Below, piece after piece: positions 1 to 64,000 of a stretch of 64,000 bases of DNA. Position 1 is the first letter of the stretch, and each line of letters opens with the position of its first letter. The translations under genes were made by a program, and so were the position numbers. Origin of the DNA: Rhodobacter sp. (lineage in GTDB: Bacteria > Pseudomonadota > Alphaproteobacteria > Rhodobacterales > Rhodobacteraceae); assembly GCA_030066215.1 (NCBI GenBank), contig JASJCA010000002.1:1-64000 (forward strand). Direction: 5' to 3'. The notes beneath the pieces are model-generated. The model was not told where the DNA came from, ran no database searches, and saw only the letters and a program-made list of their open reading frames with translations.

Positions 1-104
1 AGATGCGAAAAAACCGGATCCGCGTGCTCGCCGGAGACAAGGTCCAGGTCGAGATGACCCCCTACGACCTGACCAAGGGCCGGATCAACTATCGCTTTAA
101 GTAG
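1..104 (+). CDS. infA: Translation initiation factor IF-1, C-terminal part
   Basis: The frame is open from base 3 and ends at TAG 102-104. It encodes the last 33 or so residues, ending [15 protein letters not shown], the typical tail of IF-1, the small S1/OB-fold protein that binds the 30S A site. IF-1 is usually about 72 residues, so roughly half lies outside the window. The next genes, maf and rng, follow on the same strand in the order common in Rhodobacterales, which supports the call. The start is not visible. Confidence 0.93.
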
Positions 105-188
105 CGCGAAACGCATGTTTCGCGCAGCGCGGGGAAGCGGATTGCAGAGCAATCTGCGGCCGTCGCCCGGTGAAAGCCTGGGTGCCTC

Positions 189-779
189 ATGCTGCCGAAC
201 CCGCGCCTGATCCTCGGCTCCGGCAGCCCAAGGCGGCTGGAGCTTCTGGCGCAGCTCGGCCTGACCCCCGACGATGTCCGCCCACCCGATGTCGACGAAA
301 CCCCGCTCAAGGGCGAACTCCCGCGCGCCTATTGCCTCCGCATCGCCCAGGCCAAGGCCGAGGCGATGACGCTCGCCGAAAACGAGATCGCGCTCTGCGC
401 CGACACCACCGTCGCGCTCGGCCGCCGCATCCTCGGCAAGCCTGCCGACGAAGCCGAGGCCGCCGCCTTCCTGCGGCAGCTCTCTGGCCGCCGCCACCGC
501 GTCATCACTGCCGTTGCCGTGAAGCGCGGTAGCCGGGTTTGGGAACGCGACGTGACCTCCGCCGTCAAACTCAAGCGCCTGACGGAACGGGAGATCGCCG
601 GCTACCTCGCCACCGGCGACTGGCGCGGCAAGGCTGGCGCCTACGCTATCCAGGGCCCCGCCGGCGCCTTCATCCCCTGGATCCAGGGGTCCTACACCGC
701 TGTCGTCGGTCTACCGGTCTTTGAGACCGCGCAACTCCTCCACGCGGCCGGTTATCCCGTCGGAGAGGCACTCCGATGA
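189..779 (+). CDS. maf: Maf-family nucleotide pyrophosphatase
   Basis: 196 residues, the usual Maf length. The N-terminal [11 protein letters not shown] (about residues 10-20) matches the conserved SPRR phosphate-binding motif. The central [15 protein letters not shown] and the later [12 protein letters not shown] are also family signatures. Maf proteins hydrolyse non-canonical or modified nucleoside triphosphates to monophosphates in the cytoplasm; the exact substrate cannot be read from sequence. The stop overlaps the start of the RNase gene by four bases (ATGA), so the two are translationally coupled. It lies 84 bases behind infA. Confidence 0.93.
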
Positions 780-1801
780 AGGGCCGCCAAATCGTGCTCG
801 ACCAGATCGGCGGTCGTGAGGTTGCGGTACTGTTGGTAGACGGCCAGCTCGACGACCTACTGATCGAGGCCGACGCCCCGGCCCCGGGCACCGTCTACCG
901 CGCCGTCGCGCGCCGCCCGCTGAAGGGCCAAGGCGGTCTTTTCCTCGAGACACCAGACGGCAGCGCCTATCTGCGCGGCGCCAAGGGCATCCGCCCGGGC
1001 CAGGGCCTGACGGTGCAGGTCTCCGGCTACGCCGAGCCGGGCAAGGCGCTGCCCGTCACCGACCGCGTTCTATTCAAAGGCCGCTACGCCATCGTCACTC
1101 CCGGCGCCCCAGGCCTTAACGTCTCTCGCCAGGTGCGTGACGAGGCCCTGCGCGACGACCTTTTGGAGCTGGCCCACTCCGCCATGGAAGGCAGCAAGAT
1201 GGGCCTGATCCTGCGCTCGGCCGCCTCCGAGGCCGCGCCCGACGACATCGCCGCCGACATCGCCGCCATGCGCCAGGCCGCCGAGGCGGTCATGGCCGAC
1301 ACCGGCCAGGCGCCCGAGCGCCTGCTCGACGGCGACGGGCCGCGGCGGCTGGCCTGGCGCGACTGGACCGGTCCAGCCGACGTGGTCGACGCGCCCGGCG
1401 CGCTCGAAACACTCGACCTGCTCGACCGGATCCAGGCCTTGCGCGGCCCTCGGTTGGACCTGCCCGGTGGCGCCGTGGCCTGGGTAGAGCCCACCCGCGC
1501 GCTGGTGGCCGTCGACGTCGACACTGGCGCCGACGCCTCCTTCGCCGCCGCGCTGAAGGCCAATCTCGGGCTCGCCCGCGCCCTGCCGCGCGCCCTGCGC
1601 CTGCGCGGCCTCGGCGGCCAGATCACCTTGGACATTGCCCCTATGGCCAAGAGGGATCGCCGCGGGTTCGAGACAGCCTTGCGTGCCGCGTTCAAGGCAG
1701 ACCCGGTCGACACCGTGCTGGCTGGCTGGACCCCGCTCGGCCATTACGAATTGCAACGAAAACGCGCCCGCGCGCCTTTGGCGAACTTCCTCGCGAAATA
1801 A
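776..1801 (+). CDS. rng: Ribonuclease E/G family protein, short form
   Basis: 341 residues. An S1-like segment (about residues 35-95, [12 protein letters not shown] onward) precedes the nuclease part. The two catalytic acidic positions of the RNase E/G family are recognisable in [10 protein letters not shown] (about residue 245) and ITLDIAPM (about 290). The zinc-link and small domain of E. coli RNase G (489 aa) are absent, so this is a compact family member, possibly monomeric. Position after infA-maf is typical. Expected role is endonucleolytic RNA processing. The gene yacG, which often follows, is not found downstream. Confidence 0.87.
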
Positions 1802-2197
1802 CCAGCGGGCCTCCGAGCTTCGCCGGCCGGCGCACGATTTTGAACGCCTGCCGAACAGGTGTGTCCCTGCGTCGCTCAGGTCCAGACTAAAGATGACTTT
1901 GGGCGTTCCGGCGCCGGCAACGCCCAAGTGATACGTCCCCGAAACGTCGGCCGGATCGAACGTAACGGGATCGCAGTGACTTCCTCAATCTGACATTCGT
2001 CCTTGACCAGCAAACCAAGGAGTTGGCCCGTGTGGTTCGACATCGCCACGCCATGCTGGCACGTCCGAAAAAATCGCCCATGGCATGCGGACCTCATACC
2101 TCCTCGATATCGTGTTATTCGGGCCGAAAATCCCCCTGGACACCTTCCGCCCAACTCCCTAAAACCCGCGCACCCGAGCGGAGCTCCGCTCGCCCGT
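1802..2197. other. 396-base gap without a supported gene
   Basis: No reading frame with recognisable motifs or a convincing ribosome-binding site was found on either strand. A 92-codon minus-strand frame (1876-2154) exists but has no family resemblance I can name. The gap separates the infA-maf-rng group from tRNA-Phe. Confidence 0.5.
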
Positions 2198-2272
2198 GCC
2201 CGGGTAGCTCAGGGGTAGAGCAGTGGACTGAAAATCCTCGTGTCGGTGGTTCGATTCCGCCCCCGGGCACCA
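2198..2272 (+). tRNA. tRNA-Phe(GAA)
   Basis: A complete 75-base cloverleaf with encoded CCA. The acceptor stem GCCCGGG (2198-2204) pairs with CCCGGGC (2262-2268), followed by discriminator A and CCA 2270-2272. D arm GCTC/GAGC, T arm with GGTTCGATTC. The anticodon loop CTGAAAA (2228-2234) gives anticodon GAA at 2230-2232. The anticodon stem GTGGA/TCCTC has one T-T mismatch at its second pair; the rest is perfect. Confidence 0.97.
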
Positions 2273-2679
2273 TATATCAACCACTAAAGCGACATCATAT
2301 CGACTTCCCAAAGTCTTTGAGGATTTTTTTGTGGTCGAACCCAGCTTTCGTCGTTCTAGAGGCGGCAAACGGCAATAACCCGATCAACACTCATAATCAG
2401 TCAGGTGACGGCTTCGAGCCCATTCGAGACAATCGTTCCAGCGAGCGCAAGGGCCGGTTTGTACTGTTTCTCGACATCCGCAGGGGCAACCGGTTGACGG
2501 TCGTCGGGCAGATCCTTCATCGAAGAACGAGGCCTACTTGGCGCTGCGGCCTTCCCAATTTCAGTTGCGCGAGCTTGTGTTACGCGATCACATAGACACC
2601 GAATGACAATCGGTCCGGTGAGCGTGCGCCAATCGGATCGCTGGCGATTTGCGGCGTCACTCACTTGGGGCGGTCCGGG
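2273..2679. other. 407-base gap between tRNA-Phe and the P-type ATPase
   Basis: A T-rich run (about 2323-2329) follows the tRNA by roughly 50 bases and may end its transcript, although the stem before it is weak. A short minus-strand frame near 2401-2524 has acceptable codons but no family I recognise. No supported gene is seen. Confidence 0.45.
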
Positions 2680-5448
2680 ATGAACAGAGACAGCGTGCCG
2701 TCCACCCGACAAGGGATCGCGACCGATAGCCCTGCGGTCGCGGCAGAGTCCGCGCTGGCAGAGCCCCACACGCCCAATATCGAGGACATTCTTTCTGCCT
2801 TGAACGTCTCAAGGCACGGATTGACCCGGGCCGAGGCAGCCGACCGGCTTCAGCGTTTGGGACCGAATGCTTTGCCGCATACCAAGCCGCCAAGCGCTTT
2901 CCGGGTGTTCCTGCGGCAATTTGCGAGCCCGCTGATCTATGTGCTGGTTTTGGCGGCGCTGGTTTCAATGCTGATTCAGGAATGGTCAGACGCTGTGCTG
3001 ATCGCTGCGGTGCTGCTGGTCAACGCCGTCATAGGGACGCTGCAGGAATACTCGGCCCAACGCGCCGCCGAGGCGCTGAACAAGCTGGTCACGACGAAGG
3101 CTCGCGTGTTGCGAGACGGGGATGCGTTCCTGGTCGATTCCGAGGACTTGGTGCCGGGCGACGTGGTTCGGCTCGAATCCGGTGACAAGGTTCCTGCGGA
3201 TATGCGCCTCTTGTCCGGGCGCGATCTGGAGGTCGACGAGTCGCTGCTCACCGGCGAATCGGAGACGGTCATCAAGGACGATGAAGCGGTGCTGCCCGCC
3301 GACAGTGCGTTGGGCGACCGCGTGAACATGGTCTTTGCGGGCACAATGGTGGCCCGCGGGCGCCAGCACGCGGTCGTGGTCAAGACCGCCTCGGACACCC
3401 AGCTTGGCAAGATCGCGGCCGGCGTGCTGACGAAACGTCCAGTGAAGGCCCCGCTCATCGTCCGCATGGAACGTTTCACGCGTCGGATTGCCATTGCCGT
3501 GGCGATCGCGTCGGTGACCATGGCCGCGATCGCCCTGACGCGGGGCACGCCGCTGGACGAGGTGTTCCTGCTCGCAGTGGCCCTGGCGGTGTCCGCGATC
3601 CCCGAGGGGCTGCCCGTTGCGTTGACGGTGGCGCTGGCCATTGGCATGCAGCGCATGGCCAAGCGCAACGTGATCGTCCGGCGGCTTGTCGCTGTCGAAG
3701 CGCTCGGGTCTTGCACCTTCATCGCCACCGACAAGACCGGGACCCTGACCGAGAACCGGCTGGCGGCGCGGCGGATCGTGTTCCCAGGCGCCGACCCGTG
3801 GGAGGTCACCGGGGAGGCCACGGAGCCCACTGGATCGATCCATACACCGAAAGGCAGCCCGTCGCCGGCCGCTCACGAAGTTTTGGCGCGCCTCTCACGG
3901 GCCGCCGTTTTGGCCAATGATGGGTTCCTGGGCCACCGCGACGGCGGCTGGATCACCGAGGGGGATGCGGTCGACGTCGCTCTGCTGATCATGGCGCACA
4001 AGGGAGGAACCATTCGCGCCGAAACCGTCAACGCGTACCCGGAAGTCGCCGCCATCCCCTTTGAATCGGAACGCCAATTCTGTGCCAGCCTCAACGCCGT
4101 GAACGGCAAAAATTACGCGTTCGCCAAGGGTGCATTTGAACGGGTCCTGACGTTTTGCCGATCGATGGCGACACCGGAGGGAGACGTTCCGCTGGACCCG
4201 CACCTTGTCGAAGACCAGGCCGAAGCATTGGCCAGCCAGGGCTTCCGCGTGATTGCGTTGGCGGGCGGAGAGATCGAACCCGGGACGGACGGCGTCTTTA
4301 CGGAGGAGCACCTGTCAGGCCTGACCTTCCTGGGGCTCGTCGGCATCATCGACCCGCTGCGTACCGAGGCCAAGGCGGCGGTGACGGCCTGCCGCGAGGC
4401 CGGGATTGAGGTGGCGATGGTCACCGGCGACCACCCGACCACGGCCGCGACGATCGCCGCGGAACTCAATCTCATTCAATCGCCAGATCAGGTCGTGACC
4501 GGCCCGAGTATCAAGCTTGCCGAGAACGAGGCCGAGCTGGACGCGCTGGTCAAACGCGGCCGGGTCTTCGCTCGGGTCGAGCCGCAGCAGAAGCTGCAGA
4601 TCGTGCAGTCCTTGCAGCGCAGCGGTTATTTCGTGGCGGTCAGTGGCGACGGCGCGAACGACGCCCCGGCGCTGCGCGCGGCCCAGGTCGGTGTGGCGAT
4701 GGGAGAAAGCGGGACGGACGTGGCCCGGGAAACCGCCGACATCATCATCACGGACGACAATTTCGCCTCGATCGTGGCCGGGGTCGAAGAGGGACGTATC
4801 GCCTATGCCAATGTCCGCAAAGTGATCTTCCTGTTGATCTCGACGGGGGCTGCCGAACTGGTGCTCTTCGCCCTGGCGCTGTTCGCGGGGCTGCCGCTGC
4901 CCTTGCTTGCGGTGCAGCTTCTTTGGCTGAACCTGGTGACCAACGGAATCCAGGATGTCGCCTTGGCCTTCGAGCCGGGTGAGGGCGACGAACTGCGCCA
5001 GCCCCCCCGTGCACCGCGCGAGCCGGTCTTCAACCGTCTGATGATTGAACGGGTCGTGCTGTCCGCCTTGGTCATGGGCATCGTGGCCTTCACCCTGTTC
5101 CAGTGGCTGCTTTCGACCGGCATGACTTTGGACGAGGCCCGCAACAGCACTCTGTTGCTGATGGTGCTGTTCGAGAACGTCAATGTCTTCAACAGCCGGT
5201 CCGAGACCCGTTCGGCGTTCCGTCACAACCTACTCCGCAACAAGCTGCTTTTGATCGGCACAGTCGTCGCGCAACTGATCCATATCGGCGCGATGTACAC
5301 GCCTTGGATCAGCGACGTGCTCCACATCCAGCCTGTTTCGCTTGAACACTGGGCAACTTTGCTGGCCGCGGCGTTGTCCATCCTTGTGGTGATGGAGATC
5401 TACAAGGCCGTCCACAAGCGGGTCCGCCGCATCCCGGCGCACGCATAG
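2680..5448 (+). CDS. P-type cation-transporting ATPase (P2-like)
   Basis: 922 residues from the ATG at 2680; a TTG five codons upstream is also possible, but ATG with GGGGCGG before it is preferred. Order of parts: N-terminal cation-ATPase domain, transmembrane pair, actuator domain with TGES (about 190), transmembrane segments with PEGLPVAL, phosphorylation motif DKTGTLT (Asp about 350), nucleotide-binding domain, hinge GDGANDAPAL (about 655), and C-terminal membrane segments. The sixth-segment motif NLVTNGIQDVALAFEP differs from the calcium-pump NLVTDGLPA pattern, so the ion (Ca, Mg, Na or H) is left open. It acts in the inner membrane and stands alone as a transcription unit. Confidence 0.9.
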   Translation: MNRDSVPSTRQGIATDSPAVAAESALAEPHTPNIEDILSALNVSRHGLTRAEAADRLQRLGPNALPHTKPPSAFRVFLRQFASPLIYVLVLAALVSMLIQEWSDAVLIAAVLLVNAVIGTLQEYSAQRAAEALNKLVTTKARVLRDGDAFLVDSEDLVPGDVVRLESGDKVPADMRLLSGRDLEVDESLLTGESETVIKDDEAVLPADSALGDRVNMVFAGTMVARGRQHAVVVKTASDTQLGKIAAGVLTKRPVKAPLIVRMERFTRRIAIAVAIASVTMAAIALTRGTPLDEVFLLAVALAVSAIPEGLPVALTVALAIGMQRMAKRNVIVRRLVAVEALGSCTFIATDKTGTLTENRLAARRIVFPGADPWEVTGEATEPTGSIHTPKGSPSPAAHEVLARLSRAAVLANDGFLGHRDGGWITEGDAVDVALLIMAHKGGTIRAETVNAYPEVAAIPFESERQFCASLNAVNGKNYAFAKGAFERVLTFCRSMATPEGDVPLDPHLVEDQAEALASQGFRVIALAGGEIEPGTDGVFTEEHLSGLTFLGLVGIIDPLRTEAKAAVTACREAGIEVAMVTGDHPTTAATIAAELNLIQSPDQVVTGPSIKLAENEAELDALVKRGRVFARVEPQQKLQIVQSLQRSGYFVAVSGDGANDAPALRAAQVGVAMGESGTDVARETADIIITDDNFASIVAGVEEGRIAYANVRKVIFLLISTGAAELVLFALALFAGLPLPLLAVQLLWLNLVTNGIQDVALAFEPGEGDELRQPPRAPREPVFNRLMIERVVLSALVMGIVAFTLFQWLLSTGMTLDEARNSTLLLMVLFENVNVFNSRSETRSAFRHNLLRNKLLLIGTVVAQLIHIGAMYTPWISDVLHIQPVSLEHWATLLAAALSILVVMEIYKAVHKRVRRIPAHA

Positions 5449-5750
5449 CTTCACCCGGCCGCCAAGGTGGGTTTCCGGGTTCGCGTTCTGCTCTTTCGTG
5501 GGCCGAACGAGCGAAGTGCCGCAGGCCTTAGGAGCGCGCTGCAAGCCCGGCCGGGGCCCTGTGAGCGGCGCGAGGTCGAACCAAACCGCGCTCTGCACAA
5601 TTGGCGCTCATTGGCTCACACCCCGCATTGAATGAAAGGACTTGGCGATTTGCCTTTTTCGCCCCTATCATGGGGCCGCGCGGACGAATTGGAATTTGCC
5701 AGGTCATGCGATGACGGGGATTGGTCATCGCGCCGCGATGGAGCCTATAG
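5449..5750. other. 302-base gap upstream of the octaheme cytochrome
   Basis: No coding signal. It should hold the promoter of the cytochrome gene. I found no match to an FNR-type TTGAT-N4-ATCAA box here. Confidence 0.4.
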
Positions 5751-6884
5751 ATGTTGAAGAGCCTAGTTGCTTTCACCGCCGCGACGCTTGTCGCGGCCCT
5801 TTCTGCATCCGCGCAAACCGCTCAGGAGGACGAGGCCGAGTATGCCGGAGCCGAAACCTGCAAGGCCTGTCACCTTGAAATCTACGAGGATTACGCCCGC
5901 TCCGGCCATCCCTGGAAAATCCACAAGGTCGATGGCGCCGCGCCGACTTACCCGGAAGGAACCTCACCCGGTGTCTGGTCGCCTCCGGCAGACCTCGAAT
6001 GGGCCGACATCTCCTACGTCATCGGCGGTTATGGCTGGAAGGCCCGGTTCATGGACCTCGAAGGCTACATCCTAACCGGCGACCAGAACCGGCAATACAA
6101 CCTCGCCAACGAAACGCTCGGCCTAGCGGCGAACTGGACCGGCTACAGCGCCAGTACCGCGCCGCGCAAGCCCTATACCTGCGGGACGTGCCACACCACC
6201 GGCTGGGAAGCCACGGGCGAGGATGGCCCGCATCAGGACGGCCTGCCCGGCATCCACGGCACCTGGGTCGAGACAGGCGTGACCTGCGAGGCCTGCCATG
6301 GGCCAGGGTCTGCGCATGTCGCCAATCCTGCCGAGGTCGACCTCTCGGTCGCCCCGAACTGCAATGCCTGCCACATCCGTGGCGACGTCACGCAAATCGA
6401 CGCCAGCAATGGCCTCGTCCGCCACCACGAACAATACGAGGATCTGTTGGCTTCGCCGCATAACGCCCTCGGCTGCGGCGCCTGCCATGACCCGCATAAG
6501 GGGACCAAGTACGATTTGGGCGGTTTCAAGGGGCAAGAGGCGACCTGCAACGCCTGCCACAAAGAGCAAGCTCCGGTGGCGGTTGCCGCAGAAGCCCACA
6601 GCGACTGCACCAGCTGCCACATGCCGTTCGCCGGCAAATCCGCGGTGGCGACAGCGATCACCTACCAGGGCGGCAGCGTGCCCAAGGGTGACATCCGCAG
6701 CCACATCCACCGCATCGCCACCGATCCCGGCTGGAACATGTTCACCGAGGACGGCAAGTTCGTCGCCACCGACGACCAGAACCGGGCGTTTCTTACGGTG
6801 GACTTCACCTGCCTCTCCTGCCACCAGGACAAGGATACTGGCTGGGCCCTCGCCGTCGCCCCGCTCATTCACGGACAACGCTGA
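5751..6884 (+). CDS. Periplasmic octaheme c-type cytochrome
   Basis: 377 residues with a signal peptide of about 22 residues (cleavage after ALSASA). Eight CXXCH haem-attachment motifs are seen in order: CKACH, CGTCH, CEACH, CNACH, CGACH, CNACH, CTSCH, CLSCH. The stretch around the third (CEACHGPGSAH) resembles the cytochrome c554 / multihaem family. The protein should carry electrons in the periplasm; no catalytic partner is encoded next to it, so whether it is a reductase or a carrier is not known. It lies alone between the P-type ATPase and an AraC regulator of opposite orientation. Such a many-haem protein is uncommon among Rhodobacterales in my knowledge. Confidence 0.88.
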   Translation: MLKSLVAFTAATLVAALSASAQTAQEDEAEYAGAETCKACHLEIYEDYARSGHPWKIHKVDGAAPTYPEGTSPGVWSPPADLEWADISYVIGGYGWKARFMDLEGYILTGDQNRQYNLANETLGLAANWTGYSASTAPRKPYTCGTCHTTGWEATGEDGPHQDGLPGIHGTWVETGVTCEACHGPGSAHVANPAEVDLSVAPNCNACHIRGDVTQIDASNGLVRHHEQYEDLLASPHNALGCGACHDPHKGTKYDLGGFKGQEATCNACHKEQAPVAVAAEAHSDCTSCHMPFAGKSAVATAITYQGGSVPKGDIRSHIHRIATDPGWNMFTEDGKFVATDDQNRAFLTVDFTCLSCHQDKDTGWALAVAPLIHGQR

Positions 6885-7231
6885 CCCAGCAGCAATGCAA
6901 GTCCGGTGGCGCGGCGGTGGATTGAGCCAACGCGCCTGTCTGCAGATAGCAGGATCATTGCGGTCGCGAACTTAGACCCTACTGGGCGCCATTTACCGGC
7001 TGTTGATGCGCGAGGCGCCGCTCGGCGGCGCACACAGTTCATATGACCATGGACGTGAAGTTGTCCTCGTAGAAACTCATAGCTGTGGTAAGGCAGTTGC
7101 TGTCGTGAGAGAACACGAAGACAGTTGCTACTTCTGCGCCCCCCGAGACCAAGCAGAATGCGCCCTCACAGCCACTCAGGGACGCAGGCCATGCCTCCAT
7201 GTCGGTTTTGATCGGCCTCACCAAGAGCGCC
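6885..7231. other. 347-base convergent gap
   Basis: Lies between the cytochrome gene (plus) and the AraC gene (minus). No gene is supported on either strand; frames here have no motifs. No strong intrinsic terminator was found. Confidence 0.4.
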
Positions 7232-8128
7232 TCAGTCAGGGTTGTACGGCACACTGCGCAGTGGGGTTGTCGCTGGCAGAGTCGTGGAATGCCTTGCAGC
7301 GGCCTGCCGGAATTCACGGGGAGTTTGCCCGGTGAGTTTCTTGAAGACCGTTGCGAAGTACTGGCTGGAGGAAAATCCCAGATCCAGGGCGATTTCGGTA
7401 ACGGTGGTCGTCGTATCCGACAGCATGGATTTTGCCCGTTCGATCCGCTCGCGGGTCAGCCAATCGCCCACGGTCAGCCCGGTAGAGCGCTGAAAGAGCT
7501 GATGAAACCAACTTTCGGACAGGCCGACATGCGCCGCAATCCGCGGCACCGATAAGGCTTGGCCTAAGGTGCCGCGCATCAGAATGAGGGCCTCGGCGAT
7601 GCGGGGATCGAAGGTGGAAGAATGGGTTTGGCTCAACGCCGATACCGTTGCTTCGAGAAAGCAAACGGAGTGGGCGCGGACCAAGTCGCAGCGCCGGTCA
7701 GTTCGCTGGTGCTCCAACAGCAGCGCACCTAAATGATACCGGTGGATTTCGGTGGCACGGCCGGTGCGGTTGGCTTGGTTCAGCGTCGCGCGAAGGTCGG
7801 TACGCGTCTTCGCACTCAGCCCAAAGGCCGCGTCGATATCGAGTCGGAATTGCGCCCAGCGGATTTCGCTTGGCTCCAGAACCCGGTCGACTGCGCCGTG
7901 CGTCTCTCCGGGGCGGGTTAGAAATAGCATGCCGGATGAAAGCGTCAGCTCTTCGTCTTCGACCCACCAGCGCAAGCGCCCGCTTTCGACCAGCACAACC
8001 TCGTAGGCATGCGGGTGGTCATGCGGCTGCAGGCTGCCCCGCACCGCGGCGTCCTGTTTCGAGCGGCCGATCGCAGGCAGTTCGCGCAGTGTTGTTTCGC
8101 CGTCGAGAAACGCCTGACGCGACCACAT
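7232..8128 (-). CDS. AraC-family transcriptional regulator with cupin sensor
   Basis: 298 residues. The N-terminal half holds a cupin-like sensing domain (HDHPHAYEVVLVESG, then RPGETHG). The C-terminal hundred residues form the double helix-turn-helix of the AraC/XylS family, with PRIAAHVGLSESWFHQLF and EIALDLGFSSSQYFATVFKK as the two recognition regions. It is transcribed away from the dioxygenase gene at 8218 with 89 bases between the two starts, so it most likely controls that gene and itself. The effector is not known, but the cupin type usually binds a sugar or small carboxylate. Confidence 0.9.
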   Translation of the reverse strand: MWSRQAFLDGETTLRELPAIGRSKQDAAVRGSLQPHDHPHAYEVVLVESGRLRWWVEDEELTLSSGMLFLTRPGETHGAVDRVLEPSEIRWAQFRLDIDAAFGLSAKTRTDLRATLNQANRTGRATEIHRYHLGALLLEHQRTDRRCDLVRAHSVCFLEATVSALSQTHSSTFDPRIAEALILMRGTLGQALSVPRIAAHVGLSESWFHQLFQRSTGLTVGDWLTRERIERAKSMLSDTTTTVTEIALDLGFSSSQYFATVFKKLTGQTPREFRQAAARHSTTLPATTPLRSVPYNPD

Positions 8129-8217
8129 TTGTTCGAAAAACTCCTGTCAGAGGGCGTGAACGCAGCTTTATCATACATCTGCTAGGGCTTGGGACAACAG
8201 CAATATTGGAGGCGAGG

Positions 8218-9003
8218 ATGCCGAACCCTGTTTTGTCCGCTGATCAAAAGGCGCAGTTGTCCCGCGACGGGTTCGTTACGATCGCGAACATTGTCGAAGC
8301 GGGAGAACTGGAAACGTTGCGGTCGATCTTCGACCGCCTCTTCGCCACCAAGGCGGGTTGGAGTGAGGGCAATCAGTTCGACCTCGCGGGCACGGATCAG
8401 GGTGACGCGCCAAAACTGCCGCAGATCCTGAAGCCTTCGCGCTATGCACCCGAATTGCTGGAGCTTTCGCCTGTGCGGAGGGCTCGGGCGATCACCCGGG
8501 ACTACTTTGAAACCGATGCAGATCCAATCATGGGCGAACACATGATCTTCAAACCGCCACGTGTGGGCAGCACCACGCCCTGGCACCAGGACCAGGCCTA
8601 TCACGACCCCACACTCGACGAACGCGGCCTGAACTTCTGGATCCCGCTCGATGACACCGATGAGGCGAACGGGTGTATGCAATACGTTCCGGGCTCGCAC
8701 CGGATGGACGTGCTGCCGCATCACTCGATCGGAAACGACCCGCGTGTGCACGGGCTTGAGGTCGATGGGCCAGAGCGTTTTGCCGATCAGGTGGTGGCGT
8801 GCCCTCTCAGCGCCGGCGACGCAGTGCTGCACCTGCCGACGACGCTGCACTATGCCGGGCCGAACCGTACCGATCGCCAGCGTCGGGCCTACATCGTGTC
8901 CATGGTCGCGCCTAGCGCGCAGCGCGCCGTTCCGGTCGACAATTACTGGATGCGCGAGAAACGTACCGCACGGTTGGAGCGTGCTCAGGCCGCCGAGAAT
9001 TGA
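8218..9003 (+). CDS. Phytanoyl-CoA dioxygenase (PhyH) family protein
   Basis: 261 residues from ATG 8218, which has GGAGGCGAGG directly before it; longer upstream starts overlap the AraC promoter and are rejected. The iron ligands of Fe(II)/2-oxoglutarate oxygenases are visible: HxD in WHQDQAYHD (His about 123, Asp about 125) and distal His in LHYAGPN (about 211), with arginines after it for 2-oxoglutarate. PhyH-family enzymes hydroxylate varied small molecules; the substrate cannot be told. The divergent AraC gene is the likely regulator. A perfect hairpin follows the stop. Confidence 0.85.
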   Translation: MPNPVLSADQKAQLSRDGFVTIANIVEAGELETLRSIFDRLFATKAGWSEGNQFDLAGTDQGDAPKLPQILKPSRYAPELLELSPVRRARAITRDYFETDADPIMGEHMIFKPPRVGSTTPWHQDQAYHDPTLDERGLNFWIPLDDTDEANGCMQYVPGSHRMDVLPHHSIGNDPRVHGLEVDGPERFADQVVACPLSAGDAVLHLPTTLHYAGPNRTDRQRRAYIVSMVAPSAQRAVPVDNYWMREKRTARLERAQAAEN

Positions 9004-9012
9004 CAACGACCA

Positions 9013-9037
9013 AGGGCCGGTCTTGGCGACCGGCCCT
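9013..9037. terminator. Hairpin between convergent genes
   Basis: A perfect 10-bp stem AGGGCCGGTC (9013-9022) / GACCGGCCCT (9028-9037) with a 5-base loop, placed nine bases after the dioxygenase stop and 36 bases before the end of the minus-strand SBP gene. No T run follows on either side, so it may be a bidirectional 3'-end stabiliser or a weak terminator. Confidence 0.55.
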
Positions 9038-9072
9038 CGCGCCCGGGTAAGGGTAGGGGCTGGGAGACCGCC

Positions 9073-10812
9073 CTATTGCGCCCTTTCCAGGTTGTGGATC
9101 ATCTGGTGGGTCGAGTTCCACCAATGCGACGGCTGCGTGTAGGGATCCGCCGCCGTGGGCCAACCCGTCCAATAGGTGGTGTTGAACGGCAAAAGCTTGG
9201 TCGACTGCACCAGCGGGATGAACGGCACCTCGTCGGCGAGGTACTTATACGCATCGGCCACCATGCCGGGCACCGCCGGATCGTCGGGAGCCAGAACGCC
9301 CATCGCGTCGACAATCTCGGTATAGGCGGCGGTTCCGGGCGTGTTCCAACGCGAGGTGTTGTTGAAGCCGGGCGAGCGCTCTCCCACGGGCACCACGTCG
9401 CGGCTGTTGTAACGCGCCATCGAGGTCCACGGCTCGTAGAGCGAGCCGCAGGAGAGCCAGGAATAGGTGAGCTCATAACGGCCGAAGGGCAGCACCTCGC
9501 CCCAGAACACGCCGTTCTCGACCGGGATCGCCTTGGCCTGGATGCCGGCACGGTTCAGTTGCTCGACCACCACGTCGATGGTGCGGGTGTATTCCGTCGA
9601 GGCGGAATTGACGTGGATGTTGGCCGCGAGCGTCTCACCCTCCTTGGCGTAGATCCCGTCGCTTCCCTTGGTCCAACCCTGTGCTTCGATGAGCGCTTGC
9701 GCGGCGCCGACATCGGCATTGGCCGACAGCCCGTAGCCTGCAGCTTTCACCGCGTCGATGAAGGGCGCCATGGCCTCGTATTGCACGAACATCGTCTCCG
9801 ACGTCTGGGTCGTGCCCTCGTAGGCGACGGTCACGATCTGCTCGCGATCGATGAGCAGCGACAGCGCGCGGCGCATCTCGACATTGTCCCAGGGTGCGAC
9901 CGTGGTGTTGATCTCTAACTGCCGCGCACAGACCTCTGGGCGCGAGAACGGCAGGTCCTCGAACCAGGCGATCACATTGGGGTTCTGCACCATGATGCCC
10001 TCGAAGGTGCCCAGGGTGACGTTCTGTGCGGCATCCATCTGGTTTGTCGCCATAAGCTGCGCCCGGCTTTCCTCGCCGCCGCTCTCAAGCCAAATCAGCC
10101 GCTTGGGCTCGGGCAGATCCTTGAAGCCAGTTTTGGCGCCCCACCAATCGTCGTTGCGGTCCCAGATTGCGCGGTTGGTGGCTGACGAGGTGAAGGTATA
10201 GGGCCCGGTGCCGATGGGGCTTGAGAAGGTGAAAGTCGCCGGATCCTGACCCGCCCAAATGTGTTCTGGCATGATCAGCATCGAGCCGAAGATGAGGATG
10301 CCGAAGTTCTCCACCGCAAAGCGCGGGTTGGGCTTTGCGAGTGTGAATTCGACGGTCAGGTCGTCGACCTTGCGCACCGCGTCAACCTGAGCACGCACGT
10401 TGGCTGCCTCGCGGGACGAAATGTCCTCGTTGCTTTCGACAAGATTGACCGTGAACACGACGTCGTCGGCGTTGAAATCCTCGCCGTCAGACCATTCCAC
10501 GCCATCGCGGATCTTAAGGGTCCAGACATCGAAACTGTCGTTCGGCGTGAAGCTCTCGCCAAGCCAGGGGTCAAGTTGGCCCGTGCCGGCGTTCAGGATG
10601 AAGAGCGGCTCCCACATCGCCTGATGCGCACCATGCATTCGCTTGGTGCCGGGCGTGAACCAGTTGAAGTTCTCGGGGTCCTTGATCGTCCGATCCAGGT
10701 CGAAGATGACGGTGTCCTCGCGCGCCACCTCTTGGGCAAAGCCCGGCGCGGCGAATGTGGCCGTCACAGCGGCCAGAATTGCAGGGGCAAGCACCCGCGT
10801 TGACGTGATCAT
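9073..10812 (-). CDS. ABC transporter substrate-binding protein, family 5 (peptide/dipeptide type)
   Basis: 579 residues with a signal peptide (about 26 residues, ending APGFAQ). The mature part has the family-5 layout: an early lobe with LDPWLGESF, then VWTLKIRDGVEWSDG and FNADDVVFTVNLV, the usual signature of OppA/DppA-type binding proteins, which catch peptides, nickel, sugars or opines in the periplasm. GGGAGGAC precedes the ATG. No DppB/C/D/F-type permease or ATPase genes occur nearby, so it is an orphan SBP; it lies 119 bases behind thuA on the same strand and may be read from its own promoter. Confidence 0.88.
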   Translation of the reverse strand: MITSTRVLAPAILAAVTATFAAPGFAQEVAREDTVIFDLDRTIKDPENFNWFTPGTKRMHGAHQAMWEPLFILNAGTGQLDPWLGESFTPNDSFDVWTLKIRDGVEWSDGEDFNADDVVFTVNLVESNEDISSREAANVRAQVDAVRKVDDLTVEFTLAKPNPRFAVENFGILIFGSMLIMPEHIWAGQDPATFTFSSPIGTGPYTFTSSATNRAIWDRNDDWWGAKTGFKDLPEPKRLIWLESGGEESRAQLMATNQMDAAQNVTLGTFEGIMVQNPNVIAWFEDLPFSRPEVCARQLEINTTVAPWDNVEMRRALSLLIDREQIVTVAYEGTTQTSETMFVQYEAMAPFIDAVKAAGYGLSANADVGAAQALIEAQGWTKGSDGIYAKEGETLAANIHVNSASTEYTRTIDVVVEQLNRAGIQAKAIPVENGVFWGEVLPFGRYELTYSWLSCGSLYEPWTSMARYNSRDVVPVGERSPGFNNTSRWNTPGTAAYTEIVDAMGVLAPDDPAVPGMVADAYKYLADEVPFIPLVQSTKLLPFNTTYWTGWPTAADPYTQPSHWWNSTHQMIHNLERAQ

Positions 10813-10931
10813 GTTGTCCTCCCTTGGGTTTTTCTCAAGTGTATCTGATGTTCAATTTTGCGGCGTTCGAGTTCATTGGCCGGAGTATCTTGTACAATTT
10901 CAGTGGGATTTGGCTGGGCTAAGGGCATCCG

Positions 10932-11717
10932 TCACCGGAAGCCTCCTTCGCCCGGTTTGTGCAGCTTCGGTCCTCGTTCTTCGAGGGTCTCGAGCGCCTC
11001 GTGCGTCGGGCGGTTGGGCGCGTCGGTCACGTTCGAAAGCCGCGCGGCGGGGTTGTGGGCCCATTTCACGGCATTCTGTAGAACGCGCTGGATGTTGTGA
11101 TCGTGGTAGGTCGGGTAGGTTTCATGGCCGGGCTGGAAATAGAAGATCTTTCCCGCTCCGCGACGATAGGTGAGGCCTGCGCGGAACACCTCGCCGCCCT
11201 GAAACCAGCCGATGAAGACGGTCTCCAACGGTTCTGGGACATGGAAGGGCTCACCATACATTTCTTCGTGTTCTAGCTCGAAATAGGCCGGCAGGCCGTC
11301 GGCGATCTTGTGGCCGGGCGTGGTGACCCAGAGCCGCTCGCGCTCTCCCGCCTCGCGCCAAGTGAGGCTGCAGGGCGTGCCCATCAAGCGTTTGAAGATC
11401 TTCGAGAAATGGCCCGAATGCAGGACAATCAGTCCCATGCCGGACCAGACATGCTCCGCCACGCGTTCGACCACAGCATCCGCCACCTCGCCATGGGCGG
11501 CATGGCCCCACCAGAGCAGAACATCGGTCTCAGCAAGCCGCGCCTCGGGCAGGCCATGCTCGGGCTGTTGCAGCGTGGCGGTCTTTGCGCTGATAGAGCT
11601 GTCCTGATTCAGTGCGGCAGCGATCGTGCCGTGGATGCCGCGGGGATAGATTCCAGCGACGGTTTCGTTGGTCTGTTCGTGGACATTTTCGCCCCAGACG
11701 ACGGCGCGGATCGGCAT
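10932..11717 (-). CDS. thuA: ThuA-domain protein (sugar utilisation)
   Basis: 261 residues, about the length of Sinorhizobium ThuA, with [10 protein letters not shown] near the start, [24 protein letters not shown] and [17 protein letters not shown], all as I remember for ThuA. ThuA is a glutamine-amidotransferase-like cytoplasmic protein which, with ThuB, is involved in trehalose and related disaccharide breakdown through 3-keto sugars. It ends an operon that begins with an SBP at 17932 and follows the LacI gene by 10 bases. The actual sugar is inferred only from the family. Confidence 0.85.
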
Positions 11718-11727
11718 GGCGGGTCTC

Positions 11728-12759
11728 CTAGTTCTGGCGCGGGGGCGCGCTGCTTTCGCGGCGTTTGAACTCGGGCGGGATTGCGACCTCGGGCGTGCCG
11801 GTTTCCGAGCCCTCCAGTACCGAAATCAGCATCTTTGCCGCCGCCGCGCCCCAGCGCCGGCGTGGCAAGCGCACCGAGGTCAACTCGGGCGTCATCGCGC
11901 AGGCATAAGGCATGTCGTCATACCCCACGACCGAAATGTCGTCCGGCACTCGCAGCCCAAGCTTCGGAAGCGAGTGCAAGAGCCCGATGGCTATAGCGTC
12001 GTTATGGGCGAAGACGGCAGTGGGGGGCGTCTCCATAGCCGTGATCTGGCGGGCTGCCGCCTGACCGGTTTCAATGCCGAGCGCGCCGCCCAACTGTCCA
12101 TCAGTCGGCACGGTCACCCCGGCCTCGGCCAGCGCCGCGTTAAAGCCGTCATGGCGGCGGCGTATCGAATCGTGCTCCAGCGGGCCGGCCACCTCGGCAA
12201 AAGCTCGATGCCCGAGGTCCAGTAGATGCTCCGCCACCATGCGCCCGCCCAGGTCGTTATCGATCCGCACGGTGGGCGCGTCGATCTCGGTGTTATGGTT
12301 ACACAACACCAGTGGATGGCCGCCAAGAAGATCGGCAATGGTGCCCTGGCCAAGCTCGGCCGGCGTGGCGTCGACGTTCCACAAGAGCCCATCGGCCTTA
12401 TTCGCCGAGAGCATCCCGAAATAATCCTGCTCGCTCTGCGCATCCTGGCTTGTGTCGCCGATCAGCAGGATATAGCCGCGCGACCGGGCGTAATCCTCGA
12501 TCCCCTTAAAAAACTCGGCGTAGAACGCGTTGGTGATGTCCGAGACCAGCACCATCAACGTGCGGCTGAGCCCGGTGCGAAGCTGCACCGCCATCTGGTT
12601 CGAGCGATAGCCCGTCGCCCGCACGACCTTCAGGACGTGGTCGAGGGTCTCTTTCTTGAGGTCCTTCGGCCGCGACAGCGCACGCGACACAGTCGCGACC
12701 GAGACGCCCGCCTCGCGGGCGACATCATGCACGGTGGGGCGTTTGGGTTTGGTCGCCAA
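11728..12759 (-). CDS. LacI-family transcriptional regulator
   Basis: 343 residues. The N-terminal helix-turn-helix and hinge ([20 protein letters not shown], residues about 9-28) are followed by a periplasmic-binding-protein-like sugar sensor domain. It lies inside the transporter operon, 14 bases after the ATPase gene and 10 before thuA. LacI proteins bind palindromes with a central CG; two such sites at 17987-18021, before the first gene of the operon, are the obvious target, so this protein likely represses its own operon until the sugar is present. Confidence 0.92.
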
Positions 12760-12773
12760 GGTCTTCTCCTGCG

Positions 12774-13775
12774 TCAGCCCACCGGGCGCCCGGCGCTGTC
12801 GAAGCGGTGGACCTTGGAGAGATCGGCGCCCAGCCCCACGGTCTGCCCGACCTCGTAATCGTGCTGACCCTCGAGCGAGATTGTCACCGGGCCCACGTCC
12901 GGCACGCGGGCGTAGACGATGGTGTTGTGGCCCAGGCGCTCGACCAGGGTGATCTGGCCCTGCCAGTGCGGCGCGTCGGTGACGATGTCGAAGTGCTCGG
13001 GCCGGATACCGATGGTGACGGCCTGGTATTCCGACGCCGCGGGCCCAGTGATCAGGTTCATCTTGGGCGAGCCGATGAAGCTGGCGACGAATTCGGTGGC
13101 GGGCGAATTGTAAAGCTCCATTGGCGTGCCGACCTGTTCGATCCGCCCCGCATTCAGAATCACGATGCGGTCGGCCATGGTCATCGCCTCGACCTGATCG
13201 TGGGTGACGTAGATCATCGTGGTCTTGAGGCGCTGGTGCAACTCGCCGATCTCGACGCGGGTTTCGGTGCGCAGGGCGGCGTCGAGGTTCGACAGCGGCT
13301 CATCGAGCAGGAAGACCTGTGGATTGCGCACGATGGCGCGGCCGATGGCGACGCGCTGGCGCTGGCCCCCCGAGAGCTGGCCGGGTTTGCGGTCCAAGAG
13401 CGCCTCGAGCTTCAGGGTGCGGGCGGCCTCTTCGACCTTTTCCCGGATTTCCGGCTTGGGGCGGCGTTCGAGGCTCAGGCTGAAGCCCATGTTCTCGGCC
13501 ACGGTCATCTGCGGGTAAAGAGCGTAGGATTGGAACACCATCGCGATATTGCGTTGCTTCGGGCTGAGTTTTTTGCTGGGCTGGCCGCCGATGAAAAGTT
13601 CGCCGCCGGTGATGTCGTCGAGCCCGGCAATCAGGCGCAGAAGCGTGGACTTGCCGCAGCCCGAGGGCCCGACGAAGACGACAAACTCGCCGTCGTCGAT
13701 TTTGAGATTGATGTCGTGCAGGACCTTGGTGGCCCCGTAGGATTTTTGTATGTTCTGCAATTCCAGATCGGCCAT
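12774..13775 (-). CDS. Sugar ABC transporter ATP-binding protein (MalK/UgpC type)
   Basis: 333 residues. Walker A GPSGCGKST (about 38-46), ABC signature LSGGQRQR, Walker B VFLLDEPLSNLD and the His-loop YVTHDQVEAMTMADR are all intact. The C-terminal TOBE region (from about 235) is typical of carbohydrate importers of the CUT1 class. It powers the two permeases at 14828-16543 and should sit on the cytoplasmic face of the membrane. It is 12 bases after the dehydrogenase gene in the same operon. Confidence 0.92.
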   Translation of the reverse strand: MADLELQNIQKSYGATKVLHDINLKIDDGEFVVFVGPSGCGKSTLLRLIAGLDDITGGELFIGGQPSKKLSPKQRNIAMVFQSYALYPQMTVAENMGFSLSLERRPKPEIREKVEEAARTLKLEALLDRKPGQLSGGQRQRVAIGRAIVRNPQVFLLDEPLSNLDAALRTETRVEIGELHQRLKTTMIYVTHDQVEAMTMADRIVILNAGRIEQVGTPMELYNSPATEFVASFIGSPKMNLITGPAASEYQAVTIGIRPEHFDIVTDAPHWQGQITLVERLGHNTIVYARVPDVGPVTISLEGQHDYEVGQTVGLGADLSKVHRFDSAGRPVG

Positions 13776-13787
13776 GGGCGCGGTCCT

Positions 13788-14831
13788 TCAGGCGGTGGCT
13801 TTGGCGCGCATGGCGGGCGCGCCGAGGATATGAGCGATGCGGGCGGGGTCGGCGGATTGCAAATGGCGCTCCGGTCGGCCGGCGAGCACGGCTTCGATGT
13901 CGTGCACGATCATCCGCCCGATGGGATGCCGGCCGCCGGGAACGGCGGCGGCGCGGTGGGGAGAAAGGATGACATTGGGGGTCGAGCGGATCGGCGCGTC
14001 GGCGGGCAGCGGCTCTTCGGGGAAGACGTCGATGGCGAGGCGGATGCGGCCTTCGTTGGCGGCGGCGACCAGGACGGGGAAGTCCACGAGATGCGAGCGG
14101 CTGATGACGACGACCAGGGTGCCGGGTTGCATGCGTTCGATCTGGCGCCGGCCGACGAGCTGCCAGTTTTCGTCTGTCGGGGCAGCGGCGATGACGATGC
14201 AGCGGCAGGAGGCGGCGAGGTCATCGAGGTTGCGTTGAGCGATGCCGTCGGCGGCCAGTGTGTCGGCATCGAGCCAGGGGTCGTAGGCGCTGATTTGGGG
14301 TCGGAAGGGCGCCAGCAAGCGGCAGCATTCCCGCGCGATGGCGCCGAAGCCGACGAAGCCGATCGACTGGTCGTACATGGTGAAGTCGCTGGCGACCTCG
14401 TCCGACAGCCAATGCTCGCGGCCCGCGCGGAACGCTTCATGTTCCTGTACCAACCCGCGGCCCCCGGCGAGGATCATCGCCACGGTCATTTCGGCCACCG
14501 AATACTGGAACCCCGGCGCGCAGCTCAGCACCTCAATGCCGCGGTCGAAACAGGCGCCGTAGTCGAGCCCCTCCTGAAACGTGCCGGAGACCTCGATCAC
14601 GGCCTTGAGCTGCTTGGACCGCGCAACTTCGGTGGCGTCCAGTTTCGGCTTCGCGGCGACCAGGAAGTCCATACCTTCGATCTCTGCCTCGAAAAGATTC
14701 CGCGGCATCGGCTGATCCACGGCCCCGATGATGTCGCACAGCTCGGACAAACGAGCGAAACTGACCTCGTCGAATAGCTCGTCCACCCGCCGGAAATGCT
14801 GGTCCATCACCAGTGTCGGCTTGGCCGTCAT
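13788..14831 (-). CDS. D-isomer 2-hydroxyacid dehydrogenase family protein
   Basis: 347 residues from the ATG at 14831, which overlaps the permease stop by four bases; the open frame upstream of it only shadows the permease gene. The NAD-binding turn GFVGFGAIA (about 180) and the catalytic triad Arg in ISRSHLVD, Glu in DVFPEEPLP and His in LSPHRAAAVPGG are present. Such enzymes reduce 2-keto acids or oxidise hydroxyacids in the cytoplasm. Its place inside a ThuA-type sugar-uptake operon suggests action on an acid derived from the imported compound, but the substrate is unknown. Confidence 0.87.
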   Translation of the reverse strand: MTAKPTLVMDQHFRRVDELFDEVSFARLSELCDIIGAVDQPMPRNLFEAEIEGMDFLVAAKPKLDATEVARSKQLKAVIEVSGTFQEGLDYGACFDRGIEVLSCAPGFQYSVAEMTVAMILAGGRGLVQEHEAFRAGREHWLSDEVASDFTMYDQSIGFVGFGAIARECCRLLAPFRPQISAYDPWLDADTLAADGIAQRNLDDLAASCRCIVIAAAPTDENWQLVGRRQIERMQPGTLVVVISRSHLVDFPVLVAAANEGRIRLAIDVFPEEPLPADAPIRSTPNVILSPHRAAAVPGGRHPIGRMIVHDIEAVLAGRPERHLQSADPARIAHILGAPAMRAKATA

Positions 14832-15640
14832 TTCACCGCCCCCGCCGTCATGCCGCGCACGAAATGGCGCTGGAAGAACAGGAAGAGCAGAATGACCGGG
14901 ATCGCCATGATCACGGCGCCTGCAGAGATCCCGGCGACGTCCCGGGTCTGCACGCCCTGAAAGTTCAAGAGCCCCACCGACAGCGTGCGCATCCCGTCGC
15001 GCGGCAGCAGGACCAGGCGTAACAAGAGATCGTTCCAGCTCCACATGAACTCCAAAAGCCCGGTCGTGATGATCGCCGGGATCGAGATCGGCATCACCAC
15101 GCGGCGGTAGATTTGCAGCTCGGTCGCCCCATCGACCCGCGCGGCCTCGTGCAGCGCTTTCGGGATCGAGACGAAATAGGACGAGAACATGAAGACGAAG
15201 ACCGGCATCGCCAGCGCCAGGTCGGCGAAGATCACGCCGAGATGGGTGTTTATCAGGCCGAGCGACCGGACGGTTGTATAAAGCGGCAGGATGATCGCCG
15301 TGACCGGGATCATCAGCCCGACGACGAAGAGCACCTGCAGCGCCAGCTTGCCGCGGAAGCTCATGAATACCATGGCATAGGCTGTCATCGAGGCCAGCAC
15401 GATCATCACGATCGCATCCACGGTCGAGATCAGCACCGTGTTGAGGAAATACCGGCGGAACCCGCCATCGGTCCAAACGCGGCCAAAGTTTTCGAAGGTG
15501 ATCGCGGTGGGGGGCGTCCAGGCCGGGCGGATCAGCTCTTCGGGCGGTTTCAAGGCTGTGAAGAGCGTCATCGCCGAGGGCGCCGTCATCAGAAATGCGA
15601 TGAGGGCGAGGACGCCGAAGACGAGATAGCGCGCGGCCAT
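14828..15640 (-). CDS. Sugar ABC transporter permease (MalG type)
   Basis: 270 residues with about six membrane segments. The cytoplasmic coupling loop EAARVDGATELQIYRRVVMP (EAA motif) contacts the ATPase. The start at 15640 abuts the stop of the preceding permease at 15641, and its own stop overlaps the dehydrogenase start, which indicates tight coupling. Together with the MalF-type partner it forms the inner-membrane channel of a CUT1 importer. Confidence 0.92.
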   Translation of the reverse strand: MAARYLVFGVLALIAFLMTAPSAMTLFTALKPPEELIRPAWTPPTAITFENFGRVWTDGGFRRYFLNTVLISTVDAIVMIVLASMTAYAMVFMSFRGKLALQVLFVVGLMIPVTAIILPLYTTVRSLGLINTHLGVIFADLALAMPVFVFMFSSYFVSIPKALHEAARVDGATELQIYRRVVMPISIPAIITTGLLEFMWSWNDLLLRLVLLPRDGMRTLSVGLLNFQGVQTRDVAGISAGAVIMAIPVILLFLFFQRHFVRGMTAGAVK

Positions 15641-16543
15641 TCAGCGATCCTCCGGCCTTGTCTGTAGCCGCAGGTAGATCAGCGTCGCGAGGCTGACGAT
15701 GACCAGCAGCGCAACGCCGATGGCCGAGCCATAGCCATACTGGTTCTCTAGAGCGCCACGTTTGTACATGTAGGTCGAGAGGATTTCCGAGAACCGGATC
15801 GGCCCGCCTTTCGTGGTGGCCCAGATCAGGTCGAAGGCCTTGAAGGCCGTCGTCAGCGTCAGGATGAAGACCACCGCGGTGACCGGGCGCAGGGCCGGGA
15901 CCGTCACGTAGCGGAAGGCCTGCAAGGTCGTTGCCCCGTCGATCTTGGCCGCGTCATAGAGGTCCTCGTCGACCGATTGCAACCCGGCGAGGAAGATGAT
16001 GACGCTGAGCCCAATGGTCGACCAGCTATGGGCGAAGGCGAGCGCGAAGAGCACCACGTCCGGGTCGCCGAGCCAGGGCCGCGTTAGCGCATCAAGGCCG
16101 ATCCCCGACAGCGTCTCGTTGATCACGCCCTTGGGCTGCAGCATCCAGCGCCAGATCGTGGCGACCGCCATGGGCGAGATCACCACCGGCAGCACGATCA
16201 GCGTCTGCAGGATCAGCCGAGCGCGCCAGACCCGGCTGAGCAAGGCTGCGATGACAAGGCCCAGACCAACATTGATCACCACGATCACCGCCGACCAGAC
16301 GAAGGTGTTCTGGAACGCCTCCCAGAAGATCCGGTCCGAGAACATCTTGGTGTAGTTGTCGAACCCGACCCAGGTCTTGTCCGGGCTGATCCCGTTCCAC
16401 TTGGTCATCGAAAAGCCGATCACCGAGAGCGTCGGGTAGATCGCGAAATAGAGGTAGATCGCCAGCGTCGGGATCAGGAACAGCGACAGCGGGCCAAAGC
16501 GGGACGCGGCGGCGCGCAGGCGGTCCATCAGGGTGTCATCCAT
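15641..16543 (-). CDS. Sugar ABC transporter permease (MalF/UgpA type)
   Basis: 300 residues, about six membrane segments, with the EAA-type loop DAAKIDGATTLQAFRYVTVP near residue 200. It is the partner of the MalG-type permease that follows with no gap. It comes 78 bases after the SBP gene; that gap contains a short stem (16591-16607) that may help keep the SBP message more abundant than the rest. Confidence 0.92.
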   Translation of the reverse strand: MDDTLMDRLRAAASRFGPLSLFLIPTLAIYLYFAIYPTLSVIGFSMTKWNGISPDKTWVGFDNYTKMFSDRIFWEAFQNTFVWSAVIVVINVGLGLVIAALLSRVWRARLILQTLIVLPVVISPMAVATIWRWMLQPKGVINETLSGIGLDALTRPWLGDPDVVLFALAFAHSWSTIGLSVIIFLAGLQSVDEDLYDAAKIDGATTLQAFRYVTVPALRPVTAVVFILTLTTAFKAFDLIWATTKGGPIRFSEILSTYMYKRGALENQYGYGSAIGVALLVIVSLATLIYLRLQTRPEDR

Positions 16544-16621
16544 GGTCCCGTGACCTTTTCAAGGGCTCGGAGGTCAAGGAGGGGAACCGGGGCGCCAGAG
16601 TTGCGCCACAGCCAGGGCGTG

Positions 16622-17932
16622 TTAATGCGCCGAAAGGCCTCCGGGCGCCAGAATGGTGCCTTCGTCCTTAGCGATCTGCCACTGGGTCTGCAGTTCGGCA
16701 GTGAATTCCTCGGGGGTCATCACGTTCAGCAAGAGCGCCTGCAGCCCGTCGTAGGAGGCCGTCGTCAGGTTGCCCGGCGTGATCGTGTCGAGGAAGGCCG
16801 GGATCGTGCCGTTGCCCCGGTATTGATCCGCACTGGCGCCGATGTCCTGGTTCAACTGCGGCACATCCGCCAGGGACAAAGCGGCATCAAGCGGTCCCAC
16901 CGGCACGGTGCCGCCAGTGAGCAGCGTCGCGCGGCCCTGATCGGTGAAGAACAGCCGGTTGAGGAACGCCACGGCGGCGTCCTTCACCTCGGAATTCACC
17001 CGGATATACATGCCGCTGCCGATCGACTCGGTGGGGTAGATTTTCTGGCCATCCTCGAAGGGCGGCACTTGGAAGACGCCGTAGTCGCTCGCGCGGTCTC
17101 CGATCGCTTCGAGCCCGCCCGGGATGATCCAGGGACCCGTGTAGGTCATCGGGATGTTGCCGGCCCAGAACTCGTCCATCAGTTCGGCATAGCCCACCGC
17201 CACCGGGTTCGGGCCGAACCAGCCGTCGCTGCCCATCTGCTTTAGCCGCGCGCTGGCCGCCACAAAGGGTGCATCCGACCAGGCGCCGTCGCCGAACATC
17301 ACCTCATTGATGCCGTCGGGGCCGGCATAGCGGCCGAACATCATCGATTGCCAATGCGACACCGGCCACTTATCCGCCGCCGCCAGCCCAATGGGCGTGT
17401 CGTAACCCGCATCCATCAGCGTCTTCACCGCCGCGCTCATGTCCGCCCAGGTCTCAGGGACCGAGAGGCCGTTCTCGTCGAAGATCTTCTTGTTGTAGAA
17501 CATCGCCGTGGTCTCGACCTCGTTGCCCACGGCCCACAGCTTGCCGCCGCTCGAGGTCTGGTTGATCACCCCATCCGGGATCGTGGCGCCCCAGTTGTTG
17601 GCCATGAAATAGGGCGTCAGATCGGCCACCAGGCCGCCGTCGATGATCGCAGCGGGCTGACCCGGGCCAGTACCGAACATGAAGAGATCTGGCCCTTCGC
17701 CAGACGACAGTGCCGGCAAGAGCGCGGGGTTGAACAGGTCCGAAGGCGTCTTGACGATCTCGATCTTGATATCCTGGTTCTCAGCGTTGAACTGCTCGGC
17801 GATCGTGTCATAGACGGTCGCCTGGCCCGGCTCTCCTCCGACCCAGACCACAACCTCCGTCTGCGCCTGAGCCGGCCACGCCAAGGTCATGGCCAGCGAG
17901 GCCACCACGGCGCCTTTGGTGACAAAGTGCAT
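16622..17932 (-). CDS. Extracellular sugar-binding protein, family 1
   Basis: 436 residues from the ATG at 17932, which has GGGAGG before it; the longer frame to 17986 runs into the operator and is rejected. A signal peptide of about 24 residues ends WPAQAQ. The mature protein begins TEVVVWVGGEPGQA and has the family-1 solute-binding layout used for mono- and oligosaccharides. It is the first gene of the ThuA-type operon and lies 55 bases downstream of two LacI-type operators. Confidence 0.9.
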   Translation of the reverse strand: MHFVTKGAVVASLAMTLAWPAQAQTEVVVWVGGEPGQATVYDTIAEQFNAENQDIKIEIVKTPSDLFNPALLPALSSGEGPDLFMFGTGPGQPAAIIDGGLVADLTPYFMANNWGATIPDGVINQTSSGGKLWAVGNEVETTAMFYNKKIFDENGLSVPETWADMSAAVKTLMDAGYDTPIGLAAADKWPVSHWQSMMFGRYAGPDGINEVMFGDGAWSDAPFVAASARLKQMGSDGWFGPNPVAVGYAELMDEFWAGNIPMTYTGPWIIPGGLEAIGDRASDYGVFQVPPFEDGQKIYPTESIGSGMYIRVNSEVKDAAVAFLNRLFFTDQGRATLLTGGTVPVGPLDAALSLADVPQLNQDIGASADQYRGNGTIPAFLDTITPGNLTTASYDGLQALLLNVMTPEEFTAELQTQWQIAKDEGTILAPGGLSAH

Positions 17933-18538
17933 GAATTCCTCCCGTGCGTTTTCCAGACCGCCATTTCGAATCGCGGTAACGGCCACTGTAATCGTTTACA
18001 AAATCTCTGTAAACGATTACAGGTTCGAAATGGAGATCTTTCCCGATCCCACCCGGCTCTCCTCGAGCGTCGAGTATTGCCGGGTTGATTTCAGGAATAC
18101 GTCAAGTATGCAGTGCTTCTGATAAAGGGCTCTGGGGCGCCGTCCCTGGCTTCCGGTCCCTGGCTCACCTCCCAGACTTCGAATGGCTGCACCTAGCACT
18201 AGCCGTAGGATTCTGCGGCGAGAGCGCAGGTAGGGGTTTGTCGGGTTCCGCGTCGCGTCGAGGGCCATGCCCCCCAAAAGCGAAAGTCTGCGTTCCACGT
18301 GTCGATGATCAAATTAGCAAAGGCGTAGCACAATTGGGCTTCGACCAAATGATATCAGGGGCGTATCCCACCGTGACGCGCACTGAAAATCCATACCGAC
18401 GCGCGCCAAATCATTCCCAGTTATGAACCTCGATTCAATCCGGCGCGCGCTTCATGGCGGTTTGGCTACAAAGCCTGTAAATGCTTGCGGTGGACTTCAG
18501 GCCAGGCGCGGCCACTCTCGCAAACGAATAGGGCTCTG
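17933..18538. other. 606-base divergent control region
   Basis: Separates the minus-strand sugar operon from the plus-strand MDR gene. It holds the two operators at 17987-18021. The remaining bases, 18022-18538, show no convincing gene: frames on both strands lack motifs and ribosome-binding sites. Confidence 0.5.
17987..18021. promoter_or_regulatory. Pair of LacI-type operators
   Basis: TGTAATCGTTTACA at 17987-18000 and TGTAAACGATTACA at 18008-18021. The second is the exact reverse complement of the first. Each is an imperfect palindrome around CG, the usual LacI-family pattern. Starts are 21 bases apart, about two helical turns, so both lie on the same face of the DNA. They end 55 bases before the SBP gene, whose operon encodes a LacI protein. 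Confidence 0.8.
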
Positions 18539-19666
18539 ATGGATAGGTTCGACACAACTGGGCGCGACCGAACGATGATGGCGGTTGTAACAACCGGGAA
18601 TGGGGGATTCGACCGGCTGGACTATCGAGAAGTTCCCGTTCCCGTTCCAGGTCGGGGCGAAGTGCTGCTTCGCGTATTGGCCGCCGGGGTCAACAACACA
18701 GAGATCAACACGCGGCTTGGCTGGTACTCGTCAAAGGTGACCGCGAGCACCGATGCAACGGCTAACGCACAGGCGCGGGACGAAGAGCAAAGAGCCGACG
18801 GCGGCTGGAACGCGGCGACGCCGTTTCCGTTCATTCAAGGTACCGACTGCTGCGGACGTGTGGTCGCTGTGGGTGCCGATGTCGATGACACGTCCGTTGG
18901 GGCCCGAGTGCTGGTCCGCGCTTGCATGCGCCCGCGCGGCTTCGGCTCGATGGAAAACATCTGGATGGCGTCGGACTTCGACGGCGCATTCGCGGAATAT
19001 GTGAAGGTCCCGGCCGGTGAGGCCTTTGCCATCGACTGCGCTTGGTCCGACGAGGAACTGGCGACGATCCCTTGCGCCTATGGTACCTCGGAAAACATGC
19101 TGCACAGGGCTGATGTCGGCCCTGCGGACCACGTTCTGGTCGCCGGAGCCTCAGGCGGTGTGGGAAGTGCCGCCGTCCAACTTGCCCGGCGCCGTGGCGC
19201 AACGGTCACCGCCGTCGCTGGGGCCTCCAAGATGGAACGGGTCAAGGATATCGGCGCCTACCGCGTTATCGACCGAACGGCTGATCTGGTAGAGGAACTC
19301 GGTGAAAATGCGGTCGATGTCGTGGTGGACAACGTCGGCGGACCTGGTTTTTGCCAGATGCTCAAACTGTTGAAACGTGGCGGCCGCTATGTGTCGTCCG
19401 GCGCGATCGCAGGGCCGGTCGTCTCCTTGGATCTGCGTGACATGTACCTCAAAGACCTCTCTCTGATCGGATGCACGGCGTGGGACGAGCCCGTTTTTCC
19501 AAACCTCATCTCGTATATCGAGAGAGGCGAAATTCAGCCGCTTTTGGCGGGTGTGTATCCGCTTTCGCAGATTGTGGATGCCCAGACGGAATTCATGGCG
19601 AAACGGCACGTTGGGAAGTTCGTGTTGGTGCCTCCAGAACCAAAAAAGGGGGCGGCGATAGACTGA
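18539..19666 (+). CDS. Zinc-type MDR alcohol dehydrogenase / quinone oxidoreductase family
   Basis: 375 residues from the ATG at 18539. A GroES-like N-terminal domain (REVPVPVPGRGEVLLRVLAAGVNNTEINTR with later GTDCCGRVVAVG) is followed by a Rossmann fold with VLVAGASGGVGSAAVQLARRRG near residue 205. The substrate is not evident. The start is uncertain because the ribosome-binding site is weak; a second candidate is the MM pair about 12 codons in. It is convergent with the Gfo/Idh gene and not obviously in an operon. Confidence 0.83.
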   Translation: MDRFDTTGRDRTMMAVVTTGNGGFDRLDYREVPVPVPGRGEVLLRVLAAGVNNTEINTRLGWYSSKVTASTDATANAQARDEEQRADGGWNAATPFPFIQGTDCCGRVVAVGADVDDTSVGARVLVRACMRPRGFGSMENIWMASDFDGAFAEYVKVPAGEAFAIDCAWSDEELATIPCAYGTSENMLHRADVGPADHVLVAGASGGVGSAAVQLARRRGATVTAVAGASKMERVKDIGAYRVIDRTADLVEELGENAVDVVVDNVGGPGFCQMLKLLKRGGRYVSSGAIAGPVVSLDLRDMYLKDLSLIGCTAWDEPVFPNLISYIERGEIQPLLAGVYPLSQIVDAQTEFMAKRHVGKFVLVPPEPKKGAAID

Positions 19667-19754
19667 GTGCACGCTGCGCGTTTGCGGCGAGTGGCTGATT
19701 CACACCCTGCACCGCCGCCTTGCGACACTCCAGTCCGTGCCCAATTTGGTTGGT

Positions 19755-20897
19755 TCATTCGGCTCTCTCCTCGGGCGTCGAGATTTGTTCCCCAATCTCG
19801 TGCGAACGAAGCACAGCCTCGCAAATTCGCGCGATCCGAGCGGCTTGATTTAGGTCCGGATCGGCGCCGCGTTTTTCGGCGATAGCACCCATGAAATCGC
19901 GCATCTCGATCACCTTTAGATCGTGAAACCCAAGCCCATGCCCTGGCGCGGGGATGAAGGCGGCGTAGTCCGGATGATCGGCACTGCAATGGATGGTCTC
20001 GAAGCCAGACTTCATTGAGCCATCGCCGGCCCGATAGATCTTAATCTCGTTCATCCGCTCGCCATGAAACGCGACCGTGCCGTTTTCGCACACAAGCTCG
20101 AAGCCGATATCCATTTTTCGGCCGTGGGCAATCCGGCTGCATTCGATCAGCCCGTGGGCCCCGGACTCGAAACTCAAGGTCATCCCCGCCCAGTCTTCAT
20201 TTCCCACGGTGCGGAACGCCGTCCGGTCGTCGGGAAGCGGGCGCTGTGCGTGGTATGTTTGGACCGAACCGCTGAGGGCGACTATCTGGCCACAAAACGC
20301 ACGCGCGATCGACAGGATATGCCACCCGAGATCGCCAAGCGCGCCTGTGCGCCCGGCCAGGTCCGGATCGAGACGCCAAGTGAACGGTGCGGTCGCGTCG
20401 GCAAGATAATCCTCGCAATGCCATCCTCGGAAGTGCAGTGGCCGCCCCAGCGCGCCGTTGCGGACGAGTGCCACCGCATGGCGAACGAGAGGTGCGCGCA
20501 TATACGTGAAGCCAACGGCATTGGGGACTCTGGCGGCCCGTACCGCGTCCGCCAGGTCGGTGGCTTCGAGAGAGGACAGGCCAACCGGCTTTTCGCAAAG
20601 GACGGCCTTTCCTTGCTCGATGGCGGCGCGTGCTATCTCGAAATGAAGGTGGCTGGGAACTGCAATGACAATGGCGTCGCACTCGTCCACCACCGATCGC
20701 CAGTCGGCGACACCGCGCGCAAAGCCAAGCTGAGAAGCCCGCCTCATCGCCAGGTCTTCGCTGTTCTCTGCAAGCATATGTGGGACCGGGTGCGGCCGAG
20801 CACCACTGAAGACGACTGGCATCATTCGGATCGCGCGCGCGTGGCTTTCTCCGATAAATCCAGCGCCGATCAATCCTACCTTCGCGGTGTCAGGCAT
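19755..20897 (-). CDS. Gfo/Idh/MocA-family oxidoreductase (ThuB-like)
   Basis: 380 residues. The N-terminal NAD(P)-binding fold shows GLIGAGFIGESHARAI (residues 8-23) and the family signature CEKPVGLS (about 99-106); the C-terminal domain is the usual alpha/beta sheet. The family oxidises sugar hydroxyls, including the 3-keto-forming ThuB enzymes. Given a ThuA gene in the same neighbourhood on the same strand, a ThuB-like role is plausible, although the gene lies outside the operon. GGGGGACC precedes the ATG. Confidence 0.85.
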   Translation of the reverse strand: MPDTAKVGLIGAGFIGESHARAIRMMPVVFSGARPHPVPHMLAENSEDLAMRRASQLGFARGVADWRSVVDECDAIVIAVPSHLHFEIARAAIEQGKAVLCEKPVGLSSLEATDLADAVRAARVPNAVGFTYMRAPLVRHAVALVRNGALGRPLHFRGWHCEDYLADATAPFTWRLDPDLAGRTGALGDLGWHILSIARAFCGQIVALSGSVQTYHAQRPLPDDRTAFRTVGNEDWAGMTLSFESGAHGLIECSRIAHGRKMDIGFELVCENGTVAFHGERMNEIKIYRAGDGSMKSGFETIHCSADHPDYAAFIPAPGHGLGFHDLKVIEMRDFMGAIAEKRGADPDLNQAARIARICEAVLRSHEIGEQISTPEERAE

Positions 20898-21276
20898 CGC
20901 AGGTCCCCCCTCTGATTCCCATGCACGCTCACCTTCAGGGTAACCTTGGTCGTGAACTGGTAGAAAGATATCGGGACCTATTGGATCAGGCGGCCGAAAC
21001 GGCGCAGCGTCCCAATTGCCTGACCTGCCGGATGGTATGTCAGGTGGCAGTCAGTGCACAGCCGCGCGTTCTGGACCGCTTTTGTTGTGTTACAACAATA
21101 GGTTCGCGCTCTCGGCTGGTCGAGCATCGTCGCACCGAAAACTTGGAAACGAAATTCCCAAACACAGACAATTGTCCACAAAATCACCCTAATCCCGGCA
21201 CCGTTAGGCCGAGGTTACCTGCTTTAGCTTATTGCGCGGGCCAGTGGGCCTCGGCAAACGAAGGTGGGAGAAAGAG
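20898..21276. other. 379-base gap with a palindrome
   Basis: No gene is supported. It contains a perfect inverted repeat TTGTTGT-GTT-ACAACAA at 21082-21098, which may be a regulator site. The gap lies between the divergent Gfo/Idh gene and a small membrane-protein gene. Confidence 0.45.
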
Positions 21277-21531
21277 ATGACAGTTCTAGACCCGGAATTT
21301 CACGGTAAGGTACATTTTCCGTTCGGCCTAATACTCGCAGCTGCGGTCATCGCCGCCGTGTTTTTGCTTTGGGCCGCCAGCACCGTGGAACGCGCAAAGC
21401 CCGAGCCGGTGCCCGCAAATGACTATTTCGGGTGCGCGGCCGACGCGGTCGGCTGTGAAATGCAGTGGATGCAGGAGAACTTGACCAATATCGAACACCC
21501 GGTGCTCATCTTGGTGCCGGACTCGCCCTGA
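21277..21531 (+). CDS. Small single-span membrane protein, unknown
   Basis: 84 residues from ATG 21277, preceded by AGGTGGGAG. One hydrophobic segment (about residues 15-35, FPFGLILAAAVIAAVFLLWA) follows a short N-terminal part; the rest contains two cysteines (FGCAADAVGCEMQWM) and looks exported. I do not recognise the family. A hairpin starts immediately after the stop. It precedes the desaturase gene by about 400 bases. Confidence 0.6.
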   Translation: MTVLDPEFHGKVHFPFGLILAAAVIAAVFLLWAASTVERAKPEPVPANDYFGCAADAVGCEMQWMQENLTNIEHPVLILVPDSP

Positions 21532-21551
21532 GGTCTCGATTGGACGAGACC
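21532..21551 (+). terminator. Stem-loop directly after the small membrane-protein gene
   Basis: Perfect 7-bp stem GGTCTCG (21532-21538) / CGAGACC (21545-21551) with a 6-base loop, beginning at the base after TGA. There is no T run, so it may be a stabilising 3' hairpin rather than a terminator. Confidence 0.4.
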
Positions 21552-21610
21552 GTCACAAAAGCCCAATTGGCGGCTCTCATGTAATTCGCCCCGAAGCGAC
21601 CGGCCGCAAG

Positions 21611-21823
21611 GTGCAGAACCTGCCAATGCCGGCATGGTTCGCGGCAATGGGTCTGGCGATGATGCAGCCAGTTTCGCCTTTGGCCGCATATAAGCTGGCG
21701 CTGGAGGAATTCATGGCGTCGCATCAGCCGCGCTGGACCAGCCGCCCGGTTTTGGAGGAACTCGATTTATCGGCGCCGTTGACCCTCTGCCAGTACCTGG
21801 ACCGCTGCTGGTCGACTGTCTGA
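21611..21823 (+). CDS. Doubtful small open frame, unknown
   Basis: 70 codons beginning with GTG. The composition (PMPAWFAAMGLAMMQPVSP then LALEEFMASHQPRW) is protein-like, and the frame stays open upstream for about 30 codons with no start, so it could be the remains of a larger gene. No family is recognised and no clear ribosome-binding site is present. Confidence 0.25.
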   Translation: MQNLPMPAWFAAMGLAMMQPVSPLAAYKLALEEFMASHQPRWTSRPVLEELDLSAPLTLCQYLDRCWSTV

Positions 21824-21937
21824 TGGAATTCGTGCTGTGGGGATCGGTCCGTTGGAACCGCGGGTTTCCCTGAGGGGCTTGCAATGATCCGTCATTGCGG
21901 GGCATTGATATGGGTGGTCCGACGGCACCGGTGAGAC

Positions 21938-23083
21938 ATGCCAAATCAACCGCTATCCGAAGTTCGGGACACCCTGAACGTCCAGTGGTACCGCTCCAAA
22001 TTGCCTCCGGAACGGTTCCGCGCACTCTCAAAACGCAGCGATTTGCAGGGCTGGAAGCAGGCCGGCGGGCATTTCGCGCTGTTTGTCCTGACCGGGACCG
22101 CCGTCTATCTGACCTGGCTGCAGGGACTCTGGCCGGTGTTCTTCTTGGCGCTCTTCGCCCATGGGACCATTGCCTCGTTCTTCCGCGGCACAGCGGTCCA
22201 CGAGCTTGGTCACGGTACGGTCTTCGAGACCAAGTGGCTCAATAAGCTCTTCCTTTATCTGTTCAGTCTGATCAGCTGGTGGAACCCCTTCGACTATGCA
22301 GCCAGCCATACCTATCACCACCGCTACACGCTGCATCCCGAGGGCGATCGAGAGAACCTCTTGCCGCTGCACCCCAATGTGGGCCGAACCTTCCTCGTGC
22401 AGCTCTTCACAATCAACCTTTTGACCCAACCGGGCCGGACCTTTGGTAAGGGTGGGCTGTTGTCCACGATCTGGGTGACGATGCTGGACGCCGCCGGCAA
22501 GGTCGGCCCAACCGACATCCCGGCCAATGAATGGTTGCAGGCATTGCACGAGGACCAACCGGATCAACACCGCCGTTCGATCGTTTGGTCGCGCGCGCAA
22601 TTAGCGTTTCACGCCGCAGTGCTGGCTGTGGCGATTGCGACCGGCCAATGGGTTCTGCCGCTGATCCTCACCATCCCGAGCTATACCGCGAACTGGCTCA
22701 GCTATTTTGTGGCGTTGCCGCAGCATTGCGGGCTGATGGAGCGCACCGCCGACTTCCGAAAAAGCACCCGGTCAATTCGCCTGCCGTGGTTCGTGGAATT
22801 CCTCTACTGGCATATGAACTGGCACACCGAACATCACATGTATGCCGGCATCCCGTGCTACAACCTTCCTGCGCTGGCGGACGAGATCAAGGACGACATG
22901 CCGAAACCACGCAGCCTTCGTGAGGCATGGCGCGAGATGCTTGACACCTGGGACCGGCAAAAGTCGGACCCGGACTATGCCTTTGACACCCCTCTGCCGG
23001 CCACGGCAAAGACCGCACGTAAGCGGCCGTCAAATGCCGAGGAGGCCTCGATTGGAGATCTGGCTCCCAACGGTCTTGCTTGA
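21938..23083 (+). CDS. Membrane fatty acid desaturase
   Basis: 381 residues. The three histidine boxes of membrane di-iron desaturases are present: HELGH (about 88-92), HTYHH (about 124-128) and HTEHH (about 296-300), spread over four or so membrane segments. The family introduces double bonds into acyl lipids or carotenoid-like chains in the membrane, so this is likely an acyl-lipid or related desaturase; the position of attack cannot be told. It sits among stress-related genes (PPK2, UspA, BCCT) and is convergent with ppk2. Confidence 0.9.
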   Translation: MPNQPLSEVRDTLNVQWYRSKLPPERFRALSKRSDLQGWKQAGGHFALFVLTGTAVYLTWLQGLWPVFFLALFAHGTIASFFRGTAVHELGHGTVFETKWLNKLFLYLFSLISWWNPFDYAASHTYHHRYTLHPEGDRENLLPLHPNVGRTFLVQLFTINLLTQPGRTFGKGGLLSTIWVTMLDAAGKVGPTDIPANEWLQALHEDQPDQHRRSIVWSRAQLAFHAAVLAVAIATGQWVLPLILTIPSYTANWLSYFVALPQHCGLMERTADFRKSTRSIRLPWFVEFLYWHMNWHTEHHMYAGIPCYNLPALADEIKDDMPKPRSLREAWREMLDTWDRQKSDPDYAFDTPLPATAKTARKRPSNAEEASIGDLAPNGLA

Positions 23084-23255
23084 AACCCAGCGTTTGGAGC
23101 ACCTAGAAGCAGTTTTTTGGAAGGACCCATTCGCCCGGTAGAACCTTGGTCGTCCGGTTGGTTGGCAATCCGATTGGCGGTGGACGCAGTCATCCGTCGC
23201 ACATCCCCGCACGGCCGAGGCTGACTGACGCGCGCCACGAGTACCTCCCCAAACG

Positions 23256-24071
23256 CTATCCAGGCTCGCTCAGTTCCTTGTGCGCCTCCGGCACGAATGT
23301 TTGGTCTTCCATCGGTGGGCGCACGTAGCCGCGTTGGGGCGGTCGGTCTTCCAGCTTGATCTTCTCCGGCGTCAGATCCTCGTAGGGGATCAACGACAAG
23401 AGGTGGCTGATGCAGTTCAGCCGCGCGTGTTTCTTCACGTCCGAGGCCACGACGTACCACGGCGCCTGCTTGATGTCGGTATGTGAAAACATCAGGTCCT
23501 TGGCGCGGGAGTAATCCACCCACCGTTTGCGGCTCTCGAGATCCATCGGGCTGAGTTTCCAGCGTTTGGTCGGATCGGTCAGCCGTTTCTGGAACCGCTT
23601 TTCCTGCTCTTCGTCGCTCACCGAGAACCAGTATTTGATCAATTGGATGCCGGACCGGACCAACATGCGCTCGAACTCTGGGCAGCTCCGCATGAATTCC
23701 TGGTATTCCTTTTCGGCGCAGAACCCCATCACCCGCTCGACGCCCGCACGGTTGTACCAAGAACGATCGAAGATCACGATCTCGCCGGCGGCCGGCAGAT
23801 GCGCCACGTAACGCTGGAAGTACCATTGGGTCTTCTCGCGTTCGGTGGGCGCCGGCAGCGCGACGACCTGGCAGATCCGTGGGTTCATCGCCTCGGTGAT
23901 CCGCTTGATCGTACCACCCTTTCCGGCCGCATCGCGGCCCTCGAAGATGATCACCACCTTATGGCCTGTCGACTTGACCCATTCCTGCAGCTTCACCAAT
24001 TCGATCTGAAGTCGCCCGAGTTCCTTTTCGTAGGCCTTGGCATCTACCTTACCGTTCCCTGTCTTTGCCAT
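23256..24071 (-). CDS. ppk2: Polyphosphate kinase 2
   Basis: 271 residues. Walker A GRDAAGKGG (about 45-53) and the Walker B/lid region FDRSWYNRAGVERVMGF are diagnostic of PPK2. Downstream EFMRSCPEFERMLVRSGI and KYWFSVSDEEQEKRF complete the family pattern. The enzyme transfers phosphate between polyphosphate and nucleotides in the cytoplasm; single-domain class I members usually phosphorylate nucleoside diphosphates. It is divergent from the universal stress gene with 278 bases between. Confidence 0.93.
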   Translation of the reverse strand: MAKTGNGKVDAKAYEKELGRLQIELVKLQEWVKSTGHKVVIIFEGRDAAGKGGTIKRITEAMNPRICQVVALPAPTEREKTQWYFQRYVAHLPAAGEIVIFDRSWYNRAGVERVMGFCAEKEYQEFMRSCPEFERMLVRSGIQLIKYWFSVSDEEQEKRFQKRLTDPTKRWKLSPMDLESRKRWVDYSRAKDLMFSHTDIKQAPWYVVASDVKKHARLNCISHLLSLIPYEDLTPEKIKLEDRPPQRGYVRPPMEDQTFVPEAHKELSEPG

Positions 24072-24349
24072 TCCGGCCCTCCCCTCGGCACGACGGCGCG
24101 TCCTATGGCGGACATAACAGATTTCTGCCGAATTCGGTATCGTCTTGCGGATGTTGCGATCTTGCGGACGGGCCTGGGAGCCCCATGCGCGAGGTCGAAG
24201 TTGTTACTTTTTTGACATGAAAGGTTGTGCGGAAGCGGTCCTTGCCACTACGCTGACCGGAAAAAGACGACGAGAGAATACTGACGGGGGAGCGGCGGCA
24301 AGGCGCTGCATTGCCTTTCGTTCCTCGCCCGGCAATCAGGGAGGGACCA

Positions 24350-24769
24350 TTGTTTCAGCGGATTTTGGCGCCGGTCGATCTTGCGCATCTGGAGAAACTC
24401 GAACGCGCCCTGGATGTCACGGCGGAAGAGGCGAGGCATCATGGGGCGCCAGTCACATTTGTCTCGGTGACGGCGGCCGCGCCCGGGCCTTTGGCGCACA
24501 ATCCCGAGGAGTTCCGAGCGAAGTTGGAAGCCTTTGCCAAGGACCAGGCGGACCGCCGGGGCATCGACGCAACGGCCCTGGCTGTCATCAGCCACGATCC
24601 GACGACGGATGTGGACGACGCCCTGCTCAAGGCGGTGGAAGACACCGGAGCGGATCTCGTCGTCATGGCATCGCACAAGCCGGGGATGGCCGAGTATTTC
24701 TGGCCCTCGAACGGCGGCAAGATCGCTTCGCATTCCGACGCCTCGGTCTTCGTCGTGCGCGACGCATGA
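24350..24769 (+). CDS. Universal stress protein (UspA family)
   Basis: 139 residues from a TTG at 24350, chosen because GGGAGGG lies just before it and the family starts with a hydrophobic strand (LFQRILAPVDL). The C-terminal DLVVMASHKPGMAEYFWPSN-type segment and HSDASVFVVR fit the Usp fold, with a partial nucleotide-binding motif. Usp proteins respond to starvation and redox stress. The BCCT transporter follows after about 100 bases on the same strand. Confidence 0.85.
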   Translation: MFQRILAPVDLAHLEKLERALDVTAEEARHHGAPVTFVSVTAAAPGPLAHNPEEFRAKLEAFAKDQADRRGIDATALAVISHDPTTDVDDALLKAVEDTGADLVVMASHKPGMAEYFWPSNGGKIASHSDASVFVVRDA

Positions 24770-24868
24770 CCGGGTCTACGCATTTTAACCGGCGTCTGTG
24801 GCCACAGGATCGGTGCACACCACACCCGATGGGTGGACGCCCTCACAAAAAATCGCTGGGAGGACAGG

Positions 24869-26470
24869 ATGGCTAACCTCGAAAGCCCCGGGTCCGGCAC
24901 GCCGGAAGACGCTGGATTCAATACCGATTATCAACTCGGCCAGGACAATATCCGGCCCTTTGGGCTTGATATCCACAACCCGGTTTTCGTCATTTCCGGC
25001 CTCGTGATCATCGCCTTCGTGCTGCTGGCGCTGGCCAACCAGGAGGCTTCGGCCGAGTTCTTCGGCTGGCTGCGGCCGTTTCTGACGCGCGAGTTCGACT
25101 GGTTCTTGGTGATCGCCGTCGACATCATGCTGATCTTCTGCATCGCGCTGGTGTTTCTGCCCGTGGGCGGGGTCAGAATTGGCGGCAAGGACGCGGTTCC
25201 GGATTATTCCTATCCGGCGTGGATCGCCATGCTCTTCGCCGCCGGTATCGGCATTGGGCTGTTGTTCTTCGGCGTGCTCGAGCCTGTCTACTACACCTAT
25301 GCCGAAGGCGGCGCGGCGCGCCCCTTGGGCCTCGACCCGTCGACGCCTGGGAACGAGAATATCGGGATCGTGGGCACGGTCCACCATTGGGGCCTGGGCG
25401 GCTGGTGCGTCTATGCCGTGGTCGGCCTGACGCTGGCGGTCTACACCTACAACAAGGGCCTGCCGATGACCCTGCGCTCGGCGTTCTACCCGATTCTGGG
25501 CGAACGGATCTGGGGCTGGTGGGGCCATATCATCGATACGCTGGCGGTCTTTGCGACGCTCTTCGGCCTGACCACCTCGCTGGGCCTGGGCGCCAAACAG
25601 ATCGCAGCGGGTCTCAACGACGTGTTCGGCCTGGAACCGTCGAACACCCTGGTCGTGGTTCTTATCATCGGCATCACTGCAATCGCGCTCGGCTCGGTCC
25701 TGATGGGCATGGACAAGGGCGTGAAACGGCTGTCCGAGATCAACATGATCATGGCCGTTCTGCTGTTCTTCTTCGTGCTGATCCTGGCCGGGGTCGGCAC
25801 CACGCTGGCGCGCTTCGGCGACGTGATGGTGCAGTATGTGGTCAACCTGCCGGCGTTGAACAATCCCTTCGGGCGCGAAGACACCAGCTATTTCCACGGC
25901 TGGACGACGTTCTATTGGGCCTGGTGGATCGCCTGGTCGCCCTTCGTCGGCATGTTCATCGCGCGGATTTCCCGCGGCCGGACCGTGCGGGAGTTCATGA
26001 TCTTCGTGCTGATCGCACCGACTGTGGTGTGCGCGCTCTGGATGACGACCTTCGGCGGCGCGGCGATCGACATGATCGAGGGTGGTACTGGCACCGGGGA
26101 CGGGATCACTGCGGTCGTGGTGGACACCTACAAGCCGGAATTGGCGCTGTTTAGGCTGCTGGACCAATACCCGCTTTATTCCATCATCGCGCCGATCTCG
26201 CTCGTTCTGATCGTCATCTTCTTTGTGACGTCGTCCGATAGCGGGTCGCTTGTGATCGACACCATCACCGCCGGCGGCAAGATCGATGCCCCGGTGGCGC
26301 AGCGCGTGTTCTGGTGCACGCTGGAAGGTTTGGTGGCAATCGCGCTGCTGCTTGGTGGCGGGCTATCGGCCCTACAGGGCGCGGCGGTGTCCACCGGCAT
26401 TCCCTTCACGTTGGTGGTGCTGGCGATGTGTTGGTGCGTCTACGTGGCACTAAGAACCGAGGCGCGGTAG
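24869..26470 (+). CDS. BCCT-family transporter (betaine/choline/carnitine type)
   Basis: 533 residues from ATG 24869 (GGGAGGAC before it). Twelve membrane segments are expected. The glycine-rich stretch AAGIGIGLLFFGVLEPV and the aromatic FYWAWWIAWSPFVGMFIARI of the substrate site are clear BCCT signatures. The protein imports quaternary amines with Na+ or H+. The C-terminal tail after the last segment is only a few residues, so the cytoplasmic osmosensing tail of BetP-like carriers is missing. It closes the stress neighbourhood. Confidence 0.92.
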   Translation: MANLESPGSGTPEDAGFNTDYQLGQDNIRPFGLDIHNPVFVISGLVIIAFVLLALANQEASAEFFGWLRPFLTREFDWFLVIAVDIMLIFCIALVFLPVGGVRIGGKDAVPDYSYPAWIAMLFAAGIGIGLLFFGVLEPVYYTYAEGGAARPLGLDPSTPGNENIGIVGTVHHWGLGGWCVYAVVGLTLAVYTYNKGLPMTLRSAFYPILGERIWGWWGHIIDTLAVFATLFGLTTSLGLGAKQIAAGLNDVFGLEPSNTLVVVLIIGITAIALGSVLMGMDKGVKRLSEINMIMAVLLFFFVLILAGVGTTLARFGDVMVQYVVNLPALNNPFGREDTSYFHGWTTFYWAWWIAWSPFVGMFIARISRGRTVREFMIFVLIAPTVVCALWMTTFGGAAIDMIEGGTGTGDGITAVVVDTYKPELALFRLLDQYPLYSIIAPISLVLIVIFFVTSSDSGSLVIDTITAGGKIDAPVAQRVFWCTLEGLVAIALLLGGGLSALQGAAVSTGIPFTLVVLAMCWCVYVALRTEAR

Positions 26471-27076
26471 CAAGTGCCCGCGGCGCCGCCTCTCGCGCCA
26501 TGAAAGGGGCGGCGGCCAGGAACACTTCGGAGCTGTTTGAAGGGTCGCAGACCCCGCCGTTGCGTCCTGGTCGAGAGTCGGCTGCGTGTCCCTGCCGGGC
26601 TACGCAAAAGGATGACGTCGTCAATTCTGATTGCATCGAGACCGTCGGGCTGGGCCGTACAGTGGCAGGCACGGGCTCGGACTAGGTCGACCCACACCCG
26701 GTCCCAGTGTCGGCAGCATCGGCCATAGCCGGGCTTGCGGAAAGTGCCCTTCCGCACATTTGGCGGGCATCGGCAGGCGGCCGATGATTCATCCCCTTGG
26801 ATATCGCCGTTTCGGACAATGGTGACCGGCCTCACTGGCCGTCATCTTCATGTGCCAGCCCAGGCTTCAAGTGTTGGCCAACCCGGGCAAGCAGACGTGT
26901 CAGTGTCGGATCATCGTTTCTGGTCCAGGGCGGCCTGGGCGAGCCGCCGGCTCTGTGGCGCAAGGGTGCGAGGCGCATAGATTTTCCTCACAACGCGGCG
27001 TTGACTCGCAAACCGCGGCAACGGATGATCGCCAAGCCACTTGAGACGGCGAACAGGATTTTTTGGGAGGAACGTT
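26471..27076. other. 606-base gap upstream of the glycerol transporter operon
   Basis: No gene is supported; the longer frames here lack motifs and ribosome-binding sites. A short perfect palindrome CAACGC-G-GCGTTG at 26991-27003, some 75 bases before glpV, is a possible operator. Confidence 0.45.
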
Positions 27077-28813
27077 ATGCGAAATCATCTATTGGCCGCT
27101 ACGGCGGTAGCGGCTTTGTGCGTCTTGGCGCCCGCTGCGCAGGCGGATATGGCGGCGGCAGAGCGCTGGATCGACGACGAGTTCCAGCCCTCGGTGCTGT
27201 CACGGGACGAACAGCTTGCCGAGATGCAGTGGTTCATCGACGCTGCAGCGCCCTACGCGGGGATGGAGATCAATGTGCTGTCGGAAACGATCCCGACCCA
27301 CAGCTATGAATCCGAGACTCTGACCCAGGCCTTTGAGGACATCACCGGGATCAAGGTCAACCACCAGCTGTTGGGCGAAGGCGAGGTCGTTCAGGCCGTG
27401 CAGACCCAGATGCAGACCCAGCGGAACCTCTATGACGGTTACGTCAACGACAGCGACCTGATCGGTACGCATGCGCGGCTGCAGTTGGCCTACAACCTCA
27501 GCGATCAGATGGCCGGCGACTGGGCGGCGACGACGAATCCAGGGCTCGACCTTGACGACTTCATCGGCGCGTCCTTCACCACCGGACCCGACGGCAAGCT
27601 CTACCAGCTGCCGGACCAGCAATTCGCCAACCTCTATTGGTTCCGTAAGGACTGGTTCGACCGCGAAGATCTGCAGGCGCAGTTCCGCGACCGCTATGGC
27701 TATGACCTAGGCGTGCCGGTGAACTGGTCGGCCTATGAGGACATCGCCGAGTTCTTCTCGGTCCATGTCGGCGAAATCGATGGCACGACCGTCTATGGCC
27801 ACATGGATTACGGCAAGCGTGCGCCCGACCTCGGCTGGCGGATGACCGATGCCTGGCTATCGATGGCCGGCGCCGGTGACGTCGGCGAGCCGAACGGCAT
27901 CCCAGTCGACGAATGGGGCATCCGGATGGAAGCGGGATCGTGCAACCCGGCCGGTGCCAGCGTCACTCGTGGCGGCGCGGCGAACGGCCCGGCGGCGGTC
28001 TACGCAATCCGCAAATGGGACGAGTGGCTGCGCCAGTACGCGCCCCCGGGCGCCGCGAGCTATGACTTCTACCAGTCGCTGCCTGCGCTTAGCCAAGGCA
28101 ACGTGGCCCAGCAAATCTTCTGGTACACCGCCTTTACCGCCGACATGGTGAAGAGCCTCGAAGAGGGCAACAACACGGTCGATGCCGATGGCACCCCGCT
28201 GTGGCGGATGGCGCCCAGCCCGCACGGGCCGTACTGGACCGAAGGCCAGAAGGTCGGCTATCAGGACGCCGGATCCTGGACCTTCCTGAACTCGACCCCG
28301 TCCGACCGGGCGCAGGCGGCCTGGCTCTACGCCCAGTTCGTCACCTCGAAGACGGTCGACACGCGCAAGTCCCATGTCGGACTGACCTTCATCCGCAACT
28401 CGACGGTGAACCACCAGAGCTTCACCGACCGCGCGCCGAAACTCGGCGGCTTGGTCGAGTTCTACCGCTCGCCCGACCGGGTGGCGTGGTCGCCCACCGG
28501 CATCAACGTGCCGGATTACCCGAAGCTCGCGCAAATCTGGTGGCAGCAGATCGGCGACGTGAATTCGGGCGCCTTCACACCGCAAGAAGCGATGGACCGT
28601 CTGGCCGAAGAGATGGACATCACCATGGCGCGGATGCAGGCAGCCGACGAGGCGGCCAACGTCTATGGCGGCTGCGGCCCGCGGCTGAACGACGAGCAAG
28701 ACGCCAGCTACTGGCTCAGCCAGCCCGGCGCGCCGAAGGCCAAGCTCGACAACGAAAAGCCGCAGGGCGAGACGGTGAAATACGAAGACATCGTCGCGCG
28801 CTGGAACCAGTAG
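27077..28813 (+). CDS. glpV: Glycerol-type ABC transporter substrate-binding protein
   Basis: 578 residues from ATG 27077 with GGGAGGA before it. A signal peptide of about 22 residues ends APAAQA. The mature protein is a long family-1-like SBP. The assignment comes mainly from the five genes behind it, which match the glycerol transporter described in Rhizobium leguminosarum (GlpS, T, P, Q, U and V). It should bind glycerol or a related polyol in the periplasm. A strong stem-loop follows in the gap before glpS. Confidence 0.85.
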   Translation: MRNHLLAATAVAALCVLAPAAQADMAAAERWIDDEFQPSVLSRDEQLAEMQWFIDAAAPYAGMEINVLSETIPTHSYESETLTQAFEDITGIKVNHQLLGEGEVVQAVQTQMQTQRNLYDGYVNDSDLIGTHARLQLAYNLSDQMAGDWAATTNPGLDLDDFIGASFTTGPDGKLYQLPDQQFANLYWFRKDWFDREDLQAQFRDRYGYDLGVPVNWSAYEDIAEFFSVHVGEIDGTTVYGHMDYGKRAPDLGWRMTDAWLSMAGAGDVGEPNGIPVDEWGIRMEAGSCNPAGASVTRGGAANGPAAVYAIRKWDEWLRQYAPPGAASYDFYQSLPALSQGNVAQQIFWYTAFTADMVKSLEEGNNTVDADGTPLWRMAPSPHGPYWTEGQKVGYQDAGSWTFLNSTPSDRAQAAWLYAQFVTSKTVDTRKSHVGLTFIRNSTVNHQSFTDRAPKLGGLVEFYRSPDRVAWSPTGINVPDYPKLAQIWWQQIGDVNSGAFTPQEAMDRLAEEMDITMARMQAADEAANVYGGCGPRLNDEQDASYWLSQPGAPKAKLDNEKPQGETVKYEDIVARWNQ

Positions 28814-28834
28814 GCGCACCCGCGGACAAGACCA

Positions 28835-28859
28835 GCCGGGGCGCCTCGTGTGCCCCGGC
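28835..28859 (+). promoter_or_regulatory. Stem-loop between glpV and glpS
   Basis: 8-bp perfect stem GCCGGGGC (28835-28842) / GCCCCGGC (28852-28859), loop of nine bases, 22 bases after the SBP stop. Such stems often protect the SBP message so that it exceeds the permease and ATPase messages. Confidence 0.55.
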
Positions 28860-28888
28860 GACTCGCATGCCGATTCGGATGACACCCC

Positions 28889-29963
28889 ATGGCGCTTGAG
28901 CTTCGCGACGTGACCAAGACCGTCGGGGCCGAGACGCATATCCACCCTACGACGCTGGCCCTCGACCAGGGCGGCTTCAACATCCTGCTTGGCGCCACCA
29001 ATGCCGGCAAATCGACGCTGATCAAGCTGATGGCCGGGCTGGAAAAACCCACCACCGGCGAGGTCTGGGCGAACGGCGAAAACGTCACCAGCGTCTCGCC
29101 GCAAAAGCGCGAGATCGCGTTGGTGCATCAGTTCTTCGTCAACTACCCGCATATGACGGTCTTCGAAAACATCGCCTCGCCGCTGCGCGTCAAGGGCCTG
29201 GCAAAGTCGGAAATCGAGGCGCGTGTGGAAGAGGCCGCGAACCTGTTGCAACTTGGGCCGATGCTGGCCCGCCGCCCGCAAGAGCTGTCGGGCGGTCAGC
29301 AGCAGCGCACGGCGCTCGCCCGTGCCATCGTCAAGGACGCCACGGCCATCTTCCTCGACGAACCGCTGGCCAATCTCGATTACAAGCTGCGCGAAGAACT
29401 GCGCGAGCAATTGCCTGACATCCTTGCGGGCCGCGGCACCGTCGTCGTCTACGCCACTTCGGAACCTACCGAGGCGCTGCTGCTCGGTGGCACCACCGCG
29501 CTGGTCCACGAGGGCCGGGTCGTCCAAACCGGCCCGACGCCCGCGACCTACCGTGCTCCGGGCAGCCTGACCGCGGCGCAGGTCTTTTCCGACCCGCCAA
29601 TCAACACCGCCCCGGTGGAAAAGCGCGGCGAGGAGATGTGGCTGAGCGACGCGATCTCGTGGCCGGTCTTCGGCGAGGCCGCCGGGCTGGCCGACGGCCG
29701 CTACACCGTTGGCATCCGCCCGCACCACATCACGCCGTACGAGCCGAGCGACGTCTCCATCGCCTTCCGCGGGCCGGTGCAAATCACGGAACTCAGCGGG
29801 TCCGAAAGCGTGGCTCATTTCGCCATCGCCGGGCAGACCTGGGTCAGCCTCGCCTCTGGTGTACATGCCTATCGCGTCGGCGAGGCCCACGAATTCCATA
29901 TGATCCCCGGCCAATGCTTTTATTTCGGGCCCGACGGGTCGCTTGCTGCGAAGGGGCGCGCCC

Positions 29964-29971
<8 letters not shown>
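28889..29971 (+). CDS. glpS: Glycerol ABC transporter ATP-binding protein GlpS
   Basis: 360 residues. Walker A GATNAGKS, canonical signature LSGGQQQRTALARAI and Walker B AIFLDEPLANLDYK are intact. The switch region reads YATSEPTEALLLGG instead of the usual THDQ, as I expect for the GlpS subgroup. It pairs with GlpT, whose signature is degenerate. A TOBE-like C-terminal part follows (from about 240). The last bases overlap the glpT start. Confidence 0.88.
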
Positions 29972-31036
<1,065 letters not shown>

Positions 31037-31040
<4 letters not shown>

Positions 31041-31897
31041 AGACCGAAAACCAACGAGCTTGGTTCTTCGTCCTGCCGGTCTTGGTGTTGGTGGCGTTCA
31101 ACGCCCTCGTGCCGTTGATGACCGTGGTGAACTACTCGGTCCAGGAAACCTTCGGCAACAACCAGTTCTTCTGGGCGGGGCTGAGGTGGTTTGAGGAGAT
31201 CCTGCGGTCGGAGCGATTCCACGCCGCGCTCGGCCGGCAGCTTCTGTTCACCGTCACGATCCTGATCATCGAAATCCCTCTGGGCGTTGCCATCGCACTC
31301 GCCATGCCCCGCCGGGGGTTCTGGGTGCCAGTCTGCCTGGTCCTAATGGCCTTGCCATTGTTGATCCCCTGGAACGTCGTCGGCGCGATGTGGAACATCT
31401 TCACCTTGCCCGATATCGGCCTCTTGGGCTGGACGCTGAACAACGTGCTCGGCATCGATTACAACATGACGCAAAGCCCGGTTGCGGCCTGGATCACCGT
31501 CATCGTCATGGATGTCTGGCACTGGACGTCGCTGGTGGTGCTTCTGGCCTATGCCGGTCTGATCTCGATCCCGGAAGCCTATTACCAGGCCGCCAAGATC
31601 GACGGTGCCTCGAACTGGTCGGTGTTCCGTTACATCCAATTGCCGAAGATGAAACGCGTGCTGACCATCGCGATCCTGCTGCGGTTCATGGACTCGTTCA
31701 ACATCTACACCGAGCCTTTTACGTTGACCGGCGGCGGCCCCGGCAACTCGACCACGCTCCTGTCGATCGACCTGGTGAAAATCGCCCTCGGCCAGTTCGA
31801 CCTCGGTCCCGCCGCGGCGATGTCGCTGATCTATTTTGCCATCACGCTGGCGGTATCGTGGTTGTTCTACACGCTGATGACGAGGGACGAGCCATGA
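31037..31897 (+). CDS. glpP: Glycerol ABC transporter permease GlpP
   Basis: 286 residues, about six membrane segments. The coupling loop YYQAAKIDGASNWSVFRYIQ near residue 180 carries the EAA-type motif. Starts within the end of glpT (ATGA) and overlaps glpQ likewise. It builds the inner-membrane pore with GlpQ. Confidence 0.9.
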
Positions 31898-32691
31898 GAC
31901 CGCGCAGCCTCGTTCCGCTGATCTACATCCTGTTTCTGCTCTTGCCGATCTACTGGCTGGTGGCGATGAGCTTCAAGACCACCAACGAGATTCTCGGCGG
32001 CTTCAGCCTGTTCCCGCAGAAATGGACGCTGGCCAATTACCGGGCGATCTTCACCGATCCGACCTGGTACTGGGGTTACATCAACTCGATCCTCTACGTC
32101 TCGATCAACACGTTGATCTCGCTCGCCGCCGCGCTGCCCGCGGCCTACGCCTTCAGCCGCTATCGCTTCCTCGGCGACAAGCACCTGTTCTTCTGGCTTC
32201 TGACAAACCGCATGGCGCCTGCAGCGGTCTTCGCGTTGCCGTTCTTCCAGCTCTACTCGGCCGTCGGGCTATTCGACACCCACCTCGCCGTGGCGCTGGC
32301 GCATTGCCTGTTCAACATACCCCTCGCGGTATGGATCCTCGAAGGTTTCATGTCCGGCGTGCCGAAGGAACTGGACGAGACGGCCTATGTCGATGGCTAC
32401 TCCTTCCCCCGCTTCTTCGCCACGATCTTCCTGCCGACGATCAAAGCCGGCGTCGGCGTCGCCGCGTTCTTCTGCTTCATGTTCTCCTGGGTCGAGCTTC
32501 TTTTGGCCAAGACGCTCACCGCCGTCGAGGCCAAGCCGATCGCCGCCACTATGACCCGCACCGCTTCGTCCGCGGGCTACGAATTGGGGCTGCTTGCCGC
32601 CGCCGGCGTCCTGACCATCATCCCCGGCGCCATCGTGATCTATTTCGTCCGCAACTACATCGCCAAGGGCTTCGCCCTGGGGAGGGTTTGA
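31894..32691 (+). CDS. glpQ: Glycerol ABC transporter permease GlpQ
   Basis: 265 residues, six membrane segments, with EAA-type loop (ELDETAYVDGYSFPRFF) in the middle. The ATG at 31894 overlaps the glpP stop by four bases. Partner of GlpP; the operon order V-S-T-P-Q-U supports a polyol substrate. Confidence 0.9.
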   Translation: MRPRSLVPLIYILFLLLPIYWLVAMSFKTTNEILGGFSLFPQKWTLANYRAIFTDPTWYWGYINSILYVSINTLISLAAALPAAYAFSRYRFLGDKHLFFWLLTNRMAPAAVFALPFFQLYSAVGLFDTHLAVALAHCLFNIPLAVWILEGFMSGVPKELDETAYVDGYSFPRFFATIFLPTIKAGVGVAAFFCFMFSWVELLLAKTLTAVEAKPIAATMTRTASSAGYELGLLAAAGVLTIIPGAIVIYFVRNYIAKGFALGRV

Positions 32692-33096
32692 ATGCGCAAG
32701 CTGATCTACCTGATCCTTACCCTTCCCGCTGTCGCCATGGCCCAAGGCTGGGGCAATGTCGGCCAGCCGAAGGAAGAGGTGTTTTCCTGGGCGAAATGGT
32801 GGACCGAGCCCTTGTTCGGCGGGTTTTGGATGGCCTGGACCCGCTCGACGCTGGCCTTCTTCGTCTTCATCTTCGCCGCCATTGCCCTGATGGCCGTACT
32901 GGAACTGCGCCGCCCTGGCGGGGACGAGCGCTATGGTATCCTTAGGCTCACCACCACCCGCGGCGACCGGCTGTTCATCTCGCTTCTTGGCTCGGCCTAC
33001 ATCTTCCTCGCCTGGCTCGGCCTCTTTGGCCTGCCGCTTTGGGGGCCGCTGGTGCTGGCTGTTTTGTGGTTCGGTTTCTGCTTCTGGCGGGTTTAG
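32692..33096 (+). CDS. glpU: Small membrane protein GlpU (DUF2160 family)
   Basis: 134 residues starting on the base after the glpQ stop. A signal-like or first membrane helix (LIYLILTLPAVAMAQ) is followed by two or three further hydrophobic segments (AFFVFIFAAIALMAV, LFISLLGSAYIFLAWLGLFG, LVLAVLWFGFCFW). The family accompanies GlpSTPQV transporters; its role is not established. The operon ends here and is convergent with the isomerase gene. Confidence 0.85.
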   Translation: MRKLIYLILTLPAVAMAQGWGNVGQPKEEVFSWAKWWTEPLFGGFWMAWTRSTLAFFVFIFAAIALMAVLELRRPGGDERYGILRLTTTRGDRLFISLLGSAYIFLAWLGLFGLPLWGPLVLAVLWFGFCFWRV

Positions 33097-33171
33097 GTTG
33101 GCCGCGGCTTGTCTGATATGGCGCGCCTCTGCCCCCTGAACACCGGCCTGAAAGATGTGCGCGCGGTAGCG

Positions 33172-34032
33172 TCAGCCCGTGGTCAGGTCGAGACCGGCCT
33201 TGCGGGCCTCGTCCGCTAAGAACGGAAGGCCGAGATCCAGCACGTCGCCTGCGCGCTCGGCCACCGGGCGCCAGACCGCGAGGCCTGCGGCGATCTCGGG
33301 CGCGACATAGACAAAGCTTTCGAGCGTCATCGCGCCGTCGAAGCCAACCTCACGGATGCCTTCGAACGTGGCCTGCCAGTCGATCGTGCCGCGCCCGGGT
33401 ACGCCACGGTTCGACTCCGACAGATGCACATAGCCCAGATGCTCGCCAGCATCGGCAAAGCCCTCGGCCATGCCACGCTCTTCGATATTCATGTGATACG
33501 TGTCGAGGTGGATGAAGGCGTTCGGCACGCCGGTGCGTTCGATGATCCGGGCGGTCTGCGCGGCGGTATTTAGAAGGTGCGTTTCGTAGCGGTTGCAGGG
33601 CTCCAACCCAAGGCGCATGCCAAGGGCTTTCGCGGTTTTCGCAACGCGTTCGACCAAGCGGCAGATCGCGTCGAGCTCCCTCTCGGTCGGCGGCGCGCCC
33701 GAGGTCTTGCCGATCGTGCCATAGGTGACGCCCGACAACGCCTCGGACCCCGCCTCGTGCGCGGCCAGAACCACATGGTCGAGGAACGCCGCGACAGTGG
33801 CGGTGTCGTTGGTGACATCCATCGAGGCGGGCAGACCCAGCGAGCACACCACCTGCATCTCGTGCCGTTCCACCGCGCGCCGCGTGCCGGCGCTATCGAA
33901 ACGGCGCGGATCTAGCAGCGGAACCTCGATCAGAGTCGCGCCCAGTTCCTTGATCGGCGGCAGCAGGCGATCAGCGTCCGTCGGATTCCAGAACGGCGTG
34001 AAGGCGAGCGAATGCAATCCGAGTTGCGCCAA
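33172..34032 (-). CDS. Sugar phosphate isomerase/epimerase-type TIM barrel
   Basis: 286 residues from a TTG at 34032, just after the ATPase stop with AAGGATCCGG before it; the frame further upstream only shadows the ATPase gene. The barrel shows typical metal-ligand regions: LGLEPCNRYETH (Glu), FIHLDTYHMNIEE (Asp/His), YVHLSESNRGVPG (His/Glu) and AMTLESFVY (Glu). This layout fits D-tagatose/D-psicose 3-epimerase-like enzymes. It ends the RbsB/C/A-like operon, so it likely acts on the imported sugar. Confidence 0.85.
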   Translation of the reverse strand: MAQLGLHSLAFTPFWNPTDADRLLPPIKELGATLIEVPLLDPRRFDSAGTRRAVERHEMQVVCSLGLPASMDVTNDTATVAAFLDHVVLAAHEAGSEALSGVTYGTIGKTSGAPPTERELDAICRLVERVAKTAKALGMRLGLEPCNRYETHLLNTAAQTARIIERTGVPNAFIHLDTYHMNIEERGMAEGFADAGEHLGYVHLSESNRGVPGRGTIDWQATFEGIREVGFDGAMTLESFVYVAPEIAAGLAVWRPVAERAGDVLDLGLPFLADEARKAGLDLTTG

Positions 34033-34045
34033 TTTCCGGATCCTT

Positions 34046-34789
34046 TCAGTCGTGGGCGCCGACGATATAGGCCACGACCTCTGCCATATCGGTCGCTTCG
34101 CGGGCGAGATCGGCGATGACGTTGCCGCGGCGTAGGACGACGATACGGCCAGAGACCTCGAAGACATCGTTCAGGCGGTGGCTGATCAGGATGATCGCGA
34201 TGCCTTCGTCGCGCATTTGACGGATCAGTTGCAGCACGCTTTCCACCTCGCGCACGGCAAGTGCCGCGGTGGGTTCGTCCATGATGACCAGCTTCGGCTG
34301 GAAAGTCAGCGCGCGGGCGATGGCAATGGTCTGCTGCTGCCCGCCTGAGAGCATGCCGACCGGGATGTGGATCGTCGGCACATGCACGCCCAGGCGGTCG
34401 ACCATCTTCTGCGCCTCGACGTCGATCTTGGTCTTGTCGACGAAATTGGGGAACAGGCCCCAGAGGCGTTTGGTCGGCTCGCGGCCGAGAAAGATGTTGT
34501 TGGCGACATCCTGCTGCGGGGCGAGCGCGAGATCCTGATAGATCATCTCGATACCCTTCGAGCGCCGCGTGCCCGGGTCAATCTGGGTCAGGTCCTCACC
34601 GTCGAAACTCACTCGGCCGTTGTCGACCGGGTAGACCCCGGTGACGGTCTTCATCAACGTCGACTTGCCGGCGCCATTGTCGCCGACGAGTCCCACGACC
34701 TCGCCGGCCTCGACTGCCAGGTCGACGCCGTTTAGCACCTGCACGGCGCCAAAGGACTTTTCCAGGCCATTGAGTTCGAGCAGCGCCAT
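34046..34789 (-). CDS. Sugar ABC transporter ATP-binding protein (RbsA/FrcA-like, single domain)
   Basis: 247 residues from the ATG at 34789; the GTG one codon earlier overlaps the permease end. Walker A GDNGAGKST, signature LSGGQQQTIAIARAL, Walker B LVIMDEPTAAL and His loop LISHRLNDVFEV are complete. RbsA has two such domains, but this has one, as in FrcA, so the protein should act as a homodimer. The start overlaps the permease stop. Confidence 0.9.
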   Translation of the reverse strand: MALLELNGLEKSFGAVQVLNGVDLAVEAGEVVGLVGDNGAGKSTLMKTVTGVYPVDNGRVSFDGEDLTQIDPGTRRSKGIEMIYQDLALAPQQDVANNIFLGREPTKRLWGLFPNFVDKTKIDVEAQKMVDRLGVHVPTIHIPVGMLSGGQQQTIAIARALTFQPKLVIMDEPTAALAVREVESVLQLIRQMRDEGIAIILISHRLNDVFEVSGRIVVLRRGNVIADLAREATDMAEVVAYIVGAHD

Positions 34790-35817
34790 CACTCCCTCCG
34801 CTGCGCGCGCACCTGGTCGAGCCAGACCGCGGCGATCAGCACGGCGCCAATGGCCATCTGCTGGTAATAGGCCTGCACCGCCATGAGGTTCAGACCGTTC
34901 TGCAATACCCCCATGATCAGCGCCCCGATCATCGTGCCGAGGATCGAGCCACGCCCGCCGAACAGGTTCGTACCGCCGATGATCGCGGCCGTGATCGCCA
35001 GCAACTCATAGGTCAGCCCCGCCGTCGGGTCGCCCGTATTGACCCGCGCGGTGAAGATCAGCCCGGCGATCCCGGCCATCAGACCGGAAATCGTGTACAG
35101 GTACATGCGCTGGCGGCGCACGTTGATCCCCGTCGCGCGGGCGGCGTTCTCGTTGTCGCCGAGCGCCAGGGTGTGATGGCCAAAGGGTGTATGGGCCAGA
35201 ACGTAATGGGCGATCAGGGCCACGCCGAGCAGGATGAAAACCGGCGTCGGAACACCCCAGGGCCGCGCCTGGCCAAGGAACAGGATTTCGTCCGGCAGGC
35301 CATAGATGCCGCGCCCGCTGGAGATTATCAGCGCAAGCCCCCGCGCGATCCCCAGCATGCCGAGAGTGACGATGAAGGCGGGCACCCGGCCACGGGTGAT
35401 GATGAACCCGTTGACCCAACCTGCCGCCGCGCCGGCGCCCAGCGAGCCGACAATCGCGAAATACCACGGCCACTCCAGGGTCACCACCAACGCCGCCCCG
35501 GTTACCGAGGCCAGCCCGAGGACCGAACCCAGCGACAAGTCGATTCCCGCAGCGCTGATCACGAAGGTCGCGCCGATGGCGAGGACACCGAACGTCGCCG
35601 AGGCGAGGATAATGTTGAAGAGGTTGTTGGCGGTCAAAAAGACGCGCGTGCCATCACCGGTCACCGGCGACAATATCGCCATGACCGCGGCCAACGCGAC
35701 CAGCACCAACAGCGATTCCGCGCGCACATGGGTGCGTTCCAGCGCCCGCGCAATCGTTCCGAAGCCTAAGGTGGGGGCCGGACGCGCCGGCCCCCCTTGC
35801 GCGTTGTTACTTGACAT
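34789..35817 (-). CDS. Sugar ABC transporter permease (RbsC/FrcC-like)
   Basis: 342 residues if it starts at ATG 35817, which overlaps the SBP end by 11 bases; an internal GTG after the first thirty residues is another option. About eight to ten membrane segments, with GAALVVTLEWPWYF, ITRGRVPAFIVTLGMLGIARG and ALGDNENAARATGINV as family markers. A 9-bp stem in its first codons (35773-35795) lies just behind the SBP stop. Confidence 0.88.
   Translation of the reverse strand: MSSNNAQGGPARPAPTLGFGTIARALERTHVRAESLLVLVALAAVMAILSPVTGDGTRVFLTANNLFNIILASATFGVLAIGATFVISAAGIDLSLGSVLGLASVTGAALVVTLEWPWYFAIVGSLGAGAAAGWVNGFIITRGRVPAFIVTLGMLGIARGLALIISSGRGIYGLPDEILFLGQARPWGVPTPVFILLGVALIAHYVLAHTPFGHHTLALGDNENAARATGINVRRQRMYLYTISGLMAGIAGLIFTARVNTGDPTAGLTYELLAITAAIIGGTNLFGGRGSILGTMIGALIMGVLQNGLNLMAVQAYYQQMAIGAVLIAAVWLDQVRAQRRE
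35773..35795 (-). promoter_or_regulatory. Stem-loop behind the RbsB-like SBP gene
   Basis: Perfect 9-bp stem (GGGGGCCGG / CCGGCCCCC) with a 5-base loop, 12 bases after the SBP stop and inside the first codons of the permease frame. It could protect the SBP mRNA or reduce permease translation. Confidence 0.5.
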
Positions 35818-36763
35818 ACTCGAGCATCGGTTCGGTTCCGGCGTCGAGCACATCCTTGGTCAGCACCATAGTGGGGACGTAGATCCAGTCATCGTCCGGC
35901 GTCTCACCCATCTTGAGCTTAGACACCATCTCGACCGCCTGCTTGCCGACAAGGTAGGGCAGCTGCGCAACGCTTGCGTTGAGCCGGCCGGACTTGATCG
36001 ATTTCACCGCATCCGAATTGCCGTCGACGCCGATCACGATCACTTGGTCCTGCAGACCTGCAGCATAGACCGTTTCGACCGAGCCCAAGGCCATGCCGTC
36101 ATTGGCAGCGAAAACCGCAACGAGGTCTGGATGCGCCGTCAGGATGTCGTTGGTGATGTTGGCCGCCTTGCCGCGATCCCAGTCGCCGGGCAGCGAGGCC
36201 ACGACCTCCAACCCTGGCGCGAGCTCTCCCAGCTTGTCAGCAAAACCGGTCGCGCGCTTCTGGCCTGTGATGTTGCCCGAAAGCCCCTCGATCACCAGAA
36301 CCGGCCCCGAAGCGTCGGCGCCCAGTTGGCCCACCAGCCATTCGGCACCTTGCGCCCCGGCGGCCACATTGTCCGAGCCGATCGAGAATGCGATGTCGAC
36401 GCCTGCATCCATGGCGATCTTGTGGTCGAGGTTGCCGTCGAGGTCGACGACCGGGATGCCCATGTCGTTGGCGCGTTTCAAACATGGCAGCAGGATCGTC
36501 GAGTTGATCGCAGCGGTGATCATCGCGTCTGGCTGACGCTCAAGCATCGTGTTGCAGACATTGAGCTGCGGCTCGGCCGCTTGGTCGCTTTCCACCGCCT
36601 GCAGGTAGTATTCCACACCGGCGGCTTCTGCGCCCTCACGTACGCCCAATTCCATCGCGCCCCAGAACGGGTTCGCCAAGGTCTTCATCAAGACGCCGTA
36701 GGTCTCGGCAGTGGCCGGCGCCGCAAACAGGGCAAGCGCGGCCGTCATCAACAGCTTTTTCAT
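35807..36763 (-). CDS. Sugar ABC transporter substrate-binding protein (RbsB-like)
   Basis: 318 residues from ATG 36763, preceded by GGAGGAG; longer starts are rejected. A signal peptide of about 19 residues (MKKLLMTAALALFAAPATA). The mature part reads YGVLMKTLANPFWGAM, then NVCNTMLERQPDAMI and VFAANDGMALGSVE, the usual pattern of the CUT2 (ribose/fructose/myo-inositol) binding proteins. It is the first gene of a four-gene operon. The sugar is not evident. Confidence 0.88.
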   Translation of the reverse strand: MKKLLMTAALALFAAPATAETYGVLMKTLANPFWGAMELGVREGAEAAGVEYYLQAVESDQAAEPQLNVCNTMLERQPDAMITAAINSTILLPCLKRANDMGIPVVDLDGNLDHKIAMDAGVDIAFSIGSDNVAAGAQGAEWLVGQLGADASGPVLVIEGLSGNITGQKRATGFADKLGELAPGLEVVASLPGDWDRGKAANITNDILTAHPDLVAVFAANDGMALGSVETVYAAGLQDQVIVIGVDGNSDAVKSIKSGRLNASVAQLPYLVGKQAVEMVSKLKMGETPDDDWIYVPTMVLTKDVLDAGTEPMLEYVK

Positions 36764-36963
36764 GAAAGTATCTCCTCCATTGGCGTGGGCCCGGGACGGC
36801 GCTTCTTTGCGGCGCTGCAGGTCTGACCCCTCCGGCAGGGGCGCACGGGGCTGCCGACGGGGCGGACTGGCTCGACGCAAGTTCGGCGCACGGCAAGTCT
36901 CGACCGCATGCTAGGAAGCTGGGCAAATCCAGTAAACAGTTTTCCGTGTGGGTGCTGTCGGTG

Positions 36964-36980
36964 ACGGGTTCGGGACCCGT
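36964..36980 (-). terminator. Short hairpin after the SDR gene
   Basis: 6-bp stem ACGGGT / ACCCGT with a 5-base loop, beginning 15 bases after the end of the SDR gene on the minus strand. No T run; weak evidence. Confidence 0.3.
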
Positions 36981-36994
36981 GCTGAGCAGAAACG

Positions 36995-37699
36995 TCAGAA
37001 CCTTTCGACCCAGGGCCGTACGGCGACCTCCTCGGACCAGGCGCTGCGATGTTGAGCGATGAGGGCAAGGTAAGTGTCGGCGATGGCGTCGGGGTCCAGC
37101 ATCGAATCGGGATTGCCCGTGGGATCGATGCGCTCGGGACGACCGGGGTTGCGGATGCCGCCGTCGATGTTGATCCAGGCGACGTGGATGCCTTGCGGGT
37201 GCAGCTCGCGCGCCATCGACTGGGCCAGGCCGCGTTGAGCGAACTTGCCCATGGCGAAACTCGCCGATTGCGGGAATCCTTTGACGCCCGCCGAGGCGCC
37301 GGTGAACAGGATCGTGCCGCGGGTGCCCCCTTGCGGCTCGGCCGTCAGCATGGCGCGCGCGGCAGCCTGGCCCATCAGGAAGGCACCGAAGGCGGTGACC
37401 TCGACGGCCTTGCGCACGGTCTCGGGGTCGAGGCCAATAAGCGGGCCGCGCACCCGGGCGGAGGGGTTGTAGATCGCCACCCGCGGCGCCGCAGGCAGGT
37501 CGTCGAACAGCGCGGCCATGGCGGCGGGATCGGAGGCGTCCAAGGTGACGGTCTGGGCATCGGTCTCGGCAGCTACGACGGCCATCTTGGCACCGGTGCG
37601 GGCGGCGAGGACGAGGTTGTGGTCGGGCGCGAGCTTGCGCGCGAGCGAGGCGGAAAGGCCGTCGCCGACGCCGACGATCACGGCGATGGGTTTGGTCAT
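36995..37699 (-). CDS. Short-chain dehydrogenase-like protein, catalytic Tyr replaced
   Basis: 234 residues. The cofactor loop VGVGDGLSASLARKL near the start stands for TGxxxGIG. The region that should read YxxxK is SASFAMGKFAQRGLAQSMAREL: the Lys is kept but Phe stands in the Tyr position. It is therefore either a divergent enzyme or a binding protein. The ATG at 37699 overlaps the stop of the isomerase gene by four bases, so the two are translated together. About 230 bases separate it from the RbsB-like SBP operon downstream. Confidence 0.8.
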   Translation of the reverse strand: MTKPIAVIVGVGDGLSASLARKLAPDHNLVLAARTGAKMAVVAAETDAQTVTLDASDPAAMAALFDDLPAAPRVAIYNPSARVRGPLIGLDPETVRKAVEVTAFGAFLMGQAAARAMLTAEPQGGTRGTILFTGASAGVKGFPQSASFAMGKFAQRGLAQSMARELHPQGIHVAWINIDGGIRNPGRPERIDPTGNPDSMLDPDAIADTYLALIAQHRSAWSEEVAVRPWVERF

Positions 37700-38454
37700 G
37701 GTGTGCTCCTGATCCAGTCGAGGCCGTCCTCGGTGCGGCCCTTGGGGTTGTATTCGCCGCTGACATAGCCGGCGTAGCCGGCGTTATCGAGCGCGGCGAA
37801 AAAGGCGGGATAGTCGATGTCTCCGCCGCCCGGTTCGTGGCGGCCGGGGTGGCCGGCGACCTGGACGTGACGAACAAGGTCGCGGTGGGTGGCCCAGGTT
37901 CCCGGGACGTCTCCGGTCAGGCGGTGAGCATGGTAGGCGTCGAATTGCAGGCCGAGGTTCGGGGCGTCGATTTCAGCTAGGACTTCGGCGGCCAACTCGA
38001 AACCGTTCAGGAAATAGCCGGGCATGTCGGTGGGATTGATCGGTTCGATGGTCAGCGACTGGCCAGGGGCCTCGGCCGCGGCCCAGGCGAGGTTGCCGAG
38101 ATAGGTGTCGCGGGCGGCAGGACCCTCGGCGATGCCGGACATGATGTGGATGTGCCGCGGTTTCAGGCGCTCCGCGTAGCGCAGCGCGCGCTTGAAGTCG
38201 CGGCGAAACCGGTCTTCGCCGCCCGGGATCGCGGCAAAGCCCCGGTCGCCGCCGGTCCAATTCGGCGGCGGCGTGTTGATCAGCGCCAGCGGCAGCCCGG
38301 ACCGGGTGAGGTGGCGGAGCGTGGCGGGTACCGGGTCGTCATAGGGAAACAGCACCTCGACGGCGTCGAACCCGGCATCGGCGGCGGCCTGGAAGCGGTC
38401 GAGAAACGGCAGTTCCTTGAACAGAAAAGTAAGGTTGGCGGCGAATTTCGGCAT
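37696..38454 (-). CDS. Hydroxypyruvate isomerase-like TIM barrel
   Basis: 252 residues from ATG 38454. Begins MPKFAANLTFLFKELPFLDRF, close to the family pattern, with FDAVEVLFPYD, GQSLTIEPINPTDMPGYFLN, LQFDAYHAHRLTGD and HVQVAGHPGRHEPG, in keeping with Hyi or 2-oxo-tetronate isomerase (OtnI). It would interconvert hydroxypyruvate and tartronate semialdehyde or a tetronate in the cytoplasm. It overlaps the SDR gene, which may use its product. Confidence 0.85.
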   Translation of the reverse strand: MPKFAANLTFLFKELPFLDRFQAAADAGFDAVEVLFPYDDPVPATLRHLTRSGLPLALINTPPPNWTGGDRGFAAIPGGEDRFRRDFKRALRYAERLKPRHIHIMSGIAEGPAARDTYLGNLAWAAAEAPGQSLTIEPINPTDMPGYFLNGFELAAEVLAEIDAPNLGLQFDAYHAHRLTGDVPGTWATHRDLVRHVQVAGHPGRHEPGGGDIDYPAFFAALDNAGYAGYVSGEYNPKGRTEDGLDWIRSTP

Positions 38455-38524
38455 CACTGTCAGGCCAGGGCCCGGTCGGAGCAAGCCGTGTGTCGCGGAT
38501 CCGCCGCGCCCGTCCCGCCCGCCG

Positions 38525-39127
38525 TCACGGCAGCTCTGCCGCGGGGATGATGGGGAAGAACTGGCCGCCGGACCAGACTCCGAACCAGGCCGCGCCGTCC
38601 ACCTCCTCGGTGCTGCCGATATCGACCAGACGATAAAAACTCTTGCGGTCGATCAGCGCCTCCAGGCGCGACCGGACCAGAATGTAGGGTGCGGGCTCTC
38701 CGGTGTCGGGGTCGCGGGTGACGCGGATCGGGTGCTCGGCTCCGGCGGCGACCTGGTCGTCGACCTGGGTGGTAAAGGTCAGGACCTGGTCCGCCCCCGT
38801 GCCCTCTGCGTCGAAATCCACCGCCACGAAGGGCGCGTCGTCGACCGTGATACCGACCTTTTCCACTGGCGTGACCAGGAAATAGGCGTCGCCGTCCTTG
38901 CGCAGAATCGACGAGAACAGCTTCACCAGTTCCGTCCGGCCGATCGGGGTGCCGAGGTAGAACCAAGTCCCGTCGCGTGCGATGCGGATGTCGAGATCGC
39001 CGCAGAACGGCGGATCCCACAAATGCACCGGTGCCGGGCCCTTCGACCGTGCCGCCGCGCGCGCCGAGGCGGCCAGGCCCTCGGCGTCGGGCTTCACGGG
39101 CTTTTGTGCCGATCGCGCTTTTGCCAT
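38525..39127 (-). CDS. DUF1285-family protein
   Basis: 200 residues with HLWDPPFCGDLDIRIARDGTW, IGRTELVKLFSSILRKDGD and the C-terminal YRLVDIGSTEEV, which I recognise as DUF1285. The family has no confirmed function. A basic, alanine-rich N-terminus is present and no signal peptide. It is divergent from the MoxR gene with 62 bases between the starts, which is a common arrangement in related genomes. Confidence 0.8.
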   Translation of the reverse strand: MAKARSAQKPVKPDAEGLAASARAAARSKGPAPVHLWDPPFCGDLDIRIARDGTWFYLGTPIGRTELVKLFSSILRKDGDAYFLVTPVEKVGITVDDAPFVAVDFDAEGTGADQVLTFTTQVDDQVAAGAEHPIRVTRDPDTGEPAPYILVRSRLEALIDRKSFYRLVDIGSTEEVDGAAWFGVWSGGQFFPIIPAAELP

Positions 39128-39189
39128 TTGTGCTTTCCGGCATACCTACCGATACTGGTCCCCGATATATCACCTGCAGGAGCGTTGTC

Positions 39190-40193
<1,004 letters not shown>

Positions 40194-40197
<4 letters not shown>

Positions 40198-40739
40198 GGC
40201 CTTTGCGTCAGATCTGCCGGGTCCTGCCGGTGCTGGTGGCGGCGCTGGTCCTGTTCAAGGCGGCCGCGGCGCAGGTCTATGCCTCGCCCGAGGAGGCCGC
40301 GCATCACGCCCACACGCTGGCGCTGTTCAACAATATCTGCCTGCAGACCTTGCCGGATTTCGAGGCCGCAGAGGCGCGATTCGCGGAGTCTGGCCTGGCA
40401 GGTACGCCCGGCGGTTTCTGGACCGACGACAACAAGGGATTGATCGCGCGCACCGTCTGGCATGAAGGCGGCCGCCAGCGCGGCTGTTTCCTGGCGCTCG
40501 CGGAGGCCAATGTCCCGGCGCTCGACGCCGAACTCGGGCAGGTGCTGGCGGCGGCGCTCGGCCGGGCCGAGGTTGCGGTCGTCAAGGGGCCGACGCCGCG
40601 CGATCCGTCGCTCTATCTGCTGGATTTCGACGGCTACCGGGTGACCTCGGTCGTCGCCCACGCCTCGCGCGGCTACGCCATGCTGTCGGTCAGCGTCGAC
40701 GTGCATGACGGCGCCGACCCGCCCTGGAGCGCCGAATGA
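40194..40739 (+). CDS. Secreted protein of unknown function in the MoxR cluster
   Basis: 181 residues, starting with GTG that overlaps the moxR stop by four bases. A signal peptide of about 26 residues (PVLVAALVLFKAAAA) leads to a mature protein with cysteines at NICLQTLP and GCFLALAE. No family is recognised. Its position between moxR and the DUF58 gene, and overlap with the DUF58 start (40736), show co-translation. It is not a usual member of such clusters. Confidence 0.75.
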
Positions 40740-41611
40740 CCAGTTACGCCGAGCTGCGCCAGCGGGCCGAGGACCTGGCCGCGCCGCTGCCGCCGCTTCT
40801 GGCGGAGGCGGAGCATCTGGCGCAGGCCGTGCTGCTCGGTGCCCACGGCCGCCGCCGCGCCGGCATGGGCGATGAGTTCTGGCAGTACCGCCCGGCGCGC
40901 GCCGGCGACGAGGCGCGGATGATCGACTGGCGCCGCTCGGCCCGGTCGGACGCGCATTTCGTCCGCGAAAAGGAATGGCAGGCGGCGCAATCGGTGCTGA
41001 TCTGGGTCGACGAGGCGCAATCGATGGCGTTCACGGGCGATCCGAACCGCGCCACCAAGGCGGACCGGGCCAAGCTCTTGGCGCTGGCGATGTCGGTCCT
41101 GCTGATCCACGGCGGTGAGCGGGTGGCGCTGGCCGCGCTCGGCACCCCGCCGCGGTCGTCGCAACTGCAGCTTTTGCGTATCGCACAAAGCTTCACCGCC
41201 GAGAAAGAGACCGAAGATTACGGCACCCCGGCGATTCGGATCATGCCGCACCATTCGCGTGCGCTCTTCGTCTCGGACTTTCTGGGCGACCTCGACGGGC
41301 TGGAACGCCAGCTGACCCGGGCCGCGGACCGCGACGTCAAGGGCGTGCTCTACCAGGTACTCGACCCCCAGGAAGAGGCGTTTCCTTTCGACGGGCGCAC
41401 GATCTTTCAGTCGATGGGCGGGACGCTGGAACACGAGACTCTGAAGGCGGGCGAGCTGCGCGACCGCTACCTGGACCGGCTGGCGGAACGCAAGGCGCGG
41501 CTTGCGGACCTCGCGCAGGCCGCCGATTGGCAGTATGCTTGCCATCATACGGGCGACAGCGCGCAATCGGCGCTCTTGTGGCTCTACGGGGCGTTGGAGC
41601 GGCGGCGGTAG
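40736..41611 (+). CDS. DUF58-domain protein
   Basis: 291 residues with GMGDEFWQYRPARAGDEARMIDWRRSARSD, the conserved DUF58 segment, then a VWA-like LIWVDEAQSMAF and VSDFLGDLDGL. DUF58 proteins are the usual partners of MoxR ATPases. It has no membrane segment and is presumably cytoplasmic. The ATG overlaps the preceding stop and is followed directly by the DUF4159 gene. Confidence 0.88.
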   Translation: MTSYAELRQRAEDLAAPLPPLLAEAEHLAQAVLLGAHGRRRAGMGDEFWQYRPARAGDEARMIDWRRSARSDAHFVREKEWQAAQSVLIWVDEAQSMAFTGDPNRATKADRAKLLALAMSVLLIHGGERVALAALGTPPRSSQLQLLRIAQSFTAEKETEDYGTPAIRIMPHHSRALFVSDFLGDLDGLERQLTRAADRDVKGVLYQVLDPQEEAFPFDGRTIFQSMGGTLEHETLKAGELRDRYLDRLAERKARLADLAQAADWQYACHHTGDSAQSALLWLYGALERRR

Positions 41612-44380
41612 ATGTTCACGATCGGCTCGATAGGGTTTACGGCGCCATGGCTGCTGTTGGGGCTGTTGGCGCTGCCAATCCTGTGGATCCTCTTGCGCGC
41701 GGTGCCGCCGGCGCCGATCCGGCGGCGGTTCCCGGGGGTGGCGTTGCTTTTGGGGCTCGAGGACGACGAGACCCAGACCGACAAGACGCCGTGGTGGCTG
41801 TTGCTCTTGCGGACGCTGGCGGTGGCGCTGATCATCCTCGGCTTCGCGGGGCCGGTCCTGAACCCCAAGGACGAGACCGCGGGCGACGGGCCGCTCCTGA
41901 TCCTGGTCGACGGCACCTGGGCCGATGCCCGCGACTGGCAGCGGCGGGTGGACCGGATCGCCGCCGCCTTGGACGAAGCCGCGCGGCTCGGGCGGCCGGT
42001 GGCGGTGGTGCGGCTGACCGACCTGCCGGCGGGCGATCTGCCGTTTCAAGCCGCCGACGCCTGGGCGGTGCGCCTGCCGAGCCTGACGCCGGACCCGTGG
42101 GAGCCGGACGCCGAGGCCCTGGCGGCCTGGGTCGGGGCACTGCCGGACGGACCCTTCGACACGTTCTGGATGTCCGATGGGCTCGCGCGTGACAGCCGCG
42201 GCGATCTGCTCGCGGCGCTGGAGGCGCGAGGCGCGGTGACGGTGTTCGAAAGCCCGCGGTCGATTTTCGCGCTGCGGCCGGCGGGCTTCGACGAGGGCAA
42301 TGTCGCCATTGCGGCACTGCGCACCCGGGCCGAGGAACCGGCTGTGCTGACACTGGCGGCGCGCGGGCTCGACCCGTCGGGGATCGAGCGGCAGTTGGCG
42401 ACCGGCGATTTCGACTTCGCGGCCGGCGCGGCGGAGGCCGAGCTGGAATTGTCCCTGCCGCCGGAGCTGCGCAACCGGATCACCCGGTTCGAGCTGACCG
42501 GCGTGCGGTCCGCCGGCGCGGTGTCACTGACCGACGACGCGCTGAAGCGGCGCGAGGTGGCGCTGATCGCGGGCCGCGACGAGCGCGAGGGCCTGGAGCT
42601 TCTGTCGCCGTTGCACTACCTCGAACAGGCGCTGGAGCCGACGTCGGACCTGATCGACGGCGACATGCTCGACATCCTTCTGGCCAATCCCGACGTGCTG
42701 GTCTTGGCGGATGTGGCGACGATTTCCGAAGGCGAACAGGCGCCGCTGCTGGAATGGGTCGAGAACGGCGGCATGCTGCTACGGTTCGCCGGCGCGCGGC
42801 TGGCCGCCTCCGATGTCAGCCGCACCGAGGAAGACCCGCTGATGCCGGTGCGCCTGCGTGCCGGCGGGCGTAACATCGGCGGTGCGATGAGCTGGGGCGA
42901 GCCCAAGGCGCTCCGGGCGTTTTCGCAAGGCTCGCCGTTCTTCGGGCTGGCGATCCCGGACGACGTACGGGTGTCGAGCCAGGTGATGGCGCAGCCCGAC
43001 CCGCAGCTGTCGGAGCGGGTCATCGCCTCGCTCGCCGACGGCACGCCGCTGGTGACGCGCAAGCGGATCGGGCAAGGGCAGGTGGTGTTGTTCCACGTCA
43101 CCGCCAACGCCGAATGGTCGACCCTGCCGCTGTCGGGGCTCTTCGTGCAGATGTTGGAACGGCTGGCGGTCTCGACCCGGCCGGCGCAGCCGACGGCGGA
43201 GGATCTGGTGGGCACGACCTGGGTGCCGGACGCGGTTCTCGACGCTTTCGGGCAGGTGCAGGAGGCGGGCACCATGGCCGGCGTGCCGGGCGAGCGGCTG
43301 GCCGAGGCGCTGCCCGGGGCAGACATGCCGCCGGGGCTTTATACCGGCGAGGACCGGCGCATCGCGGTCAACGTGGTCACGTCCGAGACCGAGCTGGCGC
43401 CGGCGGTCTGGCCCGCGCGGATCCCTGTCGAGGGCCTCGCGGTGCTGCGCGAGACGGCGCTGAAGGGCTGGCTGCTGGCCGGCGCGCTGGCGCTTTTGTG
43501 CCTCGACATCCTGGCCTCGCTCTGGCTCTCCGGACGGCTGGCGCAGGGCCTGCGCGGCGGAGCCGCGGCGGTGCTGGCGCTGGTGCTACTGGCCGCGCCC
43601 CGGGCCGAGGCTGAGAGCGAGGCCGACCTGGCAGCGGTGCTGGCGACCTCGGAAGTGGCTTTGGCCTATGTGATCACAGGGGACAATCGGCTCGACGACG
43701 TGTCGGAGGCGGGCTTACGGGGCTTGTCGGACACGCTTTGGCGGCGGACCTCGATCGAGCCGGCCGACCCGATCGCGGTGAACCTGGAACTGGACGAGCT
43801 GTCGTTCTTTCCGTTCCTCTACTGGCCGGTGACGGTCGACCAGCCGCTGCCCTCGGTCGAGGCCTATGCCAAGCTGAACCGCTACCTGCGCCATGGCGGC
43901 ATGATCCTGTTCGACACCCGCGACGCCGACATCGCGCGGTTCGGCCAAGCCTCGCCCAATGGCCGCAAGCTGCAGCAGCTGGCGCGGGCGCTCGACATCC
44001 CGCCGCTGGAGCCGATCCCCGACGACCATGTGCTGACGCGCACTTTCTATCTGCTGCAGGACTTCCCGGGCCGGCACGCAGGCCGCGACGTCTGGGTCGA
44101 GGCGGCGCCGGCGGATGCCGAGCAGATCGAGGGCATGCCGTTCCGCAACCTCAACGACAACGTGACGCCGGTGGTGGTCGGCGGCAACGACTGGGCGGCG
44201 GCCTGGGCGATCGACGAGCGCGGCGGGCGGATGTTCCCCGTGGGCCGCGGTTTCGCCGGCGAGCGGCAGCGCGAGATGGCGATGCGGTTTGGGGTCAACC
44301 TGATGATGCATGTGCTGACCGGGAACTACAAATCGGACCAGGTGCATGTACCGGCCCTGCTGGACAGGCTGGGGCAATGA
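41612..44380 (+). CDS. Membrane protein with BatA N-terminal and DUF4159 domains
   Basis: 922 residues. N-terminal BatA-like membrane segments (about 9-30 and 60-85, with RRFPGVALLLGLEDDE between) lead into a degenerate VWA-like region (LLILVDGTWADARDW). A further membrane helix near 620-650 separates the C-terminal DUF4159 domain, which ends around the HGGMILFDTRDADIARF and RDVWVEAAPADAEQIEG stretches. The protein would span the inner membrane with large periplasmic parts. It belongs to the MoxR cluster; exact role is unknown. Confidence 0.85.
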   Translation: MFTIGSIGFTAPWLLLGLLALPILWILLRAVPPAPIRRRFPGVALLLGLEDDETQTDKTPWWLLLLRTLAVALIILGFAGPVLNPKDETAGDGPLLILVDGTWADARDWQRRVDRIAAALDEAARLGRPVAVVRLTDLPAGDLPFQAADAWAVRLPSLTPDPWEPDAEALAAWVGALPDGPFDTFWMSDGLARDSRGDLLAALEARGAVTVFESPRSIFALRPAGFDEGNVAIAALRTRAEEPAVLTLAARGLDPSGIERQLATGDFDFAAGAAEAELELSLPPELRNRITRFELTGVRSAGAVSLTDDALKRREVALIAGRDEREGLELLSPLHYLEQALEPTSDLIDGDMLDILLANPDVLVLADVATISEGEQAPLLEWVENGGMLLRFAGARLAASDVSRTEEDPLMPVRLRAGGRNIGGAMSWGEPKALRAFSQGSPFFGLAIPDDVRVSSQVMAQPDPQLSERVIASLADGTPLVTRKRIGQGQVVLFHVTANAEWSTLPLSGLFVQMLERLAVSTRPAQPTAEDLVGTTWVPDAVLDAFGQVQEAGTMAGVPGERLAEALPGADMPPGLYTGEDRRIAVNVVTSETELAPAVWPARIPVEGLAVLRETALKGWLLAGALALLCLDILASLWLSGRLAQGLRGGAAAVLALVLLAAPRAEAESEADLAAVLATSEVALAYVITGDNRLDDVSEAGLRGLSDTLWRRTSIEPADPIAVNLELDELSFFPFLYWPVTVDQPLPSVEAYAKLNRYLRHGGMILFDTRDADIARFGQASPNGRKLQQLARALDIPPLEPIPDDHVLTRTFYLLQDFPGRHAGRDVWVEAAPADAEQIEGMPFRNLNDNVTPVVVGGNDWAAAWAIDERGGRMFPVGRGFAGERQREMAMRFGVNLMMHVLTGNYKSDQVHVPALLDRLGQ

Positions 44381-44389
44381 CGCGGGCGG

Positions 44390-44477
44390 TTTCGAATTGG
44401 CCTGCGGCCAATCCGACCGGCTGGGGGGCTGTCTGCCCCCCAGACCCCCCGAAGATATTTTTGGCCAGATGAAGGAG
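44390..44477 (+). repeat. Double-hairpin intergenic repeat, copy 1
   Basis: After TTTCG comes a stem ATTGGCC-TGC-GGCCAAT (44396-44412), then the shared spacer CCGACCGG and a strong stem CTGGGGGGC/GCCCCCCAG (44421-44443), followed by the tail ACCCCCCGAAGATATTT and GGCCAGATGAAGGAGCC. Copy 2 at 53195-53276 shares flanks and tail but has a different first stem. AAGGAG at 44472-44477 is eight bases from the next GTG and must be its ribosome-binding site. Confidence 0.8.
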
Positions 44478-44485
44478 CCTGACGC

Positions 44486-46543
44486 GTGACCGGTTCGGTG
44501 ATCTTCGATCCGCTTTTGGCCTGGCCGCTGGTTTGGGCGGCGCTGGCGGTCGCGGTGGCGTTCGTCGCGGTGGCGCTGTGGCGCGGGCTGTCGGGCTGGT
44601 GGCTGCGGGCGCTGGCGGCGGTGGTGTTGCTGGTGGCGCTGTTCAATCCGTCCTTGCAGCAGGAGGACCGGGCGCCTTTGTCGGACATCGTGATCCTGGT
44701 GGTGGACGAAAGCGCCAGCCAGCGCATCGCCGACCGGCCCGACCAAGTGGCCGAGGCGGTGGCGGCGGTGGAGGCCGAGGTGGCGGCCCTGGGCAATACC
44801 GAGCTGCGCATCGTGCCGCTCGGCGACGGCGAGGGCGACCAGGGCACGCTGTTGATGACCGCGCTGGCCGAGGCGATGGCCGAAGAGCCCCGCGCGCGGC
44901 TGGCGGGCGCGATCCTGTTGACCGACGGGCAGCTCCACGACATCGCGCGCACGCCGGATCTGCCAGCGCCGCTGCACACGCTTCTGACCGGCCGTGCGGG
45001 CGACTGGGACCGGCGGCTGATGGTGACCAACGCGCCGGCCTTCGCGATCATCGGCGAGCCGGTGACGCTGCGGCTTCGGATCGAGGATCAGGGGGCTGTG
45101 CCTGTCGAGGCCGGCACGCGGGCCGAGCTTAGGATCGCCGTCGACGGCGGGCCGGCGGAGAGCTTTCTGGTGCCGGTCGGCGAGGACCTCGAGCTGCCGG
45201 TGACGCTGCAGCATGGCGGCACCAACGTGATCCAGTTCATCCTGCCGGTGGCGGCGGGCGAGCTGACCGACCGCAACAACGCCGCGGTGGTGCAAATCAA
45301 CGGGGTGCGCGACCGGCTGCGCGTGCTTTTGGTATCGGGCGAGCCGCATCCGGGAGAGCGCACCTGGCGCAACCTCCTGAAATCGGATTCGTCGGTCGAT
45401 CTGGTGCATTTCACCATCCTTAGGCCGCCGGAAAAGCAGGACGGCGTGCCAGTCAACGAGCTGTCGCTGATCGCCTTCCCGACCCGCGAGCTCTTCATCG
45501 AGAAGATCGAGGAATTCGATCTGATCATCTTCGACCGCTACAAGCGGCGCGGGATCCTGCCGGCGCTCTATCTCGACAACGTCCGGCAATATGTCGAGGA
45601 TGGCGGCGCGGTGCTGGTGGCGGCGGGACCGGATTTTGCCCAGGCCGCGTCGCTCTACCGCTCGCCGCTTGGCGACATCCTGCCGGCGGCGCCGACCTCG
45701 ATCGTGATCGAAGAGGGCTATCGCCCGGAAATCACCGAGCTTGGCGCCCGCCACCCGGTGACCGAGGGGCTGGAGGGCTATGCCCCGACCGAGGCCGGCT
45801 GGGGGCGCTGGTTCCGGCTGATCGACCTCGACGCAACGGCCGGGCACACGGTGATGCAAGGCCTCGAGGAGCGGCCCCTTTTGGTACTCGACCGGGTCGG
45901 CGAGGGGCGGATCGCGCTGTTGGGATCGGACCATGCCTGGCTTTGGAGCCGCGGGTTCGAGGGCGGCGGGCCGCAGCTGGAGCTGCTGCGGCGGCTGGCG
46001 CATTGGATGATGAAAGAGCCCGAGCTGGAGGAAGAGGCGCTGCAGGTTGTGGCCGAGGGCCAGACCATGACCATCACCCGGCGCACGCTGGGCGAGACCG
46101 TCGGCGAGGTCGAGTTGACCGGGCCGGACGGCGCGGTTGTCACGGTGCCGCTGGAAGAGGTGCGGCCGGGACGGTTCGAGGCGGTGGTCGAGGGGCCGGA
46201 GATCGGGCTTTACCGGCTGCGCGAAGGCGACGAGGAGGCGGTGATCGCTCTGGGCCCCGCCGCCCCGCGCGAATTCGAGCAAACCATTGCCAGCGCAGAG
46301 CTTTTGATGCCGGCGGTCGAGGCCACGCGGGGCGGCGTGGCGTTGATCGAGGACGGCGTGCCGGACCTGCGCCGGGTGCGCGCGGGACGGCCGGCGGCGG
46401 GGCGCGGCTGGCTGGGGATCACCCCGCGCGAGGCGTATCTGACAGCGGATGTGACCGTGGTGCCGCTGGTCTCGGCCTGGTTGTTTTTGCTGCTCGGCTC
46501 GCTGCTGATCGTCGGCGCCTGGCTGCGCGAGGGGCGGCGCTGA
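44486..46543 (+). CDS. Membrane protein with VWA-like domain, MoxR cluster
   Basis: 685 residues from GTG 44486. Two N-terminal membrane helices (about 8-28 and 36-55) are followed by a VWA-like motif VVDESASQR (DxSxS metal site) and LTDGQLHDI, then a periplasmic region with DLIIFDRYKRRGILPALYLDN and VLVAAGPDF that resembles glutamine-amidotransferase-like folds, and a C-terminal helix (about 650-675). It is the last gene of the MoxR cluster. The function is not established; membrane-linked MoxR partner is the fair inference. Confidence 0.82.
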   Translation: MTGSVIFDPLLAWPLVWAALAVAVAFVAVALWRGLSGWWLRALAAVVLLVALFNPSLQQEDRAPLSDIVILVVDESASQRIADRPDQVAEAVAAVEAEVAALGNTELRIVPLGDGEGDQGTLLMTALAEAMAEEPRARLAGAILLTDGQLHDIARTPDLPAPLHTLLTGRAGDWDRRLMVTNAPAFAIIGEPVTLRLRIEDQGAVPVEAGTRAELRIAVDGGPAESFLVPVGEDLELPVTLQHGGTNVIQFILPVAAGELTDRNNAAVVQINGVRDRLRVLLVSGEPHPGERTWRNLLKSDSSVDLVHFTILRPPEKQDGVPVNELSLIAFPTRELFIEKIEEFDLIIFDRYKRRGILPALYLDNVRQYVEDGGAVLVAAGPDFAQAASLYRSPLGDILPAAPTSIVIEEGYRPEITELGARHPVTEGLEGYAPTEAGWGRWFRLIDLDATAGHTVMQGLEERPLLVLDRVGEGRIALLGSDHAWLWSRGFEGGGPQLELLRRLAHWMMKEPELEEEALQVVAEGQTMTITRRTLGETVGEVELTGPDGAVVTVPLEEVRPGRFEAVVEGPEIGLYRLREGDEEAVIALGPAAPREFEQTIASAELLMPAVEATRGGVALIEDGVPDLRRVRAGRPAAGRGWLGITPREAYLTADVTVVPLVSAWLFLLLGSLLIVGAWLREGRR

Positions 46544-46559
46544 GGGGCCGAAAATGGGT

Positions 46560-46603
46560 GTCTGTAAAACGTCGGTATTGCGTCGGTAAAACGTCGGTAC
46601 TGC
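46560..46603. repeat. Four tandem 11-bp repeats
   Basis: GTCTGTAAAAC, GTCGGTATTGC, GTCGGTAAAAC, GTCGGTACTGC, each exactly 11 bases and without gaps. The unit spacing equals one helical turn. The array lies 16 bases after the VWA-like gene and about 75 before the VOC gene. Confidence 0.85.
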
Positions 46604-46676
46604 AGTGCAGCATATTGGAAGACCGGCACCGCGGTCCGCGATTGCATTCCCGGCAGGCGCAACGGGGAGAGAGGCC

Positions 46677-47099
46677 TTGAAGCTGAAGCTGCACCACGTG
46701 AACCTGTCGACCGAGAATGTCGAACGTATGGATGCGTTCTACCGCGAGGTGCTGGGGCTGGAGCGCGAGTCCGGCGGGCTGCCTGTCTTGGAGAAGTCCA
46801 AGGGCTATGCCGGAGACGTGGCGTTTGTGACCGACGGCGCAGTGCAGATGCATCTGGCGCAGAAGGACGTGATGGCCGGGTTCGCCACGGGGCATGTGGT
46901 CAATCCGGTGGCGCGCGGCCATATCGCCTATCGGACCGACGATCTAAAGGCATTCAAGGCGCATCTGGACGAAATGGGCGTGCCTTACTCCGACTGGGGC
47001 AACGCGGCGGTGGCGGGCTGGCACCAGATCTTCTTCTACGACCCCGACGGCAATGTGATCGAGGTGCACGAAGTGGGGTCGAACGCTGAACCCGCATAG
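46677..47099 (+). CDS. VOC/glyoxalase-family protein
   Basis: 140 residues from TTG 46677, with GGGGAGAGAGG before it. Begins LKLKLHHVNLSTENVERM, and has YREVLGLERE, GHIAYRTDDLKAFKAHL and FYDPDGNVIEVHE, the usual two-module VOC fold with His and Glu metal ligands. Members are glyoxalases, dioxygenases or resistance proteins; the substrate is unknown. The four-unit 11-bp repeat lies directly upstream. Confidence 0.85.
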   Translation: MKLKLHHVNLSTENVERMDAFYREVLGLERESGGLPVLEKSKGYAGDVAFVTDGAVQMHLAQKDVMAGFATGHVVNPVARGHIAYRTDDLKAFKAHLDEMGVPYSDWGNAAVAGWHQIFFYDPDGNVIEVHEVGSNAEPA

Positions 47100-47309
47100 A
47101 CTGCCCGAGGGCCCGGCGTGGAGATTTGTCCGCCAACCGTTTGACTGCGTGTGTAATGTCTGTTCGCTCAAAGGACCTCCGTCCTTGGCCAAGCGTTCTG
47201 GCATTGGGTTCGTGGCTGTCGTGGACATCTCCAGGCCAAGGAGCGGTTTCGATTGCAACCTAGGCCTTTCGCGGCAAGACTTGCTAGCAAGAGAAGTGAG
47301 TATGCGCGG

Positions 47310-47939
47310 ATGCCGATTGACACCTGGACACTGTATGTAGCGACCGTCCTGGCCCTGATGAGCACTCCCGGGCCGAGCCAGCTTTTGATGCTCACCAACA
47401 GTGGCGTTCACGGTTTCCGCCGATCACTTGCCACGGCAGCGGGCGATCTCACGGCGAATGCCTTGCAGATGCTTGCCGCAGGTCTAGGGCTTGCGGCCAT
47501 CATCGCGGCTTCCGCGACCGCGCTCACGATCATCAAATGGGCTGGGGTCGCATATCTGATCTGGTTGGGCATCAGAATGATCCGGCGAGCAAAGCCCGAC
47601 GACCCGAGCGAAAATGTCTCGCGTCGGAGCGCCTCAATGGGAAATCTCTGGTTGCAGGGCTTTTTGACCTCTGCCGCGAACCCCAAGGCCGTCGTCTTCT
47701 TTGCGGCATTGTTTCCTCAGTTCATATCGGCCGAAGCTGCCTTTTGGCCTCAATTCTTGATCCTGTCGGCGACCTACATCGTCATGGATGGGGCGTTCTT
47801 GACCGCCTACGGCCTTGGGTCGAGTTGGGTTGTCGCCCGCTTCAAGGGAAACGCGCGCGTGTGGGTGGAGCGCGTCGGAGGCGGCTTTATGATCGGTGCC
47901 GCGGTGCTTCTGGGCTTGAAGTCGATCTCTCGACAATAG
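47310..47939 (+). CDS. LysE-family amino acid exporter
   Basis: 209 residues from ATG 47310. Hydrophobic segments at about 5-25, 40-65, 70-85, 120-145, 150-175 and 185-205, with TPGPSQLLMLTNSGVHG and KWAGVAYLIWLGIRMIR typical of RhtB/LysE transporters. It should export an amino acid or homoserine lactone across the inner membrane. It stands alone. Confidence 0.88.
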   Translation: MPIDTWTLYVATVLALMSTPGPSQLLMLTNSGVHGFRRSLATAAGDLTANALQMLAAGLGLAAIIAASATALTIIKWAGVAYLIWLGIRMIRRAKPDDPSENVSRRSASMGNLWLQGFLTSAANPKAVVFFAALFPQFISAEAAFWPQFLILSATYIVMDGAFLTAYGLGSSWVVARFKGNARVWVERVGGGFMIGAAVLLGLKSISRQ

Positions 47940-48236
47940 GGGTTCGGGCGAAGGTCGAGTGACAGGAAACGCCTGTCTTTCCCGGAACCCAAAGGCTTTT
48001 GTCACCGGCTAAATCGACCGTGCATTCCATCCGACGGAAACCGGGACGTCGGCAGGTGATTTGGAAACAAAACGACTCGCATCAACCGGGTCCAAGACGC
48101 GCCGTGCAACCGGTCGAACGCTCGCCCGGCTTGCAGTGGCGTTTCGGGCCCAGCCCAGGGCAGATTTGATCTATGTCAACTTAGTTGGACGTATAGTGTG
48201 TCAATTTGAATTGACACTACTTCGGGGAGTCCAGCC
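47940..48236. promoter_or_regulatory. bchE control region with FnrL-like and PpsR-like boxes
   Basis: The last 75 bases before bchE contain TTGATCTATGTCAA (48166-48179), one base off the FNR consensus; TGTC-N10-GACG (48174-48191), a near-match to PpsR/CrtJ; and TGTCAATTTGAATTGACA (48199-48216), an exact TGTC-N10-GACA palindrome. The two PpsR-like sites are seven bases apart. A TATAGT at 48192-48197 may be a -10 element. The earlier part of the gap shows nothing. Confidence 0.82.
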
Positions 48237-49901
48237 ATGCGCATCTTGTTTGTTCACCCGAATTACCGCTCAGGCGGGGCAGAGATTGCCGGGACATGGC
48301 CGCCGGCCTGGGTCGCGTATCTGACCGGGCATTTGCGGCAGGCGGGATTCGATGATGTCGAATTCATCGATGCGATGACCGACGATATCTCCGACGCGGA
48401 CCTAGCGCAGCGGATGGAAGCGCTGAAACCCGATGTTGTGGGCGTGACGGCGATCACACCTTCGATCTACCGCGCGGAGGATGTGTTGAAGATCGCAAGC
48501 CAGGTGGTGCCCGACGCGGTACGGGTGCTGGGCGGCGTGCATGCGACGTTCATGTACAAGCAGGTGCTCAGCGAAGCGCCCTGGGTCGATGTGATCGTGC
48601 GCGGCGAGGGCGAAGAGATCTGCACCGAGCTGATGCTGGCAATCGAGGACGGGCGCTGGCCCGCCGGCCGGCACCGGATCAAGGGGCTGGCGTTCAGGGA
48701 TGGCGACGAGATCGTTGCAACGCCGGCGGCCTCGACCGTGAAGGACCTGGAGAAGATCAAGCCGGATTGGGGCATCCTGGAGTGGTCGAAATACATCTAC
48801 ATCCCGCTCGGCACGCGCGTGGCGATCCCGAACCTGGCGCGGGGCTGCCCGTTCACCTGTTCGTTCTGTTCGCAGTGGAAGTTCTGGCGCGACTACCGGG
48901 TCCGCGAGCCCAAGGCGGTGGTCGACGAGATCGAGGATCTGGTGAAGAACCACGGCGTCGGCTTCTTCATCCTCGCCGACGAGGAGCCGACCATCAACAA
49001 GAAGAAGTTCGTGGCCTTCTGCCAGGAGCTGATCGACCGGGGCCTGCCGGACCGCGTGAAGTGGGGGATCAACACGCGGGTGACGGATATTTACCGCGAC
49101 AGGGATCTGCTGAAGTTCTACCGCAAGGCGGGGCTGGTGCATGTTTCGCTCGGAACCGAAGCCGCGGCGCAGATGAAGCTCGACCAGTTCAACAAGGAAA
49201 CCAAGGTCGAAGAAAACAAGACGGCGATCCGGCTGCTGCGCGAGGCGGATATCCTCGTCGAGGCGCAGTTTATCGTCGGGCTCGACAACGAGACGCCGGA
49301 GACTTTGGAAGAGACCTACCGGATGGCCTGGGACTGGCAGCCCGATTTGGCGAACTGGTCGATGTATACGCCCTGGCCGTTCACGCCGCTGTTCCAGGAA
49401 CTGAAGGATCAGGTCGAGATCTACGATTTCTCGAAATACAACTTCGTGACCCCGATCATGAAGCCCGCGGCGATGGAGCGGGGTGAGCTTCTCGACGGGG
49501 TGATGAACAACTACCGGCGGTTCTATTCGAAGAAGGCGCTGTTCCAATATCCCTGGCGCGGCACGGGGTTCCGGCGGCGGTATCTGCTGGGCTGTCTCTA
49601 TGCCTTCCTGAAGGCCGGGTTCCAGCGCACGTTCTACGATCTCGGCAAGGCGGGCTATTGGGGGCCGCAGACCAAGAAGACGGTGGACTTCCATTTCGAC
49701 GAGACGCGGAAATTGGCCGAAGCGCAGTTGGAGGATTGGGAAGCCGCGGCCGACCGGGCGGCGCGCGCGGCGGAGCGGCGCGAGGCGGTGCGGGCGCAGA
49801 TGAAGGACCGGGCGGTGGAGCGCAAGGCGGGCTTCGCCATGCCGAACGGCGCCGAGATCCGGGCCTGCGGCGGCGGCGATCAACACATGGAGGACGCCTG
49901 A
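48237..49901 (+). CDS. bchE: Mg-protoporphyrin IX monomethyl ester oxidative cyclase, anaerobic
   Basis: 554 residues. A B12-binding-like N-terminal domain (to about 130: [41 protein letters not shown]) is followed by the radical SAM domain with CPFTCSFC (about Cys 204, 208, 211). BchE forms the isocyclic ring E of bacteriochlorophyll without oxygen in the cytoplasm, using S-adenosylmethionine and a cobalamin. It is the first gene of a bchEJ unit. Upstream FnrL- and PpsR-like boxes fit expression at low oxygen and in the dark. Confidence 0.95.
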
Positions 49902-49941
49902 GGATGCGCGTGGCGCGCCCGGGCTGATCGGGCCGAACGCG

Positions 49942-50493
49942 GTGTTGCAGCTGTTGCCGGTGCTGGAGAGCGCCGGCGGGGCGGAGATGGTGTCGGCCAT
50001 GTTGGCGCGCGCCGGGGTGGCGCGGGTGCCGGATGGCTCGGCGATGATCCCCGAAGGGCAGGCGGCGCGGCTGCATCAAGTGTTGCGCGCCGAGGAGCCC
50101 GAGCGGGCGGCAGAGCTGGCCGCCGAGGCCGGGCGGCGTACCGCGGAGTACATCTTGGCGCACCGGATTCCCTGGGCGGTGAAGGGGCTGTTGCGGGCCT
50201 TGCCGCCCGGGCTGGCGGCGCGGGCCTTGGCGGGGGCGGTGTCGCGGCATGCCTGGACCTTCGCCGGGTCGGGGCGGTTTGCCGCGGTCGACCCCTGGAC
50301 CTTCGAGATCGCCGACAACCCGATCATCCGAGGCGAGTCCAGCGCGGTTCCGCTGTGCCATTGGCATGCGGTGGTGTTTCAGCGGCTTTATGGCGCGCTG
50401 GTTCACCGGGATTGCCGCTGTGTGGAGACGCGCTGCGGCGCGCAAGGCGGCGGGCTTTGCCGGTTCCGGATTTGGGTGGAGCGGTCGCTCTGA
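49942..50493 (+). CDS. bchJ: BchJ, V4R-domain protein; 5' end uncertain
   Basis: 183 residues from GTG 49942. The C-terminal part (CHWHAVVFQRLYGALVHRDC and LCRFRIW) has the V4R pattern of BchJ, which acts in bacteriochlorophyll synthesis, though its exact reaction is disputed. The homologous N-terminus IGPNAV is encoded just upstream but has no ATG in frame. An ATG at 49904, close behind bchE with GAGG upstream, reads MRVARPG and stops at 49925; one added base in the CCCGGG run would join the two. Either the start is atypical or there is a one-base loss. It lies directly after bchE. Confidence 0.85.
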   Translation: MLQLLPVLESAGGAEMVSAMLARAGVARVPDGSAMIPEGQAARLHQVLRAEEPERAAELAAEAGRRTAEYILAHRIPWAVKGLLRALPPGLAARALAGAVSRHAWTFAGSGRFAAVDPWTFEIADNPIIRGESSAVPLCHWHAVVFQRLYGALVHRDCRCVETRCGAQGGGLCRFRIWVERSL

Positions 50494-50598
50494 AGGTTCC
50501 GGCCGAGATCACCTAAACCGGCGCTCTTTCATGCGCACCGGGCCGCAGGCGCATTGGATGTCGCGCGAGGCGTCACCGACCGGCCGTTTTGGCGTTGC

Positions 50599-50790
50599 TC
50601 AATCCGCCTTTCGGTAGACCGCGAGATAAGTGCGGCCCTCGCTGGAGCCAAAACAGCCTTTCTTTTCGATCGAGAAGACTGTGTGAAACTCCCATCCGTT
50701 GGTCGATTGTTGCGACAGGTGACTGCCAAGGCCTGCAATATCCCGGTCGCTGAAGGCGGCCCCGATGCTTTCCACCTTATACTGCGCCAC
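50599..50790 (-). CDS. DUF4177-like small protein
   Basis: 63 residues from GTG 50790, preceded by GGAGAAAG. The pattern QYKVESIG...LGSHLSQQSTNGWEFHTVFSIEKK resembles DUF4177, a small beta-alpha fold of unknown role. It overlaps the end of the YidD-like gene by 14 bases, so the two are read together. Confidence 0.65.
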   Translation of the reverse strand: MAQYKVESIGAAFSDRDIAGLGSHLSQQSTNGWEFHTVFSIEKKGCFGSSEGRTYLAVYRKAD

Positions 50791-51163
50791 TTCTTTCTCC
50801 TTCCAAAAGATGTTGATTAATGTCCGGCGGAAGATCGAGACCGCCATTCGATGCATTGCAGCGCCGCAAGCGTCGGTAGGTCAGCCGCGATGCCAGCAGA
50901 AAGGGTTGGGTCCGGTACACCATCTCGGCATAGCGAGAGCAGCTCGGCTCGAAGGCGCAGCGGTCGCCGATCGAACGTGGCCGTACCGCGCGATAAAGAC
51001 GGCACAGGCGTATTGCCAGCGTGGCGAGCGAAGAACCCTTTGGCGGCGCCATCGCGTCGATGCACGCATCCCAAGGCAGTAAAAAGCCCAGTTTCCGCAT
51101 GATGCGCGGTCTGAGGACCGGATCGCATTCGATTGAGAGGTTGTTTGGGTCCAGACCTTGCAT
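50777..51163 (-). CDS. YidD-like membrane protein insertion factor
   Basis: 128 residues from ATG 51163 (AAGGTGGCGGG before it). The segment RLCRLYRAVRPRSIGDRCAFEPSCSRYA resembles the YidD core with its CxxxPSCSxY pattern, and ALRRC-type tail follows (RLTYRRLRRCNASNGGLDLPP). YidD helps YidC insert inner-membrane proteins. Canonical yidD lies beside rnpA/yidC; this copy is elsewhere and could be a second paralogue. The N-terminal 60 or so residues are longer than usual. Confidence 0.7.
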   Translation of the reverse strand: MQGLDPNNLSIECDPVLRPRIMRKLGFLLPWDACIDAMAPPKGSSLATLAIRLCRLYRAVRPRSIGDRCAFEPSCSRYAEMVYRTQPFLLASRLTYRRLRRCNASNGGLDLPPDINQHLLEGERSGAV

Positions 51164-51206
51164 CCCGCCACCTTGTACCAGACGACCCAAGTGTTTCCGG
51201 AGATGC

Positions 51207-51557
51207 CTAATCGGTCAACTTTAAAGTGAAGCCAGTTGACGACCACCCATCCAGATTGCAGCGCGCGCGAATCCGGACTTCGGTCAGGCTCTCGGGGATC
51301 GTCACACCGGAAAGCGACCGGGTGAAGGGCTGTTCGTTGACATGGGGATGCAGGAGTTCGCGGAAGCCGAGCTCGGTGCCATCGGGCGCCTCGACGCGCC
51401 AGCCGTCGGCGTAGTGGTCCCAGCCAGTGTCGGGGTGGCTGAGTGTTACCGAGATCGTCCAGGTGGTGCCGGTCTGGCGTGCTGTGGCGGACTCGACGAG
51501 GGGTGGGTCGGCGAGGGCGGGGGTGGCGGCAAGGGCGATGACGGAAAGGGCGCGCAT
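51207..51557 (-). CDS. Small secreted protein, unknown
   Basis: 116 residues with a signal peptide of about 16 residues (MRALSVIALAATPALA). The mature part reads TWTISVTLSHPDTGWDHYADGWRVEAPDGTELGFREL, a beta-rich composition with one cysteine. I cannot name the family. It is divergent from glcD. Confidence 0.7.
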   Translation of the reverse strand: MRALSVIALAATPALADPPLVESATARQTGTTWTISVTLSHPDTGWDHYADGWRVEAPDGTELGFRELLHPHVNEQPFTRSLSGVTIPESLTEVRIRARCNLDGWSSTGFTLKLTD

Positions 51558-51731
51558 GGGTCGGGCTCCTGTGATGCGGCGATCCTAGGGGCTCGCGCCG
51601 GGATCGGAAAGCGGTGTGACGGGGTCGTGAACGGGCGGGTCCACCCCGAAGCCGGGGCGCGCCCACCCACCCACCCCGCGCCCCGCTTCCACGGCGGACC
51701 CGCCTGAAGATTGCCGGTTGCGTTTCGTTCA

Positions 51732-51756
51732 AATTGGTAATATCTTTTTACCAATT
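51732..51756. promoter_or_regulatory. Perfect inverted repeat before glcD
   Basis: AATTGGTAA (51732-51740) and TTACCAATT (51748-51756) with a 7-base spacer; the right arm touches the glcD ribosome-binding site GGGAGGA (51757-51763). The half-site AATTGGT is the same as in PdhR/GlcC-type GntR operators, although the spacing is wider than the usual three bases. Glycolate operons are usually under such regulators. Confidence 0.6.
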
Positions 51757-51769
51757 GGGAGGATCTGCC

Positions 51770-53209
51770 ATGGAGATGCCGGTTCCGAGCGCTGCGGTGT
51801 TGTCGAAGAAGGCGCGGATCGTGGCGCGGCTGCAAGAGGTGTTGCCGGAGGGCGCGGTGATCCACGAGGCGCAAGAGACCCGGGCCTATGAGTGCGACGC
51901 GCTGACCGCCTATAAGTGCCCGCCGCTGGCCGCGGTGCTGCCGGCCTCGACCGATGAGGTCTCGGCGGTCTTGCGGATCTGCCACGACGAGGGCGTGCCG
52001 GTGGTGCCGCGCGGGTCGGGGACGTCGCTGGCGGGCGGGGCCCTGCCGACCGCGGACAGCGTGATTCTGGGCGTGGCGCGGCTGAACGCGGTCTTGGAGA
52101 CGGACTACGACAACCGGGTGATCCGGGTGCAATCGGGGCGCACGAATCTCAGCGTAACCGGCGCGGTGGAGGAGCAGGACTTCTTCTATGCGCCGGACCC
52201 GTCGTCGCAGCTGGCCTGCGCGATCGCCGGCAATATCGCGATGAATTCGGGCGGGGCGCATTGCCTGAAATACGGGGTGACGACGAACAACCTTTTGGGC
52301 GTCACGATGGTGACAATGGCGGGCGAGGTCGTCGAGATCGGTGGGGCGCATCTCGATGCCGGCGGGCTCGACCTCTTGGGGCTGATCTGCGGGTCCGAGG
52401 GGCAGCTCGGCGTGGTGACCGAGGCGACGCTGCGGATCCTGCGCAAGCCCGAGGGCGCGCGGCCCGTCCTGATGGGGTATCGTTCGGCGGAGGCCGCGGG
52501 CGCCTGCGTCGCCGACATTATCAAGGCGGGCGTGCTGCCTGTGGCGATCGAATATATGGATCGCCTTTGCATCGAGGTGACCGACAAGTTCTCGGGCGCC
52601 GGGTATCCGGATTGCGAGGCGCTGCTGATCGTCGAGGTCGAGGGCTCGGAGGCGGAGATCGACGAGCAGCTCGGCGTGATCCTGCAGATCGCGCGGAATC
52701 ACGATCCGGTGGAGCTGCGCGAGGCGAAGGATGCCGACGAGGCAGCGCGGATCTGGCTGGGGCGCAAGTCGGCCTTCGGCGCGGTCGGGCGGATCAACGA
52801 CTATATGTGCCTCGACGGCACGATCCCGGTCAGTGCGCTGCCGCATGTGCTGAAGCGGATCGGCGAGATGTCGGAAGAGTACGGCCTTGCGGTGGGCAAC
52901 GTGTTCCATGCCGGCGACGGCAACATGCATCCCTTGATCCTGTTCGATGCCAACAAGCCGGGCGATCTGGAGACCTGCGAGGCGATGGGCGCGGAGATCC
53001 TGAAGCTCTGCGTCGAGGTCGGCGGCTGTCTGACCGGCGAGCACGGGGTCGGGATCGAAAAGCGCGATCTGATGCACGATCAGTTTTCGGGCGACGATCT
53101 GGAGGCGCAGATGCGGGTCAAGGACGTGTTCGATCCGGCCTGGCTTTTGAACCCGGCGAAGGTGTTTCCCTTGGCGGCGAGTGCGGAGCGGAGGGATTTC
53201 GCCGCCTGA
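51770..53209 (+). CDS. glcD: Glycolate oxidase FAD subunit GlcD
   Basis: 479 residues from ATG 51770. FAD-binding type-4 domain with VPVVPRGSGTSLAGGALP (about 90-108) and GGCLTGEHGVGIEKR near the C-terminus, which is the GlcD/lactate-oxidase family signature. It oxidises glycolate to glyoxylate in complex with GlcE and GlcF at the membrane. glcE follows through the double-hairpin repeat. The palindrome at 51732-51756 is the probable control site. Confidence 0.92.
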   Translation: MEMPVPSAAVLSKKARIVARLQEVLPEGAVIHEAQETRAYECDALTAYKCPPLAAVLPASTDEVSAVLRICHDEGVPVVPRGSGTSLAGGALPTADSVILGVARLNAVLETDYDNRVIRVQSGRTNLSVTGAVEEQDFFYAPDPSSQLACAIAGNIAMNSGGAHCLKYGVTTNNLLGVTMVTMAGEVVEIGGAHLDAGGLDLLGLICGSEGQLGVVTEATLRILRKPEGARPVLMGYRSAEAAGACVADIIKAGVLPVAIEYMDRLCIEVTDKFSGAGYPDCEALLIVEVEGSEAEIDEQLGVILQIARNHDPVELREAKDADEAARIWLGRKSAFGAVGRINDYMCLDGTIPVSALPHVLKRIGEMSEEYGLAVGNVFHAGDGNMHPLILFDANKPGDLETCEAMGAEILKLCVEVGGCLTGEHGVGIEKRDLMHDQFSGDDLEAQMRVKDVFDPAWLLNPAKVFPLAASAERRDFAA

Positions 53210-53276
53210 CGGCGGCGACCGGCTGGGGGCCCTGCCCCCAGACCCCCGAGGTATTTCCAGCCAGATGAAGGAGCCG
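53195..53276 (+). repeat. Double-hairpin intergenic repeat, copy 2
   Basis: Same layout as the copy at 44390: TTTCG, then a stem CGCCGCC-TGAC-GGCGGCG (53200-53217) holding the glcD stop in its loop, then GACCGG and CTGGGGGC/GCCCCCAG (53223-53241), then ACCCCCGAGGTATTT and GCCAGATGAAGGAGCC. The first stem differs in sequence but pairs. AAGGAG (53268-53273) is the ribosome-binding site of glcE. Confidence 0.8.
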
Positions 53277-53280
53277 GGTG

Positions 53281-54411
53281 GTGCTTGCCCCGAATGACGA
53301 AACGGACTTGGCCGAGGCGGTGGCGGGGGCCGCGGGGCCGCTGCGGGTGGTCGGCGGCGGGACCCGGCCCATCGGCAAGCCGGTGGCGGGCGAGGTTCTG
53401 TCGGTGGCGGGGTTGTCGGGGATATCGCTTTACGAGCCGGGCGCCTTGACGCTGGTGGCGCGGGCGGGGACGCCGGTGGCCGAGGTCGAGGCAGCATTGG
53501 CGGCGGAGGGGCAGCGGCTGGCCTTCGAGCCGATGGAACACCGCGGGCTGCTGGGGACGTCGGGGGAGCCGACGATCGGCGGCGTGGTGGCGGCGAATGT
53601 CTCGGGGCCGCGGCGGGTGCAGGCCGGGGCGTGTCGGGATTTCCTGTTGGGCGTACGCTTCGTCGACGGGCGCGGCACGGTCCTGAAGAACGGCGGGCGG
53701 GTGATGAAGAACGTCACCGGCTACGACCTGGTGAAGCTGATGGCGGGGTCCTACGGCACCTTGGGCGTGCTGTCGGAGGTGTCGTTCAAGGTGTTGCCCG
53801 CCCCGGCGGCGGTGGCGGTGCTTTTGATCGAGGGGCTGGACGACGGGCAGGCGGTTCGGGCGATGGCGGCGGCGCTGGGCTCTCCGTTTGAGGTGACGGG
53901 CGCGGCGCATACGCCCAAGGGCGTCGACGGCGCGCCGGTGACGATGATCCGGATCGAGGGGTTCGAAAGCCAGGTGCGCTATCGCGCCAGCGCGTTGGCG
54001 GACGTGCTGGCCGAGTTCGGCGAGATCGCGATCGAGACCGATCCGGAGCGGACGCGCGCTGGCTGGGCCTGGGTGCGCGACGTGGAGCCGTTTCACGTCC
54101 TCCCCGGCGATGTCTGGCGGCTGTCGGTCAAGCCCTCGGACGGGCCCGAGGTCGCGGCGCGGGCCGAGGCGGACGGGCTGCTTTACGACTGGGGCGGCGG
54201 GCTGGTCTGGGTTCTGGTGCCGGAGGGCACCGATCTGCGGGCGCGGCTGGGAGCGTTTGAGGGCCACGCGACACTGGTGCGCGCCTCCGAGGCGACGCGC
54301 GCGACGCTGCCGGCGTTCCAGCCCGAGCCGGCGCCGCTGGCGGCGATCGCGGCGGGATTACGCGAGAAATTCGATCCGCGGGGCATCCTGAACCCGGGGC
54401 TCATGGGGTAG
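53281..54411 (+). CDS. glcE: Glycolate oxidase FAD subunit GlcE
   Basis: 376 residues from GTG 53281; GTG 53278 is also possible but too close to AAGGAG. FAD-binding region with VVGGGTRPIGKP and LLGTSGEPTIGGVVAANVSGPRR, typical of GlcE. It is the second flavin-like subunit of glycolate oxidase. It is three bases from glcF. Confidence 0.9.
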   Translation: MLAPNDETDLAEAVAGAAGPLRVVGGGTRPIGKPVAGEVLSVAGLSGISLYEPGALTLVARAGTPVAEVEAALAAEGQRLAFEPMEHRGLLGTSGEPTIGGVVAANVSGPRRVQAGACRDFLLGVRFVDGRGTVLKNGGRVMKNVTGYDLVKLMAGSYGTLGVLSEVSFKVLPAPAAVAVLLIEGLDDGQAVRAMAAALGSPFEVTGAAHTPKGVDGAPVTMIRIEGFESQVRYRASALADVLAEFGEIAIETDPERTRAGWAWVRDVEPFHVLPGDVWRLSVKPSDGPEVAARAEADGLLYDWGGGLVWVLVPEGTDLRARLGAFEGHATLVRASEATRATLPAFQPEPAPLAAIAAGLREKFDPRGILNPGLMG

Positions 54412-54414
54412 GCG

Positions 54415-55710
54415 ATGCAGACGACATTCACCGAAGCGCAGCTCAAGGACCCGGCGATCCAGCGGTCGAACGAGATCCTGCGGTCTTGCGTGCATTGCGG
54501 GTTCTGCACGGCGACCTGCCCGACCTACCAGGTGCTGGGCGACGAACTCGACAGCCCGCGGGGCCGGATCTACCTGATCAAGGACATGCTGGAAAACGAT
54601 CGGCCGGCGGATGCGAGGACGGTCAAGCATATCGACCGCTGCCTGTCCTGCCTGGCCTGCATGACAACCTGCCCGTCAGGCGTGCATTACATGCATCTGG
54701 TCGACCACGCGCGGGCGCATATCGAGCGGACTTATCGGCGGCCGCTGTTCGAACGGGTGCTGCGCTGGACGCTCGCGCGGATCATCCCCTATCCCACGCG
54801 GTTCCGGCTGGCGTTGCTGGGCGCGAAGATCGGCAAGCCTTTCGCCTTTCTGATGCCGGACGCGCGGCTTAGGGCGATGCTGGCGATGGCGCCAAAGCAG
54901 GTGCCGCCGGTGTCGCGAAACGACGATCCGCAGGTGTTCGAGGCGTTGGGCGAGCGCAAGCTGCGCGTGGCGCTGATGACAGGCTGCGCGCAGCGGGCCT
55001 TGAACACGGACATCAATGACGCCACGATCCGGCTGCTCCGGCGGCTCGGCTGCGAGGTCGTCATCGCCCGCGGCATGGGCTGTTGCGGGGCGCTGGTGCA
55101 TCACATGGGCAAGGAGGCCGAAAGCCACGCGGCCGCGGCGCGGAACATCGGCGCCTGGATGGTCGAGGCGAACGGCGCGGGGCTCGACGCGGTGGTGATC
55201 AACACCAGCGGGTGCGGCACGACGGTGAAGGATTACGGGCACATGTTCCGGGGGCATGCGCTGGCCGAGGATGCGGCGCGGGTCTCGGAGCTGGCGGTGG
55301 ATGTCAGCGAGCTGCTGATGCGGCTCGAGGTGCCGGAAGGGGCGGCCAAAGGCCTGCGGGTGGCCTATCACGCGGCCTGCTCGCTGCAGCACGGCCAAGG
55401 GATCAAGACCTACCCTAAGGACCTGCTGAAACGCGCCGGGTTCGAGGTGGTGGAGCCGGCGGATGCGCATCTGTGCTGCGGTTCGGCGGGGACCTACAAC
55501 CTTATGCAGCCCGAGATCTCGGGGCAGCTGAAGGACCGCAAGGTGCGGACGCTGGAAGCCAAGGCTCCCGACGTGATCGCGGCCGGAAACATCGGCTGCA
55601 TGATGCAGATCGGCGGCGGAACCGAGGTGCCGGTGGTGCACACGGTCGAGCTGATCGACTGGGCCACCGGCGGGCCGAAACCGCCGGCCCTGCTGGCCGC
55701 CAAGCGCTGA
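54415..55710 (+). CDS. glcF: Glycolate oxidase iron-sulfur subunit GlcF
   Basis: 431 residues. Two 4Fe-4S motifs: CVHCGFCTATCP (about 23-34) and CLSCLACMTTCPSG (about 75-88). Two CCG-type domains follow (GMGCCGALVHHMGKE and YHAACSLQHGQ with CCGSAGTYNLMQPE). GlcF takes electrons from GlcD/GlcE to the quinone pool. It ends the operon; two stem-loops follow the stop. Confidence 0.93.
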   Translation: MQTTFTEAQLKDPAIQRSNEILRSCVHCGFCTATCPTYQVLGDELDSPRGRIYLIKDMLENDRPADARTVKHIDRCLSCLACMTTCPSGVHYMHLVDHARAHIERTYRRPLFERVLRWTLARIIPYPTRFRLALLGAKIGKPFAFLMPDARLRAMLAMAPKQVPPVSRNDDPQVFEALGERKLRVALMTGCAQRALNTDINDATIRLLRRLGCEVVIARGMGCCGALVHHMGKEAESHAAAARNIGAWMVEANGAGLDAVVINTSGCGTTVKDYGHMFRGHALAEDAARVSELAVDVSELLMRLEVPEGAAKGLRVAYHAACSLQHGQGIKTYPKDLLKRAGFEVVEPADAHLCCGSAGTYNLMQPEISGQLKDRKVRTLEAKAPDVIAAGNIGCMMQIGGGTEVPVVHTVELIDWATGGPKPPALLAAKR

Positions 55711-55743
55711 GACCGGGGGCAAATTTTCGCGGAGAATCTGGCT

Positions 55744-55790
55744 GCAAACCCTCGGCGTGGGTTTGCGTGCAGGATTTTGTCGAAATCCTG
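55744..55790 (+). terminator. Two stem-loops after glcF
   Basis: GCAAACCC/GGGTTTGC (55744-55751, 55759-55766) followed by CAGGATTT/AAATCCTG (55770-55777, 55783-55790), both perfect 8-bp stems. They may form a terminator region or a repetitive palindrome. Confidence 0.5.
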
Positions 55791-55898
55791 CCGGCGCGTC
55801 CAATTCCGCCTTGATTGACCCAGAGATCAGCCCATCGGAGCCGCAATTCGGCCCTGCCGGGCGGCTACCCCTGTCGCGACAAAGACAAGGGGGTCGCG

Positions 55899-56717
55899 AT
55901 GCGGCGTGGGCTTTTCTTTCTGGTTTTGCTGGCGGTCTGGGCCAGCGACGGGCGGGCCGAGATGGCCTCGGGCCTGCGCACGCTGATGACCGGCGACGAC
56001 AGCCGCGGCTGGCAGGCGGTGGGGCGGCTCAACATGGGCGCCACCAGCTTTTGCACCGGGGCACTGATCGCGCCGGATCTGGTGCTGACCGCGGCGCATT
56101 GCATGTTCGACCGCGACACCGGCGCGCGCATCCCCGATGGCGAGATCGAGTTCCTGGCCGACTGGCGCGGCGGGCGGGCTGCGGCCTATCGCCGGGTGCG
56201 CCGGGCGCTGTTGCATCCCAATTTCACTTTCGACGGCGAGAACTTCGCCGCCCGCGTCGCCCATGACGTGGCGATCCTGGAACTCGACCAGCCGATCCGC
56301 AACACCACCATCACGCCGTTCGCCACCGACGCCCGGCCCGACAAGGGCGCCGAGGTCGGGGTGGTGAGCTATGCCCATAACCGCGCCGACAGCCCGTCTT
56401 TGCAAGAGGTCTGCCACGTGCTGGCCCGCCAAGGCGGGTCGCTGGTCCTGAGTTGCGCCGTGGATTTCGGATCCTCGGGCGCGCCGATCTTCGTGGTCGA
56501 GGACGGGCATCCGCGAATCGTGTCGCTGGTGTCAGCCAAAGCCGAGGTGCGCGGACAACCGGTGGCGCTGGGCACCTCGCTGCAGGGGCCGCTGTCGGAT
56601 CTGATGGCGCTGCGCGCCCAAGGCGACGGTGTCTTTGACAGGCCCGCGCCCAAAGTGCGCCGGCTGAGTCTGCAGGAGACGCAGACCGCGACCGGGGCGA
56701 AATTCTTGAGGCCCTGA
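55899..56717 (+). CDS. Secreted trypsin-like serine protease 1
   Basis: 272 residues from ATG 55899; longer frames are rejected. A signal peptide of about 20 residues. The trypsin triad is His 67 in LTAAHC, Asp 123 in AHDVAIL and Ser 193 in GSSGAP, where GDSGGP has become GSSGAP. Two cysteine pairs are likely. It ends TGAKFLRP, and the second protease ends GGAKFVRP. It is followed at four bases by that second gene, so they are co-transcribed. Confidence 0.88.
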   Translation: MRRGLFFLVLLAVWASDGRAEMASGLRTLMTGDDSRGWQAVGRLNMGATSFCTGALIAPDLVLTAAHCMFDRDTGARIPDGEIEFLADWRGGRAAAYRRVRRALLHPNFTFDGENFAARVAHDVAILELDQPIRNTTITPFATDARPDKGAEVGVVSYAHNRADSPSLQEVCHVLARQGGSLVLSCAVDFGSSGAPIFVVEDGHPRIVSLVSAKAEVRGQPVALGTSLQGPLSDLMALRAQGDGVFDRPAPKVRRLSLQETQTATGAKFLRP

Positions 56718-56721
56718 GGCC

Positions 56722-57528
56722 ATGTGGCGCGTGTTTGTCTTCCTGTGCGTATTCCTGCTGGTTCCCGCAACTGCCGCGGCCCAGACCACCGGGCTGAAGC
56801 GGCTGACCCTGCGCCAGGACCTCTTGGGGTTCGAGGCGGTGGGGCGGCTCGATCTGGGCGATGCGGCCTATTGCTCGGGCGTGCTGATCGCGCCGGACAT
56901 CGTGCTGACCGCGGCGCATTGCGTCGGACGGGTGGCGACCGGCCAGGTCGCGATCGACAAGGTGCGGTTCCGCTCCGGGCTGCGCGACGGCGAGGCGGTG
57001 GCCGAGCGGCGGGCCAAGGCGGTGGCGCTCCATCCCGGTTATCGCATCGGCGGGCCGATGACCTTGCGCAACATCCGCAACGATGTGGCGCTGGTGCAGT
57101 TGGACTCGGCGATACCGGCGGCCACAGCGGCGCCGTTCCGGGTCGACCGGCTGCCCGGTCCGAACCGGGCGGTGAGCGTCGTCAGCTATGCCCGCGGTCG
57201 GTCAGAGGCGCTGTCCTGGCAGGGCGAATGCCGGGTGCTGGGCCGCCGGGCGGAGCTCTTCGCCTTCAATTGCGACGTGACCTTCGGCGCCTCCGGTGCG
57301 CCGGTCTTCGACCGCTCGGGCGGCCGGGCGCGGATCGTGTCGCTGATCTCGGCCGGGTCGCGAGCCACGGACGGCGTGGTCGCCTTCGGCATGGAACTGC
57401 CGGCGGCGGTGGCGCAGCTGCAGCGCGCGCTGCGGACCGGGAACGGGGTGTCGACGGGGGTGCGAAAGCCCACCGCGGAAGAGCTGGCGCGGCGGGCGAC
57501 CGGCGGGGCGAAATTCGTCCGGCCGTGA
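56722..57528 (+). CDS. Secreted trypsin-like serine protease 2
   Basis: 268 residues. A signal peptide of about 20 residues (VFLCVFLLVPATAAA). Triad His 66 in LTAAHC, Asp 121 in NDVALVQ and Ser 191 in GASGAP. It shares the layout and the C-terminal GAKFxRP ending with the first protease, so the pair arose by tandem duplication. The targets are unknown. Confidence 0.88.
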   Translation: MWRVFVFLCVFLLVPATAAAQTTGLKRLTLRQDLLGFEAVGRLDLGDAAYCSGVLIAPDIVLTAAHCVGRVATGQVAIDKVRFRSGLRDGEAVAERRAKAVALHPGYRIGGPMTLRNIRNDVALVQLDSAIPAATAAPFRVDRLPGPNRAVSVVSYARGRSEALSWQGECRVLGRRAELFAFNCDVTFGASGAPVFDRSGGRARIVSLISAGSRATDGVVAFGMELPAAVAQLQRALRTGNGVSTGVRKPTAEELARRATGGAKFVRP

Positions 57529-57725
57529 TCCCGGATCGCGGGGTGTGACGGAAATGAGCCGCGCGGGACGCGCGGCGCCGGTTCCTCCCCATCCTCGGCT
57601 GCGCCTGCGGTGGGGGCCCGCCGCGTGTGGCCGGTGCGGGGCGATGGTCCCAGGGGTGCGCGGGCCGTGGCGTCTCTGTTTTTTGCTGAGAGGACCGGCC
57701 GAGGGCCGGTCATGGTCGATGTTTT

Positions 57726-57805
57726 GCCGCTCCGCCTTCCTGTCAACGCCGGGCCGGGCTGCGCCCGGGCGCCTTCGGCGCGCCTTGACAGGGCGGCGGA
57801 GCGGC
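57726..57805. repeat. 80-bp inverted repeat with inner hairpins
   Basis: Outer arms GCCGCTCCGCC + CTGTCAA (57726-57746) pair with TTGACAG + GGCGGAGCGGC (57785-57805), with three bases between parts partly mismatched. The centre can form two more hairpins (CCGGGC-TGC-GCCCGG and GGCGCC-TTC-GGCGCG). The whole could fold as a cloverleaf. Confidence 0.75.
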
Positions 57806-57829
57806 GGCGCGCCCTGGTTTCCGAGGGGG

Positions 57830-57860
57830 CTTGAAACCGCCGTGGGCGCTTCCCACATCT
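57830..57860 (+). promoter_or_regulatory. Sigma-32-like promoter of hsp20
   Basis: CTTGAAA (57830-57836), 16-base spacer, CCACATCT (57853-57860), one base from the E. coli sigma-32 consensus CCCCATNT. The -10 element ends 93 bases before the hsp20 ATG. Fits a heat-shock gene. Confidence 0.65.
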
Positions 57861-57953
57861 GGCTCGGACGCCGCATTGGCGGGTCCGTTTCAACCGATGG
57901 CCCGTCCGACCTTGGAGGGCCGAATATCGTTATCGCTCACTGGAGGATGACCT

Positions 57954-58436
57954 ATGCGTAACTACGACTTTGCACCGCTCTACCGCGCGACCGTCGGTTT
58001 CGACCGCATCGCCGACCTGATGGACCGGGTTCTGACCGCCGACGTCGCCCAGCCCACCTATCCGCCCTACAACATCGAAAAGACCGCTGAGGACGCCTAT
58101 CGCATCTCGCTCGCCGTCGCCGGGTTCACCGAGGACGAGCTGTCGGTCGAGGTGAAGGAAAACTCGCTGGTGATCGCGGCCCGCAAGGCCGAGGACGACG
58201 CGCCGCGCACCTATCTGCATCGCGGCATCGCCACCCGCGCCTTCGAGCGCAAGTTCCAACTGGCCGACCATATTCGCGTCGCCGGAGCGGCGCATGAGAA
58301 CGGCATGCTGCACATCGACCTGGTTCGCGAGATCCCCGAGGCGCTGAAGCCGCGCCGGATCGAGATCACCAACGGCAAGACTGTGGAGGCCAAAGCCGTC
58401 GAAGCGCCGAAGCGCAAGGCGGCCAAAGCTAAGTAA
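57954..58436 (+). CDS. Small heat shock protein Hsp20
   Basis: 160 residues from ATG 57954, preceded by GGAGGA. The alpha-crystallin domain covers about 35-130 (YRISLAVAGFTEDELSVEVKENSLVI, then FERKFQLADHIRVAGAAHENGMLHIDL). Preceded by a sigma-32-like promoter and followed by a strong terminator. It is an ATP-independent holdase. The lysine-rich tail is unusually basic (PKRKAAKAK). Confidence 0.93.
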   Translation: MRNYDFAPLYRATVGFDRIADLMDRVLTADVAQPTYPPYNIEKTAEDAYRISLAVAGFTEDELSVEVKENSLVIAARKAEDDAPRTYLHRGIATRAFERKFQLADHIRVAGAAHENGMLHIDLVREIPEALKPRRIEITNGKTVEAKAVEAPKRKAAKAK

Positions 58437-58460
58437 TCAGTTCTCTGCTTCGTGTGTGGG

Positions 58461-58494
58461 AAGGGCGCGCTGGGGAGGAGCGCGCCCTTTTCGT
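58461..58494 (+). terminator. Rho-independent terminator after hsp20
   Basis: Perfect 11-bp stem AAGGGCGCGCT (58461-58471) / AGCGCGCCCTT (58479-58489) with a 7-base loop and TTCGTTT after it, placed 25 bases after the hsp20 stop. Confidence 0.85.
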
Positions 58495-58535
58495 TTGTGC
58501 TGGGGATGAGTATTCGGCGGGAACTCGTAGCCGGT

Positions 58536-60533
58536 TCACTGCGATAGACTGTCGGCCAGCCGCATCAGCGTGACCGCCTCGCGGCGATAGCCGAACGTGT
58601 CCTCGCCGGTGGCCACCTCGGCCAGGGAAATGGCGTCGGCGTAGGACCAATCGCCCAGATACACTCCGCCCTGCAGCAACTGCCCGAAACCCGCGATGGC
58701 CGCGGCGAAGTCGCTATCCTCGTTGCCGCCGTCCATATCCGGCGTGATCGGTAGTTCGATCAGTTGGCTGACATCCGCGCCCGGCTCTTTGTAGCGCAGC
58801 CGCAGGAAGGCCAGTTCCTCGCTTTCGGCCTGCTCGGTCGTCACCGGTGTATAGCGCAGCGGGTCGTTCAGCACGGCGGGCGAGCCCATGGGCGTGATCT
58901 CATAGATCGCCGTCACCGCGTGGCCCGCGCCGATTTCCCCGGCGTCGACCCTGTCGTTGTTGAAATCCTCGCGCCTCAGCTCGCGGGTCTCATAGCCGAT
59001 CAGCCGGTATTCGGCGACGTTGACCGGGTTGAACTCGACCTGGATCTTGACGTCGTTGGCGATCGGGAAGAGCGCGCCGGTCAGCTGGTCGACCAGCACC
59101 TTCTGCGCCTCGCTGAGCGTGTCGATATAGGCCGCCTGGCCGTTGCCGTTCTGCGCCAAGGCCTGCATCGTGGCGTCGTCGAGGTTGCCGCGGCCGAAGC
59201 CCAGGACGGACAAGTAGGTGCCGCTGTCGCGCTTTTCCGCAATGAAGTCCTTGAGCCGTTCGGGGTCGCTGAGCCCGACGTTGAAATCGCCGTCGGTGGC
59301 CAGGATCACGCGTGTCACCTCGCCGTCGGTGGCCATCGCCTCGGCCGTGGCATAGGCCTGCTGCAGCCCCGCTTGGCCGGCGGTGGAGCCGCCGGCGCCG
59401 AGCCGGTCGAGGGCGGCGAGGATCGTGGCGCGTTCGCTTGAGGGCGTTGCGTCCAGAACCCGCCCCGCCGAGCCCGCATAGGTGACGATGGCGACCTGGT
59501 CCTGCGGATCGAGCTGGCCGAGCATCAGCCTGAACGACTGCTTCAGAAGCGGCAGCTTGTTCGGCTGGTCCATCGAGCCGGAGGTGTCGATCAGGAAGAC
59601 CAGGTTCAGCGGCGGGCGGTCGTCCAAGGCGGGCATCCGGCCCTGCAGCGCGATGTGCATCAGCTGGGTGTCGGGGTTCCAGGGCGTCTGGCCGAGCGTA
59701 ATCGTGGGCCGGAACGGGGCGTCGTCGGCGGCGGGCACAGGGTATCGGTAGGGGAAGTAATTCACCATCTCTTCGATCCGCACGGCGTCGGCGGGGGGCA
59801 GATACCCGTTCATCAAGGACGAGCGGACCACGGAATAACTGGCGGTGTCGACGTCGATCGAGAAGGTCGAGACCGGGTCGTCGGCGGCGATCTTGACCGG
59901 GTTGGGGTCTTCGTTGGCGAAGGCCTCGGTGTTCTCGTCGGGCACGATCACCGGGTCGGGGAACGGCGCGGGGTGTTCGAGGATCAGACCGCCGAAGCCG
60001 TCGGCCTCGGGCGCGACCTTGGCCGGTGCGGCGGCGGAAGGCGCGGCCTGGCGGCGCCCCTCCGCGAATCCCAGGCGCAGGCGGTCGTCGCTGCCGGTCG
60101 CGGCCTGGTCAGTGACCGGGGAGGGCTCGATGAGCACCGGTTCATCCTCGACGCGGGCCAATTCCTCGGCCGTGACCTCGGTTTCGGTATCGACAGTATC
60201 CTGAAGCACGACGTCGGGTGGGATCACGACGCCAGGTCTCGGCGGGCCCTCGCGCATCACGGGAATCAGGGCGACGAGGCCGACGGCGACGAGCGCGGTG
60301 GTGACGGTCAGCGAGGGGCGCGCGGTGAGGGTGGAAAGCATCTGGCCTACTCCTTTGGCAACACCCGCCCAGAACGTGGGGCGGTCAGGGGTAGGACGTG
60401 GCTCGGCACCCGATCCTTGGGCGCGGTCGTAGATTTCTTGCGCGCGGGCCAGGGTGTCAGCTCTTTTCGCCGGGTCGGGTGGCGGTGTGGCGGCGTCGAA
60501 CGCGGCTTTCAGGTCGTCGAGCGGGTCGGTCAT
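58536..60533 (-). CDS. Membrane-anchored VWA protein co-encoded with an ECF sigma factor
   Basis: 665 residues. A cytoplasmic N-terminus of about 70 residues ([19 protein letters not shown]) is followed by one membrane helix at about 74-93, an acidic spacer, and a VWA domain with [14 protein letters not shown] (DxSxS metal site), then the C-terminal part seen in YfbK-like proteins. The stop-to-start overlap with the ECF gene (60530-60533) suggests a regulatory pair, with the short N-terminus as a possible anti-sigma segment. That role is inference. Confidence 0.85.
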
Positions 60534-61075
60534 GCGTTCAATTCCTCTTCGCGCAAGGCGCGCAGGCGTTTGCGGATTTCGCTGAGACGCCAGGCGACGG
60601 TGCCTTCGGAAATGCCCAGCACCTCAGCGGCCTGCGCCTGCGTCAGCTCGTCGCCCACGGTCAGCGCGGCGGTGTCGCGCAGGTCATCGGGCAGTGAGGC
60701 CATCGCGGCCTGCAGCCAGTCGAGCCCCTGCGCGGTGTCGAGCGCTGCCGCGCGGCGGTTCTTTTCCCAATCGCCCCAGCCCTCGGCAGCCTTGGCGCGA
60801 ATGGCGGCGCGGCGGCGGCGGTCGTGGGCGGCGTTGACGGCGATGCGGTAGAGCCAGGTGGTGAACCGCGCCTCGCCGCGAAAGCCTCGCAGTTTGGTCG
60901 GCAGGGCGAGGCAGATATCCTGCGTGAGATCCTCGGCCGCCTCGCGGCGCCCGGTCAGGCGGAAAGCGAGGCGAAAGAGGCCATCGTAGTGGCGAGCGAG
61001 CAGAGCGGCAAACGCCTCCCGATCCCCGCCGGCGGCGGCCCGAGCCAGATCGTCGTCGCCGGTTGTCATGCGCAT
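60530..61075 (-). CDS. ECF RNA polymerase sigma factor
   Basis: 181 residues from ATG 61075. Sigma-2 region around FAALLARHYDGLFRLAFRLTGRREAAEDLTQDI, and sigma-4 helix-turn-helix around ELTQAQAAEVLGISEGTVAWRLSEIRKRL. An internal ATG (61069) is also possible. It overlaps the VWA gene, probably its regulator or sensor partner. Role: transcription of a small regulon in response to an envelope or other signal, not identified here. Confidence 0.9.
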   Translation of the reverse strand: MRMTTGDDDLARAAAGGDREAFAALLARHYDGLFRLAFRLTGRREAAEDLTQDICLALPTKLRGFRGEARFTTWLYRIAVNAAHDRRRRAAIRAKAAEGWGDWEKNRRAAALDTAQGLDWLQAAMASLPDDLRDTAALTVGDELTQAQAAEVLGISEGTVAWRLSEIRKRLRALREEELNA

Positions 61076-61662
61076 CACAATGAGTACGACGCGCCGGGGC
61101 GGTCAATCCTTGGACGCGGCGTGGGCTTTTTGCGTTTGGCGTGATCTTTGGCGCGAAGATCGGGCCTCGTCCTTGGCCTGAAGCTGCCGGTCTAGGCGCG
61201 CACGAAACCTGAGGCTCGACTGGACGAAGGGGTGCGACCAGCCATGAGAGCGGCCGCCACTTGATCTGTGGAATCGCCGCTTCCCAGCGGATAGGTTGCA
61301 AGGATTTCAATCGGCTAACCGGGGTTTACTCGCCCTTGGAGTCGGCCCTTCGTCGCTTGGACCAAGGGCGCGATGCAATGGCGACATGGGCGCGAACCCT
61401 GGTTGAAGCCGCGGGCATGAATGGTTGGCCGGGTCACACGATTTCCTGGAGCCATCAAGGCCCGCTCCGCGCCAACGACCAACAACTGGCGGCCCCGTCA
61501 TCAGCCCTCCTACCGCAATTCAGCGCGGGCGAGAACTCCACGTCGTGTTTCGACTTCACATAAGGCCAAGCCGCAGCGGCGCACCGGCTCACGCTCACGG
61601 CGCCGGCGCGCGGGTCAGGGACGACCGGACACCCCAGCAGAAATGGCTTTGCTGCGTCGACC
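61076..61662. other. 587-base gap
   Basis: Between the ECF gene and the Hint gene, both minus strand. It should include the promoter of the ECF operon, but I find no clear ECF-type sites. No supported gene is seen. Confidence 0.45.
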
Positions 61663-62676
61663 TCAGGCGGCTCTGGATATTGCGCCGGCTTTGGCGGTGC
61701 CGCGCAGGCTGGCGATCAGTTGGGCCTCGTCCGTCGTCAGGCAAGGCCGCGCGGTGGTCCGGTGCCGGATCACGGCGGGCAGCCCCTCGGCCCGCACGCC
61801 CGGCGCGACGGCCGGGCGGCGCGCGGCAAAGAGGCTCTCGCACCAGATCCCGTTGGCGCAGACGATCTGGTGCGCGTCGAAGAGCAGGTGGTAATAGGTG
61901 AAGCCCGCCAGTGAGACCCCGTGCGGGGCCGGCGGCGCGATGTGCTGGGCCGCGGCCAGCGCCTCGTCCACGCCGAAGTGCAGGGCGATGTCGCCGCCCT
62001 GCAGCAGCACCCGTTGCTGCGGCGAGACCAAGAGCGGCCGCTCCGGGGCCGGCCGCCCGAGGCCGTCCGCACCGACCTGAACCGGGCGCAGCGCGGGCCG
62101 CTCGGCCAGCTGCCGCGCGCTCAGCGTATAGCGGCCGATCCAGCGCAACACCTGCGTGCCGCCGTCGCGGGTGATCACCCGGTCGCCGCGGGCGAGCCAG
62201 TCGATCGGTAACGTGCCGTCCGCCGTGGCGATCATCGTGCCGGGCCCGAAGCAGGGCACGTCCGCCAGCTGGCTGTATTGCAGCGCGTTGCCGGCATTGA
62301 CGTCGTCATAGTAGGTCGCGTCGTAGATCACCCCCGTCTGCAGCGGCGCCGAGACCACGTAGCCCACCAGCTGGCCGCCGATCTCCAGCCGCTCCAGGTC
62401 GATCACGGGGCCGGCGCCGTCGATGGTCAGGCCGACATACTCCTCATCATAGACCTGCCCCTTGGCGATGGGCGTGCCGTCCATCGTCCGGATCAACACG
62501 TTCTGATCGCGGTCATAGCCGACCTCGTCGGCCGGTGTGTCTCCGTCGAGCGTGGCGCCGTTGTCGTCCCAGACGAAGTCCAGCCGGTGGATGGCCGGAT
62601 CGTAGTCTGGGCGCAGGGACCAGGTCTCTTCATCCGGGTCGTAGATCAAGGCGTCGGGCGAATATCCAATGGTCAC
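61663..62676 (-). CDS. Hint-domain protein, secreted type likely
   Basis: 337 residues from GTG 62676, preceded by AGGA; the longer frame overlaps nth and is rejected. The Hint domain (about 165-300) starts CFGPGTMIATADGTLPIDWL and has RGDRVITRDGG and the HQIVCANGIWCESL loop; it is the intein/hedgehog-type self-splicing fold. Without an extein it could cleave itself off its N-terminal part. No role is known; such genes are common in Rhodobacteraceae. Confidence 0.82.
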   Translation of the reverse strand: MTIGYSPDALIYDPDEETWSLRPDYDPAIHRLDFVWDDNGATLDGDTPADEVGYDRDQNVLIRTMDGTPIAKGQVYDEEYVGLTIDGAGPVIDLERLEIGGQLVGYVVSAPLQTGVIYDATYYDDVNAGNALQYSQLADVPCFGPGTMIATADGTLPIDWLARGDRVITRDGGTQVLRWIGRYTLSARQLAERPALRPVQVGADGLGRPAPERPLLVSPQQRVLLQGGDIALHFGVDEALAAAQHIAPPAPHGVSLAGFTYYHLLFDAHQIVCANGIWCESLFAARRPAVAPGVRAEGLPAVIRHRTTARPCLTTDEAQLIASLRGTAKAGAISRAA

Positions 62677-62793
62677 TGGGCAGATCCTGGCGTCTCGCCA
62701 AAGACCCTGCTCCAAACATGGCAAAAATCGGGTTAATCGCCGCGCGGTTTTTGCCGCTTGCCGCCGTCCAGGCAGCGTTGCATATCCCGCGGG

Positions 62794-63438
62794 ATGGCCA
62801 AGCAGCTCGACTACCACACGATCCGCGCGATCTTCGCCCGCTTCCGCGCGCATGAGGCGGAACCGAAGGGCGAGCTTGAACACGTCAACGCGTTCACCCT
62901 GCTCGTCGCCGTGGCCCTGAGCGCCCAGGCCACCGATGTCGGCGTGAACCGCGCCACCCGCGAGCTTTTCAAGGTCGCCGACACACCGCAGAAGATGCTC
63001 GACCTCGGCGAGGAGCGCCTGATCGAGTACATCAAGACCATTGGGCTTTACCGCAACAAGGCGAAGAACGTCATCAAGCTTTCCCGCATCCTGGTCGATT
63101 ACTACGGCGGCGAAGTGCCGTCGTCCCGCGCCGCACTGCAGTCGCTGCCGGGCGTGGGGCGCAAGACCGCCAACGTGGTGCTGAACATGTGGTGGGGCCA
63201 GCCGGCGCAAGCGGTCGACACCCACATATTCCGCGTCGGCAACCGCACCGGTATCGCGCCGGGCAAGGACGTCGACGCCGTCGAACGGGCCATCGAGGAC
63301 AACGTGCCGGCCGAGTTTCAGCGCCACGCGCATCACTGGCTAATCCTGCACGGCCGCTACATCTGCAAGGCGCGCAAACCGATGTGCCCGACCTGCATCA
63401 TCAACGATCTCTGCCCATTCGAGGAGAAGACCACGTGA
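62794..63438 (+). CDS. nth: Endonuclease III
   Basis: 214 residues from ATG 62794. Helix-hairpin-helix LPGVGRKTANVVL with catalytic Lys, catalytic Asp in VDTHIFRVGNR, and a 4Fe-4S cluster CKARKPMCPTCIINDLC (CX6CX2CX5C). It is a DNA glycosylase/AP lyase that removes oxidised pyrimidines. The next gene starts four bases before its stop. Confidence 0.94.
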   Translation: MAKQLDYHTIRAIFARFRAHEAEPKGELEHVNAFTLLVAVALSAQATDVGVNRATRELFKVADTPQKMLDLGEERLIEYIKTIGLYRNKAKNVIKLSRILVDYYGGEVPSSRAALQSLPGVGRKTANVVLNMWWGQPAQAVDTHIFRVGNRTGIAPGKDVDAVERAIEDNVPAEFQRHAHHWLILHGRYICKARKPMCPTCIINDLCPFEEKTT

Positions 63439-64000
63439 GCAAACGCTTCCAAATCGTCGGCATCGGCAACGCCATGGTCGATGTGCTGGCCCATGCCGAC
63501 GACGCCTTTCTGACTGAGAACGGCGTCGAGAAGGGCATCATGCAGCTGATCGATATGGACCGCGGCGTCGAGCTTTACTCCAAGATCGGCCCGGCGCAGG
63601 AAATCTCCGGCGGCTCGGCGGCCAACACCATCGCCGGTGTCGCGCATCTGGGCGGCCGCACGGCCTATGTCGGCAAGGTCAAGGACGACCAGCTCGGTGC
63701 GATCTTCGCCCACGATTTGCGCGCGCAAGGGGCGGTCTACGAGACCGCGTTGGCGCCCAAGGAGCATCCGGCCGAGACCGGACGCTGCATCGTGCTGGTC
63801 ACGCCGGATGGCGAACGCTCGATGAACACCTATCTCGGGGTCACCGAATTTCTTCATCCCGACGACGTCGACGAGGCGATGATGGCGGACGCGGAGTGGA
63901 TTTTTCTGGAAGGCTACCGCTTCGACGGGCCCGACAGCCACGAGGCCTTTGCCAAGGCGATCCAAGCCTGCCGCGGGGCCGGGGGCAAGGTGTCGATCAC
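63435..64000 (+). CDS. PfkB-family sugar/nucleoside kinase, 5' part
   Basis: About 188 residues are present; the gene is cut by the window edge. Starts GTG 63435 and overlaps the nth stop. The N-terminus reads FQIVGIGNAMVDVLAHAD, with GGSAANTIAGVAHLGGRTAYVG, the PfkB signature 1. Adenosine-kinase-like members have this layout. Substrate is not determined. Confidence 0.85.
   Translation, partial: MSKRFQIVGIGNAMVDVLAHADDAFLTENGVEKGIMQLIDMDRGVELYSKIGPAQEISGGSAANTIAGVAHLGGRTAYVGKVKDDQLGAIFAHDLRAQGAVYETALAPKEHPAETGRCIVLVTPDGERSMNTYLGVTEFLHPDDVDEAMMADAEWIFLEGYRFDGPDSHEAFAKAIQACRGAGGKVSI

Follow-up and report, generated by a model that had tools for sequence, protein, structure and literature searches.

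The gene bchE encodes an oxygen-sensitive enzyme that carries out the oxygen-independent formation of ring E of bacteriochlorophyll, and PpsR and FnrL elements were reportedly computed for four purple bacteria by Liang in a conference paper of 2009. In R. sphaeroides, a one-base change in the FNR box of bchE cut FnrL-driven reporter activity by ~90 percent (PMC4263372), a ChIP table for FnrL lists the string TTGACATGCATCAA as the bchE site (PMC2908626), and ChIP of PpsR places sites at bchEJ, for which an expression change of -9.60 is given (PMC4344238). For R. capsulatus, the CrtJ motifs of bchEJGP are described as distant from each other, the separation being 45 to 500 bp in a group of promoters (PMC6199135), CrtJ remains bound to the bchE promoter when oxygen is absent (PMC5362033), and at bchC one palindrome spans the -35 region and the other the -10 region (PMC5362033). 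Tandem PpsR sites are described as having gaps of seven or eight bases (PMC2654016). The sign of the FnrL control of bchE in these relatives is disputed. In an fnrL mutant of R. sphaeroides bchE expression was unchanged or changed the wrong way (PMC4263372), the gene is listed as activated by FnrL in R. capsulatus and repressed by it in R. sphaeroides (PMC4634722), the effect in R. capsulatus has been called indirect (PMC9603517), and in the accessible part of a study on Dinoroseobacter shibae bchE is not named among the FnrL-activated genes (PMC5398030). An overlap of FnrL and PpsR sites at bchE is not stated in the accessible parts of the open literature, which should not be interpreted as a claim that it is absent from print.

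The bchE locus described here lies in the window (viz. the whole stretch of 64,000 nucleotides that was analysed) from a Rhodobacter sp. genome. The bchEJ promoter of R. sphaeroides 2.4.1 is similar to it in having an FnrL/CrpK box, TTGACatgcATCAA, which is found at -67 rather than at -71, and a PpsR site 33 bp on. However, in R. sphaeroides the box and the PpsR sites share no bases, whereas in the window, where six bases are shared, such a separate arrangement is not seen, and two adjacent PpsR-type palindromes are present, the first of which overlaps the box.

Sites upstream of bchE and their putative regulators

The features of this region are listed in the table below. The first-pass annotation had described an FNR-type box overlapping a TGTC-N10-GACG sequence, with a further PpsR-like site seven bases on and both PpsR-like sites within 63 bases of the ATG of bchE, and this description is borne out by our analysis. 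As read from the sequence, the six bases TGTCAA (48174-48179) are common to the FNR box and PpsR site 1, site 2 follows after a gap of seven bases (48192-48198; 25 bp from start to start), site 1 starts 63 bases before the ATG, and the gene is identified as bchE by its profile match. With two palindromes, a seven-base gap and a ppsR gene in the genome, the pair of sites may be regarded, by analogy with relatives in which the action of PpsR is known, as a putative tandem PpsR operator, and with a box close to TTGAT-N4-ATCAA and an fnrL gene in the genome, bchE is likewise a putative FnrL target. A few kb after bchEJ, glycolate oxidase genes are found at 53278-54411 (280.1 bits, just under the GlcE cut-off of 284) and 54415-55710 (452.8 bits, passing the GlcF cut-off of 333).

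Table. Positions of the regulatory sites and genes of the bchE region, numbered from the first base of the window
Feature	Sequence	Positions	Strand	Remarks
FNR/FnrL-type box	TTGATCTATGTCAA	48166..48179	+	one mismatch to TTGAT-N4-ATCAA; right half GTCAA lies within PpsR site 1
PpsR-type site 1	TGTCAACTTAGTTGGACG	48174..48191	+	one mismatch (GACG end)
PpsR-type site 2	TGTCAATTTGAATTGACA	48199..48216	+	perfect TGTC-N10-GACA
Putative -10 hexamer	CAATTT	48202..48207	+	inside site 2; suggested by left/right asymmetry of site 2 columns
bchE		48237..49901	+	TIGR02026, 824.9 bits (cut-off 481.35)
bchJ		49942..50493	+	next gene, same strand; TIGR02019, 165.8 bits (cut-off 74.3)

A lack of ppsR or fnrL, which by the annotation would have spoken against its interpretation, is not seen; both genes are encoded in this genome (G000; 4.55 Mb in 211 contigs, 89 percent complete). 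The ppsR gene is located at C16:45160-46479 (TIGR02040, 509 bits, cut-off 275.4), and just upstream of it is a gene for a B12-binding-domain protein, which is aerR/ppaA-like by its place and domain. The fnrL gene is found on contig C143 (NF045989, 446.9 bits, cut-off 300; N-terminal CSNCPIRHRAVCAKC) and adjoins a hemN-like frame truncated at the end of the stretch. Two more CRP-type genes, recognised by one Pfam model only, are present in addition to fnrL. Contig C16 also carries a photosynthesis cluster (bchC, crtB, crtI, crtA, crtD, bchG, bchF and bchN) with eight exact TGTC-N10-GACA sites, whereas bchE and bchJ are on a separate contig, C70. Further, the gene acsF for the oxygen-using cyclase is present on C16, and therefore it is the bchE promoter that decides when the oxygen-sensitive enzyme is brought in.

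By loose consensus counts, these sites hardly exceed chance: TGTC-N10-GACA with at most one mismatch occurs 25 times in the 64 kb against 19.4 expected, which is near chance, and FNR-like sites with at most two mismatches occur 21 times against 10.2 expected, or about twice chance. Such counts are uninformative as a test of significance, and the genome's own motif and the conservation of the sites were used in their place; by both of these, the sites are more than chance. In a matrix built from the eight exact C16 sites, none of which is from the window, site 2 (48199) scores 26.4 and site 1 (48174) scores 18.6, ranking 1 and 2 of 63,983 window positions, while the third-ranked position scores 10.0 and the eight source sites themselves 16.8 to 26.1. 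When the two doubtful source sites (viz. C16:43111, inside bchN, and C16:14398, at the start of crtD) are removed from the matrix, the ranks are unchanged (27.6 and 19.3; third 9.4). For the FNR box, the pattern TTGAY-N4-RTCAA is found at 40 places in the genome, one of which is the bchE box, compared to 5 for a reversed control.

The exact composite of the box and site 1 was found nowhere else in the window's own genome. With one mismatch allowed it was found at six places, of which four are copies of a dispersed repeat and one is a ccoN/uspA box. The repeat is present on many contigs of this genome, with the core TTGATGGCTGTCGAGTCCGTAGGAC and variants of it and with arms GGGGTGGCGA and ATCGCCACCCC-like; examples are seen near position 1500 of the loci L088, L091, L092, L093 and L094, and, by eye, roughly 35 near copies are among the 62 matches of the composite-pattern search. 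No match to Rfam was found for the repeat in five loci. Due to this repeat, genome-wide counts of PpsR-like patterns are inflated.

Conservation of the sites in bchE upstream regions

The conservation was examined in 81 regions upstream of bchE, viz. those of the best 80 of 572 bchE loci, chosen by protein similarity alone, less one (L052, in which the match begins at residue 28 and there is no upstream region), with the window and R. sphaeroides added. The genome taken to be R. sphaeroides (G051) was recognised by the published PpsR site string of this species, which is found in only 1 of 394 genomes and there at the published coordinates (PMC4344238). The core TTGA-N6-TCAA is present in 75 of the 81 regions. 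The six regions lacking it (L059, L064, L067, L073, L077 and L080) lie in one Sphingomonadales-type branch of the BchE tree and were left out after this count; in the remaining 75 regions, the core box nearest to the start codon served as the reference. All counts given below for the 75 regions, or for subsets of them, thus refer to the best 80 of 572 loci.

The sites stand in a near-fixed geometry. Between the box and the start codon, the strict pattern TGT-N12-ACA begins at +8 (32 occurrences), +32 (8), +33 (43) or +34 (4) in these 75 regions and at no other offset, and it is lacking altogether in four of them (L029, L033, L058 and L084). The site 2 pattern at +32 to +34 accounts for 55 occurrences in the 75 regions. 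The window is not among the 32 with the pattern at +8 and is counted for site 2 only, because the last base of its site 1 (ACG) breaks the strict pattern, which its site 2 fits. When the halves of site 1 are considered separately, TGTC is present at +8 in 50 of the 75 regions, and the far half, GAC, is present at +22 in 45, whereas each of the other offsets between 14 and 32 has no more than 3. The two halves occur together, with GAC at +22 in 39 of the 50 regions having TGTC at +8 and in 6 of the 25 without it (Fisher 1.1e-5, not corrected for kinship); over five supported independent pairs this link runs in the same direction in 3.0 and in the opposite one in 0.3 on average, which, with kinship allowed for, is not significant, the pairs being too few.

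In the first-pass annotation, the sharing of bases between the FNR box and the first repressor site was regarded as special to this genome. This part of the description does not stand, as such sharing is found in the bchE promoters of many Rhodobacterales and is absent from the presumed R. sphaeroides. In the latter, the FNR box of bchE (TTGACATGCATCAA) is at -67 and the PpsR site at -34, i.e. 33 after the start of the box, which is also the commonest offset for site 2 among the 75 regions; the second published PpsR motif is found at -552, inside ppsR, and site 1 is absent at bchE. The base that was mutated in the earlier work (the T of TCAA at -57; PMC4263372) falls in this box. However, as R. 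sphaeroides bchE has no site 1, it will be incorrect to interpret this mutation as a test of the shared bases.

By a rule-based call, site 1 is missing in 35 of the 75 regions, R. sphaeroides included, and site 1 is therefore not essential for the control of bchE. On the BchE tree, a quick tree with many weak forks and a midpoint root, 14 to 15 changes are needed to explain the distribution of site 1, which occurs to either side of the midpoint split; judged from this tree, the site has often been lost or gained. A loss of site 1 where ppsR adjoins bchE (site 1 present in 5 of 22 such regions and in 35 of the 53 others; Fisher 8.5e-4) was considered and set aside as confounded by kinship, since the tree shows 3 changes of adjacency and a single supported independent pair is left. 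Similarly, a trade-off between the quality of site 1 and that of site 2 (Spearman -0.53 in 73 regions, i.e. the 75 less L058 and L084) is not established when kinship is allowed for. At least one site with no more than one mismatch is present in 69 of these 73 regions. The eight Sphingomonadales-type BchE proteins (viz. L058 and L084 and the six without a core box) are placed among the Rhodobacterales in the tree. Within 170 bases, no PpsR-type site is found in their promoters even with one mismatch allowed, and in 6 of the 8 the FNR core is absent; their bchE genes have perhaps been acquired by gene transfer, with a different control.

The columns of site 2 also bear on the position of the promoter. 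In 66 sequences from the best 80 of 572 loci, this palindrome shows a stronger constraint in its left half than in its right half at position 9 (T in 53 vs 21, p 9e-6), with similar differences at position 4 (C in 50 on the left vs 29 on the right, p 1.9e-4) and position 5 (A in 64 vs 51, p 0.002), these p values being uncorrected for kinship. This asymmetry would tentatively fit a -10 hexamer, nAnnnT, at site 2 positions 4-9, although position 4 is C and not the T of a -10, and an alternative frame at positions 9-14 is possible. The conserved A at +37 was set aside as a sign of a -10, as TGTCA is also part of the PpsR motif of this genome. From the putative -10 to the centre of the FNR box the distance is 32 bp, centre to centre, which is the spacing of class II FNR promoters of the E. 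coli type with the box at -41.5. The bchE promoter would thus be like these promoters in its spacing, and it differs from them in that a repressor site is built into the box.

FnrL boxes and PpsR operators at other genes

A search for the composite pattern in 394 genomes of the family gave 79 matches in 72 genomes, compared to 4 for a reversed control. In the 30 loci that were fetched (31 matches), 19 of the composites lie 62-74 bases before bchE, and the other 11 include three before ccoG, one before bchC, one at bchC in reversed orientation, one before a gene for a universal stress protein and five without an assigned gene; the 48 matches outside the fetched loci include that of the window. 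The composite is thus mostly, but not only, a bchE pattern. The FNR/PpsR-site-1 pattern before ccoG (TIGR02745) is seen near position 1500 of L102, L104 and L112, without a site 2, and may be due to chance or be a sign of PpsR at oxidase genes.

For comparison, 58 FNR core boxes within 600 bases upstream of a ccoN match were used as controls, from 30 genomes all of which were picked, not at random, from genomes with at least one composite match. Read in the ccoN orientation, TGTC at +8 is present in 0 of the 58 boxes and GAC at +22 in 2; read in the uspA orientation, TGTC at +8 is present in 18 of the 58, of which 0 of 18 also have GAC at +22, and GAC is present in 1 of the 58 overall. Both halves of site 1 are therefore found together in none of the 58 control boxes. 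The FnrL boxes of ccoN/uspA are similar to those of bchE in having an asymmetric form (TTGACATGGATCAA), which in reverse complement (TTGATCCATGTCAA) is also seen among the bchE boxes, and they differ in that no PpsR palindrome overlaps them among the 18 boxes with TGTC. The one exception, the composite before the universal stress protein gene of a single genome (G024, L122), is from outside the 30 control genomes. As TGTCAA occurs in ccoN/uspA boxes without a PpsR site, this half alone should not be interpreted as a sign of PpsR. For the same reason, the asymmetry of the bchE FNR box (position 5: T58, C17; position 10: G64, A10, C1; 75 regions from the best 80 of 572 loci) was rejected as proof of a second constraint, many ccoN/uspA boxes being asymmetric without a PpsR site.

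A further comparison is provided by bchC, for which 30 genomes were used, all of them picked from composite-carrying genomes and two of them (G196 and G274) added because a composite was seen there at bchC. Tandem PpsR sites spaced 24-26 bp are present in 28 of the 30 (spacing 26 in 25 of the 28), and of the two genomes without them, one (L165) offers no more than 87 bases of upstream DNA, too few to include the sites. An FNR core box before bchC is found in none of the 28 genomes that were not chosen for one, and thus in 2 of 30, viz. the two that were added. The bchC operator is like that of bchE in having two PpsR palindromes over one promoter. However, its upstream site reads TA or CA at bases 5-6 in 22 of 28 and AA in 2 of 28, whereas the FNR core demands AA at bchE, and the usual spacing at bchC is 26. 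In G196 (L110, ~1500, minus strand), the bchC box, site 1 and site 2 are in nearly the same register as at bchE, with site 2 at +34, and this single, anecdotal case suggests that a PpsR operator can acquire an FNR box through the gain of one half-site. At bchC of G274 (L099 / L177), the promoter-proximal PpsR site is overlapped by an FNR box in reversed orientation. Since TGTCAA already supplies one FNR half-site, the same design may also evolve independently at further PpsR operators.

A putative composite operator, its alternatives and its significance

In our interpretation, to which we assign a probability of about 0.7, the bchE promoter carries a composite operator, in which tandem PpsR sites lie on the promoter and the upstream half-site doubles as half of the FnrL box, so that the two proteins would exclude each other. 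With oxygen, PpsR would occupy both palindromes and hide the FnrL box and the probable -10 region, site 2 covering the -10, and site 1 the -35 side together with half of the FNR box. At low oxygen, FnrL would bind the box and activate transcription from what is probably a class II position. FnrL and PpsR could not both hold site 1, since both would need the same GTC bases, and the exclusion that the first-pass annotation proposed is thus plausible. We infer binding, mutual exclusion and promoter position, and the directions of the effects are taken by analogy from R. sphaeroides and R. capsulatus, the light/redox role of PpsR likewise coming from studies of relatives. The disputed sign of FnrL control in these relatives counts against this interpretation, as do the imperfect site 1 of the window and the occurrence of the composite at genes outside photosynthesis. 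A stronger version of this interpretation, which we regard as possible but less likely than not, is that selection has maintained the half-site as a genuinely exclusive switch, with FnrL acting in part as an anti-repressor by displacing PpsR from site 1. In this connection, the published finding that CrtJ persists at the bchE promoter of R. capsulatus in the absence of oxygen (PMC5362033) means that the loss of oxygen alone need not clear the repressor, and, if this holds here, it makes the competition more than a formality.

It is possible to argue that, as in R. sphaeroides, the FNR box and site 2 are the only working elements, with site 1 a partial relic or a chance occurrence and FnrL and PpsR acting without contact, since the genome taken as R. 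sphaeroides has the box and site 2 at 33 without site 1, site 1 is missing in 35 of 75 regions (best 80 of 572 loci), and in the window it has one mismatch. We consider this unlikely in view of the rank of site 1 in the window by the own-genome matrix (2 of 63,983), the placement of GAC exactly at +22 in 45 of the 75 regions, and the occurrence of site 1 in both parts of the BchE tree as divided at the midpoint. It is distinctly improbable that the far half of site 1 (TTGAC near +20) serves as a sigma-70 -35 hexamer and not as a PpsR half-site: the GAC columns at +22 to +24 (76, 64 and 81 percent) are more conserved than the TT columns at +20 and +21 (52 and 51 percent) in the 75 regions, and the window reads TTGGACG at this place, although TTGACA fits a -35 hexamer and the same half of the upstream PpsR site at bchC is often TTGACA. 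The two roles, -35 and PpsR half-site, could also coincide.

A different question is which protein uses the FNR box. The R. sphaeroides CrpK uses the same bchE box (PMC4263372), RedB directly represses bchE in R. capsulatus (PMC9603517), and the window's genome has the two further CRP-type genes noted earlier, so that a CrpK-like, RedB-like or Dnr-like regulator might act on the box instead of, or besides, FnrL. However, a clear FnrL is encoded in this genome and the box fits the published FnrL motif, and we therefore regard this as quite unlikely.

Returning to the composite operator, it is a conserved variant of two well-known elements, and what is new is their fusion in many relatives, which the species studied apparently lacks. 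As the species studied seems to lack the shared bases, results obtained with it may not carry over to those relatives that have them. If FnrL does act as an anti-repressor at site 1, then the lineages lacking this site, R. sphaeroides among them, would regulate bchE by a different logic, and the natural set of bchE promoters with and without site 1 makes it testable whether FnrL and PpsR compete or act independently.
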